From contig JAUXTU010000056.1 of assembly GCA_030679145.1 (NCBI GenBank), forward strand, positions 1-54,190: DNA of 54,190 nt, in the 5' to 3' direction. Below are positions 1-54,190 of the stretch, in pieces (positions within the stretch are counted from its first letter, which is position 1; the number at the start of each line of letters is the position of its first letter). Source of the DNA: Bacteroidota bacterium. GTDB taxonomy: Bacteria > Bacteroidota > Ignavibacteria > UBA10030 > UBA8401. The translations under genes and the position numbers were made by a program. Below the pieces are notes generated by a model. That model worked only from the letters and a program-made list of their open reading frames with translations, did not search any database and was not told the DNA's origin.

Positions 1-585
1 ATTCTGTTTGTGGATGATTGTCATGCAATCGGTGTTGTTGGAAAATCGGGAAGAGGAACACCCGATAAATTTAATGTGTTGGGGAAAGTAAATGTATTGT
101 CTGGAACACTGGGAAAAGCCATTGGCGGCGCGCTTGGCGGCTATGTTGCGGGAGAAAAAAAAATGATCGAATATCTTCGCCAAAAATCCCGTCCGTACAC
201 GTTCTCTAACTCGCTCCCGCCGGCAATTGTTATGGCAAGCATCGCTGCATTCGACCTGTTAACAAAGGATAAATCAATCGTTAAACATCTTCACGACAAT
301 ACTGCATATTTTCGGAGAGAGATTGTTGCACTCGGATTCAAAATTATCGGGGGTGATCATCCAATTGTACCGGTGATGCTTGGAGAAGCGTCCATTGCAC
401 AGGAAATGAGCAAAGCATTATTGAAAGCGGGCGTGTATGTAAAAGGATTATGGTTTCCGGTTGTCCCGAAAGGGGAAGCACGGCTACGAGTGCAGATTTC
501 CGCTTCTTTAAGCAAAAAGAATATCGATCATGCATTGAATGCATTTGAGTCTGTCGGGAAAAAACTAAAGATTATTTCAGCATAA
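1..585 (+). CDS. kbl: Glycine C-acetyltransferase (2-amino-3-ketobutyrate CoA ligase), 3' part
   Basis: The reading frame is open from base 1, so the gene begins before the window and only about the C-terminal half (194 codons) is present. It is a PLP-dependent alpha-oxoamine synthase. The pieces visible are the DDCHAIG segment with the PLP-contacting Asp and His, and the SGTLGKA segment whose lysine (codon 115-117) should form the Schiff base. A run matching Kbl rather than BioF follows: SRPYTFSNSLPP, then HPIVPVMLGE and WFPVVPKGEARLR. Kbl makes 2-amino-3-oxobutyrate from glycine and acetyl-CoA, or splits it in threonine breakdown with threonine dehydrogenase. That partner is not visible here. 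The close relative 8-amino-7-oxononanoate synthase is the main alternative, but the local motifs favour Kbl. Confidence 0.9.
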   Translation: MLFVDDCHAIGVVGKSGRGTPDKFNVLGKVNVLSGTLGKAIGGALGGYVAGEKKMIEYLRQKSRPYTFSNSLPPAIVMASIAAFDLLTKDKSIVKHLHDNTAYFRREIVALGFKIIGGDHPIVPVMLGEASIAQEMSKALLKAGVYVKGLWFPVVPKGEARLRVQISASLSKKNIDHALNAFESVGKKLKIISA

Positions 586-616
586 TTTCAAATTTTTCGA
601 ATCTTCACGATCACTC

Positions 617-1759
617 ATGCCTCATAACAAACAACGATATCTATTCATCGATTTGCTTCGTTTTCTTGCAGTAGTGTTCATGATTCAAGGACACACGTTC
701 GATGCATTGCTGGCTACCGATCTTCGATTCAATGGATTATTCTTTGTTCACGATTTTTTTCACGGATTCATCGCTCCAATGTTTCTGTTTGCATCCGGTG
801 TTGCGTTTGGTATCTCCACATTCAAAAAATGGGAGGAACATATTTCGCCAACGAAACATGTCGCGCGTCGGTATGGAAAATTTGTTGGCCTGATAGCGAT
901 CGGCTACGCACTTCATCTGCCGTTCTTTTCACTTCAAAAAATTATTACGGAAGCAACCCATGCTGAAATTGCAATGTGGCTTCAGGTGGATGCTTTGCAT
1001 TGTATCGCAGCAACAATGCTCATTCTTCAAACAGCAGTACTGTTGTTGAAAGAAGAAAAAAAGTTTGTATGGTTTACCATTTTATTTGCAGTGGTTATAA
1101 TTTTTCTTTCTCCAATTATGTGGAGCAGTAATTTTGTCGATACATTTCCCTTGTGGTTTGTTTCTTATATCAACGCCAGTAACTTTTCGTGGTTTCCAAT
1201 CTTTCCTTGGTCAGCGTACATTTTGTGCGGCGTGATCTTCTCATCATTATTTATCAATGCAAAAGAGCATCATCACGCTGTGAATCTTATGGAACGAACA
1301 CTTGTAGCCGGTCTAATCATGTTCTTCGGCTCGTTCATTCTCTTAAGCATTCCAACACAGCTATATCCATACCACGATATTTGGAAAGTGAATCCCCTAA
1401 TAATTTTTGCGCGACTGGGTTTTGTTACAGTCGTTACGAGCGGGGTTTTCTTTGCGGAACATTCATTCAAAATAAAACCCGCTATTCCTCAGTTAATGGG
1501 ACGGGAATCGCTGTTTATTTATATTCTTCACTTGATTATTCTTTATGGTTCAGTAATGAACCAAGGATTACAGCAAATAATTCGACAAACGCTTTCAGTT
1601 GTTGAAGCATCATTGGTGTTCGCTATAATTTTTCTGGTCATTTCAATATTTGTATTTGGATGGAATTATTATAAAAAGAACTTCCGAATTGCGGCATTAA
1701 TTACCCGTTGGGCGGCAGTCGGACTTTTCCTCCTTCTTTTTTTACTGCGACCGTACTAA
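617..1759 (+). CDS. Integral membrane acyltransferase, HGSNAT/DUF1624-like (first of a tandem pair)
   Basis: This 380-residue protein has about ten hydrophobic segments. It opens with the family signature LFIDLLRFLAVVFM followed by a His in the first membrane helix (QGH). Further on it has FPIFPWSAYILCG, which corresponds to the PLFPW motif of heparan-alpha-glucosaminide N-acetyltransferase-like proteins (DUF1624). Members of this group move acetyl or other acyl groups across or onto the outer face of the membrane, usually onto sugars; the substrate here is unknown. The next gene is a paralogue that begins inside this gene's stop codon (TAATG). The pair is probably cotranscribed and may act together. 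It could also be placed in the broader acyltransferase-3 superfamily. Confidence 0.75.
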   Translation: MPHNKQRYLFIDLLRFLAVVFMIQGHTFDALLATDLRFNGLFFVHDFFHGFIAPMFLFASGVAFGISTFKKWEEHISPTKHVARRYGKFVGLIAIGYALHLPFFSLQKIITEATHAEIAMWLQVDALHCIAATMLILQTAVLLLKEEKKFVWFTILFAVVIIFLSPIMWSSNFVDTFPLWFVSYINASNFSWFPIFPWSAYILCGVIFSSLFINAKEHHHAVNLMERTLVAGLIMFFGSFILLSIPTQLYPYHDIWKVNPLIIFARLGFVTVVTSGVFFAEHSFKIKPAIPQLMGRESLFIYILHLIILYGSVMNQGLQQIIRQTLSVVEASLVFAIIFLVISIFVFGWNYYKKNFRIAALITRWAAVGLFLLLFLLRPY

Positions 1760-2901
1760 TGGCACAACCAAAATCTCGTTTCCTTTATATTGACCTACTG
1801 CGCGGGTGGGCAGTTATTGTAATGATTGAAGTGCACGTCTTTAATGCATTTCTTATCCCCGCATTTCGTGAAGAGGCGTGGTTTAAAGTTCTTAATTTTA
1901 TCAACGGGCTAGTTGCTCCTTCATTTTTATTCATTGCCGGATATTCATTTGTTTTGATCGCACAACGAAAATGGAACGATTATCTTTCATTCAACGAAAC
2001 GTTCTGGAAACAATTAGGAAGAATCCTTCAAGTCTTGGTGGTTGGGTATGCACTTCACATTCCGTTCTTTTCATTTTCAAAGCTACTTGAGATAAGTTGG
2101 CAGCAATGGGCTGTATTTTGGAAGGTAGATGTTCTTCATACAATTGCTGTGTCATTACTGACGTTGCTTGCATTAGTTTTATTGATGCGGATACAGAAAA
2201 AATATTTTGCAGCCATTGTTATCATTGCAGCAATAATGATATTTGGATCTCCATTGATGTATGACCGAAATATCGATCATATTTTTCCGGAGCCGATAGC
2301 GAACTATTTCACTGCAGTACATCGTTCGCAATTTCCGTTATTTCCATGGATGGGGTTTGTGCTGTGCGGCGGAATTACTTCACAGTTATTTGTTTGGTGG
2401 AAGGTAAAAATTGAGGAACAAAAAATATTCCGCCGATTTTTTATCGCGGGGATCATATTGATTGTCGTTTCACTTTTTGCTGATATCGTACCTTTGACAG
2501 TATATCCTGCGCATGATTTCTGGCGTTCAAGCCCCGGATTTTTCTTTATTCGCCTAGGGATCGTTCTAATGCTACTTTCTACTCTTTGGTATTGGGAAAA
2601 AACAGCGCAATCCAAACCGTCAATGGTGAGTATTGTCGGATCGGAATCATTGACTGCCTATGCAGGACACCTACTCGCCATTTATGGAATGTTCTGGAAC
2701 AATAAGAGTCTTGCATTTATTATTGGAAAAACTCGAACGGTGCCGGAAGTGATTGGAATGACACTTGTTTTAATCGCAGCAACAATTGCTGTTTCTTATG
2801 TGTGGAATCGCATAAAAAATTGGAGTATGTTCTATGCAAGAGTGTTGATGTATTCAATACTTACTGTTGTTGTATATATTTTCTTCACCAATTCTTTTTA
2901 A
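1759..2901 (+). CDS. Integral membrane acyltransferase, HGSNAT/DUF1624-like (second of a tandem pair)
   Basis: The frame stays open further upstream, but the ATG at 1759 overlaps the previous stop by one base and gives the residues MAQPKSRFLYIDLLRGW. These align with the start of the upstream paralogue, so this start is preferred (380 residues, the same length as its partner). Signature elements are YIDLLRGWAVIVM, EVH in the first helix, PLFPWMGFVLCGG near the middle, and about ten membrane segments. The two proteins share the same order of motifs, including YALHxPFFSF and WxVDxLHxIA, so they come from a tandem duplication that has since diverged. The activity is presumably transfer of an acyl group to a periplasmic or surface glycan; no acceptor can be named. 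Confidence 0.75.
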   Translation: MAQPKSRFLYIDLLRGWAVIVMIEVHVFNAFLIPAFREEAWFKVLNFINGLVAPSFLFIAGYSFVLIAQRKWNDYLSFNETFWKQLGRILQVLVVGYALHIPFFSFSKLLEISWQQWAVFWKVDVLHTIAVSLLTLLALVLLMRIQKKYFAAIVIIAAIMIFGSPLMYDRNIDHIFPEPIANYFTAVHRSQFPLFPWMGFVLCGGITSQLFVWWKVKIEEQKIFRRFFIAGIILIVVSLFADIVPLTVYPAHDFWRSSPGFFFIRLGIVLMLLSTLWYWEKTAQSKPSMVSIVGSESLTAYAGHLLAIYGMFWNNKSLAFIIGKTRTVPEVIGMTLVLIAATIAVSYVWNRIKNWSMFYARVLMYSILTVVVYIFFTNSF

Positions 2902-2903
2902 AT

Positions 2904-4250
2904 ATGGATTTTCTTTTTCTTTTTGTCGGTATCCTCATTGGCGGTGCAATTGGTTGGCTGGTTGCAAAGGCAAGATTTAGCCAGCCGCAATTATTTTCAA
3001 AAGAGCAGTTCGATTTTCAACAATCTGAAATATCTCGATTGAAGGTAGAATCCGGTCAATATCAGGAAGCAACCTCACGGCTGCAGGGTTCATTGAATGA
3101 GTCAAAACAGGTGCTGGAATCTGAGCGTGAGAATAGATTACAATTAACAAAGCAGCTTTCTGAGGCACAGACGGATAATAAAAACCTGAGAGAACGAATT
3201 GAAGAACAGAAAAAAGAAATCGAGCAGATCAATTCCAAACTGACGACGGAATTCAAGAATATAGCCAACACCATTCTTGAAGAAAAATCCCGTTCGTTTA
3301 CAGAGCATAACAAGCAAAGCCTCGATTCAATTCTCAATCCGTTGAAAGATCGTATTGAAGAGTTTAAAAAACAGGTGGAAACGACCTATGATAAAGAAAC
3401 ACGTGATACGATGAGTCTCAAAGAGGAAGTGCGACGGTTGGCGGAACAAAATATAAAGATCAGTGAAGATGCGAATAATCTCACCAGAGCCTTAAAAGGA
3501 AACACAAAAACCCAAGGCAACTGGGGCGAATTTGTCCTTGAAAAAATTCTTGAACGCTCCGGTTTAGAAAAAGACCGCGAATATAAACTTCAGGTTTCTA
3601 CAAAGAATGTTGACGGTGAAACGATTCGTCCGGATGTTGTAGTTTTTTTACCGGACGATAAAAATATCATTATTGATTCAAAAGTTTCATTGACGGCGTA
3701 TGAATCACTTGTTAATGCTGAAAACGATGAAGACCGTGAACGATTTACCAAAGAACATGTCAATTCATTGCGCTCGCATCTTAAACTTCTAGGCGATAAA
3801 AATTATCAGACTGCCGAATCACTTAATTCACCGGAACTGGTGTTAATGTTTGTCCCGATCGAAGCATCATTCGGAATTGCGGTGCAGACGGATAAAGATC
3901 TATTCAATTATGCATGGGATAAAAAAATTGTTATCGTCAGTCCGTCAACACTGCTGGCTACACTCGTGACGATCTCTTCAATTTGGAAACAGGAAAAGCA
4001 GACAAAAAATGCAATTGACATCGCATCAAAGAGCGGTGCATTATATGATAAGTTTGTTGGATTTGTTGATGATCTAAAAGAAGTTGGAAAAAAAATGGAT
4101 TTGGCAAAAGATTCATATAAAGATGCGATGTCGAAATTAAGCGAAGGAAAGGGTAATATTGTCAGTTCGATAGAGAAATTAAAGACTCTTGGTGCAAAAG
4201 CCACAAAATCAATACCTCAAAATATTCTGGACCGAGGGGATACGGAGTAA
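2904..4250 (+). CDS. rmuC: DNA recombination protein RmuC
   Basis: The frame extends upstream to 2802 inside the previous gene. The ATG at 2904, two bases after that gene's stop, gives a normal RmuC N-terminus of one membrane anchor (MDFLFLFVGILIGGAIGW) and a 448-residue protein. After the anchor comes a long Glu/Lys/Gln-rich coiled coil (about residues 35-160), then the conserved RmuC domain. That domain contains GNWGEFVLEKILERSGL, PDVVVFLPDDKNIIIDSKVS and LMFVPIEASF, the last two typical of the family's nuclease-like fold. RmuC limits rearrangements at inverted repeats; its biochemical activity is not settled. The gene follows the acyltransferase pair without a gap, so they may share a transcript, but no functional link is apparent. 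Confidence 0.92.
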   Translation: MDFLFLFVGILIGGAIGWLVAKARFSQPQLFSKEQFDFQQSEISRLKVESGQYQEATSRLQGSLNESKQVLESERENRLQLTKQLSEAQTDNKNLRERIEEQKKEIEQINSKLTTEFKNIANTILEEKSRSFTEHNKQSLDSILNPLKDRIEEFKKQVETTYDKETRDTMSLKEEVRRLAEQNIKISEDANNLTRALKGNTKTQGNWGEFVLEKILERSGLEKDREYKLQVSTKNVDGETIRPDVVVFLPDDKNIIIDSKVSLTAYESLVNAENDEDRERFTKEHVNSLRSHLKLLGDKNYQTAESLNSPELVLMFVPIEASFGIAVQTDKDLFNYAWDKKIVIVSPSTLLATLVTISSIWKQEKQTKNAIDIASKSGALYDKFVGFVDDLKEVGKKMDLAKDSYKDAMSKLSEGKGNIVSSIEKLKTLGAKATKSIPQNILDRGDTE

Positions 4251-4383
4251 AACTTGAATGTTAATTCGGATTTCTCTACTTTTAAGCAGTTCCAAAGCAG
4301 TAAGCTTCGCTAAAACCTTCACACAGGAGAACGATCAATCGCAGATTTGATACAGTATTAATAACAGCGTGTAGGCGCATTGG

Positions 4384-7300
4384 TTGTTTTTTCAATTCAC
4401 ATTTCTCAATATCCATACATTGACCTTGTCATCGGTACGTAAAGCATTCTTTATCGGACTAACGGTATTTGCCGTTGTGTTTGTATTCGCGTTTGTCGTT
4501 TCTTCCGCCAAAGCGAATGGAAGTGCCGTACCCGTTATCGAACATAGGTTTTTTGCTCAAGATTCAATTGATAGTGATACGGCTGGTGTTAAAACGGATT
4601 CTACAATCGTTAAAGAATACAAAGTACAAGATTCTACCTATCTTGAACAATTGACCTATCGCCGTAAAGATTCTGAAGCAGCGCAGGCATTTCCTCCGTC
4701 ACAAAACCCATTCTACTTGAAGCCTCCTGCAATTGTTTTCCAAAGTGTACAGCTCGATTCAACGGGAGAATTTGTCATTGTCCGGCAGATGGTGAACGGA
4801 AAAGATGTCAGATTTCCGGTAAAAGTTCCGCTCGAGGAGTATGTTCGTCAGCGTGCTGCTTCCGATATCGAAAAGAATTTTTCCGATCTTGTTCTCAAAG
4901 AAGAATCAGCAAAGGTGAGTAAGAAAAAAGATGATCTGGGTGATCTGCTTGGGGCTTTTACAAAAATTGATATTCCTGTACCGGCGAATCCTGTGTTCTC
5001 CATCTTTGGACCGCCGCGTATCAATTTAACAATTTCTGGTGCCGTAGATATTCGTGCAGCATTTAGAAATACAACAACGGACCAGCAAACAACCAGCGCG
5101 TATGGCAACACTCGTAATGAACCGGATTTTGCACAAGAAGTTCAGATCAATGTAAGCGGAACGATTGGCGATAAACTGAATATTCTTGCCGATTGGAATA
5201 CGCAGCGTACGTTTGAGTATGAAAATCAACTTCGAATAAAATATACCGGTTATGAAGATGAGATCGTGCAAAGTGTGGAAGCGGGCAACGTTTCTCTTTC
5301 CACCAATTCCAGTTTCGTCTCAAGCAGTTCGGCATTATTTGGTATTAAGACTGCATTGCAAATTGGACCGTTAAAACTTACTGCAATTGCTTCACAAAAA
5401 AAGGGACAGATTCAAGAAAAGAGTATTACCGGCGGTGCACAGGAAATTGAATTTACAAAACGTGCATGGGAATATTCTAAAGATCACTTCTTTGTTGATA
5501 CGGCATATTTTTCTTCGTTTGGACCGTATATAACAACTCAGACTTTAAATGCAGACCAATCTCGCCTAATAATAAAAGCAAATGAATACGAAGTATGGCT
5601 GTATCACACCGGTGCTGCAAATGAAACAATGAAACGTGCGAATGCTTTTTTTAATCTTCCATCCATTGGTGTTGATGAGTTGGAGCTTTACAGAAGTTTA
5701 AGAGATCCTAGTATTGCAACTGATGCTCTTAAATTTCAGGTCGCGGGAAATTGGGATAAATTAGAACCGATCAAAGATTATGTCCTTAATCCTTATACAG
5801 GACAATTGACAATGAACCGGTCTGTTCAAGACGGTCAAGCGATTGCAATTTCTTATAGAACTGAGAATGGGTCAGTTTCACCTGATGACGATCGTATCTA
5901 TGGAACATCCACGAAAACTGAGCAGGGAATTGATTCAGTTCTTGTTCTGAAGTTGGTAAAACCGCTGAACTATATTTTGCCTCAGGATAAAGTATTATTT
6001 TCTTTGATGATGAAGAATATCTATCCCTTGGGAGGACGTAAAATACAAAAAGATGGTTTTTTCCTCGAGATGCGGTATCAATCCTCTGCTACCGATGCCG
6101 TTGATGTTATTGGAAAGACGAAGATCATAAAATTATTTGGTTTAGATAGAAACGGCGAAAGCGGTAATACGCCTGATGATAAATTTGATTTTACTCAATA
6201 TACAATTGACCAAGAACGAGGGGAGATAATTTTCCCAACGCTTAGACCATTTACCGATGGATTACGCGCGGGATTATTGGAATTTGAACCTTCACCACCT
6301 GATACACTATATTTGAAATATATTTATGATGATCTGTATGATACAACAAGCATTGCTGCGCAGAACAACAACCTAAAGGATAAATTTGTCATTACGGGAA
6401 AGATCACAGCGTCCAGTTCAAACACGATCAATCTTGGATTTAATGTTGTTGAAGGAAGCGTGCAGGTATTATTGGACGGACAAATTCTGACACCAAATAT
6501 TGATTATACGGTGGATTATATTATCGGACAGGTTGTCATTCGAAAACAGGAAGCGTTGGTTCCCGGTAAGAATCTTCAAGTGAAATTCGAGCAGAACGAT
6601 CTTTTCCAGCTTGCATCAAAAACATTGATGGGTTTGCGCGGAGAAGTGGACGTTTCGGAAAAAACAAAGTTCGGTTTTACTGTTATGAATTTAGATCAAC
6701 AAGTGTTGAGTGATAAAGTTCGCCTGAATGAAGAACCTTCCAACAATACGATCTATGGATTCGACGGTCAAACAAGCGGCGAAGTTCCATACTTAACAAA
6801 GGCGATCGATGCACTTCCGTTTCTCGATTCAAAAGCGAAATCGGAATTTACACTGCGCGGTGAAGCTGCGTATATGAACCCCGATCCGAATACAAAGAAG
6901 AGTTCGATTGCCAATGATAATGGTAAAGGCATTGCGTATATCGATGATTTTGAAGGAGCGAAACGAATAATCCCGATTGGTGTTGGGTATGGACAATGGC
7001 ATGACATTAGTGCGCCGAAATATCAATTTAATATTGATTCATCGTTGCTTATACCGGATCTGAGAAAGACGTACTCGAAGGCAAAAGCGTATTGGTTCAA
7101 TCCGCCCAACGGAATACCCATTGACGACATTTATGGAACTGATGCAGATGGTAACTCGATAAAACAGGTTGGCCGCGGGCAGGATGTCATTCAAGTATTG
7201 AGGCTGAATTACAAACCCCAAAAACGCGGTGCATATAATTTTTCTCCTGATCTTGATTCAACATTGCTGCGTGAACCCAAGAAAAACTGGGCAGGTATTC

Positions 7301-10300
7301 AAAAATTGATCTCCATCAGTGCGGTAAATCTTATTCAGGAAAATGTCGGATTTATTGAAATATGGGTGAAGGTGATTAAAGGTTCTATTGATTCAACACG
7401 AAAAGTATTTATTGATCTGGGAACGATCAGTGAAGATATTATTCCAAATGGAACTTGGGAGACAGAAGATAAGGGGACATTTAAGAATGATATTCTTAAT
7501 CCGGGTGAAGACACCGGTATTGATGGGCTGTTGAATGCTGAAGAACAAAATCGATATGCATCGTTTGTTGAATCGAAATCTAACAAAATATTTTTTCCTG
7601 AAATTGTGAATGATCCTTCGGGTGATGATTATAATTACACTGATAAGTTTAATTTCGAAGCGATCAACCTTACCGAAGGGAACTCTAATAGTGAAATTGG
7701 TCGTTTTCCGGATTCTGAAGATCTGAACAGAAACAGCATTGTAGATCAGGCGAACAATTATTATGAATATGAATTAAAATTGGACACCGTTGATAATCCG
7801 TTGAAAGTAGGAGGAGGTTCAAAAGGTTGGTATCAATATCGTATTCCAATCAATGCATTTAAAGATAAAATTGGCGCACCCGATCAGACAAATATTCAAT
7901 ATGCGCGAATGTGGTTTACCGGACATCCGGAAGAATTTGAAATGCAGTTCGTCGAATTCAATCTTATCGGAAATCAATGGGAAGAAGCAAAGAAGAACGA
8001 TCCAACATTCAAAGTTTCTGTCGTTAATATTGAGGACAATTCTTTGCAAGGATACAGTTCACCACCAGGCGTCTTTCGTGAGCGTGATCGCACAAAGCCT
8101 GATGAACAAGTCTACGGAAACGAGCAATCGCTCGCGCTAGACTTCTTTGATCTTCCTGACGGAGAAAGTCGCGAGGCTATTAAAAAATATTCATACCGCC
8201 CGCTCGATGTGTTCAGCTATCGCGAAATGAAAATGTTCGTCCATGGAAGTGAGAATTTAAAAACAACAGCGGACAAACCATCGGTAAAGATGTATATTCG
8301 TTTTGGTTCGGATAGTTTGAACTATTATGAATACAAAGCGCCGGTATATCCAGGATGGGACTCCCGGAACGATATCGCAATCCGATTTGCAGATATTACG
8401 TCGTTGAAACAAGGAAGAAAAAATGAAAATGTGCGCGAAAAAAGACATTTTGATGTTGATCCCGAAGGGTCTGAATATGCAGTGCTTGGAAATCCGACGC
8501 TTACGCGAATAACATTTATTTCCGTTGGTGTTGAAAATCCTGTGATTGCTGGTACTGAACAAAAAATTACAGGACAAGTGTGGGTGAATGAACTTCGTCT
8601 AGCAGACGTGGATGATACCCCGGGTTGGGCATACAGTATAAGCACCAGCGTAAAATTAGCTGATCTTGGTTCAGTGGCGTTTACCTATAGCCAGGTCGAT
8701 CCATTTTTTCACAGCCTTGAAAACAGATTTGGCAGTCGTGTAACGAATAAAAGCTGGAATGTTTCTACAGCAATTGCGTTTGAGCGTTTTCTTCCAACTG
8801 AATGGTCGGGAACTCAATTACCATTCAGTTATTCTCACAGCGAACAAGTTAGTACGCCGCTCTACAAACCAAGCTCCGACGTACTGGTTACGAAAGCAGC
8901 AGATCAACAACGTGCTATCATCATAGACTCTACGCAGTCAACTGCGAAAGGTGATCAGGAAAAAGAAAAGATATTATCGGAAGCACAGACACTTTCTACC
9001 ACTGATACGTATGCCGTTCCAACATTTAAATTAAATGTGCCATCTAACAATTGGTTCTTCAGGGATATATTCAATCGTATCGGCTATGGATTCAGTTATA
9101 CGACATCATCAATGAGAAATCCAACCACTGCTTCCAGGACATCATGGCAATGGAATGCCCGTGTCGGTTACGCATATTCATTCTCGCCGGAAAATTTCAT
9201 TCAGCCGTTCGGATTTTTTGAGAATCTTTTCTTGCTTGAAGAATTCAGACAACTGCAGCTGTTTTATATTCCAATTTCCAATATTAATACAGGATTTACG
9301 ATTGCCCGATCACGATCTAATGAACGGCTGCGAAGTCAAACAAAAGACAGCGATCCGATACGCGGTCTTTCTTCTTCACGAAATTTCTCATTTGCGTGGA
9401 AATTAACAGAGAACGGATTGTTAAATATTTCCGGTGATTATTCACTTGATGTTTCAAGTTCAATGGTTCATCTTGAGCTTGATCGGTACGGTCGGCAAAG
9501 AGATTTCCAGCAAATTATGAATCAGATCTTTTTACAAGATCAATTCATCAACTTTGGATTTGATAATTCGTATAACCAGTCGTTCACGGTCAATACGCGC
9601 CCTCGAGTTCCTGCGATATTTGATATCAATAAATATGTTACGCTTACTGCACGCTACAATGTCGGATATCGATGGCAAAATTCGCTTCAACAGGGAACAC
9701 TCGGTATATCTACAGGATGGGGAAATAGTATTACATTTACCTCTGACGTGAGTTTAAAAGCATTTGTTGAAACATGGTTCCCTGCTCAAAGTGCAAATAC
9801 TGAATCGGTGGTTCCGCTCCCAGGGTCATCGCGTGGCGTTCGTGACCGTGACGATGAAGATTCGCCGCAGCAGGATACACCTCCTACCGAACAACCACTT
9901 CCTTTACCTCCTGTAGATACTGCGTCTGTTGTAAAAAAAGCATCGGGTGATGGGTTGATTGGATTTGCGCGTATTCTTATTAAAACACCGTTTCTAGATT
10001 ACGATAAGATCAATGTTAATTTTACTCAAAATAATAGTTCGAGTAATGGAGGTGTTCCGGGTCGTCCAGGTTTTACCAATTTTTTTGGACGGGTTCCGTT
10101 CGTTCAACAATCGGAACCTGAATACGGTCCGACGCGGGCATATCAACTTGGTTTGGTTTCAAGCCCCGGCGCAAGTATCACTGATGTTTTTTTAAAACCG
10201 CAATTTCCTTTTGTAGGATTTATTACCGATGCTGATAAAGAAATACGAGCACGAGGTGCGCAACTAACTGATGGATTTACGCAAGGGAATAAGCTTACGT

Positions 10301-11292
10301 TTCGAACTAGCAGAGATCTATGGACAGGTGCCCGGCTTGACCTAAATTGGAATCTTGGTTGGAATTATTCTCGAACGTCACGATTGAATATTGATTCTCT
10401 AACAGGACGAGCCACAAGCAGATCCATTGCGACGGGCGGTTCAATTGATCGTTCGTTCTTCACGCTTCCGCCGGTATTTATTTTTTCAATGTTCAAAAAT
10501 GGTATAGAACAGGTTGGAAAATTATATACAGCATCTGTCCCGGCGGATAATGCGCCGAATCAAGATCAAAAACTTGCAAAAGCATTTGAAGAAGGATTCG
10601 AATCGTTACCGATCCTGAAAAAATTATTTGGAGAATTTTTCCCTCGGGTGAACTATTCGTTCAGATGGGACGGTTTAGAGCAAATGTCATTGTTCAAAAA
10701 TTTTGCCACGCGGGTCAGTCTTGATCATGCGTATCAATCGAATTATACTCGCACTTTTATTGGCAGCGTCGGCGGCGGTGATGTAACCCAGTCGCAAAGG
10801 ATTTCTTACGCATTTGCTCCGCTTGCTGGATTGAGCGTCTCGTTTAAAGAAGTGTTAAAAGGAACAATGAGTGCCAACGTCCGTTACGGTTCAAATGTGA
10901 CTTACGATCTTTCGCCATCGACCAAAAATATTGTTGAAAGTGTCGGAAATGATATGTCGATCACCGGAAGTTTTGCAAAATCCGGATTCGAAATTCCCCT
11001 CTTCGGTCTTAGTCTTCAAAACGACATTGACATTAGTTTCACATACTCACTGGCAAAGAATTCTCGAACGACCTTTGATGCGAAAGGAAAAACATTCAAC
11101 ACCAAAGGAACTCCCGGCGAGGGTTCGACCCGAACGCAGATGGAACCGCGGGTTCGATACGTTCTTAGTGCGCGTGTTACAGCATCATTATTCTATCGGT
11201 ACACAAAAATTGCACCTGATGAAGGTGGCTCACGAATTCCCGGATCGACCACCAATGAAGGTGGCGTTGATGTGCATATTGCAATTCAATAG
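4384..11292 (+). CDS. sprA: Type IX secretion system outer-membrane translocon SprA/Sov
   Basis: At 2302 residues this is by far the largest protein in the window and has the usual length of SprA (Sov in Porphyromonas). The frame opens after a stop at 4372-4374, and the first possible start is TTG 4384. Downstream TTGs at 4420 and 4426 are alternatives. A signal sequence follows (RKAFFIGLTVFAVVFVFAFVV, cleaved near SAKA). Supporting features are a mature region beginning with the SprA N-terminal domain, the family motif AYIDDFEGAKR (around residue 855), several Asp-rich NPGEDTG-like loops, and many amphipathic beta segments to the end. An Asp/Pro-rich linker lies near residues 1810-1850. SprA forms the giant outer-membrane barrel through which T9SS cargo with a C-terminal signal leaves the periplasm. 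The next gene, porX, supports this identity. Confidence 0.93.
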   Translation: MFFQFTFLNIHTLTLSSVRKAFFIGLTVFAVVFVFAFVVSSAKANGSAVPVIEHRFFAQDSIDSDTAGVKTDSTIVKEYKVQDSTYLEQLTYRRKDSEAAQAFPPSQNPFYLKPPAIVFQSVQLDSTGEFVIVRQMVNGKDVRFPVKVPLEEYVRQRAASDIEKNFSDLVLKEESAKVSKKKDDLGDLLGAFTKIDIPVPANPVFSIFGPPRINLTISGAVDIRAAFRNTTTDQQTTSAYGNTRNEPDFAQEVQINVSGTIGDKLNILADWNTQRTFEYENQLRIKYTGYEDEIVQSVEAGNVSLSTNSSFVSSSSALFGIKTALQIGPLKLTAIASQKKGQIQEKSITGGAQEIEFTKRAWEYSKDHFFVDTAYFSSFGPYITTQTLNADQSRLIIKANEYEVWLYHTGAANETMKRANAFFNLPSIGVDELELYRSLRDPSIATDALKFQVAGNWDKLEPIKDYVLNPYTGQLTMNRSVQDGQAIAISYRTENGSVSPDDDRIYGTSTKTEQGIDSVLVLKLVKPLNYILPQDKVLFSLMMKNIYPLGGRKIQKDGFFLEMRYQSSATDAVDVIGKTKIIKLFGLDRNGESGNTPDDKFDFTQYTIDQERGEIIFPTLRPFTDGLRAGLLEFEPSPPDTLYLKYIYDDLYDTTSIAAQNNNLKDKFVITGKITASSSNTINLGFNVVEGSVQVLLDGQILTPNIDYTVDYIIGQVVIRKQEALVPGKNLQVKFEQNDLFQLASKTLMGLRGEVDVSEKTKFGFTVMNLDQQVLSDKVRLNEEPSNNTIYGFDGQTSGEVPYLTKAIDALPFLDSKAKSEFTLRGEAAYMNPDPNTKKSSIANDNGKGIAYIDDFEGAKRIIPIGVGYGQWHDISAPKYQFNIDSSLLIPDLRKTYSKAKAYWFNPPNGIPIDDIYGTDADGNSIKQVGRGQDVIQVLRLNYKPQKRGAYNFSPDLDSTLLREPKKNWAGIQKLISISAVNLIQENVGFIEIWVKVIKGSIDSTRKVFIDLGTISEDIIPNGTWETEDKGTFKNDILNPGEDTGIDGLLNAEEQNRYASFVESKSNKIFFPEIVNDPSGDDYNYTDKFNFEAINLTEGNSNSEIGRFPDSEDLNRNSIVDQANNYYEYELKLDTVDNPLKVGGGSKGWYQYRIPINAFKDKIGAPDQTNIQYARMWFTGHPEEFEMQFVEFNLIGNQWEEAKKNDPTFKVSVVNIEDNSLQGYSSPPGVFRERDRTKPDEQVYGNEQSLALDFFDLPDGESREAIKKYSYRPLDVFSYREMKMFVHGSENLKTTADKPSVKMYIRFGSDSLNYYEYKAPVYPGWDSRNDIAIRFADITSLKQGRKNENVREKRHFDVDPEGSEYAVLGNPTLTRITFISVGVENPVIAGTEQKITGQVWVNELRLADVDDTPGWAYSISTSVKLADLGSVAFTYSQVDPFFHSLENRFGSRVTNKSWNVSTAIAFERFLPTEWSGTQLPFSYSHSEQVSTPLYKPSSDVLVTKAADQQRAIIIDSTQSTAKGDQEKEKILSEAQTLSTTDTYAVPTFKLNVPSNNWFFRDIFNRIGYGFSYTTSSMRNPTTASRTSWQWNARVGYAYSFSPENFIQPFGFFENLFLLEEFRQLQLFYIPISNINTGFTIARSRSNERLRSQTKDSDPIRGLSSSRNFSFAWKLTENGLLNISGDYSLDVSSSMVHLELDRYGRQRDFQQIMNQIFLQDQFINFGFDNSYNQSFTVNTRPRVPAIFDINKYVTLTARYNVGYRWQNSLQQGTLGISTGWGNSITFTSDVSLKAFVETWFPAQSANTESVVPLPGSSRGVRDRDDEDSPQQDTPPTEQPLPLPPVDTASVVKKASGDGLIGFARILIKTPFLDYDKINVNFTQNNSSSNGGVPGRPGFTNFFGRVPFVQQSEPEYGPTRAYQLGLVSSPGASITDVFLKPQFPFVGFITDADKEIRARGAQLTDGFTQGNKLTFRTSRDLWTGARLDLNWNLGWNYSRTSRLNIDSLTGRATSRSIATGGSIDRSFFTLPPVFIFSMFKNGIEQVGKLYTASVPADNAPNQDQKLAKAFEEGFESLPILKKLFGEFFPRVNYSFRWDGLEQMSLFKNFATRVSLDHAYQSNYTRTFIGSVGGGDVTQSQRISYAFAPLAGLSVSFKEVLKGTMSANVRYGSNVTYDLSPSTKNIVESVGNDMSITGSFAKSGFEIPLFGLSLQNDIDISFTYSLAKNSRTTFDAKGKTFNTKGTPGEGSTRTQMEPRVRYVLSARVTASLFYRYTKIAPDEGGSRIPGSTTNEGGVDVHIAIQ

Positions 11293-11322
11293 ATTCAATT
11301 AAGCAGAAAGTGTGTAGAAACA

Positions 11323-12891
11323 ATGGATCATTCAAAAGGAAATATTCTCTGGGTTGACGATGAAATTGAGTTGCTGCGTGCTCATATCAGGCTGCTGCAG
11401 GACAAAGGATATTCCGTTGACACCGCGGCAAACGGTGAAGATGCGATTGAAATTGTAAAGTCAAAAAAATTTGATCTTGCATTCCTTGACGAAATGATGC
11501 CCGGAAAAGGCGGACTTGAAACTCTTGCGGTCATCAAAGAAATTTCTCCTTCGCTTCCGGTTGTTATGATAACGAAGAATGAAGCTGAATCGTTGATGGA
11601 AGAAGCAATTGGAAGTAAAATCTCCGATTACCTGACAAAGCCTGTGAATCCAAGCCAAATACTGCTTGTCTGTAAAAAATTCTTAGAAGGAAAAAAGCTG
11701 CAAAGCGAACAAGTTTCCCGTGATTATACGATGGAGTTTTCTTCCATATCAAGAATGCTGCTAAATCCGATGGATTATACTGAATGGATTGATCTCTATT
11801 TGAAGATGACCAATTGGGAAATGGAACTCGATAAACATCCCGAACTGGATCTGCAAAAAATGCTGGCAGATCAACGCAAAGAAAGTAACGCCGAATTTTC
11901 AAAATATGTTGAGAAAAATTACCAAAACTGGATCAATAAAAAAGATAATCGTCCAGTGCTTTCGACCGAAATAATAGAGAAGTATGTCATTCCCAATTTA
12001 GATGACAAGAAATCCGTTTTTCTTTTCGTGATTGATTGTATGCGATTGGACCAGTGGCTGGTGATGGAAGAATATTTGCGGGAATTATATTCTATTGAGA
12101 AGGAGTATTATTATTCAATTTTGCCGACAGCAACACCGTATTCTCGCAATGCTATTTTTAGCGGATTGTTTCCGCTTGAACTCGAACAGCGTTTTCCGGA
12201 TTTATGGCAGGGAGAAGATGACAGTGAATCCAGCCATAACAAATACGAGAAAGAGCTTCTTTCAAAATTATTGGAACGGAAAAGAGTTTCGATGAAGTCT
12301 GAGCCGAAATATGTGAAGATCATCGATCCCGAATTTGGACGGCAGATCCAATCAAACATCATCTCGTACACACAAAATAAATTAACAGCGATCGTCGTGA
12401 ATTTTGTGGATATGCTCGCTCACGGACGCTCAGACGATCCGATCTTAAAAGAAATTGCACCCGATGAGTCTGCGTATCGTTCATTGACAAATTCTTGGTT
12501 CAAACATTCTTCACTCTTGGGAATGTTCCAAGCGCTTGCAACCCGCAAAGATGTTAAGATCATCGTTACAACCGATCACGGAAGTGTTCGTTGTATGCGC
12601 GGGTCAAAAGTAATTGGAGACAAAGAAGCATCAACAAACCTTCGCTATAAGTTTGGACGCAATCTCAAATCTGATGAAAAACAATCGATTTTTTTGAAAA
12701 ACCCAAAAGATTTCAAATTACCGCAGCGCGGTGTTACAACGAACTATATTGTTGCAAAAGAAGATTATTATTTTGTCTATCCAACAGATTATCATAAATA
12801 TCTGAACCAATACCGAGATAGTTTTCAGCATGGCGGAATTTCGATGGAAGAGATGATTTTACCGGTGATAACGATGGAACCTAAAGTGTAA
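11323..12891 (+). CDS. porX: PorX-type response regulator with PglZ/alkaline-phosphatase-like domain
   Basis: Residues 1-120 form a CheY-like receiver: acidic pair D12/D13, phospho-acceptor D56 (LAFLDEMMPG), T84 and K106. After a helical linker, residues from about 220 to 522 form a PglZ-type domain of the alkaline phosphatase superfamily. Metal and active-site segments are visible as FVIDCMRLDQW, LPTATPYSRNAIFSGLFP, VVNFVDMLAHGRSD and TTDHGSVR. This architecture is that of PorX, which regulates the type IX secretion system. PorX proteins have been shown to act as phosphodiesterases on oligonucleotides. The gene lies 30 bases after sprA with no terminator between, so the two are probably cotranscribed. 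Its stop overlaps the tsaE start (TAATG). Confidence 0.9.
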   Translation: MDHSKGNILWVDDEIELLRAHIRLLQDKGYSVDTAANGEDAIEIVKSKKFDLAFLDEMMPGKGGLETLAVIKEISPSLPVVMITKNEAESLMEEAIGSKISDYLTKPVNPSQILLVCKKFLEGKKLQSEQVSRDYTMEFSSISRMLLNPMDYTEWIDLYLKMTNWEMELDKHPELDLQKMLADQRKESNAEFSKYVEKNYQNWINKKDNRPVLSTEIIEKYVIPNLDDKKSVFLFVIDCMRLDQWLVMEEYLRELYSIEKEYYYSILPTATPYSRNAIFSGLFPLELEQRFPDLWQGEDDSESSHNKYEKELLSKLLERKRVSMKSEPKYVKIIDPEFGRQIQSNIISYTQNKLTAIVVNFVDMLAHGRSDDPILKEIAPDESAYRSLTNSWFKHSSLLGMFQALATRKDVKIIVTTDHGSVRCMRGSKVIGDKEASTNLRYKFGRNLKSDEKQSIFLKNPKDFKLPQRGVTTNYIVAKEDYYFVYPTDYHKYLNQYRDSFQHGGISMEEMILPVITMEPKV

Positions 12892-13313
12892 TGAATCGAA
12901 TCGTTACTCATAACGAAAATGAAACCATTGAAGCCGGAAAAGTATTTGCACAGCAATTAATTCCCGGCAGTGTCGTTGCGTTATTTGGAGATCTTGGCAG
13001 CGGCAAAACGCGATTTGCAAAAGGAATTTCAAACGGATTAGGACTGACTGAAAATGTGACGAGTCCTACATTCACAATTGTCAATGAGCATATTGGAGGT
13101 AGAATTCCATTATATCATTTCGATTTTTATCGTTTGAGAACATTGTCTGAACTGGACGAGATCGGTTTTGAAGAATACATCTACGGCACCGGTGTTTGTG
13201 TTCTTGAATGGGCGGATATGATACAAGAAAAGCTCCCGCTAAAACGATTTGATGTTCATTTTTTGCTCGGTGACAACGAGAATGATCGGATTATTTCAAT
13301 AACAATATTATGA
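12891..13313 (+). CDS. tsaE: tRNA N6-threonylcarbamoyladenosine biosynthesis ATPase TsaE
   Basis: This 140-residue protein carries the P-loop GDLGSGKT (residues 33-40), the switch-like SPTFTIVNEH, the YHFDFYRL segment and the C-terminal VLEWADMI with its conserved Trp. Together these identify TsaE. It is the small ATPase that drives turnover of the TsaB-TsaD complex during synthesis of t6A at position 37 of ANN-decoding tRNAs. The start overlaps the porX stop by one base, and the stop overlaps the tsaB start by four bases (ATGA), so translational coupling is likely. TsaD and TsaC are not in the window. Confidence 0.95.
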   Translation: MNRIVTHNENETIEAGKVFAQQLIPGSVVALFGDLGSGKTRFAKGISNGLGLTENVTSPTFTIVNEHIGGRIPLYHFDFYRLRTLSELDEIGFEEYIYGTGVCVLEWADMIQEKLPLKRFDVHFLLGDNENDRIISITIL

Positions 13314-13933
13314 TTTTAGCGATTGAAACGGCGACAGAAGTTTGTAGTACAGCACTTGTTCATAATGGAGTGCTGTTGGGCGAACGTTCATTAAAAGAAA
13401 AAAATATCCATTCTGAACGTTTGCTGCTTTTAGTTGACGAAGTATTGAAATCAGCTCAGGTAAAGAATAATCAATTAGAAGCGATTGCCGTTTCTATTGG
13501 TCCCGGTTCATTTACCGGTTTGCGGATTGGTATTAGTACAGCAAAAGGATTGGCATTGGCTTTAGATATTCCGATCATCGCTGTTCCAACACTTGATGGA
13601 ATTGCTGAGTCGTATCGACGAAGTCGTTTAACAAAAGAGAACGAGAATTTTTGTTCACTGATCGAAGCAAAAAGAGAAGAGGCATTTTTTGCATTCTTCT
13701 TGATAACGCAAAATGATATTATCCTTCAAAGTGAGTATGCAATTAAGTTAAAAGAAGAAATCATGATCGAAGGAAAATCTCGGAATTCAATTATTGATCA
13801 ACCATCTATTAATGCTTCTTCTATAGGATTTCTTGCAGAGAGAAAGAAAAAAGAGTTTGAATTGTCCGATTTTTTGTATCTTGAACCGTTGTATTTACGA
13901 GATTTTGTGGCAACGCTGCCAAAAAAAATATAG
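13310..13933 (+). CDS. tsaB: tRNA threonylcarbamoyladenosine biosynthesis protein TsaB
   Basis: The protein starts MILAIETATEVCSTAL, the ASKHA-fold phosphate-1 motif, and continues with NIHSERLLLLVDEVL and the TsaB signature SIGPGSFTGLRIGI followed by AKGLALAL. At 207 residues it is close to the usual length. TsaB is the inactive paralogue of TsaD that bridges TsaD and TsaE in the t6A-forming complex. The four-base overlap with tsaE and the pairing of these two genes agree with their partnership. The C-terminal half is Lys/Glu-rich and less conserved, as is normal. Confidence 0.93.
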   Translation: MILAIETATEVCSTALVHNGVLLGERSLKEKNIHSERLLLLVDEVLKSAQVKNNQLEAIAVSIGPGSFTGLRIGISTAKGLALALDIPIIAVPTLDGIAESYRRSRLTKENENFCSLIEAKREEAFFAFFLITQNDIILQSEYAIKLKEEIMIEGKSRNSIIDQPSINASSIGFLAERKKKEFELSDFLYLEPLYLRDFVATLPKKI

Positions 13934-14022
13934 ATGCCTAAGATAATTAGCGGTTTCTGAAATTCTTCATTGAAATTCAAGTTTAGGATAGATATTTTGT
14001 TCTACCAATTGGAAGGTAATGT

Positions 14023-14862
14023 ATGTCTTGGTTTAGACGATCTACAGAGAACATCTCATCTGATAATCAGAAAAAAGATATGCCGGAAGGCATGTGGACG
14101 AAGTGTTCTTCCTGCGGTGAGATTTTGCATCGCGGAGCGCTTGAACAGAACTTATGGGTCTGCACAAAATGCTCACAACATTTTCGTATCGGCAGCAAAG
14201 AATATTTTGCAATTCTGTATGATGAAGGAACATTCAAAGAATTTGATGCAAAAATGACATCCAAAGATCCGCTGAACTTTGTCGATACAAAAAAATATAA
14301 GGACCGTATCAAAGATACGATTAAAAAATCTGGATTGAACGATGCACTACGATGGGGAACCGGGAAAATTAATAAACGAGAAGTTGTTATTGCATGTATG
14401 GAATTTGCTTTTATTGGTGGAAGTATGGGAAGTGTTGTTGGTGAAAAGATAGCGCGTGGAATTGATAAAGCGATTAAATTAAAGGCTCCGTTTATTATTA
14501 TTTCTGCAAGTGGTGGAGCACGAATGATGGAAGCGGCATATTCCCTAATGCAGATGGCCAAAACCAGTGCGAAACTTGCTCAACTTTCTAAAGCCGAATT
14601 ACCGTTTATTTCAATTATGACTGATCCGACCACCGGTGGTGTAACAGCAAGTTTTGCAATGTTGGGTGATATCAATATCGCAGAACCAAATGCTCTTATT
14701 GGGTTTGCAGGTCCGCGGGTGATTAAGCAAACTATTGGAAAAGATTTGCCGGAAGGGTTCCAGCGCGCCGAATTTTTATTGGATAAAGGGTTTGTTGATC
14801 TGGTTGTTCTGAGAAAAGATCTTAAGGCAACGGTTTCAAATCTATTTGAAATGATGAATTAA
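14023..14862 (+). CDS. accD: Acetyl-CoA carboxylase carboxyltransferase subunit beta
   Basis: The protein has 279 residues. The N-terminal zinc ribbon is complete, with Cys at 28, 31, 47 and 50. The carboxyltransferase domain follows, with [11 protein letters not shown], the oxyanion-forming SASGGARM, and [16 protein letters not shown]. The C-terminal [12 protein letters not shown] and [11 protein letters not shown] are standard for AccD. With AccA it transfers CO2 from carboxybiotin to acetyl-CoA, making malonyl-CoA for fatty acids. A GAAGG Shine-Dalgarno lies just before the ATG. The alpha subunit is about 26 kb downstream in this window, so the two are not in one operon here. Confidence 0.96.
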
Positions 14863-14869
14863 AAATTTT

Positions 14870-15772
14870 ATGAATATACATATTCTCGGTGTTCCGATGG
14901 ATCTTGGTGCCGGTCGACGCGGTGTTGATATGGGTCCTTCAGCCATACGTATCGCTGGTGTATCGGAAAAGCTTCAATCGTTAGGGCACACGGTCATCGA
15001 AGAAGGGGATATCTCAACAAAAATTCCCGAACAGCAAAAAGTTAAAAATCCAAAATTGAAATATCTTTCCGAAATTGTCCGTGCCTGCACACTTCTTGCA
15101 AATAAAACTGAAAAAATTCTCGATAGCGGCGGATTCCCGGTCATTTTGGGAGGAGATCATTCCATTGCTATCGGGACAATAGCTGGTATTGCAAACTACT
15201 GTAATAAGAAGAACAAAAAGTTTGGCGTTATTTGGGTTGATGCGCACGGCGATATGAATACCGATCAAACATCTCCATCCGGAAATATTCATGGAATGCC
15301 GCTGGCGGCTTCCATCGGTTTAGGAGCGGTGGAGTTGACTTCGATCGGTGGTGATTATCAAAAGGTTGATCCAAAAAATGTTGTGATGATCGCAATCCGA
15401 GATCTTGATAATGGTGAAAAAGCAGCCATCCGGAAAAATAATATTCCGATTTTTACTATGGAAGATATTGACAAGCATGGGATGGCAGTAATCATTACAA
15501 AGGCGATCAAAAAATTAAAAGATGTGGATTTTATTCATGTAAGTTTTGATCTTGATGCAATGGATCCGAAAGAATGTCCGGGTGTTGGAACTCCCGTGAA
15601 AGGTGGTCTTGATTATCGAGAAGCGCATTTGATCATGGAGACTCTTTCCGAACATAACCGAATGCATTCATTAGAAATTGTTGAAACAAATCCGATCCTA
15701 GACAACAGGAATCAATCTGCGGAATTTGCGGTTGATCTTATGCAGTCGGGATTTGGTAAAACGATTATTTGA
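14870..15772 (+). CDS. rocF: Arginase (ureohydrolase family)
   Basis: This 300-residue protein has all manganese ligands of the ureohydrolase fold in place: H97 in GGDHS, D124/H126/D128 in VDAHGD, and D227/D229 in SFDLDAMDP. The loop SPSGNIHG (with H141) and the early GAGRRGVDMGPSAIR are typical of true arginases rather than agmatinases, so hydrolysis of L-arginine to ornithine and urea is expected. It lies seven bases after accD and ahead of panC. No urease or ornithine gene is nearby, so the position suggests simple cotranscription rather than an arginine operon. Formimidoylglutamase or agmatinase remain less likely alternatives. Confidence 0.88.
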   Translation: MNIHILGVPMDLGAGRRGVDMGPSAIRIAGVSEKLQSLGHTVIEEGDISTKIPEQQKVKNPKLKYLSEIVRACTLLANKTEKILDSGGFPVILGGDHSIAIGTIAGIANYCNKKNKKFGVIWVDAHGDMNTDQTSPSGNIHGMPLAASIGLGAVELTSIGGDYQKVDPKNVVMIAIRDLDNGEKAAIRKNNIPIFTMEDIDKHGMAVIITKAIKKLKDVDFIHVSFDLDAMDPKECPGVGTPVKGGLDYREAHLIMETLSEHNRMHSLEIVETNPILDNRNQSAEFAVDLMQSGFGKTII

Positions 15773-15799
15773 CAACGAATTTATCCCGGATTATTTTTT

Positions 15800-16651
15800 T
15801 TGACTACATACTCTCAAATCCTCGAACTTCGATCAACACTTAACGATTATCGCGAAAAGAAAAAATCTATTGCGCTTGTTCCTACAATGGGATATTTGCA
15901 CGATGGTCATCTTTCACTTATTAAAAAAGCAAAAGCTGAAAATGATATCGTTGTAGTTTCGATCTTTGTCAATCCAACACAATTCGGTCCAAAAGAAGAT
16001 TTTGCCCGCTACCCGCGAAACATTGAACGCGACAGCGAACTTGCCAAACTCTCCGGCTGTGATATTCTTTTTATACCGTCAGTTGAAGAAATGTACCCAG
16101 CAGGATTTTCGACCTATGCTGTTGTTGAAAATATTTCCACTGTGTTAGAAGGGAAATTTCGTCCAACACATTTTAAGGGCGTAACAACCGTTGTTCTAAA
16201 ATTACTGAATATCGTTCAACCACAGGTTGCATATTTTGGACAAAAAGATGCTCAACAATGTGTTGTGATCAGAAAAATGGTTACTGAATTAAATCTGCAC
16301 ACGGAAATTTCAATTGTTCCGACTTTACGAGAATCAGACGGGCTTGCAATGAGTTCACGTAATGTGTATCTAAGTCCCGATGAGAGAAAAAATGCTGTTG
16401 CATTGAATCAATCGTTGCGATTAGCAGAAAGACTCATCCATCAAGGGGAACGTAATTCAGAAACGATCATCAATGAGATGATGAAGTTGATACAATCCAA
16501 AAATCCGACAACGATTGATTATATTGAAATTGTTGGGACAGAGAATCTAGAGAAAAGAACATCGATCAAATCTGGTGATACAATATTGATCCCTCTTGCG
16601 GTCCGATTTGGGACAACCCGATTGATTGATAATACAATTATTACAGTTTAG
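15800..16651 (+). CDS. panC: Pantothenate synthetase
   Basis: The protein of 283 residues joins pantoate and beta-alanine with ATP to give pantothenate. The nucleotidyl-transferase HIGH-type motif HDGH is at residues 34-37 within VPTMGYLHDGHLSL. It is followed by VSIFVNPTQFGPKEDFARYPR, split here as VSIFVNPTQFGP and EDFARYPR, then YFGQKDAQQ and the KMSKS-like LAMSSRNVYLS. All are hallmarks of PanC. There is no ATG near the expected N-terminus; TTG at 15800 is the best start and gives the standard length. PanB and PanD are not nearby. Confidence 0.94.
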   Translation: MTTYSQILELRSTLNDYREKKKSIALVPTMGYLHDGHLSLIKKAKAENDIVVVSIFVNPTQFGPKEDFARYPRNIERDSELAKLSGCDILFIPSVEEMYPAGFSTYAVVENISTVLEGKFRPTHFKGVTTVVLKLLNIVQPQVAYFGQKDAQQCVVIRKMVTELNLHTEISIVPTLRESDGLAMSSRNVYLSPDERKNAVALNQSLRLAERLIHQGERNSETIINEMMKLIQSKNPTTIDYIEIVGTENLEKRTSIKSGDTILIPLAVRFGTTRLIDNTIITV

Positions 16652-16659
16652 GAATTATT

Positions 16660-17412
16660 ATGCATTCAAAATTTTCTACGGTAATTATGGCTGCCGGAAA
16701 AGGAACACGGATGAAAGATTCATCCAAAGCGAAAGTCATGTTCCCGGTGAATAAAAAACCGATGATCCAGCATGTTGTGGAATTGGCGCAATCACTCAGT
16801 TCTGAAAGGATTATTCCCATTGTTGGATTTCAGCGTGAAGCAGTTATTGAATTCCTGACTAGTGTTGCTCGCAAAGTAGAAACGGTTGTTCAAGATCCGC
16901 AGTTGGGAACCGGGCATGCAGTAATGCAGACTGAACCATTGCTCCGAAATTATGTTGGTGATGTGCTTGTGCTATCAGGCGATGTTCCTCTGTTACGCAA
17001 AGAAACAATTGCAAAACTGATAGATCATCATCGTGAATCAAATGCTGTGGGAACAATACTTACTGCAATTCTTGATGACGCTTCCGGATATGGAAGAATT
17101 CTTCGAAATAGCAGCTGGATTGTTACGGGAATTATTGAGCATAAAGATGCTTCCGAAAATCAAAAATTAGTGAAAGAAATCAATTCCGGAATATATATTT
17201 TTGATGCTAAATTTCTTTTTGACGCTTTGCAGCACATCAATCCTCATAATGCTCAAAATGAATATTATCTTACCGACGTTTTCGGATATTTTTGGAATCA
17301 TCATTTTATCATTTCCGCTGTTTCTGCTGATGATTTCAACGAAATACGGGGAATCAACACGTTAGATCAACTTCAAGAAGCTGAAGATGTGCTTAATACG
17401 CGGAACAAATAG
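16660..17412 (+). CDS. Stand-alone GlmU-like nucleotidyltransferase (uridylyltransferase domain only)
   Basis: This 250-residue protein matches the N-terminal half of GlmU: AAGKGTRM at 11-18, KVMFPVNKKPMIQHVV, QLGTGHAV at 81-88, GDVPLL at 107-112 with the metal-binding Asp, and SGYGRI. Near its end it has NEYYLTD and EIRGINTLDQL, where GlmU would run into the left-handed beta-helix. The hexapeptide-repeat acetyltransferase half is absent; the gene simply ends. It should transfer UMP to a hexosamine or sugar 1-phosphate, most likely N-acetylglucosamine 1-phosphate, so acetylation would have to come from another protein. A different sugar nucleotide is possible. Confidence 0.85.
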   Translation: MHSKFSTVIMAAGKGTRMKDSSKAKVMFPVNKKPMIQHVVELAQSLSSERIIPIVGFQREAVIEFLTSVARKVETVVQDPQLGTGHAVMQTEPLLRNYVGDVLVLSGDVPLLRKETIAKLIDHHRESNAVGTILTAILDDASGYGRILRNSSWIVTGIIEHKDASENQKLVKEINSGIYIFDAKFLFDALQHINPHNAQNEYYLTDVFGYFWNHHFIISAVSADDFNEIRGINTLDQLQEAEDVLNTRNK

Positions 17413-17431
17413 CAGTCAATATTTGTCTATA

Positions 17432-17459
17432 TTGACAAAGCAGGTAGTTTTTCATAATT
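17432..17459 (+). promoter_or_regulatory. Candidate sigma-70 promoter for the secreted protein gene
   Basis: A perfect TTGACA lies at 17432-17437, and a CATAAT hexamer sits at 17453-17458 (spacer 15); the overlapping TAATTT at 17455-17460 gives a spacer of 17. The site lies after the upstream nucleotidyltransferase gene and about 30 bases before the ATG at 17486, in the right orientation. The spacer ambiguity keeps confidence moderate. Confidence 0.45.
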
Positions 17460-17485
17460 TGGATAAGAGAAAAAATGGTGATGCT

Positions 17486-17977
17486 ATGAAAAAGATATTT
17501 GTTCTGATCGTATTCTTCAGTGTATCGATTGGCTTTGCACAATTCAAACCCAAAGCCAGCGAACAGCCGAGGATTTCAGATTCGTTTATCCAAACGCAGT
17601 CTGCGAGTGATTGGTTTAATCTGTTCAATCCAAATAATTTTCAGATGCGCCATATATATTCTGCAAGTTATTCATCGTTCGGCGGTAATGGTCTTGCATT
17701 GCAGCGGTATACCAATACAATGGTCTATCAATTTGCTCCAAATCTTGATGCCCGTGTTGATCTGAGTTTACAGAATTCACCGTACAGTACATTCGATTAT
17801 CGTTTGCAGAATCAATTCAGCAAAGCATATTTAAGCCGCGCAGAGATCAACTATCGCCCATGGGAAAATACCGTGATTCGACTGCAGTACCGTGAATTGC
17901 CGTATTCGTATTTTGGTTATGGCTACAACCGTTCTTTTGGCGGGATGTTTACCGGACTTGATGGTTACGAGGATTAA
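17486..17977 (+). CDS. Secreted or outer-membrane protein of unknown function
   Basis: The frame is open upstream, but the ATG at 17486 begins a clear signal peptide (MKKIFVLIVFFSVSIGFAQ), leaving about 144 mature residues. I do not recognise the family. The mature part is rich in Tyr, Phe, Asn and Arg and in alternating polar/aromatic stretches such as VIRLQYRELPYSYFGYGYN, which suggests short beta strands, perhaps a small outer-membrane or surface protein. It has no cysteine pairs, no lipobox and no T9SS sorting domain. It is flanked by a candidate promoter (17432-17459) and an intrinsic terminator (18012-18052), so it is probably its own transcription unit. Confidence 0.7.
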   Translation: MKKIFVLIVFFSVSIGFAQFKPKASEQPRISDSFIQTQSASDWFNLFNPNNFQMRHIYSASYSSFGGNGLALQRYTNTMVYQFAPNLDARVDLSLQNSPYSTFDYRLQNQFSKAYLSRAEINYRPWENTVIRLQYRELPYSYFGYGYNRSFGGMFTGLDGYED

Positions 17978-18011
17978 AACGTATTTTAAGTGTTAACATT
18001 TTTATCATATT

Positions 18012-18052
18012 AATAACCGAGCAGTCGCAGAGACTTTCTCGGTTATTTTTTT
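18012..18052 (+). terminator. Intrinsic terminator after the secreted protein gene
   Basis: A perfect 10-bp stem (18012-18021 AATAACCGAG with 18038-18047 CTCGGTTATT) with a 16-nt loop is followed by a T-run reaching 18052. It ends only seven bases before the next gene's start at 18060, so transcription of that gene must read through it or start very close to it. Confidence 0.85.
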
Positions 18053-18059
18053 GTGCACA

Positions 18060-18503
18060 ATGAAACTGCAATCAAAAAAACAACTGTTATTGAATGTCGC
18101 AATTGTTCTACTTGTATTCTTTAATGGAATGCAGCTGTATGGAATTATTTTTCGTAATGGATCTTCCGTTGTTCCTTCGACAAAAAATGTGAACGATACT
18201 ACTCATGTTCCTTTACAGATCAATGTGTTGAATGGATGTGGAATCAACGGAGTGGGAACAACTATGACAAAATATTCTCGAAAATTGGGATATGATGTTG
18301 TTGAGATGGGAAATTATAAAACATTCGATGTAGAACAGTCAATTATCATCGACAGAAGCGGAAAAATGAACGAAGCACAAGAGTTGGCATTGTCGCTTGG
18401 GATTGATAAAAAGAACGTTATACAGCAGTTCAGCAACGATCAGTTAGTATCTGCATCAATTGTCATTGGAAAAGATTATAAATCATTAAAACCATGGAAT
18501 TAA
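18060..18503 (+). CDS. LytR_C domain membrane protein
   Basis: The ATG at 18060 gives 147 residues: a short Lys-rich N-terminus, one membrane anchor (about residues 9-32, LLLNVAIVLLVFF), a linker, and then a domain of about 95 residues. That domain has the LytR_C pattern INVLNGCGINGVG, KLGYDVVEMGNY and ASIVIGKDYKSL. LytR_C is often found at the C-terminus of LytR-CpsA-Psr cell-envelope proteins; here it stands alone without the catalytic LCP domain. A role in the envelope is likely but its activity is unknown. It is followed nine bases later by rsfS. No Shine-Dalgarno is visible because the upstream terminator fills that space. Confidence 0.75.
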   Translation: MKLQSKKQLLLNVAIVLLVFFNGMQLYGIIFRNGSSVVPSTKNVNDTTHVPLQINVLNGCGINGVGTTMTKYSRKLGYDVVEMGNYKTFDVEQSIIIDRSGKMNEAQELALSLGIDKKNVIQQFSNDQLVSASIVIGKDYKSLKPWN

Positions 18504-18508
18504 AGGAG
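18502..18508 (+). promoter_or_regulatory. Ribosome binding site that fixes the GTG start of rsfS
   Basis: TAAAGGAGTATTGTG contains a near-perfect Shine-Dalgarno (AAAGGAG) four bases before the GTG at 18513. It decides the start of the downstream gene, which has no ATG near its N-terminus. Confidence 0.7.
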
Positions 18509-18512
18509 TATT

Positions 18513-18953
18513 GTGACCTCAAAGAATCTTGCTAAACTTATAGCAAATGCTGCACTCAGCAAAAAAGCATACGATATAACAATTTTGGACCTGCGAAAAT
18601 TAACAACAATGACAGATTATTTCGTTGTCTGTTCAGTCGATTCTGATACACAGGCACGCGCGGTTGCTGACGAGATAAAAAATGAATCATTGGAAAAAGG
18701 TGAAACATCCATTCGCAAAGAAGGTTATAGTGAAGGTCGTTGGGTCTTACTAGATTATATTGATGTGGTAGCACATGTATTTCATAAGGAAATGCGAGAA
18801 TTCTATAATCTTGAAAAATTATGGGGCGATGCAAAAATGGAGTATGTTAGCGATGAGCCGGATCTAAAAGAGAAAACTGTCCGCACTCGTACAAAAGCTA
18901 TGTCATCCAAAGAAGTAAAAAAGAAAACTACCCGAAAAAAGACTGCGAAATAA
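18513..18953 (+). CDS. rsfS: Ribosomal silencing factor RsfS
   Basis: The protein has 146 residues and starts at GTG. The RsfS (DUF143) core is complete: DITILDLRKLTTMTDYFVVC, split as DITILDLRKL and TDYFVVCS, then EGRWVLLDYIDVVAHVF and REFYNLEKLWGDA. RsfS binds ribosomal protein uL14 and blocks subunit joining when nutrients are scarce. Residues from about 118 to the end form a Lys/Arg-rich tail (KEVKKKTTRKKTAK), an extension beyond the usual core that may touch rRNA. The stop overlaps the argS start by one base. Confidence 0.95.
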   Translation: MTSKNLAKLIANAALSKKAYDITILDLRKLTTMTDYFVVCSVDSDTQARAVADEIKNESLEKGETSIRKEGYSEGRWVLLDYIDVVAHVFHKEMREFYNLEKLWGDAKMEYVSDEPDLKEKTVRTRTKAMSSKEVKKKTTRKKTAK

Positions 18954-20602
18954 TGAAAGCTCTATTATATCAACAACTCACCTCGATCATTGCAGAGTTG
19001 CAATATCCTTCAGTTGAAGTACTTTTTGACAAACCAAAAGTAGAAGCTCACGGCGATCTTACAACTAATGTTGCGATGATGCTCGCAAAATCTGTAGGGA
19101 AGAATCCTCGTATAGTTGCGCAGTCAATTGTTGAAAAATTACCTGTGAATGATTTATTCCTTTCGTCTGTTGAAATTGCCGGACCCGGATTCATCAATTT
19201 TCGATTTGCTGCAAACTATGTTGTTGAAAATGCAAAACGAATTCTTCTTGAACATGATTCGTTCGGGAAATCGAATTTTGCAAACAACAAAAGAACGAAT
19301 CTCGAATGGGTCAGCGCAAATCCGACGGGTTTACTTCATGCAGGACATGGCAGACAAGTGTTGCTTGGTCAGGTGATCGGAAATTTACTTGAATGGACCG
19401 GACATATTGTAACACGTGAATATTATTTTAACAATGCCGGAAATCAAATGAGGACGCTGGCGGAAAGCATTTATATCCGTTACTGCCAGGAACTTGGAGA
19501 AGACCTTCCTTTTCTTGAAGAAGGATACAAAGGCGAGTATATTGTTGATATAGCGAAAGAGATCATTGCGAAAAAAGGTGATTCACTTAAAAATGTTGGT
19601 GACGATAAGTCATATTTTCAAAAATATGGTGAAGAGTGGTGTTTCAAAAAAATTAAAAAAACACTTGCCCGACTGAACGTTAAGCATGACGTCTTTTATA
19701 ATGAAGATACATTGTATTCTACCGGTAAGATAAAAGAAGTTGTTGAAGAGTTTCGTAAGAAAGATCTTGTTTATGACAGTGAAGGTGCGGTTTGGTTTCG
19801 CGCTACTTCGTTTGGTGCCGATAAAGACCGAGTGATCGTTAAAAGTACAGGAGAACCAACATATCGACTTCCTGATATTGCATATCATCGTGAAAAATTT
19901 CGGCGCGGATTTGAATTAATTGTCGATATCTTCGGTGCCGATCATATTGCAACAATTCCTGATGTTCTCAATGGTGTGAAAGCGCTTGGGTATGATACGG
20001 ACGCTGTGAAGGTCATCATTCATCAGATGGTATCATTTGTGAATGGCGAAGAGATCGTAAAGATGTCAAAGCGTAATGCAAAAACATACACGCTTGATGA
20101 TCTTATCGATGAAGTTGGTGTTGATGCGGTTGCATATTTCTTTGTAATGCGAAGCGTAGGAACACACTTAGAATTTGATATTGCGCTTGCAAAAGAACAA
20201 TCAGATAAGAATCCGGTCTATTATCTGCAATATGCCCACGCTCGCATCGCCAGCATTTTGCGTCATGCAGCTGAAGAGAAATTTGCGGTCGATCTCCCTT
20301 TAGTAATGAATGAGAATACCGATTATTCACTGCTAAAGGAAAAAGAAGAGATCGATCTTCTCAAAAAATTACTGGAATTTCCTGAACTTGTTCAAAACTG
20401 TGCTGTTTCATTCGAGCCTCATAGACTCACCACCTATTTACGGGAAGTTGCAGAGACATTCCATCGGTTTTACCATGAACATCGTGTTATCAACGATGAT
20501 AAGGCGTTAATGCAAGCTCGATTAACCGTTTGTTTGATGACAAAAATCGTTATTGCCAATGGTTGTAAAATTTTGAGTGTTTCTTGTCCTGAAAAGATGT
20601 AA
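18953..20602 (+). CDS. argS: Arginyl-tRNA synthetase
   Basis: This class I synthetase of 549 residues charges tRNA-Arg. The N-terminal Add1 domain (about 1-100) is followed by the HIGH motif as HAGH (129-132, in NPTGLLHAGHGRQ) and the catalytic core. A KMSKR sequence, matching the KMSKS signature, lies in EEIVKMSKRNAKTYTL. The C-terminal helical anticodon-binding domain includes NPVYYLQYAHARIASILR and ends with the usual FHRFYHEHRV. No anomalies were seen. It is coupled to rsfS by a TAATG overlap. Confidence 0.97.
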   Translation: MKALLYQQLTSIIAELQYPSVEVLFDKPKVEAHGDLTTNVAMMLAKSVGKNPRIVAQSIVEKLPVNDLFLSSVEIAGPGFINFRFAANYVVENAKRILLEHDSFGKSNFANNKRTNLEWVSANPTGLLHAGHGRQVLLGQVIGNLLEWTGHIVTREYYFNNAGNQMRTLAESIYIRYCQELGEDLPFLEEGYKGEYIVDIAKEIIAKKGDSLKNVGDDKSYFQKYGEEWCFKKIKKTLARLNVKHDVFYNEDTLYSTGKIKEVVEEFRKKDLVYDSEGAVWFRATSFGADKDRVIVKSTGEPTYRLPDIAYHREKFRRGFELIVDIFGADHIATIPDVLNGVKALGYDTDAVKVIIHQMVSFVNGEEIVKMSKRNAKTYTLDDLIDEVGVDAVAYFFVMRSVGTHLEFDIALAKEQSDKNPVYYLQYAHARIASILRHAAEEKFAVDLPLVMNENTDYSLLKEKEEIDLLKKLLEFPELVQNCAVSFEPHRLTTYLREVAETFHRFYHEHRVINDDKALMQARLTVCLMTKIVIANGCKILSVSCPEKM

Positions 20603-20731
20603 ATTACCATCCAACAATTAAGGATTATATACCTGCCTATTTGATACTGCAACAACAAAACAGTTTGTTCATAAATGGACTGTCTTTTACATTACCTTAA
20701 ACTCTGTTAGTCTCAATATCCGTTGGAAATA

Positions 20732-20759
20732 CTGACAGTTTTTGTTAAATTCTTAGATT
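20732..20759 (+). promoter_or_regulatory. Candidate promoter of the polysaccharide locus
   Basis: In the 177-base gap before rfbB there is CTGACA (20732-20737) and TAGATT (20754-20759) with a 16-base spacer. The predicted start of transcription is about 15 bases before the rfbB ATG. The rest of the gap holds only a weak inverted repeat (20657-20664 with 20679-20688) that could end the argS transcript. The match is partial. Confidence 0.3.
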
Positions 20760-20779
20760 ATTAAACGACATTTTACTGT

Positions 20780-21796
20780 ATGAAAAATATTCTTGTAACT
20801 GGCGGAGCCGGTTTTATTGGTAGTAATTTTGTTCATTTTATGTTGAACAAACATTCCAATTATAGCATCGTCAATTTTGACAATCTAACATATGCTGGGA
20901 ACCTTGAAAATCTCTCGGCTATCGAAAAAAATCGAAATTATACCTTTGTTAAAGGAGATATTGGTAATAAAGAACAAGTCACTAAAGTTTTTCGTGATTA
21001 CTCAATAGATACTGTGGTTCACTTTGCCGCAGAATCACATGTTGATAGAAGTATTTCCGGTCCGGCGGTGTTTGTACATACAAATGTTGTTGGAACGCAA
21101 GTGTTGCTTGATGTTTCCCGTGAAATTGGAATAGAACGATTTCTTCATGTTTCTACAGATGAAGTATATGGTTCGCTTGGAGCGACAGGATATTTTACGG
21201 AAGAAACACCGCTCCATCCAAACAGCCCATATTCTGCTAGTAAAGCATCGTCTGATATGTTGGTGTTAGCATATCAACATACGTTCGGATTTCCGGGAGT
21301 TGTAACACGATGCTCAAATAATTACGGTCCTTACCAGTTTCCTGAAAAATTGATTCCATTACTGATTGCTAATGCATTGAATGATAAAGCAATTCCTGTG
21401 TATGGAGATGGATCAAATGTGCGAGATTGGTTGTATGTAGTGGATCATTGTTCGGCACTTGATGTGGTTCTTCATAATGGTAAGGTCGGAGATGTTTATA
21501 ACATCGGCGGACACAACGAATGGAAGAATATTGATATCGTAAAATTAGTATTAAAAGAAATCGGTAAACCGCAATCACTTATTACGTACGTAAAAGACCG
21601 TCCCGGTCACGATAAGCGGTATGCAATCGATGCCGCAAAAATAAAGAATGAACTTGGGTGGGTTCCCGCATATCAGTTTGAGAATGGGATTAAAAAGACC
21701 GTGCAGTGGTATTTGCAGAATAAACAGTGGTGGGAGAGAATTATCAGCGGTGAATATAAAAAATATTATGAATCACAATATTCTGAACGGAAATAA
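20780..21796 (+). CDS. rfbB: dTDP-glucose 4,6-dehydratase
   Basis: This short-chain dehydrogenase/reductase has 338 residues. It shows the NAD-binding GGAGFIG (8-14), the RfbB-specific TDE at 126-128 (ST-DEVYG) and the catalytic YSASK at 151-155. Further RfbB signatures are NNYGPYQFPEKLIPL, VRDWLYVVDHC and DRPGHDKRYAIDA. It converts dTDP-glucose to dTDP-4-keto-6-deoxyglucose, the branch point to dTDP-rhamnose and many amino or deoxy sugars. The other rml genes (rfbA, rfbC, rfbD) are not in the window. A DegT aminotransferase two genes on suggests that the keto sugar may be aminated. Confidence 0.95.
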   Translation: MKNILVTGGAGFIGSNFVHFMLNKHSNYSIVNFDNLTYAGNLENLSAIEKNRNYTFVKGDIGNKEQVTKVFRDYSIDTVVHFAAESHVDRSISGPAVFVHTNVVGTQVLLDVSREIGIERFLHVSTDEVYGSLGATGYFTEETPLHPNSPYSASKASSDMLVLAYQHTFGFPGVVTRCSNNYGPYQFPEKLIPLLIANALNDKAIPVYGDGSNVRDWLYVVDHCSALDVVLHNGKVGDVYNIGGHNEWKNIDIVKLVLKEIGKPQSLITYVKDRPGHDKRYAIDAAKIKNELGWVPAYQFENGIKKTVQWYLQNKQWWERIISGEYKKYYESQYSERK

Positions 21797-21802
21797 CCAA
21801 CA

Positions 21803-23416
21803 ATGAACTTCAAAAGAATTGTTTTAATCATTCCTTTATTAATTTGTCTTACAATAGTTTCATTTTCACAACTTCGTGAGCGGGATGAGGAATCTAAATC
21901 TTTATCGCAGAAATCACAACAGCAACAGCAGCAAATGATTAGTTCTTCACTTTCGGTGATTATGGATGGACCGGTTGATCCAAAAGAATACATCGTTGGT
22001 CCCGGAGATATATTTGCAGTAAGTATTTGGGCTGCGGTTCCTTTGAATTTTCAAGTCCCGGTTACTCCTGAAGGAAGCGTGATCATTCCTACTGTCAATG
22101 AAGTTGCAATAAGCGGATTGACTTTAGATGATGCAAAAAAATTGGTGATGAATGAGATCAAAAAGAAGTATTTGTCTGGGAACGCTTCGTTTACTCTTTT
22201 CTCTCCGCGAACCTTTGTTGTCACTGTAAAAGGTGCGATAAAAGAAGAAGGAAAACGGTATATACAGGCAACACAGCGTGTTGATATGGTAGTAAATTTT
22301 AGAAAAGATGATCGTGAGAATATTGATACGACCATTGCTCAGCGTAATATTGTTCTTGAACACAAAGACGGCAGCCGTTATAATGTAGATATTGAAAAGT
22401 ACTATGCAACAAAGAAAACGGAATACAATCCCCTATTGCGCGATGGAGATGTTATTATTATTCCACAAAAGGCAATTAAAAGCAATTTTATTGCGGTGTA
22501 TGGAGCGGTAAACAAGCAAGGTCTATTTGAATTTGCGGATGGTGATAGCCTTGTCGGAATGCTTGCAATTGCTCGCGGTCTTTCAAAGATAGCTGATAGC
22601 AGCAAAGTAGTGATCACTCGATATATTAATGAAACTACACCAGAATACATCAAAATTGATCTTCGTAAGATTATCGACAGAAGCTATACTGATATTTCCC
22701 TAAAACGTGGAGATCAAATTGTGGTTTATGAACAATATATTCAACAGCGCTCAACCAATGTTAGTGTTACGGGGGAAGTGATCTATCCCGGCACCTATCC
22801 CATTTCAAAAGATTCGACGTTCCTTTCCGAAATAATTCGATTAGCAGGTGGTGTAACAAAGTATGCTTCATTGAAAAACTCGCAGCTATATCGGCGTTCA
22901 GTCAATTCTGCTGATATTGAGATTGAAAGGTTGGAAAGCGGGCGTGGAGGAATTACTCCTGAAGATAGTGCTTACTATTATTTAGAAACCGATATTCGTA
23001 TCAATAGAGAACTTGTAGTATCGGATTTTACTGAGTTGATCGAAAAAAATAATTCTTCAAAAGATGTTTTGTTGCGTGATGGCGATGAGATACATATTTC
23101 ATCAAAGAAAAAGACAGTCTATGTTTTTGGACAAGTAGTGAATCCAGGACATATTTTATTCACTCCAAATAAAAATATCGATTACTACATATCACTTGCA
23201 GGCGGAGTTACCGTTGATGCAAGAAGTGATATAAAAGTGATAAAGGCAGCAACACGGCAATGGCTCGATCCAAATAAAACTGTTATCGAAGAGGGGGATT
23301 ATGTTTGGATTCCGAAAGAACCATATCGTCCATTCAGTTATTATTTAACAGTGTATAGTCAGGTCTTTGGGATAATTGCAACGGTGGTTTCATTAGTTAT
23401 TTTGGTAGCGAGATAA
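21803..23416 (+). CDS. SLBB-domain polysaccharide export protein (Wza-like)
   Basis: A signal peptide (residues 1-22) is followed by a Gln-rich linker containing six consecutive Gln. Next comes a poly-export domain starting EYIVGPGDIFAVSIW with VTPEGSVIIPTVNEV, and at least three SLBB repeats (FIAVYGAVNKQG, VSVTGEVIYPGTYPI, VYVFGQVVNPGHI). The C-terminus ends in a single hydrophobic helix (IIATVVSLVILVAR), comparable in place to the helix by which Wza crosses the outer membrane. At 537 residues it is longer than Wza because of extra SLBB repeats. It should form the outer-membrane channel for the exopolysaccharide made by the following genes. I see no lipobox Cys at the signal cleavage site. 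Confidence 0.88.
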   Translation: MNFKRIVLIIPLLICLTIVSFSQLRERDEESKSLSQKSQQQQQQMISSSLSVIMDGPVDPKEYIVGPGDIFAVSIWAAVPLNFQVPVTPEGSVIIPTVNEVAISGLTLDDAKKLVMNEIKKKYLSGNASFTLFSPRTFVVTVKGAIKEEGKRYIQATQRVDMVVNFRKDDRENIDTTIAQRNIVLEHKDGSRYNVDIEKYYATKKTEYNPLLRDGDVIIIPQKAIKSNFIAVYGAVNKQGLFEFADGDSLVGMLAIARGLSKIADSSKVVITRYINETTPEYIKIDLRKIIDRSYTDISLKRGDQIVVYEQYIQQRSTNVSVTGEVIYPGTYPISKDSTFLSEIIRLAGGVTKYASLKNSQLYRRSVNSADIEIERLESGRGGITPEDSAYYYLETDIRINRELVVSDFTELIEKNNSSKDVLLRDGDEIHISSKKKTVYVFGQVVNPGHILFTPNKNIDYYISLAGGVTVDARSDIKVIKAATRQWLDPNKTVIEEGDYVWIPKEPYRPFSYYLTVYSQVFGIIATVVSLVILVAR

Positions 23417-23443
23417 GATTTTTTATACTTAAGACAAAATCAT

Positions 23444-24604
23444 ATGCGTTCGGAATTTTTGATATTCGGAAGTCCAAAAATCGAGGAAGATGAAATTAAC
23501 GAAGTAGTTGATTCGTTAAGAAAATGTTGGCTAGGGACCGGTCCCAAAGTTGCACAATTTGAAAATCAATTTAAAGAGTATGTTGGTGCAAAACATGCGG
23601 TCGCGGTTCATTCTTGTACTGCTGCATTGCATCTTTCTATGATTGCCTCTGACATAGGACCAGGGGATGAAGTGATTACTACCCCAATGACATTTGCAGC
23701 TACAGCAAATTCAATAATACATACGGGAGGTATTCCGGTATTCATTGACGTTAATCGTGATACAATGACGATTGATGTTAAACAAATTGAGGAGAAGATA
23801 ACAACTCGTACAAAAGCAATTATCCCGGTTCATTTTGCCGGACGAGCATGTCAAATGGATGAAATTATCGCATTGGCTAACAAATATAAATTAAAAATCA
23901 TAAATGATGCAGCGCATGCCATCGAAACAGATTACCATGGGAAAAAGGTTAGTAATTACGGAAACTTGACAACGTATAGTTTCTATTCGACAAAAAATTT
24001 GGCTACTGGTGAAGGAGGTATGGTAACAACGGATGATGGTGAACTTGCAGAAAAAATTAAAATTTATGGTCTCCATGGAATGACGAAAGATGCTTGGAAA
24101 AGATTTTCGGACACTGGGTATAAACATTACGAGATCATTTATCCCGGATTCAAATACAATATGATGGATATGCAGGCTGCATTAGGTATTCACCAATTAG
24201 AGAAAATCGAACGATATTCTATTTGTCGTAAAGAAATATGGGATAGATACAATGAGGCTTTTGCTGAACTTCCATTGTTTCTGCCAGCAGCAGTAGAGCC
24301 AAACACACGCCACGCATTTCATCTTTACACAATCTTACTTGATCTTTCAAAAGTAAAGATTACGAGAGATGAGTTTATGAATTTATTGCATCGCGAGAAT
24401 ATTGGTACAGGAGTTCATTATACGGCATTGCATCTTCATCCATATTATAAAGAACGTTTTGGATATAAGAAGGGTGATTTTCCAAACACGGAATTTATCG
24501 GGGAGCGGACGGTTTCACTTCCCATATCCGCAAAATTAACAGATCAGGATGTTGAAGACGTGATAGGTGCAGTTAAAAATATTCTTCATAATAATAAAAA
24601 ATAA
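23444..24604 (+). CDS. DegT/DnrJ/EryC1 family sugar aminotransferase
   Basis: The protein has 386 residues and is PLP-dependent, with K184 in FYSTKNLATGEGG as the Schiff-base lysine and D155 in NDAAHAIE. It also carries the family segments TGPKVAQFE, HSCTAALHLS, TTPMTFAATAN and FKYNMMDMQAALG. Such enzymes move an amino group from glutamate to a keto sugar nucleotide such as the product of RfbB or a UDP-4-keto hexose. A specific product (for example Qui4N-, Qui3N- or bacillosamine-type) cannot be told from the sequence alone. It is 27 bases from the export gene and is most likely part of the same operon. Confidence 0.9.
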   Translation: MRSEFLIFGSPKIEEDEINEVVDSLRKCWLGTGPKVAQFENQFKEYVGAKHAVAVHSCTAALHLSMIASDIGPGDEVITTPMTFAATANSIIHTGGIPVFIDVNRDTMTIDVKQIEEKITTRTKAIIPVHFAGRACQMDEIIALANKYKLKIINDAAHAIETDYHGKKVSNYGNLTTYSFYSTKNLATGEGGMVTTDDGELAEKIKIYGLHGMTKDAWKRFSDTGYKHYEIIYPGFKYNMMDMQAALGIHQLEKIERYSICRKEIWDRYNEAFAELPLFLPAAVEPNTRHAFHLYTILLDLSKVKITRDEFMNLLHRENIGTGVHYTALHLHPYYKERFGYKKGDFPNTEFIGERTVSLPISAKLTDQDVEDVIGAVKNILHNNKK

Positions 24605-24628
24605 TATATATAAATTAATCAGGTTTTT

Positions 24629-25795
24629 ATGTCTGAACAAAACAAAATTGATATTTTAGATTATTTCATTCTAATAGTGAAATGGAAAAAATTATTTTTG
24701 AAGGTTTTGATAGGATCTTTTTTGGTTTCATACATCGGGATATATTTTTTAATTGATGCTGAATATGAAGCGAAGGCGATAATTGTTTCAAGTGAAGATA
24801 AACAAATAGGTGGTATTTCTTCTTTAATGAAAAGTCTTGGAAATCTTCCCATCGGTGGGCTAAAAAGTTCTTCTACAGCAGGGGAGATGGATTTGTACGT
24901 TACGGTCATCCGCAGTCGAACCATGCTAGAAGATATTATAAATGTATTTGGTCTTCAAAAAGAATACAATCAGCCAAGTATGGAGAAAGCTGTTAAGCGT
25001 TTACGAGAAACTATTAAAACAAAAGTGACGGATGAGAATGCATTTGAAATCACTGTCCAAGGTTCATCACCACAACAAGCAGTGGATATAACTAATCATA
25101 TTTTGGGTTATTTGAATAAGACGATAATCCAAATGAATATATCAAAATCTAAGAATAATCGGATATTTTTAGAACAGCGATATAATGAAGTGAAAAGCAA
25201 TCTGAAATCTGCAGAAGATTCTATGCAGGTTTATCAACAAAATTCAGGCATGTTGGAAGTGAAAGAACAAACAAAAATGATTGTGGGGGCTTATACAACA
25301 ATTGAAACTGAATTGACCAAAGCACAGATAGAGCTCTCAATTCTTGAAAATACTTATTCTAAAGACTCTCCAGTAGTCGATAATGTTCGTGTTCAGGTGA
25401 AGGAATATGAAAAAAAACTTCAGGAAATGAAGCAAGGGAGTAATCGAAAGAATGTAATTTTAGCACTTAATTCCTTGCCCCAAGCAGCAAAGAACTATAT
25501 TCGACATTACCGCGATGTAGAAATTCAATCCAAGATCCTTGAATTCCTCACCCCGCTTTACGAGCAATCAAAATTTGACGAACAGAAAGATATACCAATA
25601 TTGCAAGTGATCGATACACCTCGGACTCCTGAAAAAAAATCATATCCGCCAAGATCATTGTTCGCTGCTATTATCACTTTTGGTGTTATGATACTTACGT
25701 TTTTCTATGTTTTACTTCAAGAAAATAGTCAATGGAAAACGAATACCAAAATAGACTATATTTCAAGGAATATTTTACGGTGGAAGCAGGACTAA
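24629..25795 (+). CDS. Wzz-family polysaccharide chain-length regulator
   Basis: The 388-residue protein has an N-terminal membrane helix (about 24-44, VLIGSFLVSYIGIYFLI), a long periplasmic region that is largely coiled coil (about 170-290), and a second membrane helix (about 345-367). The helix is preceded by the Pro-rich IDTPRTPEKKSYPPRSL typical of Wzz/Wzc proteins. There is no cytoplasmic tyrosine-kinase domain, and none is encoded next to it. It should set the chain length of the polymer together with the Wzy-like protein encoded at 28061. Base composition from here to about 36 kb is more AT-rich than in the flanks. Confidence 0.87.
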   Translation: MSEQNKIDILDYFILIVKWKKLFLKVLIGSFLVSYIGIYFLIDAEYEAKAIIVSSEDKQIGGISSLMKSLGNLPIGGLKSSSTAGEMDLYVTVIRSRTMLEDIINVFGLQKEYNQPSMEKAVKRLRETIKTKVTDENAFEITVQGSSPQQAVDITNHILGYLNKTIIQMNISKSKNNRIFLEQRYNEVKSNLKSAEDSMQVYQQNSGMLEVKEQTKMIVGAYTTIETELTKAQIELSILENTYSKDSPVVDNVRVQVKEYEKKLQEMKQGSNRKNVILALNSLPQAAKNYIRHYRDVEIQSKILEFLTPLYEQSKFDEQKDIPILQVIDTPRTPEKKSYPPRSLFAAIITFGVMILTFFYVLLQENSQWKTNTKIDYISRNILRWKQD

Positions 25796-25807
25796 ATCAT
25801 TTCTTCC

Positions 25808-26488
25808 TTGTTGTATAACATATTGACAAATAAGTTTTTTCAATTGGCTGCAAGAATCCTACCGATTAAATTGCGAATGTTCGTTTATTGGAAAACACGC
25901 GCAATGATATTTGGGAAACAATCTGTTTTGAATAGTGCACACAGTGTTGAAAAATATGAATCGATTACTTCCTCACAAAAAATTGAAATCTTCCCATATT
26001 TAAAAACTAACCTTAGTGGAAATGAAAGAGTATGCCTAGACTTTGGGTGTGGTCCAGGACGATTCACTCAGGATTTAGCAACTCTTATTCATGGCAAGGC
26101 AATTGGTGTCGATCCTATCCATGAATTATTAGATTTAGCCATTCCAACCACGGATGTGGAATACTACTTATTGAAGAAAGGTAAAATCCCGCTTCCCAAT
26201 AATAGTGTAGACATTGTATGGTGTTGTTTAGTGCTGGGGGGTATTCCCGAGGTATTATTACCAAATACTATTAATGAAATACTTAGGGTGTTGAATGACG
26301 ACGGATTGCTTGTAATTATTGAAAACACATCTGAAAAATTATCACAATCCTATTGGATGTTTCGATCATTTGAATTCTACTGTTCACTATTTCCGGAGGT
26401 TTCTCTCAAAAAAGTTCACCAATATTCTGATTTAGGTGAAACAATTTCTGTGATGATAGGAAGAAAGAAAGTGCACCCGATAGTATGA
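25808..26488 (+). CDS. SAM-dependent methyltransferase (class I)
   Basis: The 226-residue frame contains motif I VCLDFGCGPGRF (residues 75-86), an acidic GVDP ending strand 2, and the methyltransferase-11 motif IVWCCLVLGGIPE, with LRVLNDDGLLVIIE after it. The start is uncertain: TTG at 25808 is used, TTG at 25811 is equally possible, and the first ATG is residue 24. Its place in the cluster suggests methylation of a sugar in the repeat unit or a chain-capping step, but the substrate is unknown. The stop overlaps the flippase start by four bases. Confidence 0.8.
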   Translation: MLYNILTNKFFQLAARILPIKLRMFVYWKTRAMIFGKQSVLNSAHSVEKYESITSSQKIEIFPYLKTNLSGNERVCLDFGCGPGRFTQDLATLIHGKAIGVDPIHELLDLAIPTTDVEYYLLKKGKIPLPNNSVDIVWCCLVLGGIPEVLLPNTINEILRVLNDDGLLVIIENTSEKLSQSYWMFRSFEFYCSLFPEVSLKKVHQYSDLGETISVMIGRKKVHPIV

Positions 26489-27933
26489 ATGTCCGTGGAA
26501 ATGCAATGTCCGGATTAAAATGGTCCGGCACTTCTCAATTGATCCGCCAGGCGATTCAAATCGGAACGACTCTGATCTTAGCTCGGATTCTCCAACCGAT
26601 GGATTTTGGATTAATGGGAATGGCGATAGTAATCATTGGATTTCTCAATGTCTTTAAAGATGTTGGTACTTCAGCGGCCATAATTCAAAAACAGAATATA
26701 TCCCAACAACTGCTTTCAAGCATTTTTTGGTTGAATGTTTTTATAGGAATTGTTATTTCAGTAATAATATTTTTTACTTCTAATATTCTTGCTCACATTT
26801 TCAACGAAGAGAGACTTGGAAACATTATTCGGTTTTTTATCATCACTTTTTTTTCGGGTACACTAATTTCAATACAACAGGCGTTGCTTGAGAAGGAGAT
26901 GAGTTTCAAAAAATTAGCCAGATATGAAATTATTGCAGTATTGATTGGTGCAATTGTCGGGATTTATTCTGCATATAATGGTTTTGGTGTATGGAGTCTT
27001 GTTCTACAGACAACCAGCGCATCAATCGTATTATGCGTCTTTTTGTGGTTACAGCCGTCGCATTGGACGCCGATGATATATTTTCAATGGAGCGATATTA
27101 AAACAATACATTCTTTCAGCTCAAATCTTACGGGATTCACCATTGTAAACTATTTTTTACGAAATGCTGACAGTTTTATCATAGGGAGATTTTTAGGTGC
27201 CACAGATTTGGGTTTCTATAGTCTTGCTTACAAGGTGATGATTGTGCCTTTACAGAATTTAACAGCAGTTATTTCGCGAGTTATGTTTCCTCTCCTTTCA
27301 TCTATCAACAATGATAATATGAAAATGAGAGAAACATATTCAAAAATTGTTCTTTCAATTGCATTTTTCTCCTTCCCTTTTTTTGCATGGTTAATGTTAG
27401 TTAACAATGAATTCGTATCAGTGATCTTTGGGGAGCGTTGGCTGCCAGTAGCACCAATCCTCTTTATTCTTTCTCCGGTAGGTCTTTTTCAATCAATTGA
27501 TACGACTACTGGATCGTTGTTTCAAGCAAAAGGGCGAACGGATATTCTTTTTCTATGGTCGATTTTCACAGGTATCATTGCCGTAACATCATTTTATTTG
27601 GGTTTGCCCTGGGGATTAAAAGGCGTAGCACTCGGATATGTTATAGCAACAATACTTTGGACTTACCATGGGTTTTCAATCCCGTTAAAATTAATTGAAC
27701 AAAATGTTTTCAGATTTTTTTCTCAATTCAGTAGGATAGTAGTTACGGTGGTAGCGGCTTATTTTATTGCTTTATATTTAAAGCAGGGAACAGCAATAGT
27801 ATTTTTAAATAATCGTGATAAATTAATTACAGTTACTGTAGTGATGTTCGTAATATATTTTTGTTTATCCTTTATATTCAATCGTTTTCAATTAAAGCAA
27901 CTACATAATGTTGTCATTACAAAATCTTCATAA
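26485..27933 (+). CDS. Wzx-type polysaccharide flippase
   Basis: The protein has 482 residues and about 12-14 membrane helices. It begins with the pattern SGLKWSGTSQLIRQAIQIGTT, then LARILQPMDFGLMGMA, typical of lipopolysaccharide or exopolysaccharide translocases of the MOP superfamily (WzxC/RfbX type). It should flip the lipid-linked repeat unit to the periplasm. The ATGA overlap with the methyltransferase gene points to translational coupling. A second flippase of a different subgroup is encoded at 42810, so the window carries two. Confidence 0.9.
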   Translation: MNVRGNAMSGLKWSGTSQLIRQAIQIGTTLILARILQPMDFGLMGMAIVIIGFLNVFKDVGTSAAIIQKQNISQQLLSSIFWLNVFIGIVISVIIFFTSNILAHIFNEERLGNIIRFFIITFFSGTLISIQQALLEKEMSFKKLARYEIIAVLIGAIVGIYSAYNGFGVWSLVLQTTSASIVLCVFLWLQPSHWTPMIYFQWSDIKTIHSFSSNLTGFTIVNYFLRNADSFIIGRFLGATDLGFYSLAYKVMIVPLQNLTAVISRVMFPLLSSINNDNMKMRETYSKIVLSIAFFSFPFFAWLMLVNNEFVSVIFGERWLPVAPILFILSPVGLFQSIDTTTGSLFQAKGRTDILFLWSIFTGIIAVTSFYLGLPWGLKGVALGYVIATILWTYHGFSIPLKLIEQNVFRFFSQFSRIVVTVVAAYFIALYLKQGTAIVFLNNRDKLITVTVVMFVIYFCLSFIFNRFQLKQLHNVVITKSS

Positions 27934-27989
27934 TTATTAATTTCATATAAATGAAGATAAACAAATAAAAGAGAGTTTTTTATCCAGTG

Positions 27990-28016
27990 TTGACTATATA
28001 TACCTGCAAATATTAC
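27990..28016 (+). promoter_or_regulatory. Weak candidate promoter before the polymerase gene
   Basis: TTGACT at 27990-27995 and TATTAC at 28011-28016 (15-base spacer) lie in the 127-base gap between the flippase and polymerase genes. The gap has no terminator-like hairpin, so internal promotion is possible but unproven. Confidence 0.25.
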
Positions 28017-28060
28017 ACTGTAGCTCAGAAGAGATATTTCCTATTTTCCAAATTATTTGG

Positions 28061-29515
28061 ATGGAATTTTTAATGGTACAAGGAAAATATTTCAATATTG
28101 GTACAGACAATTTCAAGATATTCCTTTATATGACTTTGGTTGCGTATATAAGTTTATCTATTGTAATTTTTAACGTGCTTCCTAAATATGCTTTTTTTAT
28201 TGTCCCCGTAATTTGTTTTTTACCTTATATAGTGTATTTAGCATACTCAAACATCAATATGATGTTTTTGTTGTATATCGCAAGTATACCTTTAATTCAA
28301 CATTTCAGTTTTTACAATATTGAATTGGGTGATTTTAGAATTACACCTCATATGATGGTGCAATTAGTTCTTTTGATCTCACTCATTGGTAACGGATTAC
28401 TTACCAAAAACAAAATTAAATTTAATTATTCAAATGTTGATAAAGCATTCTTGCTATTTTTTGTTTTAAGCATAATTCCTTTAATGATTGGATATACTTT
28501 TGAAGTGAATCACGTAAAACGGTGGCTTTTATTCTATACAGGAGTTATCGAAACAATAATACTTTATTTCGTGCTTCGATATTTATTAAACTCGGAACAA
28601 ATCACCTCAAAGCAAGTTATAACTGCACTTTTGTGTACATCGTTTGCGTCAGTAATTGTTGCAATTTTTGAACTAAATTCTATCGGAACAAATCTAATAG
28701 CTATCTATACATCCCGTATGGGTATAGGCTTTGGTTATCATAATACAAATCTTTTTGGTATTCATTCGACTTTGCTCTTTCCACTGACGATTTACGCTCT
28801 GGCTGATAAAGAATTTTCTCAGTATCGAAAAATGGCATTATGTAGTTTCCTAATACTAACTTTTCTGTCGATTATATGCTTTAACAGAGGGACTTTTTTA
28901 GTGCTGGGTTTTCAGTTGTTTCTGCTGTTTTTTTACAAACAAAATCGCAAGGTGATATACTGGATTGTATTTGGAGCCATAATTTTAGGATTAGTATTTA
29001 GCGATCTTCTAGCCTTATATGTATTGCGATTTTTTGCTGGCAGCGGAACCGAAGCAACTGTTACCGTTGTAGATAATAGCGCAAACTACAGATTAGAAGC
29101 ATGGAAAGCTGGTTTATTGATAATATTCCATTATCCATTCGGGGTTGGTGCAGGTGGGTTTCAACATATGTGGGAAATATACGGAACTATTCCCAACCTA
29201 TTTCTTGGAACACCCCATCACTTATTATTGTCCATAGGAGTCGATTATGGTATTCCCTGCTTGTTTCTTTTCCTAGTGATTTTTTTTGCTACAATCAAAA
29301 AATCAAAAAAACTATTTAAGGAAAATAAGGAAAATAATTCCAAATACTTTTATATAATTGTATCCTTGATTGGTTTCATAACTTATGGTTTAATCACCGA
29401 TGGAGAATTGAGTCATTTATCCGGGAGTATTGCTCCAAATAATGGATACACATTGGTATTATTTTCATTAATTGCGGTAGTTATCAGTGAATTTACTGAC
29501 AAGAAATCAGTTTGA
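28061..29515 (+). CDS. O-antigen ligase / Wzy-type polymerase family membrane protein
   Basis: About eleven hydrophobic helices are spread through 484 residues, and a large loop lies in the second half. Near its end is the segment YRLEAWKAGLLIIFHYPFGVGAGGF, of which RLEAWKAGL and PFGVGAGGF are the parts typical of the Wzy_C/O-antigen ligase family. This family includes both the polymerase Wzy and the ligase WaaL, which cannot be separated by sequence at this level. The neighbouring Wzx and Wzz genes favour Wzy. The ATG at 28061 is used; a second ATG at 28073 is also possible. Confidence 0.82.
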   Translation: MEFLMVQGKYFNIGTDNFKIFLYMTLVAYISLSIVIFNVLPKYAFFIVPVICFLPYIVYLAYSNINMMFLLYIASIPLIQHFSFYNIELGDFRITPHMMVQLVLLISLIGNGLLTKNKIKFNYSNVDKAFLLFFVLSIIPLMIGYTFEVNHVKRWLLFYTGVIETIILYFVLRYLLNSEQITSKQVITALLCTSFASVIVAIFELNSIGTNLIAIYTSRMGIGFGYHNTNLFGIHSTLLFPLTIYALADKEFSQYRKMALCSFLILTFLSIICFNRGTFLVLGFQLFLLFFYKQNRKVIYWIVFGAIILGLVFSDLLALYVLRFFAGSGTEATVTVVDNSANYRLEAWKAGLLIIFHYPFGVGAGGFQHMWEIYGTIPNLFLGTPHHLLLSIGVDYGIPCLFLFLVIFFATIKKSKKLFKENKENNSKYFYIIVSLIGFITYGLITDGELSHLSGSIAPNNGYTLVLFSLIAVVISEFTDKKSV

Positions 29516-29536
29516 ATATTAGATATTATTAATACG

Positions 29537-30682
29537 ATGATAAAAAAAAATGTGATACAATTGGTCACACCATATCTTTTTCATACGGGATCTTGGATAT
29601 ATTCCCAATTGATCGGAATGAAAAAATATAACCCAATTGTCTTTACGCAAAAGAAAGAAAATATTGATCAATTTCCGGTGCCGATCATTGTAAGCGCAGA
29701 GGAGTTCCCGTTATATAAACGCATTGTGAACCTCACATATCGAAAAGCTACAAGTAATTTTGGTATGTTTTTTTCTAGTTATATCAACAAATATCAACCC
29801 TTGTTTGCTCATGCACATATGGGGTATGAAGGTGCAAGGTGGTTACATAGTTTTGAGTCTGCAAAAATCCCGTTAATTACGACTTTTTATGGTCAAGATG
29901 TATCAAAATTAGGACGAATACCAAAATGGAAAAAACGTTATCTACGATTATTTGATTACGGTACTTTTTTTCTTGCTGAAGGGAATTATTTAAAAAAACA
30001 ATTGGTGGATATAGGATGTTCTGAAGAAAAAATAGTTGTTCAACATTTGGGAGTGAATATTGAACGGTATCCCCAAAAGGAATATCAACAGCGTGATAAT
30101 ATTATTATTCTTCAAATAGCATCATTTCGTGAAAAAAAAGGAATTGAGTATTCTTTGCAGGCAATCGCAGCAATCAAGGATGAATTTCCAAACATTGAAT
30201 TTCGCATAATTGGAAGTGGTGATTCCACGAGTGAAATTCAACATATTCATAACCTTGCTAAACAATATAGAATAAATGATATCGTAAAATTTTTAGGAAA
30301 GAAACCACATAATGAAATAATTGAGGAATACCGTAATGCAGATATTTTTCTTCATCCGAGCGTAACCGCGCAAGATGGTGATAACGAAGGAGGTTCACCT
30401 GTTTCTATCACTGAAGCATCCGCAGTAGGGTTGCCTATTATTTCGACAACGCATGCTGACATTCCTGAAGTTGTATTATCCCGGCAATCGGGATTATTGG
30501 CTCCTGAAAGGGATGTGTCTCAGCTGCGTCAGATGCTGCAAGTATTAATTCAAGATCCAGCAAAAAGAAAAGAAATGGGGCTTTGCGGAAGACGACATAT
30601 CGAAATGAATTATAATATTTTAACCCAAGTCAGTCGTTTGGAAGAAATCTATTCACGATTAGAGGATCATTTTCGCCTTTAG
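29537..30682 (+). CDS. Glycosyltransferase family 4
   Basis: The protein of 381 residues has a GT-B fold. The N-terminal half contains HAHMGYEGARW and TTFYGQDVSKLGR, as in the WcaL/colanic-acid subgroup. The C-terminal half has ILQIASFREKKGIEYSLQA, the nucleotide-binding FLGKKPHNEIIEEYRNADIF, and the retaining GT4 EX7E element in GGSPVSITEASAVGLPII. It should add one sugar to the growing repeat unit on the cytoplasmic side. Donor and acceptor are unknown. It follows the polymerase by 21 bases. Confidence 0.88.
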   Translation: MIKKNVIQLVTPYLFHTGSWIYSQLIGMKKYNPIVFTQKKENIDQFPVPIIVSAEEFPLYKRIVNLTYRKATSNFGMFFSSYINKYQPLFAHAHMGYEGARWLHSFESAKIPLITTFYGQDVSKLGRIPKWKKRYLRLFDYGTFFLAEGNYLKKQLVDIGCSEEKIVVQHLGVNIERYPQKEYQQRDNIIILQIASFREKKGIEYSLQAIAAIKDEFPNIEFRIIGSGDSTSEIQHIHNLAKQYRINDIVKFLGKKPHNEIIEEYRNADIFLHPSVTAQDGDNEGGSPVSITEASAVGLPIISTTHADIPEVVLSRQSGLLAPERDVSQLRQMLQVLIQDPAKRKEMGLCGRRHIEMNYNILTQVSRLEEIYSRLEDHFRL

Positions 30683-30706
30683 GAAGTTTATTCCATTTAT
30701 GCATTT

Positions 30707-31954
30707 ATGAATCTCTTATTCATTAGTGATAGCAGTTTAACGAACCCAATTCTCAGTTCACAGGGATTGCCACATCTTAGTCACTTTGCGGGGCGTGGAA
30801 ACAACATATATTTTATGTCTCTTGAACTAGAGGTTAATGAAAAATTGGATAAGGAATATAATCATCTGATTGAAAAATTTGGCAGATCTATTCATTTTTT
30901 GAAATTTAGACCATGGTTGCCAAAGCTTTTCAATGATTCTTTTCAAATACTTTTGTTTGGTTTTTTTCAAGCATTGTTTTATGTAATTCGATATCGAATC
31001 GATTTAATTCATGCAAGGAGTTATTTACCGGCATTTATCAGTTTATGGATTAAAGCAATAACACGTACAAAAATAATATTTGATGTTCGGGGTTTGGTTA
31101 TCGAAGAGTGTATTGCACAAGGGTTGTGGAAGGCAGATTCGTTGAGAACTCATTTCATGAAGTTTTTTGAAAAACAGTGCATCTTAAAGGCAGATCATAT
31201 CGTTGCAGTGTCTCATAAACTCAGAGATTTTATTCTCCAAAAACCGTACCTGATAGAACGCAATATCGCTGTTACTGTTATTCCAAATTGTGTCGATTTA
31301 ACGATCTATACCCGAAATAAAGTCTTCCGTTCAGAATTCAGGAATAAACATAATCTAGAGAATAGAAATATTTTATTGTATTCAGGTTCCCTTGCATCAT
31401 GGCAGCAAACAGATCAAATAGTGTTATTTTTTTCTGAATATCAAAAGATTGATACAGCTAGTTTTTTATTAATATTAACATACAGTGATACGCGAATCCT
31501 TAAAGAATTGTTTAATGAATTACGTATTAAGGATAGCAATTACCTGATACTTTCTTTGAATCCTGATGAAATACCAAAATATTCTTCTGTGGGGGATATG
31601 GGGATATTATTTAGGATGAATGGTTTAATAAGCGAAGTATCAGCACCATTGAAATTTGCGGAATATCTGTCCTTAGGAATGCCTGTTTTGATGACGGATA
31701 AAGTTGGTGATGTATCAGCATTAGCAGAAAATTTAGGGGTAGGATTTTGTGTTCAATTTTCTTCACTTGATAATCTGAGAAATCAATGTTTTAGGATATA
31801 CAAAATATTTACTCAGACAAGTAAGGAAATTCAACCAAAATGTAGGAGTGTTGCAGAAACATATTTCTCCCTCAATATTGCATTGGAAAAATACAGACAA
31901 GTTTATGACATTGTATTGGCTTCACAAAACACCAAACAAAATAATTTTAATTAA
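30707..31954 (+). CDS. Glycosyltransferase, GT-B fold (GT4-like)
   Basis: The 415-residue protein starts MNLLFISDSSLTNPILSSQG and has a Rossmann-like N-terminal half with IHARSYLPAFIS and FDVRGLVIEE. The C-terminal domain has ILLYSGSLASWQQTDQ and a donor-site region (LISEVSAPLKFAEYLSLGMPV) with the Glu residue of the GT4 pattern. Similarity is weaker than for its neighbours, so family 4 is likely rather than certain. It is probably a cytoplasmic glycosyltransferase of the repeat-unit pathway. The sequence is strongly AT-rich. Confidence 0.78.
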   Translation: MNLLFISDSSLTNPILSSQGLPHLSHFAGRGNNIYFMSLELEVNEKLDKEYNHLIEKFGRSIHFLKFRPWLPKLFNDSFQILLFGFFQALFYVIRYRIDLIHARSYLPAFISLWIKAITRTKIIFDVRGLVIEECIAQGLWKADSLRTHFMKFFEKQCILKADHIVAVSHKLRDFILQKPYLIERNIAVTVIPNCVDLTIYTRNKVFRSEFRNKHNLENRNILLYSGSLASWQQTDQIVLFFSEYQKIDTASFLLILTYSDTRILKELFNELRIKDSNYLILSLNPDEIPKYSSVGDMGILFRMNGLISEVSAPLKFAEYLSLGMPVLMTDKVGDVSALAENLGVGFCVQFSSLDNLRNQCFRIYKIFTQTSKEIQPKCRSVAETYFSLNIALEKYRQVYDIVLASQNTKQNNFN

Positions 31955-31982
31955 GAAATATAAAATAAAAAAAATTAATTAC

Positions 31983-32909
31983 ATGGGTTTAAATATTTCA
32001 TCCGCTAAATGTTGTATTTGTAACAATACTAAGCACAAAATTTTTATTTCTGCTCCCGCAAATTCCACATATTCTCTTGTACAATGTATAGCTTGTTCAA
32101 TGGTTACCGCAGTAACGAATGGTAATAATATTGTAGGGCATGATTATTCAGACTTTGGTGATTATTTGTTTGACAATGAACTTAAGAATACTGAACAATA
32201 TGTCAATACCATCATTAAAGAAAGAAAACCGTTTTTTGATTACTTAAAGAAGCGGTATGGAAATAATTTAAAATTGCTCGATATTGGTTCTGGTGCAGGA
32301 TACTTTCTTATGGCGGCAAAGCGTGAGGGAATCGATGCTTATGGGGTCGAAATTTCTAAAAAACTTCGATCGTTTTCTTTATCAAATTTTCCAAACGTTA
32401 AGTTATTTGACGCAATCCAAAACGTAACAGGTTCATTTCATGTCGTAACAATGTTTGATGTTATTGAACATTTTCCATCACGGACAATCAACAGTATAAT
32501 AGATTCAGTATACAATTTTATAGAACCAGATGGATTATTTCTAGGTAATACTCCGAATATAGATTCCATAAATATTAAGCTACACGGTGGAAATGACCCT
32601 GTGATAAGCCCTCCTGTACATTTATGCTATTTCTCAACACAGACATTGAATAAATTACTTGTAAATCATGGTTTCATTAAAGAAAAAATTGGAACGAGAG
32701 GTTTAAGCACCAACAGTTTTTTTCGACCACGGAAAGATGAATATTCATTTTTAGAATATCCATTAAAGAATTATAATCTGTTTAAAAAAATAATGATTAT
32801 CGGTATAAAATTGTTCTTCAAATCGATTGGTTTTATGATGAGAATTACTCCTTGGGGGTATAATCTTTATTTTCGTTATCGAAAACCAACGCAAGCACAA
32901 ATTTTATGA
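31983..32909 (+). CDS. SAM-dependent methyltransferase with N-terminal zinc ribbon
   Basis: The open frame reaches back to 31848, overlapping the previous gene, but the ATG at 31983 gives a sensible N-terminus (308 residues). It starts with two CxxC pairs (C10/C13 and C35/C38), a treble-clef-like zinc site common in the methyltransferase family that works on sugars. It is followed by motif I LLDIGSGAGYF (residues 98-108), EIS ending strand 2, and the motif TMFDVIEHFPS. The C-terminus is basic and hydrophobic. It is probably a sugar O- or C-methyltransferase for the polysaccharide; the substrate is unknown. Confidence 0.82.
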   Translation: MGLNISSAKCCICNNTKHKIFISAPANSTYSLVQCIACSMVTAVTNGNNIVGHDYSDFGDYLFDNELKNTEQYVNTIIKERKPFFDYLKKRYGNNLKLLDIGSGAGYFLMAAKREGIDAYGVEISKKLRSFSLSNFPNVKLFDAIQNVTGSFHVVTMFDVIEHFPSRTINSIIDSVYNFIEPDGLFLGNTPNIDSINIKLHGGNDPVISPPVHLCYFSTQTLNKLLVNHGFIKEKIGTRGLSTNSFFRPRKDEYSFLEYPLKNYNLFKKIMIIGIKLFFKSIGFMMRITPWGYNLYFRYRKPTQAQIL

Positions 32910-32957
32910 AGGATAGATGTTTCTTGTAGATGGTAAAATATTAGCGATAGCTGGTGT

Positions 32958-33815
32958 ATGTTAAAAACAGATAAAATAGCAGGCGTTGTTGTATTGTATA
33001 ATCCAGACGAGTCTGTTGGCAGAAATATTTCTAATTATTGTAACCAATTAGATTGTCTTTATGTGGTTGATAATTCTGAAAAACCTAATGGGTTTATTCC
33101 AGAAAAATTTATTGGGCATACAAAAATAAAATATTTTCAATTTGGTGAAAATTTAGGAATTGCAAAAGCTTTGAATATTGCGGTGCATAATGCTATTAAT
33201 GATGGTTATTCTTTTTTACTTACCATGGATCAAGACAGTACATTATCAAATAATACTATTGGAGAGTATCGGAAACATGTTGTAAGATATAACAATGATG
33301 AAATTGGGATTCTTACGTTACGTCAAAGGGTAAAAAATTTTCTGGTTCATCGTTTAGATAATTCTACTGAGATTGTTCAAACTGCTTTTACCTCAGGTAG
33401 TCTAATGAATTTAGAAGCTTTTGCTAAAGTGGGTCCTTTTGAGGAAAAGCTTTTCATCGATTATGTCGATCATGAATATTGTTTGCGGCTAAGAAAAATG
33501 AACTATAAGATTGTGCGGTTAAATTCTGTTTATTGTGATCACCAATTAGGGAACTTAGAAACTCGTAAGATATTTGGTTTTATTATACCTATTACTCATC
33601 ACTCGCCATTACGACACTATTATCGAACTCGTAATAGAATTTACGTTGCTTCACTCTATTATAGAAAATTTCCATTTTGGGTCGCCTCTGATATTATTCG
33701 TTTCTTTTATGAAACTCTTATAGTTATTTTATTTGAACCCCAAAAAAAAATAAAGATTATAATGATACTGAAGGGTTTTAATGATTGTTTCCATGGTCAA
33801 TATGGCAAGATTTAA
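32958..33815 (+). CDS. Glycosyltransferase family 2 (rhamnosyltransferase-like)
   Basis: This 285-residue GT-A protein opens with IAGVVVLYNPDESVGRNISN and VVDNSEKP, has ENLGIAKALN, and the metal-binding DQD at 91-93 in LLTMDQDST. Later it has FTSGSLMNLEAF and FIDYVDHEYCLRLR, the acceptor-site pattern of RfbF/RgpF-type rhamnosyltransferases. The C-terminus has HHSPLRHYYRTRNRIY and two hydrophobic segments. If it uses dTDP-rhamnose, the remaining rml genes must lie elsewhere; only rfbB is present here. Confidence 0.87.
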   Translation: MLKTDKIAGVVVLYNPDESVGRNISNYCNQLDCLYVVDNSEKPNGFIPEKFIGHTKIKYFQFGENLGIAKALNIAVHNAINDGYSFLLTMDQDSTLSNNTIGEYRKHVVRYNNDEIGILTLRQRVKNFLVHRLDNSTEIVQTAFTSGSLMNLEAFAKVGPFEEKLFIDYVDHEYCLRLRKMNYKIVRLNSVYCDHQLGNLETRKIFGFIIPITHHSPLRHYYRTRNRIYVASLYYRKFPFWVASDIIRFFYETLIVILFEPQKKIKIIMILKGFNDCFHGQYGKI

Positions 33816-33855
33816 AAATATTCTGTGAGTTAATAATGTTTAACAATAATGAAAT

Positions 33856-34773
33856 ATGACTACAACTAATTCTGCAGCACCATTAGTTTATTGTGTAGTA
33901 CTCAATTGGAATAAATATGAGGAAACAATTGAGTGTGTAAAATCATTGCGTAAATCAAATTATGAACGTCTCAAAATTGTATTGGTTGATAATGATTCGG
34001 GAAATGAGAGTGTTGAAGTGCTTCGAAAGGAATTTCCAGATATAACCTTATTGTGTAACACGCAAAATGCTGGTTATGCAAGCGGTAATAATATAGGAAT
34101 TCGATGGGCATTAGAAAACAAAGCCGACTACATATTAGTATTAAATAATGATGTGATCATTGATCAAAATTTAATTCTTGAAATGCTTGTTGCTATACAA
34201 AAGGATCAACATATCGGTGTTGTTACAGGTAAGATGTTTTATAAAGATGATCCAAATAGAATTTATTCGGGAGCGGGAAAGATTATTCGGTGGAGATGTT
34301 CCGGAGTTAATCGAGGGACAGTGTTTGGACGAATGAATCAACATAATAAAGAATGTATGGTGGACTATGTGTGTGGAGCATTATTCCTTGCTCGATCGGA
34401 AGTATTCTTAAACATTGGTTTGATGGATGAAGGATATTTCATGTACTTTGAAGATTTAGAATTTTCAAGAAGGGTAAATTCTGATTATTCAATGGTATAT
34501 ACACCAAAAGCGATTGCGTACCATAAAAGCGGTGGTGGAACCAGATGGTATAATTATCCGGAGGTGTATCACTATTACCAAACAAGAAATAGATTTATAG
34601 TTTTCAAAAACGATCCACAATATTATCGTATTTATGTATTACTATTTACTAGTATTGTAACGTTAGCAAAATCGGTAGTTATATTCTTCTCTATTTTCAG
34701 AAACACTTCAGGCATATTGAGTCGTCTTAAAGCATTGTGGAAGGGATGGAGAGATGGTATTAAATACACTTAA
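33856..34773 (+). CDS. Glycosyltransferase family 2 (WbbL-like)
   Basis: The protein has 305 residues and a GT-A fold with VVLNWNKYEETIEC, VLVDNDSGN (about 43-51), NTQNAGYASGNNIGI, and the divalent-metal motif NND at 97-99. The catalytic ED in MYFEDLEFSRR and the YYQTRNRFIVFK segment near the end complete the WbbL-like pattern. It most likely transfers a 6-deoxyhexose or hexose to the lipid-linked oligosaccharide. It shows family-level similarity to the N-terminal domain of the fusion protein encoded at 38302. Confidence 0.88.
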   Translation: MTTTNSAAPLVYCVVLNWNKYEETIECVKSLRKSNYERLKIVLVDNDSGNESVEVLRKEFPDITLLCNTQNAGYASGNNIGIRWALENKADYILVLNNDVIIDQNLILEMLVAIQKDQHIGVVTGKMFYKDDPNRIYSGAGKIIRWRCSGVNRGTVFGRMNQHNKECMVDYVCGALFLARSEVFLNIGLMDEGYFMYFEDLEFSRRVNSDYSMVYTPKAIAYHKSGGGTRWYNYPEVYHYYQTRNRFIVFKNDPQYYRIYVLLFTSIVTLAKSVVIFFSIFRNTSGILSRLKALWKGWRDGIKYT

Positions 34774-34779
34774 TCGATA

Positions 34780-35946
34780 ATGCAGAAAAAAATGAAAATT
34801 GTTCACACAAATAAAGCTTATTATCCGCTCATAGGTGGTGTTGAAACAATTGTTGCGAACATTGTGGAAGGATTAGCTTCTGTTAAACGCACTGGTGTAG
34901 AGTTATTGGTTTGCAATAATCTCCACTCATTCTCGATAAAACGGAAATTGATAAATGGTGTAAATGTGACGTATGTCCCAATGTGGATGAAAATTGCTTC
35001 ACTCCCTATAAGTCCGTCATATCCTTTTTATCTCCTAAAATTTAAAGGAGATATTATTCATATCCATGAACCATTTCCATTAGCTGACATTTCCGTATTA
35101 TTATTTCTTCCGTTTATCCGTAAAAATTTTTCTCGTATTGTAGTTTCTTGGCACAGTGATATTGTGAGACAAAAATGGGCTCTGTGGATATATTCTTTTT
35201 TATTGCATAGTTTTTTAAAAAAAGTAGACCTAATTATTGTTGCAACACCCAATCATATTTCAAGTTCAAAATTTCTACAAAGATATTCGCAAAAATGCGA
35301 GATAATACCATATGGCTTGAAATTGGATTGGGTGAACGATGCTGAGAGTCGGTATAATGAAGTAAAGTCTATCAGAGAAAAATATGGAACCCCACTCTTA
35401 TTGTTTGTAGGTCGATTAGTTTATTATAAAGGAATTAAATACCTGGTTGATGCACTTGTTTCATTACCAAATGTAAATCTAATTATAATTGGAACAGGTC
35501 CACTATATAATGAATTACAAAACCAGATTAATTCAAATGGGTTAGGTGAACGGGTTTCCATTCTTTGCAATGTTTCTGATTCTGATCTGTATTCATTCTA
35601 TGAAGCTTGCGATATTTTTGTTTTACCTTCAACCGAACCAAGTGAAGCATTTGGACTTGTTCAAGTAGAGGCGATGGCATGTGGGAAACCGGTTGTTTCA
35701 ACAAATCTTGGTACGGGAGTTTCGTTTGTAAATCAAAATGGTATTACGGGAATAACAGTTCAACCTCGAGATTCGAAAGCGCTTGCAGAGGCGATTAATT
35801 TGTTAATAGTTGATTCATCTTTTAGAGAAACACTCGGGAAAAATGCAAAATATAGGGCATTTAAAGAATTTAATGTTGAATCAATGGTAGAAAAGGTTTT
35901 CAATACTTACGAAATTCTTTTGAATGGAAATGCGAAAAAGAAATAA
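34780..35946 (+). CDS. Glycosyltransferase family 4
   Basis: This GT-B protein of 388 residues shows KIVHTNKAYYPLIGGVETIV at the start (glycine-rich acceptor loop), IVVSWHSDIVRQKW, FVGRLVYYKGIKYLVDAL, and the EX7E element in PSEAFGLVQVEAMACGKPVV. All are typical of retaining GT4 enzymes. It is seven bases after the previous glycosyltransferase and ends the AT-rich glycosyltransferase block. Two starts are possible (34780 or the in-frame ATG at 34792); the second gives the more usual MKIVHTNK beginning. Confidence 0.9.
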   Translation: MQKKMKIVHTNKAYYPLIGGVETIVANIVEGLASVKRTGVELLVCNNLHSFSIKRKLINGVNVTYVPMWMKIASLPISPSYPFYLLKFKGDIIHIHEPFPLADISVLLFLPFIRKNFSRIVVSWHSDIVRQKWALWIYSFLLHSFLKKVDLIIVATPNHISSSKFLQRYSQKCEIIPYGLKLDWVNDAESRYNEVKSIREKYGTPLLLFVGRLVYYKGIKYLVDALVSLPNVNLIIIGTGPLYNELQNQINSNGLGERVSILCNVSDSDLYSFYEACDIFVLPSTEPSEAFGLVQVEAMACGKPVVSTNLGTGVSFVNQNGITGITVQPRDSKALAEAINLLIVDSSFRETLGKNAKYRAFKEFNVESMVEKVFNTYEILLNGNAKKK

Positions 35947-36098
35947 TACACTGTAAATAGTTGCTAAAAAAATATCAGTAACCATTGATTAATTTCGTGA
36001 AATAAAACGCCAAATTTTGTGAATCAAAAACGGATTATAAAAATCGACATAAAAATATTTAATAATAGAATGATTATTCCTATAGGATATTGTAAAAA

Positions 36099-37481
36099 TT
36101 GAAACAATTTGAACGTAAAATAATTCTCTTTGATTTTTTTGCAATTAATCTTGCATGGATATGTTATTATCTTTTGCGGATTGAAAGTGAAATAATCATA
36201 TATCAAGTGAAGCCAGACTTGTTATTGCCGATGTTGGTGATGTATCTCTATTGGCTCTCAGTATTTATGTTCTTTGGCCTGTATCGTGCATGGTACGCAA
36301 AGTCACGTACCGATGAGTTCTCTGCAGTATTTCGAACGATTTCCATTGGATGCATTTTAATGTTCGTTATTATTTTTTTTGATGACGAACGAAATGCGAT
36401 GTATTCTGGCAATCGAATGATTATTTTGATGTATTGGGTTCTCATGATTGTTTTTGTGGGGGTCGGTAGAGTTGTTCTTCGTAGTTTTAGGAAACGATTA
36501 TTGATGCAGGGAATCGGGCAAAGCGAAACGATTATTGTTGGAACGGGACTTAAAGCAGTAGAGCTTCTCGAATCAGTTAAAAAATATCCGGCGCTTGGAT
36601 ATAATATTATTGGATTCGTTTCGACTGACGATAAAAAGGAAAATCTACCGCTGCAAACATTGGGAACGATTGATGAAATTCCTGATTTGATTAAAAAAAA
36701 TAATATTAGAATTATTTTGATCGCGTTAGAGTCACAACAAAAAGAAGTAGTCCTTTCGGTCGTTTCACTTTCAACTGGATTGGATATTTCAATTAAGATT
36801 ATTCCCGATATGTACGACATCATTTCAGGTCAGGCACGCACAAATCAAATCTATGGATTTCCGTTGATCGAGATCATGCCGCACATCATGCAGCCGTGGG
36901 AGGAAAGTGCGAAGAGATTGGTCGACATAGTTGTTTCAATAATTATACTCACATTATCTTCACCGTTATGGATTATGGTTGCTGTTGCAATACGATTGGA
37001 ATCTCCCGGAAGTGTGGTCTATAGTCAAGAACGCATTGGGTTTAAGGAAAAAAGATTTCATATGCATAAATTTCGGTCGATGCGCGCAGATGCTGAAGCG
37101 AAGACTGGACCGGTTTGGGCACCCAAAGATGACCCACGCGTTACTAATGTGGGTAGGTTTTTACGAAAAACTCGACTCGATGAGATTCCTCAATTTGTGA
37201 ATGTGTTGAAAGGGGAAATGAGCTTGGTCGGACCCCGGCCAGAGAGACCTCACTTTGTCGAATTATTATCAAAGGAAATTCCTTTATATAAACGTAGATT
37301 AGTTGTTCGTCCTGGGATTACTGGATGGGCACAGATCAAACAAGGCTATGATACATCCATCGATGATGTTCGATCTAAGGTTCGGTATGATTTATTCTAT
37401 ATTGAGAATATGTCGTTCAGAATGGATCTAAAAATTTTATTAATGACCATTTATACAATGATAGCAGGTAAGGGTAACTAA
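36099..37481 (+). CDS. Undecaprenyl-phosphate sugar phosphotransferase (WbaP/WcaJ type)
   Basis: The protein has 460 residues. Four N-terminal membrane helices (about 5-125) and a CoA-binding-like Rossmann domain (about 140-245) precede the bacterial sugar transferase domain (270-460). The catalytic set is complete: membrane re-entrant helix KRLVDIVVSIIIL, basic KFRSMRADAE (324-333), the catalytic Asp-Glu dyad D361/E362 in KTRLDEIPQ, GEMSLVGPRPERP, and RPGITGWAQI. It starts repeat-unit assembly by moving a sugar 1-phosphate (often glucose or galactose) onto undecaprenyl phosphate. The start codon is TTG, with AGGAT upstream, and the 152-base gap before it holds no other gene. The stop overlaps the next start (TAATG). 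Confidence 0.93.
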   Translation: MKQFERKIILFDFFAINLAWICYYLLRIESEIIIYQVKPDLLLPMLVMYLYWLSVFMFFGLYRAWYAKSRTDEFSAVFRTISIGCILMFVIIFFDDERNAMYSGNRMIILMYWVLMIVFVGVGRVVLRSFRKRLLMQGIGQSETIIVGTGLKAVELLESVKKYPALGYNIIGFVSTDDKKENLPLQTLGTIDEIPDLIKKNNIRIILIALESQQKEVVLSVVSLSTGLDISIKIIPDMYDIISGQARTNQIYGFPLIEIMPHIMQPWEESAKRLVDIVVSIIILTLSSPLWIMVAVAIRLESPGSVVYSQERIGFKEKRFHMHKFRSMRADAEAKTGPVWAPKDDPRVTNVGRFLRKTRLDEIPQFVNVLKGEMSLVGPRPERPHFVELLSKEIPLYKRRLVVRPGITGWAQIKQGYDTSIDDVRSKVRYDLFYIENMSFRMDLKILLMTIYTMIAGKGN

Positions 37482-38197
37482 TGCCAAAAGCACTCGTCAT
37501 CATCCCAACATATAATGAAGCACCAAATGCAGAACGAATAATTACTGAGGTGCTTCAACAATCAGAAATAGTTGAAGTTCTTATCGTTGAAGATAATTCT
37601 CCTGATGGAACAGCCGATATCGTAAAAAAAATGATGGAAACGAATCCGAGAATACATATCATAGAACGAGAACGTAAACTGGGTCTTGGAACAGCGTATG
37701 TTGCCGGATTTAAGTATGCCATTAAAAATAAATTTGATTTTATTTTTGAGATGGATGCAGACTTCTCTCATAATCCAAAAGAAATTCCTATTATGTTAGG
37801 AAAAATGGAAGAATGTGACGTGTTGATTGGTTCGCGATATATTAAAGGTGTTAATGTTGTTAACTGGCCGATGAAACGATTGATACTAAGTTATTCTGCA
37901 AATATTTATACACGAGTTATTACCGGAATGCCGATTCACGATGCGACTGCAGGTTTTAAATGTTACAAGCGTAAGGTATTGGAATCGATTGATCTAGACT
38001 CTATCCGTTCAAACGGATATGCATTTCAAATTGAAACAAATTTCCTTGCGTGGAAAAAAGGATTCAAATTGTTGGAAATGCCGATCGTATTTGTTGATCG
38101 ACGCGTTGGTGTTTCGAAAATGAATAAAAAAATCGTGTACGAAGCAGCATTTATGGTGTGGAAACTGAAAGCTCGCAGTATTCTCAATAAATTATAA
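37481..38197 (+). CDS. Polyprenol-phosphate mannosyltransferase (Dpm1-like GT2)
   Basis: This 238-residue soluble GT2 has ALVIIPTYNEAPNAE, VEDNSPDGT (36-44), the metal-binding DAD at 92-94, GSRYIKGVNVVNWPMKR and FQIETNFLAWKKG. These match the Dpm1/Ppm1 group, which makes polyprenyl-phosphate mannose or a related lipid-linked sugar for enzymes working outside the membrane. There is no C-terminal membrane domain, unlike GtrB/ArnC relatives. Its close coupling to the sugar phosphotransferase suggests that it supplies a lipid-linked sugar donor in the same pathway. Confidence 0.88.
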   Translation: MPKALVIIPTYNEAPNAERIITEVLQQSEIVEVLIVEDNSPDGTADIVKKMMETNPRIHIIERERKLGLGTAYVAGFKYAIKNKFDFIFEMDADFSHNPKEIPIMLGKMEECDVLIGSRYIKGVNVVNWPMKRLILSYSANIYTRVITGMPIHDATAGFKCYKRKVLESIDLDSIRSNGYAFQIETNFLAWKKGFKLLEMPIVFVDRRVGVSKMNKKIVYEAAFMVWKLKARSILNKL

Positions 38198-38208
38198 CAA
38201 AAAAGTGT

Positions 38209-38276
38209 TGTCGCGCTGAGCGTAGTCGAAGCGTGACCTTTTAGTATGTCGTGGTTCGACTACGCTCACTATGACA
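38209..38276. repeat. Intergenic palindromic element (REP-like)
   Basis: A 13-bp perfect inverted repeat, GAGCGTAGTCGAA (38218-38230) and TTCGACTACGCTC (38255-38267), is extended by outer TGTC/GACA pairs (38209-38212 and 38273-38276) separated from the stem by mismatches. The loop is 24 bases. The core resembles a short palindrome often met between genes in many bacterial genomes. It is much more GC-rich than its surroundings. No second copy was found in the window. Confidence 0.75.
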
Positions 38277-38301
38277 TAAATTTTATTATTAATCCTTTCT
38301 G

Positions 38302-40296
38302 ATGGACATTTCTGTCATTATAGTTAATTATAATGTCCGGGAGTTTTTGAACAATGCGTTGATTTCGTTGCTCAAAGCTCTTGAAGGATACTCCTCCGAA
38401 ATATTTGTTGTTGATAACGCCTCTGATGATGGCAGCGTAGAATTAATTCAACAACGATTTCCTCAGGTTCACCTTATTGCTAACAAGACAAACATTGGAT
38501 TTGCAAAAGCAAATAATCAAGCGCTGGCTCTTTCTAAAGGAGAATATCTCCTTTTGTTAAATCCGGATACACTTGTTCAAGAGGATACATTTGATAAGCT
38601 CATAGAATTTTTCTCAAAAAATAATGATGCAGGAATGATAGGATGCAAAATTCTTAATCCTGACGGCTCACTCCAACTTGCCTGCAGAAGAAGTTTCCCG
38701 ACACCGTGGAATGCATTTACAAAGGCATTTGGTCTCAGTTCACTTTTCCCCCAATCAAAATTATTTGCCCACTACAATCTTACGTATTTAGATCCGGATA
38801 AGTCGTATGAAGTAGATGCGATCAGCGGCTCATTTATGATGATGAAGAGAGAAGTATTCGAAAAGGTTGGTGACCTTGATGAAACATTTTTTATGTACGG
38901 TGAGGACCTTGATTGGTGTTTCCGCGTTCAGCGTTCAGGCTGGAAAGTATATTATGTTCCCGTGACTTCAATTATCCATTATAAAGGCGAAAGTACAAAA
39001 CGAAGTGATATAGATGAATTGAAAGTGTTTTATAACGCAATGCGGTTGTTTGTGCGGAAACATCATGCAGGTTCAACATTTTTTGAATGGTTTATCTATT
39101 CAGGGATTTATTTTAGAAAAATTATTGCTGATACTTCGCGATTGATAAAACCATTTGCCATTGTTATTGTTGATATGCTGATTGTTTCGGGAACAATTCT
39201 GATTGGAGAGTATATTAGGAAGAATAATTTATTTACATTCCCAACGTATGCTTATCCTTGGGCGTTCATTTTTCCATCCTTGATCGTTTTTATTTCATTG
39301 CTGTTGCATGGAGTGTATACAGAATTTAAACTTTCAGTATCTCGGTCAATTGTGGCAGTTTTTTCAGCATTTGTGGTCATTTCTGCAATTGTTTCATTCG
39401 AAAAAGATTTTGCATTTAGTCGAATGATTATGCTCATCTCGGGCGGATTGTCACTGATTCTCATACCGGGATGGAGATTAGTATTGCGTCTTTTAGGATT
39501 TGGTGAAAAAAATAACCGTACAACATTGTTTGGCAAAAGAACGCTTATAGTTGGTGTGCAGCAACCAGCTCAGGATATTTTGAAAAAGTTGCGTGCGCGA
39601 GCTGGGGGCGGATATTCCATAATGGGATTCGTTGACACTAATCGCAAACGAATTGGAGAAAAAATCCTTGATGTTGAAATTGTTGGCAGTATTGATACTA
39701 TTGGTAAGTTAATTGAAGAACAACATATTAGTGAAGTGATCTTTTCTTCCGACGCTGTTTCATATTCTACAATTCTAAATGTGATCGCTAATAATCGAAA
39801 ACGGTATGTTAATTTTAGACTTGTTCCAAACAATCTTGAGGTGATTATTGGTAAATCCAGTATCGATCAACTTAATGAAATCCCTTTTATTGATATTGAT
39901 TATAATATCGGGAAGTTTCGTAACCGTTTTGTCAAACGAACGTTCGATATTATAGCTTCTATTTTTCTTTTGATTTGCTTTTTCCCTTTTGTATATTTTA
40001 TTCGATTGTTTATATCGCAACATGAAGTTGGGATGAGTAAAGTGATTTTGCAAATGCCGCTGGTTTTATTGGGAAAGAAAAGTATTGTGGGGTATTTTTC
40101 CGCTGAAAATGTTAATGTGAACAGGAATATTTTTCGCGGTAAACCAGGTGTAACCGGTTTGATCCATCTCCAAAACAACGGAACCCTTAGCGCTGAAGAA
40201 AAGGAACAATTTGACCTGTATTATGCAAAGAACCAAACCTTACTTCTTGATTTAGAGATTATTATAAAATCACTGCAACAGTGGATGCAACATTAG
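38302..40296 (+). CDS. Fusion of GT2 glycosyltransferase and degenerate polyprenyl sugar-transferase
   Basis: The protein has 664 residues. Residues 1-270 are a WbbL-like GT2 (VIIVNYNVREFL, VVDNASDDGSVELI, LLNPDT with the NPD metal site at 87-89, YGEDLDWCFRVQ). Residues 280-400 form four membrane helices and 410-500 a Rossmann-like domain (RTLIVGVQQPAQDIL, GFVDTNRKR), just as in WbaP-type proteins. The last part has the re-entrant helix KRTFDIIASIFLL, GKPGVTGLIHLQ and YYAKNQTLLLDLEI, which mirror the intact enzyme at 36099. The roughly 65 residues holding KFRSM and the Asp-Glu dyad are missing, and GPRPE is replaced. The transferase half therefore is probably inactive and structural. Confidence 0.85.
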   Translation: MDISVIIVNYNVREFLNNALISLLKALEGYSSEIFVVDNASDDGSVELIQQRFPQVHLIANKTNIGFAKANNQALALSKGEYLLLLNPDTLVQEDTFDKLIEFFSKNNDAGMIGCKILNPDGSLQLACRRSFPTPWNAFTKAFGLSSLFPQSKLFAHYNLTYLDPDKSYEVDAISGSFMMMKREVFEKVGDLDETFFMYGEDLDWCFRVQRSGWKVYYVPVTSIIHYKGESTKRSDIDELKVFYNAMRLFVRKHHAGSTFFEWFIYSGIYFRKIIADTSRLIKPFAIVIVDMLIVSGTILIGEYIRKNNLFTFPTYAYPWAFIFPSLIVFISLLLHGVYTEFKLSVSRSIVAVFSAFVVISAIVSFEKDFAFSRMIMLISGGLSLILIPGWRLVLRLLGFGEKNNRTTLFGKRTLIVGVQQPAQDILKKLRARAGGGYSIMGFVDTNRKRIGEKILDVEIVGSIDTIGKLIEEQHISEVIFSSDAVSYSTILNVIANNRKRYVNFRLVPNNLEVIIGKSSIDQLNEIPFIDIDYNIGKFRNRFVKRTFDIIASIFLLICFFPFVYFIRLFISQHEVGMSKVILQMPLVLLGKKSIVGYFSAENVNVNRNIFRGKPGVTGLIHLQNNGTLSAEEKEQFDLYYAKNQTLLLDLEIIIKSLQQWMQH

Positions 40297-40356
40297 TGCA
40301 GGAATTATTTTTATTAAGTGCAGTCACACAATTTTTCCGGACATTTCGGAGTTATT

Positions 40357-41307
40357 ATGGCAAAAGTGGTACTCGAATTTGAAAAACCGATCTACGATCT
40401 AGAACAAAAAATTGAAGAGATAAAGAATCTTTCCGACAACGTTGATGTCTCCGATGAAGTAAAGACATTGGAAAAGAAAGTCGGTCAACTTCGCGAAAAT
40501 ATTTTTGCAAATCTTACCAGATGGCAGCGGGTACAATTGGCACGTCATCCTGAACGACCGTATACATTAGATTATATCCAACACATGACCACTGATTTTG
40601 TGGAATTGCATGGTGATCGCACATATGGCGATGATAAAGCAATCGTGGGAGGATTTGCAAAATTAGGCGATCAGCCAGTAATGATCATCGGTCATCAAAA
40701 AGGACGGGATACTAAATCGAATCTTTACCGTAATTTTGGAATGCCGAATCCTGAAGGGTATCGTAAGTCATTACGGCTGATGAAACTTGCCGCCAAGTTT
40801 AAACGCCCGATCATAACACTATTGGATACACCAGGTGCTTATCCAGGATTAGAAGCTGAAGAGCGTGGACAAGCGGAAGCAATTGCGCGGAATCTTTTTG
40901 AAATGTCGCATTTTCCCGTTCCGATCATAGTTGTTATTATTGGCGAAGGTGCATCCGGTGGTGCACTTGGGATTGGTGTTGGTGATAGGATATTGATGCT
41001 TGAGAACACGTGGTATTCAGTCATTGCTCCGGAATCTTGTTCTTCAATCCTTTGGAAGAGTTGGGAATTTAAAGAACAAGCTGCAGAAGCACTTCGATTG
41101 ACTCCGCCGGACCTGCTGGAACAAAAAATTATTGATCGGATTATTCCTGAACCACAAGGTGGTGCGCATAAAAACCCACAACAGGCTGCACTTGTATTGA
41201 AGGATGCAATTCTCGAAGAGATAAAATCACTGAGCAAATTAAAACCTGAGAAATTGATCGAACGTAGAATTGAAAAATTCTGCAACATGGGTGCGTGGAA
41301 TGAGTAA
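40357..41307 (+). CDS. accA: Acetyl-CoA carboxylase carboxyltransferase subunit alpha
   Basis: The frame opens at a GTG (40318), but the ATG at 40357 is preceded by GGAG and gives the normal [16 protein letters not shown] start (316 residues). The N-terminal coiled segment is followed by [50 protein letters not shown] and the oxyanion loop [15 protein letters not shown]. With AccD (14023) it forms the carboxyltransferase of acetyl-CoA carboxylase. It overlaps the next gene by eight bases. Confidence 0.96.
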
Positions 41308-41719
41308 TGAAGGGATCTCATTCACAACCGATATTCGGGTTCGATATGCAGAAACCGATGGAATGAGAGTTGTATATCATGGAAACTATCTAACGTATTT
41401 TGAAGAAGCCCGAACCAACCTTTTCCGTACAATTGGAATTGTCTATTCTGAAATTGAAAAAACCGGTGTGTATCTTGTTGTGCTGGAAGCTCACGTTAAA
41501 TATCACCGCTCTGCATTGTATGACGATATTCTTCATGTGAAAGCAACACTGACAGAATTACCCGCAATGAAATTAACGATCAATTATGAAATTACTCGAA
41601 ATAATGAAAGTGAAATTCTTGTAACAGGGCAAACACTTCATGCCTTTACTAATGCTTCATCAGGTAAACCGATTCGTCCCCCAAAAAACTATATAGAATT
41701 AATGGAAAAATATTTTTAG
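41300..41719 (+). CDS. Acyl-CoA thioesterase, YbgC/4HBT family
   Basis: The ATG at 41300 lies within the end of accA (eight-base overlap) and gives 139 residues of a hot-dog fold. The active-site region is [20 protein letters not shown] (D20, YHGNY at 26-30) followed by E35 in FEEARTN. This is the signature of 4-hydroxybenzoyl-CoA/YbgC thioesterases, which hydrolyse short or aromatic acyl-CoA or acyl-ACP. The overlap with accA ties it to fatty-acid metabolism; the real substrate is not known. Confidence 0.87.
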
Positions 41720-41727
41720 GAACTTCA

Positions 41728-41883
41728 ATGAAAAAAGAACTTCTCGACATACTCTGCTGCCCAAAGTGTAAAGCAGATCTTAAATACGACGAAAAAACAT
41801 CGACTCTCACTTGCGTTTCCTGTAACACTGTATATCAAGTAAAAAATAATATTCCGATTTTACTTCCCGAAAATGCTCAGTAA
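41728..41883 (+). CDS. Trm112/YcaR-like small zinc-ribbon protein
   Basis: A 51-residue gene lies between the thioesterase gene and nadC. Its start MKKELLDILCCPKCKADL and end NIPILLPENAQ frame two CxxC pairs (C11/C14 and C29/C32). This is the Trm112/UPF0434 pattern: CCPxCK, then CxxC, then a final IP-hydrophobic-L-x-P. Such proteins are small zinc-binding partners, in eukaryotes of methyltransferases; the bacterial role is unclear. The stop overlaps the nadC start (TAATG), supporting real translation. Confidence 0.85.
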   Translation: MKKELLDILCCPKCKADLKYDEKTSTLTCVSCNTVYQVKNNIPILLPENAQ

Positions 41884-42743
41884 TGGAAAATAATTATCTT
41901 CACGATAGCCGCATTGGCAGACTTATTGAACAAGCTCTTTTTGAAGATGTTGGATTTGGCGACATCACCAGCGAATCACTGATTCCTGAAGAACAGCTTG
42001 GGAAAGCAGAGTTTATTGCAAAAGAGAGTGGAATCATTTCCGGGATTGAAATTGTTAAACTTGTATTCAGTTATGTTGATGGACAAGTGACGTATGAGCC
42101 GTCCATTCAGGATGGGGCATTAGTGGAATCCGGTGTTTCTCTTGGTATTATTGATGGTCCTGTACGAAGCCTTTTGACCGGAGAGAGAGTTGCCTTGAAT
42201 TTTTTGCAGCGTATGTCCGGCATTGCAACACTCACGCATAAATACGTTCACGCTGTTGCCGGAACAAAAGCAAAGATAACAGATACTCGGAAGACTGTTC
42301 CTGGTTTACGAATGCTTGATAAAAAAGCGGTCTTGGATGGTGGTGGAATCAATCATCGTTTTGCGCTTGATTCAATGGTGCTGATTAAAGATAATCACAT
42401 AGCTGCTGCCGGCGGAATTAGAAATGCAATAATCCGCTGCAAGGAATATCTGAAAGCTCAGGGAATAGATGTAAAGATTGAAGTTGAAACAACAACGCTA
42501 GATCAGGTAAAAGAAGTTTTATCTATCAGTGGTGTTGACCGAATCATGCTTGATAATTATTCCATTGAAGCAATGACTCAAGCTGTTACACTAATCAATG
42601 GTGCAATTGAAGTTGAAGCATCAGGCGGAGTAAATTTACAGTCTATACGTGCAATCGCTGAAACCGGTGTTGATGTTATTTCAGTCGGTGCGTTAACTCA
42701 TTCTCCAAAGGCACTGGACATTTCTCTGGAATTCATTTCGTAA
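41883..42743 (+). CDS. nadC: Nicotinate-nucleotide pyrophosphorylase (carboxylating)
   Basis: This quinolinate phosphoribosyltransferase of 286 residues makes nicotinate mononucleotide in de novo NAD synthesis. It has EDVGFGDITSESLIP, ERVALNFLQRMSGIAT, DTRKTVPGLR, the basic substrate-binding KKAVLDGGGINHR, LIKDNHI and VEASGGVNLQSIRAIAETGVD, split as VEASGGVNL and IAETGVDVIS. These are the standard active-site lysines and arginines. NadA and NadB are not nearby. A small hairpin (42745-42760) follows the stop but lacks a T-run. Confidence 0.95.
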   Translation: MENNYLHDSRIGRLIEQALFEDVGFGDITSESLIPEEQLGKAEFIAKESGIISGIEIVKLVFSYVDGQVTYEPSIQDGALVESGVSLGIIDGPVRSLLTGERVALNFLQRMSGIATLTHKYVHAVAGTKAKITDTRKTVPGLRMLDKKAVLDGGGINHRFALDSMVLIKDNHIAAAGGIRNAIIRCKEYLKAQGIDVKIEVETTTLDQVKEVLSISGVDRIMLDNYSIEAMTQAVTLINGAIEVEASGGVNLQSIRAIAETGVDVISVGALTHSPKALDISLEFIS

Positions 42744-42809
42744 ATTATCCTAACGGATAAAAATCTTGCCGTTAATATTCCATGAAAACTACAGTTTTCC
42801 TTCTACAAT

Positions 42810-44258
42810 ATGTTTGAACAAATAAAGCGCCTTGGAACGGATACTGCCATCTATGGTATCAGCACAATTGTTGCTCGTCTTCTCAATTTTATTCTCCTTC
42901 CGTTGTATGCAAATATTCTTTCTCCATCTGAATTTGGAATTCAGGCAAATATCTATGCCTATATCGCATTTTTTATCCTGTTCTATGGTTATGGAATGGA
43001 GTCGGCTTATTTTCGGTTTGCCTCTTCCAAAGAACTGGGAAGCGAAAAAGATAATTTCAGCACTCCATATATTTCCATTCTGATCGTTTCTGCAATTCTT
43101 TCAATTGTGTTATTTCTTTTTGCCGCTCCGTTGACTTCATTGTTCATGATCGATGTGTCAATGTATCAATTGATCTATTATGCGTCCGGAATTTTGTTTT
43201 TTGATGCTATAGTGCTTGTGCCATTTGCTTCACTGCGGCTTCAACGAAAGGCGAAATATTTTGCATCGATAAAAGTCATCAATATTGGATTTACTATCGT
43301 TCTCAATATCATTTTAGTCTATAAATTTCGTTGGGGCATCGAAGGAATATTTATAAGTAACCTTGCTGCATCATTGTTGTCATTTCTTATGCTCTTGCCG
43401 ACAACAATTCGTCAATTTGAATTCTCATTTCATAAATCTCTTTTTAAGGAATTGCTAAAATTTGGATTACCGATACTTCCTGTCGGCATCTCGGGAATTC
43501 TGCTGCAACTTGTTGATAGACCAATATTGCTATATCTCATGAACGAAGCATCTGTCGGAATTTATCAGGCAAATTTTCGACTTGGAATATTCATGGCACT
43601 TGTTACCGGAATGTTTGAATTCGCGTGGAGACCATTTTTTCTTTCTCACGCCAAAGATCCGAACGCAAAAGTACTATTCTCGCGGGTAATGACATATTAT
43701 TTGGCAGTCTGCGCTGTTGTATTTTTGTTGATATCCTTATTTGTGGAGGATGTCATAAAATTCAAATTTCAAGGTCATTATATCTTGCGTCCGGAATATT
43801 GGGATGGTTTAGCCATTGTTCCGTTGGTTTTGATCAGTTATATCTTCAGTGGTATTGGGACAAATCTAAACGCCGGAATTCAAATTGAAAAGAAAACCAA
43901 ATATCTTTTTCCAACATCATTTTCCGGATCATTAACAAAAATTATTCTCACTTTTATTCTTGTGCCGAAATATGGAATTATGGGAGCGGCGTATGCAACG
44001 ATATTTGGTTATATGATGGTGGAAATCACACTCTACTTAGTTGTGCAAAAATTTTATTACATCGAATATGAATTTGCGCGTATAGGAAAACTGGTACTGA
44101 CGGTGGCTATTGCATTTATTGCTGCAAAGGTATTCTTTGATAGTGTGCTTATAAAGTTTGTAATTTTGTTTACTTGGTTTTTCAGTCTGTTTTTGATCGG
44201 TTTTTTTACATCAGGAGAGTTATTGAGATTGAAAAACTTCTTTGGAAAAAAATCTTGA
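42810..44258 (+). CDS. Oligosaccharide flippase-like membrane protein
   Basis: The protein has 482 residues and about 14 membrane helices. The N-terminal IKRLGTDTAIYGISTIVARLL, broken as IKRLGTDTAIYGIST and IVARLLNFILLPLYA, together with LSPSEFGIQANIYAY is typical of polysaccharide-biosynthesis proteins of the MOP flippase family (RfbX/SpoVB side). It belongs to another subgroup than the flippase at 26485, and no sugar genes are next to it. It could flip another lipid-linked glycan, for example an O-antigen-like unit. Its stop codon lies within the -35 box of the B12-riboswitch promoter. Confidence 0.85.
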   Translation: MFEQIKRLGTDTAIYGISTIVARLLNFILLPLYANILSPSEFGIQANIYAYIAFFILFYGYGMESAYFRFASSKELGSEKDNFSTPYISILIVSAILSIVLFLFAAPLTSLFMIDVSMYQLIYYASGILFFDAIVLVPFASLRLQRKAKYFASIKVINIGFTIVLNIILVYKFRWGIEGIFISNLAASLLSFLMLLPTTIRQFEFSFHKSLFKELLKFGLPILPVGISGILLQLVDRPILLYLMNEASVGIYQANFRLGIFMALVTGMFEFAWRPFFLSHAKDPNAKVLFSRVMTYYLAVCAVVFLLISLFVEDVIKFKFQGHYILRPEYWDGLAIVPLVLISYIFSGIGTNLNAGIQIEKKTKYLFPTSFSGSLTKIILTFILVPKYGIMGAAYATIFGYMMVEITLYLVVQKFYYIEYEFARIGKLVLTVAIAFIAAKVFFDSVLIKFVILFTWFFSLFLIGFFTSGELLRLKNFFGKKS

Positions 44259-44283
44259 CATCAGCAGTCAGTTGTGTTATCTT
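44255..44283 (+). promoter_or_regulatory. Strong sigma-70 promoter for the first cobalamin riboswitch
   Basis: TTGACA (44255-44260), a 17-base spacer and TATCTT (44278-44283) form a near-consensus promoter. Transcription would start near 44290, just before the riboswitch. The -35 box contains the TGA stop of the flippase gene. Confidence 0.7.
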
Positions 44284-44294
44284 AAGGCAAGAAA

Positions 44295-44478
44295 TTTGTT
44301 CTTTTCAATGAATATGTTGGTGTCCCGATATAAATATCGGGGTGAAAATGGGAATCTCGTGATTCAATAATCTGAAAAATCGAGAGCTGACCCGCAACTG
44401 TGATTCTTTCAACCGAAAGAAGAGCCAGGAGACCTGCCAATGTATAGTTCGATACACCTTCGCGGAATGAGGTGGCAG
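44295..44478 (+). ncRNA. Cobalamin (vitamin B12) riboswitch 1
   Basis: The leader has the conserved cobalamin-riboswitch elements in order: a hairpin with TCCCGATA/TATCGGGG arms, GAAAATGGGAA, the GCTGACCCGCAACTGTGA core, a short variable stem (CTTTC-AACC-GAAAG), and the B12 box AGCCAGGAGACCTGCC (44423-44438). A final hairpin follows with CACCT (44455-44459), a 10-base loop and AGGTG (44470-44474). An intrinsic terminator follows at 44504-44530. Binding of adenosylcobalamin should switch off the DUF6580-like gene at 44564. The aptamer fills most of the gap between the flippase and that gene. Confidence 0.95.
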
Positions 44479-44503
44479 AAAAATTTGATCTTGAAATCTT
44501 TCG

Positions 44504-44530
44504 TGCCTCATTGTTTATGAGGCATTTTTA
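44504..44530 (+). terminator. Riboswitch-controlled terminator 1
   Basis: Stem TGCCTCAT (44504-44511) with ATGAGGCA (44517-44524), a five-base loop and a run of T. The 5' arm can instead pair with AATGAGG...GCA at 44466-44477 of the aptamer's last hairpin, which would form an antiterminator when no ligand is bound. Confidence 0.85.
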
Positions 44531-44563
44531 GTTTAAAGAAACCGTAACAATAAAGGAGTTACA

Positions 44564-45082
44564 ATGAATACAAGAACTTCATTTATATTAGCGGTCGTTT
44601 TGATCGCTTTAGCAGCATTATCACGATTGATACCGCACCCTATGAATTTTGCACCGATCACAGCAATTGCATTGTTTGGCGGTGTGTATTTTAACGGAAA
44701 ATTTTCGCCCATACTTCCGTTGGCAGCACTTCTTATCAGTGATTTATTCCTCGGTTTTTACGAAGGAATTATATGGGTCTATGGAAGTTTTTTACTTATA
44801 GTTGCGGTCGGTTTACTTATCCGCAAATATAAATCCATTTCTGTCGTATTTGGCGCAACAATGATTGGTTCATTGCTTTTCTTTGTGATTACGAATTTTG
44901 GAGTATGGCAATCCGGCATGTTTTACACAAAAGATTTTACAGGATTGGTGGAATGTTACACAGCAGCGATTCCATTTTATCGCAACTCTGTGATGGGTGA
45001 TCTGTTTTATGTTACCGTGATGTTTAGTGTGTATGAATTGGTATTGAAATATTTGCCAAAAGTTCAATCAACCAATGCGTAA
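44564..45082 (+). CDS. Small membrane protein, DUF6580-like, under B12-riboswitch control
   Basis: The 172-residue protein has about five membrane helices. It begins MNTRTSFILAVVLIALAALSR and has HPMNFAPITAIALFGGVYF, ISDLFLGFYEG and NFGVWQSGMFY. This looks like the DUF6580 group, which resembles small S-component-like membrane proteins of ECF transporters in size and layout. A clean AAAGGAG precedes the ATG. Because its transcript starts with a cobalamin riboswitch and terminator, it is probably repressed by B12. I infer a role in uptake of cobalamin, a precursor or cobalt; the function is not established. No ECF ATPase or T component is nearby. Confidence 0.8.
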   Translation: MNTRTSFILAVVLIALAALSRLIPHPMNFAPITAIALFGGVYFNGKFSPILPLAALLISDLFLGFYEGIIWVYGSFLLIVAVGLLIRKYKSISVVFGATMIGSLLFFVITNFGVWQSGMFYTKDFTGLVECYTAAIPFYRNSVMGDLFYVTVMFSVYELVLKYLPKVQSTNA

Positions 45083-45092
45083 TATTTAGATT

Positions 45093-45316
45093 TTTGTTCT
45101 TTTCAATAGCAATGTTGGTGTCCCGATAACACTATCGGGATGAAAATGGGAATCTCGTGATTCACTAATCTGAACAATCGAGAGCTGACCCGCAACTGTG
45201 ATTTTGTATTTACTGAACCGTTCGTTCCTAGCGAAGGGTTCAGTGTAATATAAATAAGCCAGGAGACCTGCCAACGTTTGATTCAATACTCCTTCGAGGA
45301 CAGAGGATGGATTGAG
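45093..45316 (+). ncRNA. Cobalamin (vitamin B12) riboswitch 2
   Basis: This is a near-copy of riboswitch 1, shifted by 798 bases. It shares the opening TTTGTTCTTTTCAAT (45093-45107), the TCCCGATA hairpin, GAAAATGGGAATCTCGTGATTC, the GACCCGCAACTGTGA core, and the B12 box AGCCAGGAGACCTGCC (45257-45272). The variable stem before the B12 box is much longer than in copy 1 (arms around ACTGAACC and GGTTCAGT). The last hairpin has TCCT/AGGA arms round a 10-base loop similar to copy 1. A strong terminator follows, then the BtuB-like gene. I saw no clear separate promoter; the transcript may read through from the first gene. Confidence 0.95.
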
Positions 45317-45343
45317 AAATTATTCTTACGATTATTTTTTCTT

Positions 45344-45386
45344 AGCCCAGCTTTCTATTACTGAAGGTTGGGCTTTTTTATTTTTT
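45344..45386 (+). terminator. Riboswitch-controlled terminator 2
   Basis: A 12-bp stem (45344-45355 with 45363-45374; two G-T wobbles) with a seven-base loop is followed by a T-rich tract. It lies between riboswitch 2 and the btuB-like gene and is the likely expression platform. No obvious antiterminator partner was found upstream. Confidence 0.85.
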
Positions 45387-45414
45387 ATCATTAAAATAGT
45401 AGAAAGAAAGTAGC

Positions 45415-47595
45415 ATGAAAAATTTTGCCGTAATATTATTTAGTTCGCTTTTCGCTTATGCACAACAAGTAGATTTAGATGCACTGAAAATTACTGATAG
45501 TACAAAGTATATCATTAATGAAGTTGTTATTACAGCAACACGGTCAAAAAAATTGACTAACGATGTCGGACGAAGTGTGAATGTTATCAATAACGATCAG
45601 TTAAAAAATTCCTTAGCAAATAGTATTGGAGAAGTGATTGGACAGCAAACAGGAATGTATGTTGTTGGTGCGGGACAGAATCCTGGAATGACGCAGACAA
45701 TCTTTACAAGAGGGGCATCTAGTAATCATACTACTCTGATGGTTGATGGTGTCCGTGTTGCAGATCCGTCCACGGTCAATAACGCACCTGATTTATCTGA
45801 ATTATCGACTATTGGAATCGATCATCTGGAAATCGTGCGGGGTGCTCACAGTACGCTTTTTGGGTCATCAGCTATCGGCGGAGTTATAAATTTTATCTCT
45901 CAAAATAGTAATACTCCAGGGTTTCACCTTAATTCGGATATCGCAAGTGGAATTTTTGGCAAGAATACATCCTCATTTTCTGAAAACTTGGTTGTGCAAT
46001 ATTCGTTTACGAGCGGATTGTATCTCAACGCAGGAATTTCTAATCAAAAGGTAAAAGGATTGGATGCAACAATTGATACAGTAACGAATCAACAATTTTT
46101 TAAAAATCGCGATAAAGATGGATTTGAAAAGACCAATCTATTTGGAAAGATAGGATTTGAAAATGAGCAAATGAGTTTTCACTTTTCTTACAAATATAAT
46201 TTACAAAAAGCTGATATTGATCGAAGTGCTTTCAGCGATGATGATAATTATACGTTGGATTTCTATCGAAACCTATTCACGTACGGTGCTTCATATAATT
46301 TCAATGATGCTTTTAGCATGCATTATATTGGTGGTTATTCATTGATGGAACGAAATAGTATTAACGATTCATCTTTTGTGGACAATATTGGAAATTACGA
46401 CCACACCTTTGTTGGTTCACTGTACAATGGAGCAACGATCACTAACGAATTTCAAAATGACTTTAGGTTCAACGGAATTGACGGAATTATCGGCATCGGT
46501 TTATATAAAGAAACGATGAACAATAAGACACACTTCTATTCTTGGAGTCCATTTGGTGTATATCAAGCTGATACAGACCTTGATTCATTAAATCTCCAAT
46601 CAACCACAAAGAGTATTTTTGTTCATACGAATATAAACGGTTTGATAGTGGATGAATCTCTTCAAGACTTATCAATATCCCTCGGAAGTCGGTTAAATAA
46701 TCACGACGGGTTTGGTTCAAACGTTACTTATGAAATCAATCCTTCATTCAAAATCTTTGACAATAGCCTTTTGTTTGTCTCATATGCAACAGGATTTAAT
46801 GCACCTTCACTGTATCAGCTATATGCGCGGGATTCATATTATGCTTCGACCATTACCCGCGGTAATAAAAACTTAAAACCGGAAGAATCCAGATCATATG
46901 AAATAGGTCTAAAACAATCTCTGGGGACGAACGTGAATGTTTCGTTGATATATTTCAATACGATTGTAGAAAATTTTATTGAATATGTCTATCTGTGGGA
47001 CAAGAATATTGGCATCGATACATTGGGTAACAATTTTCTTCGGGATGATTATCGAGGAGACACCTATTTAAATTTAGGGAAGCAAGACAACACCGGATTT
47101 GAATTGACTGTTTCTGCACAAATAACGGATCAATTGTATTTCTCTGCGAATGCAAATTTTATTACCGGAAAATTAACCTACCAATCTTCGGATATCAATA
47201 CAGCTCAGACCGAGGGCAACCATGTTCAAATATATAGTAACGGTGCTTTCTTAAACAAAAATGTCGAAACCAAAGGTTTGGTGCGTAGACCAAATACTGC
47301 AAATCTTCATTTGAAATATTTACCAATAGAAGAACTTGCATTAAGTATTGACGTGAAGATTGTAGGTGCACGCGATGATGTTTATTATGAATCGACTCTT
47401 GGACCGTACGGCGCTTTGGGCAATGTGAGAGTGGATAGTTACACGGTAATCGATTTTTCACAAAAATTTAAAATTTCTGAAAATTTTTCTGTCAACGGAA
47501 GGATAGAAAATCTTTTTGACACTAAATATTACGAGATAAAAGGATTTACTACCAGGGGACGTGGTTTATTTTTAAAATTAAGTTATCAACTGTAG
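45415..47595 (+). CDS. btuB: TonB-dependent outer-membrane receptor, BtuB-like
   Basis: A signal peptide (MKNFAVILFSSLFAYA) is followed by a TonB-box-like EVVITATR (residues 36-43). The plug domain includes SIGEVIGQQTGMYVV, IFTRGASSNHTTLMVDGVRV and VRGAHSTLFGSSAIGGVINFI. A 22-strand-type barrel then runs to the end (residue 726), with the receptor motif NLKPEESRSYEIGLK and GRIENLFDTKYYEI near the C-terminus. The upstream cobalamin riboswitch makes vitamin B12 or a corrinoid the likely substrate. The periplasmic binding protein and BtuCD permease are not in the window. The gene ends with a clear terminator. Confidence 0.92.
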   Translation: MKNFAVILFSSLFAYAQQVDLDALKITDSTKYIINEVVITATRSKKLTNDVGRSVNVINNDQLKNSLANSIGEVIGQQTGMYVVGAGQNPGMTQTIFTRGASSNHTTLMVDGVRVADPSTVNNAPDLSELSTIGIDHLEIVRGAHSTLFGSSAIGGVINFISQNSNTPGFHLNSDIASGIFGKNTSSFSENLVVQYSFTSGLYLNAGISNQKVKGLDATIDTVTNQQFFKNRDKDGFEKTNLFGKIGFENEQMSFHFSYKYNLQKADIDRSAFSDDDNYTLDFYRNLFTYGASYNFNDAFSMHYIGGYSLMERNSINDSSFVDNIGNYDHTFVGSLYNGATITNEFQNDFRFNGIDGIIGIGLYKETMNNKTHFYSWSPFGVYQADTDLDSLNLQSTTKSIFVHTNINGLIVDESLQDLSISLGSRLNNHDGFGSNVTYEINPSFKIFDNSLLFVSYATGFNAPSLYQLYARDSYYASTITRGNKNLKPEESRSYEIGLKQSLGTNVNVSLIYFNTIVENFIEYVYLWDKNIGIDTLGNNFLRDDYRGDTYLNLGKQDNTGFELTVSAQITDQLYFSANANFITGKLTYQSSDINTAQTEGNHVQIYSNGAFLNKNVETKGLVRRPNTANLHLKYLPIEELALSIDVKIVGARDDVYYESTLGPYGALGNVRVDSYTVIDFSQKFKISENFSVNGRIENLFDTKYYEIKGFTTRGRGLFLKLSYQL

Positions 47596-47617
47596 CCTTT
47601 CAGAGGTAAGAAACCAC

Positions 47618-47646
47618 AAGGCGATGATATTCATCGCCTTTTTTGT
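47618..47646 (+). terminator. Intrinsic terminator after btuB
   Basis: Stem AAGGCGATGA (47618-47627) pairs perfectly with TCATCGCCTT (47631-47640) round a three-base loop and is followed by a run of T. It closes the B12 island. Confidence 0.9.
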
Positions 47647-47694
47647 TTTTTCTGGCTATATTCATTAAGAATTACATAAATTTTAAGGGAAAAT

Positions 47695-49398
47695 ATGCCG
47701 TTAATTTCAATATCTTCAGGTTTACTTCAAGAAAATCTCAATAATCAATTCACATCATTTGCTACTCATTCTATTATCAAACGATTTTGGGAAAAAGATC
47801 ATACTATTTGGCGCAGCGAAGAGGTGCACAAAAAATCAATTCTTAATCGTCTGGGATGGTTGAATAGTCTGGATCTGATGTTAGCCAACGTTGATTCACT
47901 TATTGCATTTGGAAATGAAATTAAAGAAGCCGGTTTCAAAAATGTGGTTGTGTTAGGCATGGGTGGAAGCAGTTTATGTCCCGATGTGTGCCGTGCAACC
48001 TTTGGTTCTGCAGTTGGTTTTCCGCAATTACTTGTTCTCGACAGTACGAATCCTACCTCAGTCCAACGTATTGAACAGCAGATCGATCTTACAAAAACAT
48101 TGTTCATCGTTGCTTCTAAATCCGGCGGAACGACAGAAACAAATATGTTCTATCAATATTTTTATGATCGTGTTGGTTCAATCAAAAAGAATCCCGGCGA
48201 AAGCTTCATCGCAGTTACTGATGCGAATACCAAAATGGAAAGCATTGCAAAAGAAAAACAATTCCGACAGATTTTTATTAACCCGGAAGATATTGGCGGC
48301 AGGTATTCTGCACTTTCATATTTTGGACTTGTTCCGATGGCATTGATTGGTATGGATATCAAAAAAATACTCCATTCCGCAGATGAAATGAGAAAGCAGA
48401 GTCAATTTGAAACAGTGCAAAACCCTGCTGCGCAGGTCGGTTTATTAATGGGTGAAGCACATAATGAAGATGTCGATAAAATGACATTCATTCTTTCCAA
48501 AGAGATCGCATCATTCGGTTATTGGGCTGAACAGCTGATTGCCGAAAGCACAGGAAAAGAAGGGAAAGGAATTTTACCAGTAGAAGGTGAAGTCATTCCA
48601 CAAAGTTTTGATGCGAACAAATTTGGAGAAGATCGATTCTTCGTTTTTTTATTACTTGAAAAAGATTCACAAAAATATTCTTTGATGCAAAAGGAGTTAG
48701 CCGAAAAAAACATTCCTTTTGTCAATATTATTTTGAAAGATATCTATGAACTTGGTTCACAATTCTTTTTATGGGAATTTGCAACAGCAATTTCGGCAAT
48801 TATCTTGAAAATCAATCCTTTTGATGAACCGAATGTAAAGGAAAGCAAAGATAATACTGTGCGAGTGATTGAAGAATTCAAAGCAAAAGGGAAACTTCCA
48901 TCGAACAATTCTGCAATCGTACAAATGCCGTATTCAGTCTTTGCAGAACCTTCGTACGTATCAAAACTTTCAGTTTCATCGGTATCTGCAATGTTGAAGA
49001 AACATTTCTCGGGAAACCGAAACGAAGATTACATTGCTCTTCTTGCTTATATAGATCAAAACCATACGAACGAAAAGATATTATATTCGCTCAGAGAAGA
49101 ATTAACGAAAATGTTTGGTTTACCAGTAACAGTCGGTTTTGGTCCTCGATATTTACATTCAACAGGGCAATTGCATAAAGGTGGAAAGCCGAACGGAATA
49201 TTCTTGATTATTGCCGGTGACGAACCGCTTGATTCTAAGATTCCGGATGAAATATTTTCGTTCGAAGTGTTGAAAAATGCTCAATCATTGGGAGATTACC
49301 AATCGTTTGCAAATAGAAATTTAAGATTATTGTATTTGCACATTTCCGGTGATTTAGAAAAGGGATTGAAACAAATCTCAGACGAAATTATTAAATGA
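47695..49398 (+). CDS. pgi: Glucose-6-phosphate isomerase
   Basis: The protein of 567 residues has two SIS domains. Landmarks are VVVLGMGGSSLCPDV, the phosphate loop SKSGGTTETN, GGRYSALSYFGLVPMAL, the EQLIAESTGKEGKGILPV region and YLHSTGQLHKGG with the catalytic His/Lys neighbourhood. It resembles the isomerase half of transaldolase-isomerase fusions rather than the E. coli enzyme, but here the transaldolase half is absent. It interconverts glucose 6-phosphate and fructose 6-phosphate, feeding glycolysis and sugar-nucleotide synthesis. AAGGGA lies before the ATG. Confidence 0.93.
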   Translation: MPLISISSGLLQENLNNQFTSFATHSIIKRFWEKDHTIWRSEEVHKKSILNRLGWLNSLDLMLANVDSLIAFGNEIKEAGFKNVVVLGMGGSSLCPDVCRATFGSAVGFPQLLVLDSTNPTSVQRIEQQIDLTKTLFIVASKSGGTTETNMFYQYFYDRVGSIKKNPGESFIAVTDANTKMESIAKEKQFRQIFINPEDIGGRYSALSYFGLVPMALIGMDIKKILHSADEMRKQSQFETVQNPAAQVGLLMGEAHNEDVDKMTFILSKEIASFGYWAEQLIAESTGKEGKGILPVEGEVIPQSFDANKFGEDRFFVFLLLEKDSQKYSLMQKELAEKNIPFVNIILKDIYELGSQFFLWEFATAISAIILKINPFDEPNVKESKDNTVRVIEEFKAKGKLPSNNSAIVQMPYSVFAEPSYVSKLSVSSVSAMLKKHFSGNRNEDYIALLAYIDQNHTNEKILYSLREELTKMFGLPVTVGFGPRYLHSTGQLHKGGKPNGIFLIIAGDEPLDSKIPDEIFSFEVLKNAQSLGDYQSFANRNLRLLYLHISGDLEKGLKQISDEIIK

Positions 49399-49449
49399 TC
49401 TTTATCCAACTTGTATTAGAAACTCCACTAACAGAAATCAAAATTATTT

Positions 49450-50142
49450 ATGAATGATCTCATAGCAAAACTTTCCAACGGTCTTATTGTATCCTGTCGT
49501 TCAGAAAGTGATGACCCATTCAACAAGCCGGAACTTATTGCAAAATTTGCTCTTTCAGCTCAAATGGGAGGGGCTTCAGCAATTCGGGCTCAAGGAATTG
49601 AAAACATCAAAGCAATTCGTGAAGAAGTAGATCTTCCGATTATTGGTATTATTGAAGGACGATTTGAAAATGATTGGATCTGCATTACACCTGATTTCAA
49701 AGATATAGACAAAATTATTAATGCTGGAGCGGATATTGTCGCGATTGATGTTACACCGCGAAAGCGTCCAAATGGCATGGACGGTATCGAATTTTTTGAT
49801 GAAGTTCGGAATAGATATGAAATTTCCCTTATGGCAGACATCTCAACGTTTGAAGAAGGAATTCGCGCAGCCGAAATGGGGGCAGATATTCTTGCGACCA
49901 CGCTTTCAGGTTTTACTCATTACACAGAAAAATTTGCAACCGACGAACCTGATTTTGATCTTGTAGAGCAATTATTCAGAGGAGCAAAAATTCCGGTGGT
50001 AGCATCGGGAAGGTTCTGGAACCCGCAGCAAGCGAAAGAAGCGTTAGAGCGAGGAGCGTTTTCGGTTGTTGTTGGTTCTGCAATTACCCGACCAAGAGAT
50101 ATTGCTAAAAAATTTGTTGAAATGATGAATAGGAAAAAATAA
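49450..50142 (+). CDS. nanE: N-acetylmannosamine-6-phosphate 2-epimerase
   Basis: This 230-residue TIM barrel has NGLIVSCRSESDDPF, AQMGGASAIRAQGIENI, LPIIGIIEGRF, ADIVAIDVTPRKRPNG and PVVASGRFWNPQQA, all typical of NanE (in place of the more usual GLIVSCQ...). It converts N-acetylmannosamine 6-phosphate to N-acetylglucosamine 6-phosphate. The sialic-acid lyase and kinase (nanA, nanK) usually found with it are not here. It sits between pgi and a Wzi-like gene, so it may work in amino-sugar supply for surface polysaccharides, or in recycling. Confidence 0.9.
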   Translation: MNDLIAKLSNGLIVSCRSESDDPFNKPELIAKFALSAQMGGASAIRAQGIENIKAIREEVDLPIIGIIEGRFENDWICITPDFKDIDKIINAGADIVAIDVTPRKRPNGMDGIEFFDEVRNRYEISLMADISTFEEGIRAAEMGADILATTLSGFTHYTEKFATDEPDFDLVEQLFRGAKIPVVASGRFWNPQQAKEALERGAFSVVVGSAITRPRDIAKKFVEMMNRKK

Positions 50143-50166
50143 TCAAATAAATAAGGTTAGAACTTA

Positions 50167-51804
50167 ATGTATAAAATCTTACTACTGTTGTTTCCAATAA
50201 TATTATCCTCACAATCTGTTTATCTCTCTGCAACTCATCCGATTTATAAATATTTGGATAAAATGGAAGCCAAGCAAGTGATTGTTGGTTATCGCGATGC
50301 GGTAAAGCCTCTTTCTCGCGAAACTATCGCAAAATTTATTGTTCAGATAGATACAACTTCTATGGAGTTAACGCAGGTTGAACAGGAAGAACAATTTTAT
50401 TACAAAGAAGAATTTTTTCAGGAATTAGAAAATATCGGATATGAGAATATCATTGAAGAGCGATGGCATCTATATCAATACAAGAGTAACCCCGGTAATT
50501 TTAATATTGATCTAATCGGCGGTTATTCGTATCACGAACGGGCGGATGGCAAAACTACAAAAGTGACATCAAATGGACTGAATGCTTATGGGTATTTAGG
50601 GAAACACGTTGGCGCATATTTTATGTTTCGAGATAATTCAGAATCAGGATCGTATATAAATTCATCGCGGCCGCTTTCCCCTGAACCTGCTCAAGTGATT
50701 GCTCGAAATTTAGGAAGTTTTATTAATTATGATCCGATCGATGCTCAAGTTAATGTAGACTTTGATTTTGTGACACTGTCTGTCGAAAAGATGCATAATG
50801 TTTGGGGATCAGGCGAACAAGGGAACATCATTCTTTCTAATAAAGCTCCGTCATTCCCGCAAATTAAACTTCGAGCTCGGCTTGGTGAAAATGTTGATTT
50901 TACATATATCCATGGTTGGTTATACTCAGACATCATTGATTCTCTCCATTCATATCAGGTTTCTAATGTTCCCGGATCCCTTGGTTTTCGTCGTGTGAAC
51001 CGTCAAAAATATATTGCGGCTCATATGATTGAGTTCACTCCGTGGGATGGTATTGATCTATCAATCGGAGAATCAGAAGTATACGGGAGCCGAAGTCCTG
51101 AATTATTATATCTCATACCCTTCATGTTCTTTAAAGCTGGGGAACATTGGATGTACGATACTGATAATTCACAAATGTTCATTTCGGCTGATTTGAATTT
51201 CATAAAGAATCAAAATTATTATTTTTCGCTATTTTTGGATGAGTTTTCAACTGAAGATTTTGCGAGAACAGATCGTCAGCGTAATCAATTGGGATTTACC
51301 ATTGGAACAAAATTATATGACCACTTCATTTCGGATTCACGAATACTGATAGAATATACGCGTATGAACCCCTGGGTTTATAATCATAAATTTTCTGATG
51401 CAACATTCCAAAGTCATAAGATCAATTTGGGACATTGGATTGGTCAAAACGCAGATTTGTTTTCAATTGGTTTTAATTATAAACCTATTCGCAGTTTAGA
51501 GGTTGGTCTTGTTTTTGAATCGCTTCGAAAAGGGGGGAAGGATTCAACAATATTCCAATACAAACTTCCAACCCCAACATTTTTGTATTCTCCTCTCACT
51601 AAACAGCAAACATTTGGAATTGTTGGATCATACGAACCCTTGCGAGATTTTATAATTGATTTCAGAATATTGCAAAGCCGTTTTACTACACAAGTGACAA
51701 ATACCAGTTATTCGTATAGTAATAATCCAAATGATTATTATATCGGTCCTGAGTTTGCGAAAAAATGGGATATTTTCATCGGAATGCGCTATAATTTTGA
51801 TTAA
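50167..51804 (+). CDS. Capsule assembly Wzi-like outer-membrane protein
   Basis: The protein of 545 residues begins with a signal peptide (MYKILLLLFPIILSSQS). The N-terminal periplasmic segment has HPIYKYLDKMEAKQVIVGYRDAVKPLSR, here read as YLDKME and GYRDAVKPLSR. A long region of alternating aromatic and polar residues, likely beta-barrel strands, follows to a C-terminal IFIGMRYNFD. The pattern matches the Wzi-like family found widely in Bacteroidota. Wzi in E. coli attaches capsule to the surface, but roles in this phylum are not well established. It could serve the exopolysaccharide locus 12 kb upstream. Confidence 0.75.
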   Translation: MYKILLLLFPIILSSQSVYLSATHPIYKYLDKMEAKQVIVGYRDAVKPLSRETIAKFIVQIDTTSMELTQVEQEEQFYYKEEFFQELENIGYENIIEERWHLYQYKSNPGNFNIDLIGGYSYHERADGKTTKVTSNGLNAYGYLGKHVGAYFMFRDNSESGSYINSSRPLSPEPAQVIARNLGSFINYDPIDAQVNVDFDFVTLSVEKMHNVWGSGEQGNIILSNKAPSFPQIKLRARLGENVDFTYIHGWLYSDIIDSLHSYQVSNVPGSLGFRRVNRQKYIAAHMIEFTPWDGIDLSIGESEVYGSRSPELLYLIPFMFFKAGEHWMYDTDNSQMFISADLNFIKNQNYYFSLFLDEFSTEDFARTDRQRNQLGFTIGTKLYDHFISDSRILIEYTRMNPWVYNHKFSDATFQSHKINLGHWIGQNADLFSIGFNYKPIRSLEVGLVFESLRKGGKDSTIFQYKLPTPTFLYSPLTKQQTFGIVGSYEPLRDFIIDFRILQSRFTTQVTNTSYSYSNNPNDYYIGPEFAKKWDIFIGMRYNFD

Positions 51805-51848
51805 GGTTAAACTTTTTGGCAGATCTATTGTCAAAAATTCATTACTGA

Positions 51849-52400
51849 ATGAATAATCCTGACGAGCTTAAGCTAATCCAAGATTTTAATAATGGTAACG
51901 AACAAGCATATAATCAATTAGTGCTTCGTTACAAAGAAAAAGTCTATTGGATTGTTCGTCGAATGATTCCGGATCATGATGATGCAGACGATATCACTCA
52001 AAATGTTTTTATAAAAGCATATCAGTCATTACGATCATTCAAAGGAGATTCTAGTTTTTACACATGGATTTATCGGATTGCAATCAATCTTTCATTGAAT
52101 GAAATCCGGCGTAAAAAATTTCGAAAAACATTTTCGATTGATGAAGAAATTCATCAGATAAGTACACAGGACGACCAGCCGATAGAAGTGATGTTGAAAG
52201 AGGAGCGGACTCGACTGATTAAAAGTGCGATTGAACAGCTGCCTGAAAAACAGAAAAAAGTATTTTTATTACGCTATTATGAAGAATTACCGTATGAAGA
52301 GATCGCAAAAATTCTTCATACAAGTGTCGGTGGATTAAAAGCAAATTATTTTCACGCTGTGAAGAAGATTGGAGTATATCTCAAGAATGAACGAGAATGA
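51849..52400 (+). CDS. ECF-family RNA polymerase sigma factor
   Basis: The sigma factor has 183 residues. Region 2 (about 20-90) shows YNQLVLRYKEKVYWIVRRM, DADDITQNVFIKAYQSL and FYTWIYRIAINLSLNEIRR. Region 4 (about 127-178) shows LPEKQKKVFLLRYYEELPYEEIAKIL and a helix-turn-helix ending GGLKANYFHAVKKI. It lacks regions 1 and 3, as ECF factors do. The anti-sigma-like gene overlaps its end by 14 bases, and a CpxP/Spy-like gene follows. An envelope-stress response is the likely role. Confidence 0.92.
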   Translation: MNNPDELKLIQDFNNGNEQAYNQLVLRYKEKVYWIVRRMIPDHDDADDITQNVFIKAYQSLRSFKGDSSFYTWIYRIAINLSLNEIRRKKFRKTFSIDEEIHQISTQDDQPIEVMLKEERTRLIKSAIEQLPEKQKKVFLLRYYEELPYEEIAKILHTSVGGLKANYFHAVKKIGVYLKNERE

Positions 52401-53019
52401 ATTACATGAGCGTTTGATTGACTATGTTGAAGGGAATATTTTGCCGGAACAAAAGGCTGAAATAGAATCTTATCTTACAAAGTCACCTCAGATGCAAAAC
52501 GAATTGGATATCATTCAATCAGCGTTGAATGAACTGCGGAGTATTTCGGATGAGAATGTGCCGACCCACTATTTCTCAAATTTCCTTCCTCGTCTTCGTA
52601 AACGATTGGAATCAGGAAAGATTCATCTGCCAATGTTTCTACCGGAATGGGTTCGCGTGTTTGCTGCACCAGTGATAGTTTCTGTGCTTGTTTTTTCTAT
52701 GATAATAATGTACCAATCCTTTAAACCTGTAGAATTGCAATCGCCGATATATTCGATGGTAAACGATATGGAACGGGCTGAGATTAATTCTATTGTTGAT
52801 GAAACAGTAGATTATGGAACAATCCTGGGAATAATTCGCAGCGTTGAAAATTTTTCAGGTGATATTTCGAATGTCAGTTCTATTGAGTCAACACTCACAG
52901 AAGATTTATTGGTATTGGATGTATCTGCCTATCAGACTGAAAATGAATTACTCTCTGATATGGGAGATCAAGATGTTGAACAAGTTCTTGAGTTACTAGA
53001 TAAACCAAGCATACAATAG
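52387..53019 (+). CDS. Membrane anti-sigma factor-like protein
   Basis: The ATG at 52387 lies within the sigma gene and gives 210 residues. The N-terminal segment MNENELHERLIDYVEGNILP with AEIESYLTKSPQMQNELDII resembles the cytoplasmic helical domain of anti-sigma factors. One membrane helix (about 97-118, VFAAPVIVSVLVFSMIIMY) and a periplasmic region follow. The HxxxCxxC motif of zinc-binding anti-sigma factors is absent; the domain has no cysteine. It probably holds the ECF sigma factor and releases it on an envelope signal. Function is inferred from overlap and layout. Confidence 0.8.
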   Translation: MNENELHERLIDYVEGNILPEQKAEIESYLTKSPQMQNELDIIQSALNELRSISDENVPTHYFSNFLPRLRKRLESGKIHLPMFLPEWVRVFAAPVIVSVLVFSMIIMYQSFKPVELQSPIYSMVNDMERAEINSIVDETVDYGTILGIIRSVENFSGDISNVSSIESTLTEDLLVLDVSAYQTENELLSDMGDQDVEQVLELLDKPSIQ

Positions 53020-53022
53020 AAC

Positions 53023-53517
53023 ATGGGAGCAATTATGAGATGTTTATTTAAAATTATTTCATTGATAGTATTTGTTACGATCATCGGTGTGGCACAATCT
53101 CCTGAAGGATTTATGGAAGGGAAACGTCGTCCATCGGAACGGTTGGAAAGCTATAAAAAAGTTAGAATGATCGAGACCTTAAAACTTGATGAAGAGACCG
53201 GGCTTAAACTTGTCAATCGCTATAATGAACATCGGAAGATTGTTAAGCAGCTTGACGAAGATCGAAAAGGAGTGATGGATAAGCTTGAATCGCAGGTTCA
53301 ATCTTCAATTGCAGATGCTGAATTGCAAAAAACGTTTAATGAATTGTTTGATATAGAACGAAAAATAATGGACAGTCGTAAAAAATATTTGGAAAATTTA
53401 AAAGAAATATTCTCAACCAAACAGATTGCAGAATATATCATTTTTGAACGAAATTTTATGAAAGACCTTCGCAATGTGGTTAATGATGTTCAAAAACAAC
53501 GAATGAGAAGAGATTGA
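53023..53517 (+). CDS. Periplasmic CpxP/Spy-like helical protein
   Basis: A signal peptide (about residues 5-25, LFKIISLIVFVTIIGVAQ) leads a 164-residue protein. It can start at 53023 or the in-frame ATG at 53035. The mature part is highly charged and almost entirely helical: YKKVRMIETLKLDEETGLK, VNRYNEHRKIVKQLDEDR, ELFDIERKIMDSRKKYL and FSTKQIAEYIIFERNF. The LTxxQ-like pattern and helix layout recall CpxP/Spy periplasmic chaperones and similar sensors. It lies four bases after the anti-sigma gene and ends the sigma operon with a terminator. Confidence 0.72.
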   Translation: MGAIMRCLFKIISLIVFVTIIGVAQSPEGFMEGKRRPSERLESYKKVRMIETLKLDEETGLKLVNRYNEHRKIVKQLDEDRKGVMDKLESQVQSSIADAELQKTFNELFDIERKIMDSRKKYLENLKEIFSTKQIAEYIIFERNFMKDLRNVVNDVQKQRMRRD

Positions 53518-53541
53518 TTGCAGTGCGATTCTATTTTTTAT

Positions 53542-53568
53542 AAGGCGGGCTTACGTCCCGCCTTTTTT
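53542..53568 (+). terminator. Intrinsic terminator of the sigma-factor operon
   Basis: AAGGCGGG (53542-53549) and CCCGCCTT (53557-53564) form a perfect GC-rich stem with a seven-base loop, followed by a T-run. It separates the sigma operon from the cysteine desulfurase gene. Confidence 0.92.
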
Positions 53569-53607
53569 GTTTTTTGCTTCTTCTGAAATTAAACGATATA
53601 TTTTTGT

Positions 53608-54190
53608 GTGAAAAAACAAGACTATCCAATATACCTTGATTACAGTGCAACAACGCCGATTGATCCTCAAGTGGCATCAACTATTGAGTGGCATTATAGT
53701 AATACATATGGTAATGCATCTTCAATTCATTCTTACGGACGAACAGCCAAAGTTGTTTTAGAAGAAAGCAGAGAAATTATTGCACGAAGTATCGGCGCAG
53801 AAACTGCTGAAATATTCTTTACTGCTGGTGGAACAGAATCTGATAATCATGCGATAATAGGGACGGCATTTGCTCAACGAAAGAAATATGGTAAAGATCA
53901 TATCATAGTTTCGGCAATTGAACATCATGCCGTATTGGATTCTGCTGAATATCTTAAGAGCCATGATTTTCGTATTTCTTTTTTGCCTGTTGATAGAAAT
54001 GGAATTGTCAACATTGTTGAACTAGGGATAGTGATTAACGATTCCACAGCATTGGTTTCTGTGATGCATGCAAACAATGAAACCGGTATGATCCAACCGA
54101 TTAAAGAAATTGCTGAACTTACAAAAAAGAATCACATTGTTTTTCATTCTGATACTGTTCAAACAATTGGAAAAATCCCTGTAAATGTTA
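53608..54190 (+). CDS. Cysteine desulfurase (NifS/IscS type), 5' part
   Basis: The frame starts at GTG 53608 and is open to the window's end (194 codons). The N-terminus KKQDYPIYLDYSATTPIDPQ carries the IscS/NifS beginning. It also has YGNASSIHSYGRTA, FTAGGTESDNHAI, the PLP-ring-stacking His in IEHHAVLDSA, MHANNETGMIQPI and FHSDTVQTIGKIPV. It removes sulfur from cysteine for iron-sulfur clusters and tRNA thiolation. The PLP lysine and active-site cysteine lie beyond the window, so IscS and NifS (or tRNA-thiolation types) cannot be told apart. Confidence 0.93.
   Translation, partial: MKKQDYPIYLDYSATTPIDPQVASTIEWHYSNTYGNASSIHSYGRTAKVVLEESREIIARSIGAETAEIFFTAGGTESDNHAIIGTAFAQRKKYGKDHIIVSAIEHHAVLDSAEYLKSHDFRISFLPVDRNGIVNIVELGIVINDSTALVSVMHANNETGMIQPIKEIAELTKKNHIVFHSDTVQTIGKIPVNV

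Follow-up and report, generated by a model that had tools for sequence, protein, structure and literature searches.

How vitamin B12 crosses the inner membrane in bacteria without a classical B12 pump is the question raised by a small gene on a 54,190-nt contig of a Bacteroidota bacterium (JAUXTU010000056.1), the whole of which was analysed and is referred to here as the window. The initial annotation had read this gene as a candidate corrinoid or cobalt uptake component of ECF S-component-like size and layout, placed between a cobalamin riboswitch and a riboswitch-controlled BtuB-like gene and with no BtuCD in its neighbourhood. Here we present evidence that its product, a DUF6580 protein, is probably an inner-membrane importer of B12 or other complete corrinoids, which would have the S-component fold and, like BtuM, need no ECF ATPase module. 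In many bacteria without the classical pump, DUF6580 would appear to be the inner-membrane B12 importer that has been missing.

Two cobalamin riboswitches flank the DUF6580 gene

The 172-aa protein had a sole Pfam match, PF20221 (DUF6580), which covers residues 3–164 and scores 180.7 bits where the cut-off is 27; NCBI names proteins of this kind putative transport protein. Both riboswitches of the initial annotation were recovered, one ahead of the DUF6580 gene and one leading the BtuB-like gene downstream, scoring 74 and 79 bits with RF00174, whose gathering score is 31.5 (Table 1), and these two aptamers were the sole RF00174 matches in the 3.83-Mb source assembly, which is rated 100% complete. 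A repeat search aligned the two leaders over 116 nt at 90% identity, which makes it probable that one arose by copying of the other. A terminator-like hairpin lies between each aptamer and the following start codon (two found, 1.1 expected in shuffled sequence). Around the first hairpin, the segment 44495–44540 folded at −13.2 kcal/mol (z −3.9), with the longer segment 44456–44540 reaching only z −1.3, and around the second, 45338–45385 folded at −19.4 kcal/mol (z −5.6). The promoter-like site ahead of aptamer 1 is weak evidence, because the consensus scan found five such sites where 4.5 were expected.

The downstream receptor proved BtuB-like, as first annotated: its top NCBIfam model was the vitamin B12 receptor TIGR01779, at 188 bits and under the cut-off of 599.7, and its top PDB match was BtuB (3rgm, 4e-21). 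In family f1, to which the window belongs, each of the six genomes sampled had a riboswitch on both flanks of DUF6580.

Table 1 Positions of features in the window (first seven lines) and in related loci and genomes (locus or genome and contig handles precede the positions)
Feature	Position	Strand	Basis
Promoter-like site TTGACA-17-TATCTT, ahead of aptamer 1	44255-44283	+	Consensus scan, 10/12 matches
Cobalamin riboswitch aptamer 1, DUF6580 leader	44301-44455	+	RF00174 74 bits, model 1-189/189
Terminator-like hairpin, expression platform of riboswitch 1	44503-44525	+	Hairpin scan
DUF6580 gene, 172 aa; predicted solitary S-component-like corrinoid importer	44564-45082	+	ORF; Pfam PF20221 180.7 bits; six predicted helices
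Cobalamin riboswitch aptamer 2, leader of btuB-like gene	45099-45289	+	RF00174 79 bits, full model length
Terminator-like hairpin, riboswitch 2	45344-45374	+	Hairpin scan
BtuB-like TonB-dependent outer-membrane receptor, 726 aa	45415-47595	+	PF00593, PF07715
BtuF-like genes adjoining DUF6580	L043:5006-5998, L048:4496-5446, L152:5541-6509, L120:3995-4993		
DUF4430 proteins beside DUF6580, CPR-type loci	L142:4463-4984, L147:4146-4568, L176:363-2180		
CbiQ-like frames with in-frame TGA	G096:C72:3525-4100, G062:C12:40727-41299, G069:C6:541608-542159, G131:C20:2455-2985		

DUF6580 is predicted to share its fold with BtuM and ECF S components

An AlphaFold2 model of the window protein was built from 73 sequences, namely its own and those of 72 of 80 related loci (alignment A3, without L110, L120, L121, L125, L167, L175, L179 and L187), and reached a pLDDT of 95.4 and a pTM of 0.89 with six helices rather than the five first counted. 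In a Foldseek search of the PDB, structures of BtuM bound to cyanocobalamin and hydroxycobalamin took the first two places (E values of 0.029, for 8c7p, and 0.040, both at probability 1.00). RibU, another S component and FolT came next, and no match reached an E value of 0.001 or better. VIA-align also placed BtuM first, with a Z score of 14.0, an rmsd of 2.9 Å over 158 residues and 16% identity, a score to be read with the program's warning that helical bundles may reach about 13–14 without kinship. The next chain scored 12.2, and the first 19 rows, down to Z 8.2, were all BtuM, ECF S components or CbiM, with the best other chain at 5.9. A second model, of a relative from the CPR (26 sequences, pLDDT 90.8), again had BtuM on top (Z 15.3, 2.6 Å over 159 residues), ahead of S components at 14.3 and of the best unrelated chain, a methane monooxygenase subunit, at 8.9. 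The ECF S-component-like layout is thus borne out by two predicted models, and BtuM is nearest in both.

Profiles of 44 and 73 DUF6580 members, searched against the PDB at E ≤ 10, each returned a sole match, 6fnp_A, which covers the first half (E 0.024 and 0.025, 17.5–17.7 bits), and found no chain of BtuM, RibU, BioY, FolT, ThiT or PanT. The entry 6FNP is described as the B12 transporter ECF-CbrT (PMC5997447). A sequence kinship between DUF6580 and CbrT would stand below normal significance; we count this match, which is not significant alone, for its agreement with fold and genomic context. A remote kinship with BtuM is possible despite the null sequence search.

Conservation was counted over 147 of 155 sequences, after the removal of duplicates. 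R21, D60, F106, N111, Y121, G127 and F138 were invariant, and the counts for H25, Y73, W115, C131 and R140 were 143, 145, 145, 119 and 96, respectively. Loop 3 (residues 64–68) had no cysteine column among the 147 sequences, the richest cysteine columns being 131 and 75 (11/147).

DUF6580 genes keep company with B12-linked elements

Within the window's class, a cobalamin riboswitch lay at most 4.2 kb from DUF6580, always on the same strand, in 51 of 76 genomes against about 0.13 expected from random placement, so the association is not due to chance. Where the gene and a riboswitch shared a contig, they were this close and on one strand in 51 of 53 cases. A survey of DUF6580 for riboswitch and btuB neighbours, suggested in the initial annotation, therefore gave a positive result across most of the families sampled in the class, and the contrary outcome named there, homologues that never lie near B12 elements, did not occur; yet 25 of the 76 genomes had no riboswitch nearby, and 16 of them belong to five families (f3, f17, f18, f20 and f24) in which no sampled member had one.

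Each cluster of neighbours took its name from the Pfam, NCBIfam or PDB matches of one to four members, with the rest assigned by BLAST clustering. In these 76 genomes, the neighbours included BtuB-type receptors (52 genomes), a BtuG-like propeller (35), DUF71-family proteins (9) and MetH (9), with identity checked on one member each. The propeller's best PDB match was a surface-layer protein (8.6e-9), followed by the YncE family including 8blw (2.6e-5) and 8bmx (0.0023), which are reported as BtuB1G1 and BtuG2 with B12 (PMC10404256). The DUF71 neighbour matched PF01902, and genes of this family are described as adjoining B12 transport genes and linked to B12 salvage (PMC3541065). The MetH neighbour scored above its curated cut-off, and MetH was the adjoining gene in nine of nine genomes of family f16. 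BtuF-like binding proteins (PF01497), which would be unusual partners for a solitary S-component-like transporter, directly adjoin DUF6580 in four loci (L043, L048, L120 and L152); the one in L043 had an iron-binding protein as its best PDB match and a vitamin B12-binding protein as its second. In family f17 (L089–L096), a succinyl-CoA ligase beta cluster adjoins DUF6580 in 8/8 loci, none of which has a riboswitch nearby, and several of these DUF6580 copies rank among the lowest scores in the profile search.

Beyond the class, a collection scan queried with 18 of the first 44 aligned sequences yielded the best 80 of 586 relatives, from CPR groups, Planctomycetota, Omnitrophota, Blastocatellia and others. 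Among these best 80 loci, 26 were classed as CPR (23 by group name, plus L126, L166 and L170), and at least one B12-linked neighbour was found in 25 of these 26 and in 39 of the 54 non-CPR loci. The CPR neighbours, again among the best 80 of 586, were NrdJ (14 loci), DUF4430 proteins (14), PduO (7), BtuR (3), toroid/DUF4430 proteins (7) and a BtuF-like protein (1). Of the same 26 loci, 15 had NrdJ, PduO or BtuR and 10 more had DUF4430, toroid or BtuF-like genes only, a weaker B12 link; the members of NrdJ and of the adenosyltransferase PduO that we tested scored above their curated cut-offs. Rfam scans covered 32 of the best 80 loci and found a same-strand cobalamin-class riboswitch in 8 of 16 CPR-type loci (six AdoCbl-II, one AdoCbl, one RF00174) and in 6 of 16 others. 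The riboswitch of L143 ends 64 nt before the chosen DUF6580 start codon, and that of L161 lies downstream. Across the 44 genomes behind the wider loci (best 80 of 586), RF00174 exceeded its cut-off anywhere in 19, and FecCD was strong in 4, with any match in 8.

Some CPR-type loci carry DUF4430 proteins beside DUF6580 (Table 1). The one directly upstream of DUF6580 in L142 had Transcobalamin-1 as its best PDB match (E 0.00029), and the one in L176 joins a toroid-like domain to DUF4430, a layout that resembles animal B12 carriers. A transcobalamin-like reading of the L176 protein was dropped, as its PDB matches were of the squalene-cyclase type and none was a transcobalamin.

DUF6580 and BtuC-type permeases are found mostly in different genomes

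Profile searches of the whole genome of the window found no FecCD (PF01032)/BtuC-type permease, no CbiQ/EcfT and no CbiC match, alongside three B12-binding-domain matches. Across 149 genomes of the class, CbiC was found in none and B12-binding domains in 148, so members of the class seem to need B12 but not to make the corrin ring; the same CbiC search detected the gene in 7 of 14 control genomes.

Of the 149 genomes, 72 had DUF6580 only, 64 strong FecCD only, 4 both and 9 neither. FecCD was called strong at 240 bits or more (68 genomes) and was present at E ≤ 0.001 in 94; weak rows, such as a 72-bit fragment in G054, were left uncounted. Two DUF6580 rows below the threshold, G066 and one of the pair in G105, were likewise omitted, so the DUF6580-positive genomes number 76 rather than 77. 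CbiQ, taken as a control, occurred in 21 of 76 genomes with DUF6580 versus 22 of 73 without. The raw Fisher p for the exclusion is 5e-27 with kinship ignored. A quick rpoB tree covered 130 of the 149 genomes (2 without a match, 5 partial and 12 more excluded) and required a minimum of 15 changes in DUF6580 and 13 in FecCD. Over 11 independent pairs that differ in DUF6580 across supported branches, FecCD was on average opposite in 5.2, the same in 0.0 and unchanged in 5.8 (median p 0.06), and with FecCD as the first trait the values were 5.6, 0.1 and 5.3 (median p 0.03). With relatedness taken into account, the exclusion keeps a consistent direction but is only borderline in strength.

The FecCD proteins were themselves examined. 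BtuC models were the best NCBIfam matches in nine of nine tested, all under their curated cut-offs. A riboswitch match lay within 15 kb in only 8 of the 68 strong-FecCD genomes, and FecCD adjoins obg- or mnmE-type genes in several of 20 fetched loci, so the B12 role of these permeases is likewise one that we infer. The four genomes with both systems include that of a sister species in the window's genus (G043, L337), where a TonB receptor-BtuF-BtuC-ATPase cluster exists apart from the DUF6580 locus. Other B12 routes may exist, as nine genomes have neither system. In a sample of the phylum, DUF6580 exceeded its cut-off in 153 of 395 genomes, and the window protein had no match in the plasmid collection.

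As a separate observation, four genomes of the window's order contain CbiQ-like frames that each have one in-frame TGA and still score 83–121 bits (Table 1). Selenocysteine, recoding or repeated disruption are alternative accounts of these codons.

Energy source, substrate and role

Whether DUF6580 acts alone bears on the first alternative, in which it would be the S component of an ATP-driven transporter, with diverged EcfT and ATPases encoded elsewhere or with another ABC ATPase. The shared fold would allow this, CbiQ is present in 21 of the 76 DUF6580 genomes of the class, and CbrT by itself gives no rescue of E. coli (PMC5997447), a host reported in the BtuM work to have no ECF module (PMC6072759). 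Such a transporter is nevertheless unlikely, given that no CbiQ match was found in the window's genome or in 40 of the 44 genomes behind the wider loci (CbiQ in 4), that the helix-1 AxxxA motif, described as docking S components on EcfT (PMC11109136, section 10), is present in 6 of 147 DUF6580 sequences only, and that CbiQ shows no trend with DUF6580 on the rpoB tree.

A riboswitch alone cannot separate B12 from its precursors, and the salvage-linked DUF71 family (PMC3541065) is represented beside DUF6580 in 9 of the 76 genomes, both of which would suit import of a fragment or precursor of a corrinoid, be it cobinamide, alpha-ribazole or a lower-ligand base. Import of complete B12 accounts better for the distribution of DUF6580, inverse to that of BtuC-type permeases, for the BtuB- and BtuG-like carriers nearby, for MetH adjoining or NrdJ near the gene and for the B12-bound state of the closest structures, and we regard the precursor reading as quite unlikely.

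The cobalt half of the original suggestion is disfavoured. Cobalt transporters are often controlled by cobalamin riboswitches, and CbiM, a cobalt protein, is similar in fold (Z 8.8), but the corrin synthesis marker CbiC matched none of the 149 class genomes, so that B12 synthesis would hardly call for free cobalt, and the adjoining receptor resembles BtuB, a corrinoid importer. Cobalt transport is therefore very improbable and was dropped as the main reading, whereas the corrinoid half is supported by the riboswitches, the BtuB-like neighbour and the predicted BtuM-like fold.

A B12 sensor or membrane corrinoid-processing protein without transport is equally far-fetched: a common fold proves no function, the S-component fold also serves sensor kinases and MreD (PMC11109136), and BtuM itself is reported to strip cyanide from B12 (PMC6072759), but the 172-aa protein has DUF6580 as its sole Pfam match and is distributed inversely to an importer in B12-using genomes without CbiC.

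A proposed route for B12 and its significance

Taking these observations together, the S-component-like corrinoid uptake of the initial annotation is supported, with transport itself as the step that we infer, and import of complete corrinoids without an ECF module is the reading carried forward here. When B12 is short, both riboswitches would permit transcription of the DUF6580 and BtuB-like genes, and when B12 is bound to the riboswitches, the terminators would halt both. BtuB, joined in many relatives by BtuG-like surface proteins, would carry the corrinoid over the outer membrane, and in some lineages a BtuF-like protein may ferry it onward. DUF6580, presumably acting without a partner, would then bind the complete corrinoid in its S-component pocket and move it over the inner membrane without ATP, and the direction of import would be set by capture inside, through adenosyltransferase and B12 enzymes. 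Toppling of the protein and trapping of the vitamin are suggested for DUF6580 because we carry them over from BtuM, whose authors proposed toppling and metabolic trapping (PMC6072759).

A broader reading, to which we give somewhat less than an even chance, is that DUF6580 constitutes a major and so far overlooked class of B12 importer that needs no ECF module, spread over 153 of 395 phylum genomes and the CPR, repeatedly exchanged with BtuCD, served by varied carriers (BtuB with BtuG-like proteins, BtuF-like proteins and, in the CPR, transcobalamin-like proteins) and with H25, or no protein ligand at all, in place of the BtuM cysteine. In a literature search with most subscription journals and all preprints outside its scope, no paper named DUF6580, the papers mentioning PF20221 were unrelated by title, and among the B12-transporter papers listed, none described the family in its title or the start of its abstract.

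If the importer reading holds, DUF6580 could supply inner-membrane B12 import for a large share of Bacteroidota and several CPR groups, and predictions of B12 dependency from genomes could shift where the capacity for uptake is judged from BtuCDF. The family would also be a second one in which to ask how a protein of S-component fold transports so large a vitamin with no ATPase, and it raises the question of whether a periplasmic binding protein can feed an importer of this fold.

Comparison with known transporters

BtuCDF has the same predicted job as DUF6580, moving B12 across the inner membrane, and occurs in genomes of the same class, but it consists of a FecCD-type permease, an ATPase and a binding protein, whereas DUF6580 is another kind of protein. 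RibU, BioY, FolT, ThiT and PanT have a fold in common with DUF6580, with Z scores of 9.7–12.2 against the window model and up to 14.3 against the CPR relative, and score below BtuM by 1.8 and 1.0 Z units, respectively. CbrT is the only PDB sequence match of the DUF6580 profiles and has B12 as its substrate. Its reported gene context, nrdJ and pduO (PMC5997447), also recurs beside some CPR DUF6580 genes. CbrT needs an ECF module, however, whereas no CbiQ match was found in the window's genome and 40 of the 44 others, and the docking motif is rare among DUF6580 sequences.

The closest likeness is to BtuM of Thiobacillus denitrificans (PDB 8c7p, 8ovv; PMC6072759), the top structural match of two DUF6580 models. 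Both proteins are small, apparently solitary and btuB-linked. The conserved pocket residues reported for BtuM, H28, D67, Y85 and R153 (PMC6072759), have counterparts of the same type and in the same order in H25, D60, Y73 and R140 of DUF6580, a pairing that we treat as a lead because it is based on order and similar spacing rather than on a residue-level structural alignment. The two differ in that the cobalt ligand of BtuM is Cys80 in loop 3 (PMC6072759), whereas DUF6580 has no conserved loop-3 cysteine, in that two DUF6580 profiles searched against the PDB detected no sequence similarity to BtuM, and in their range, BtuM being reported mostly from Proteobacteria (PMC6072759) and DUF6580 found in Bacteroidota, the CPR and other groups. 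DUF6580 is not assigned to the BtuM family, as it shows neither the loop-3 cysteine nor similarity in sequence to BtuM. The best reading of this comparison is that DUF6580 is a separate family that works like BtuM without its ligand cysteine.
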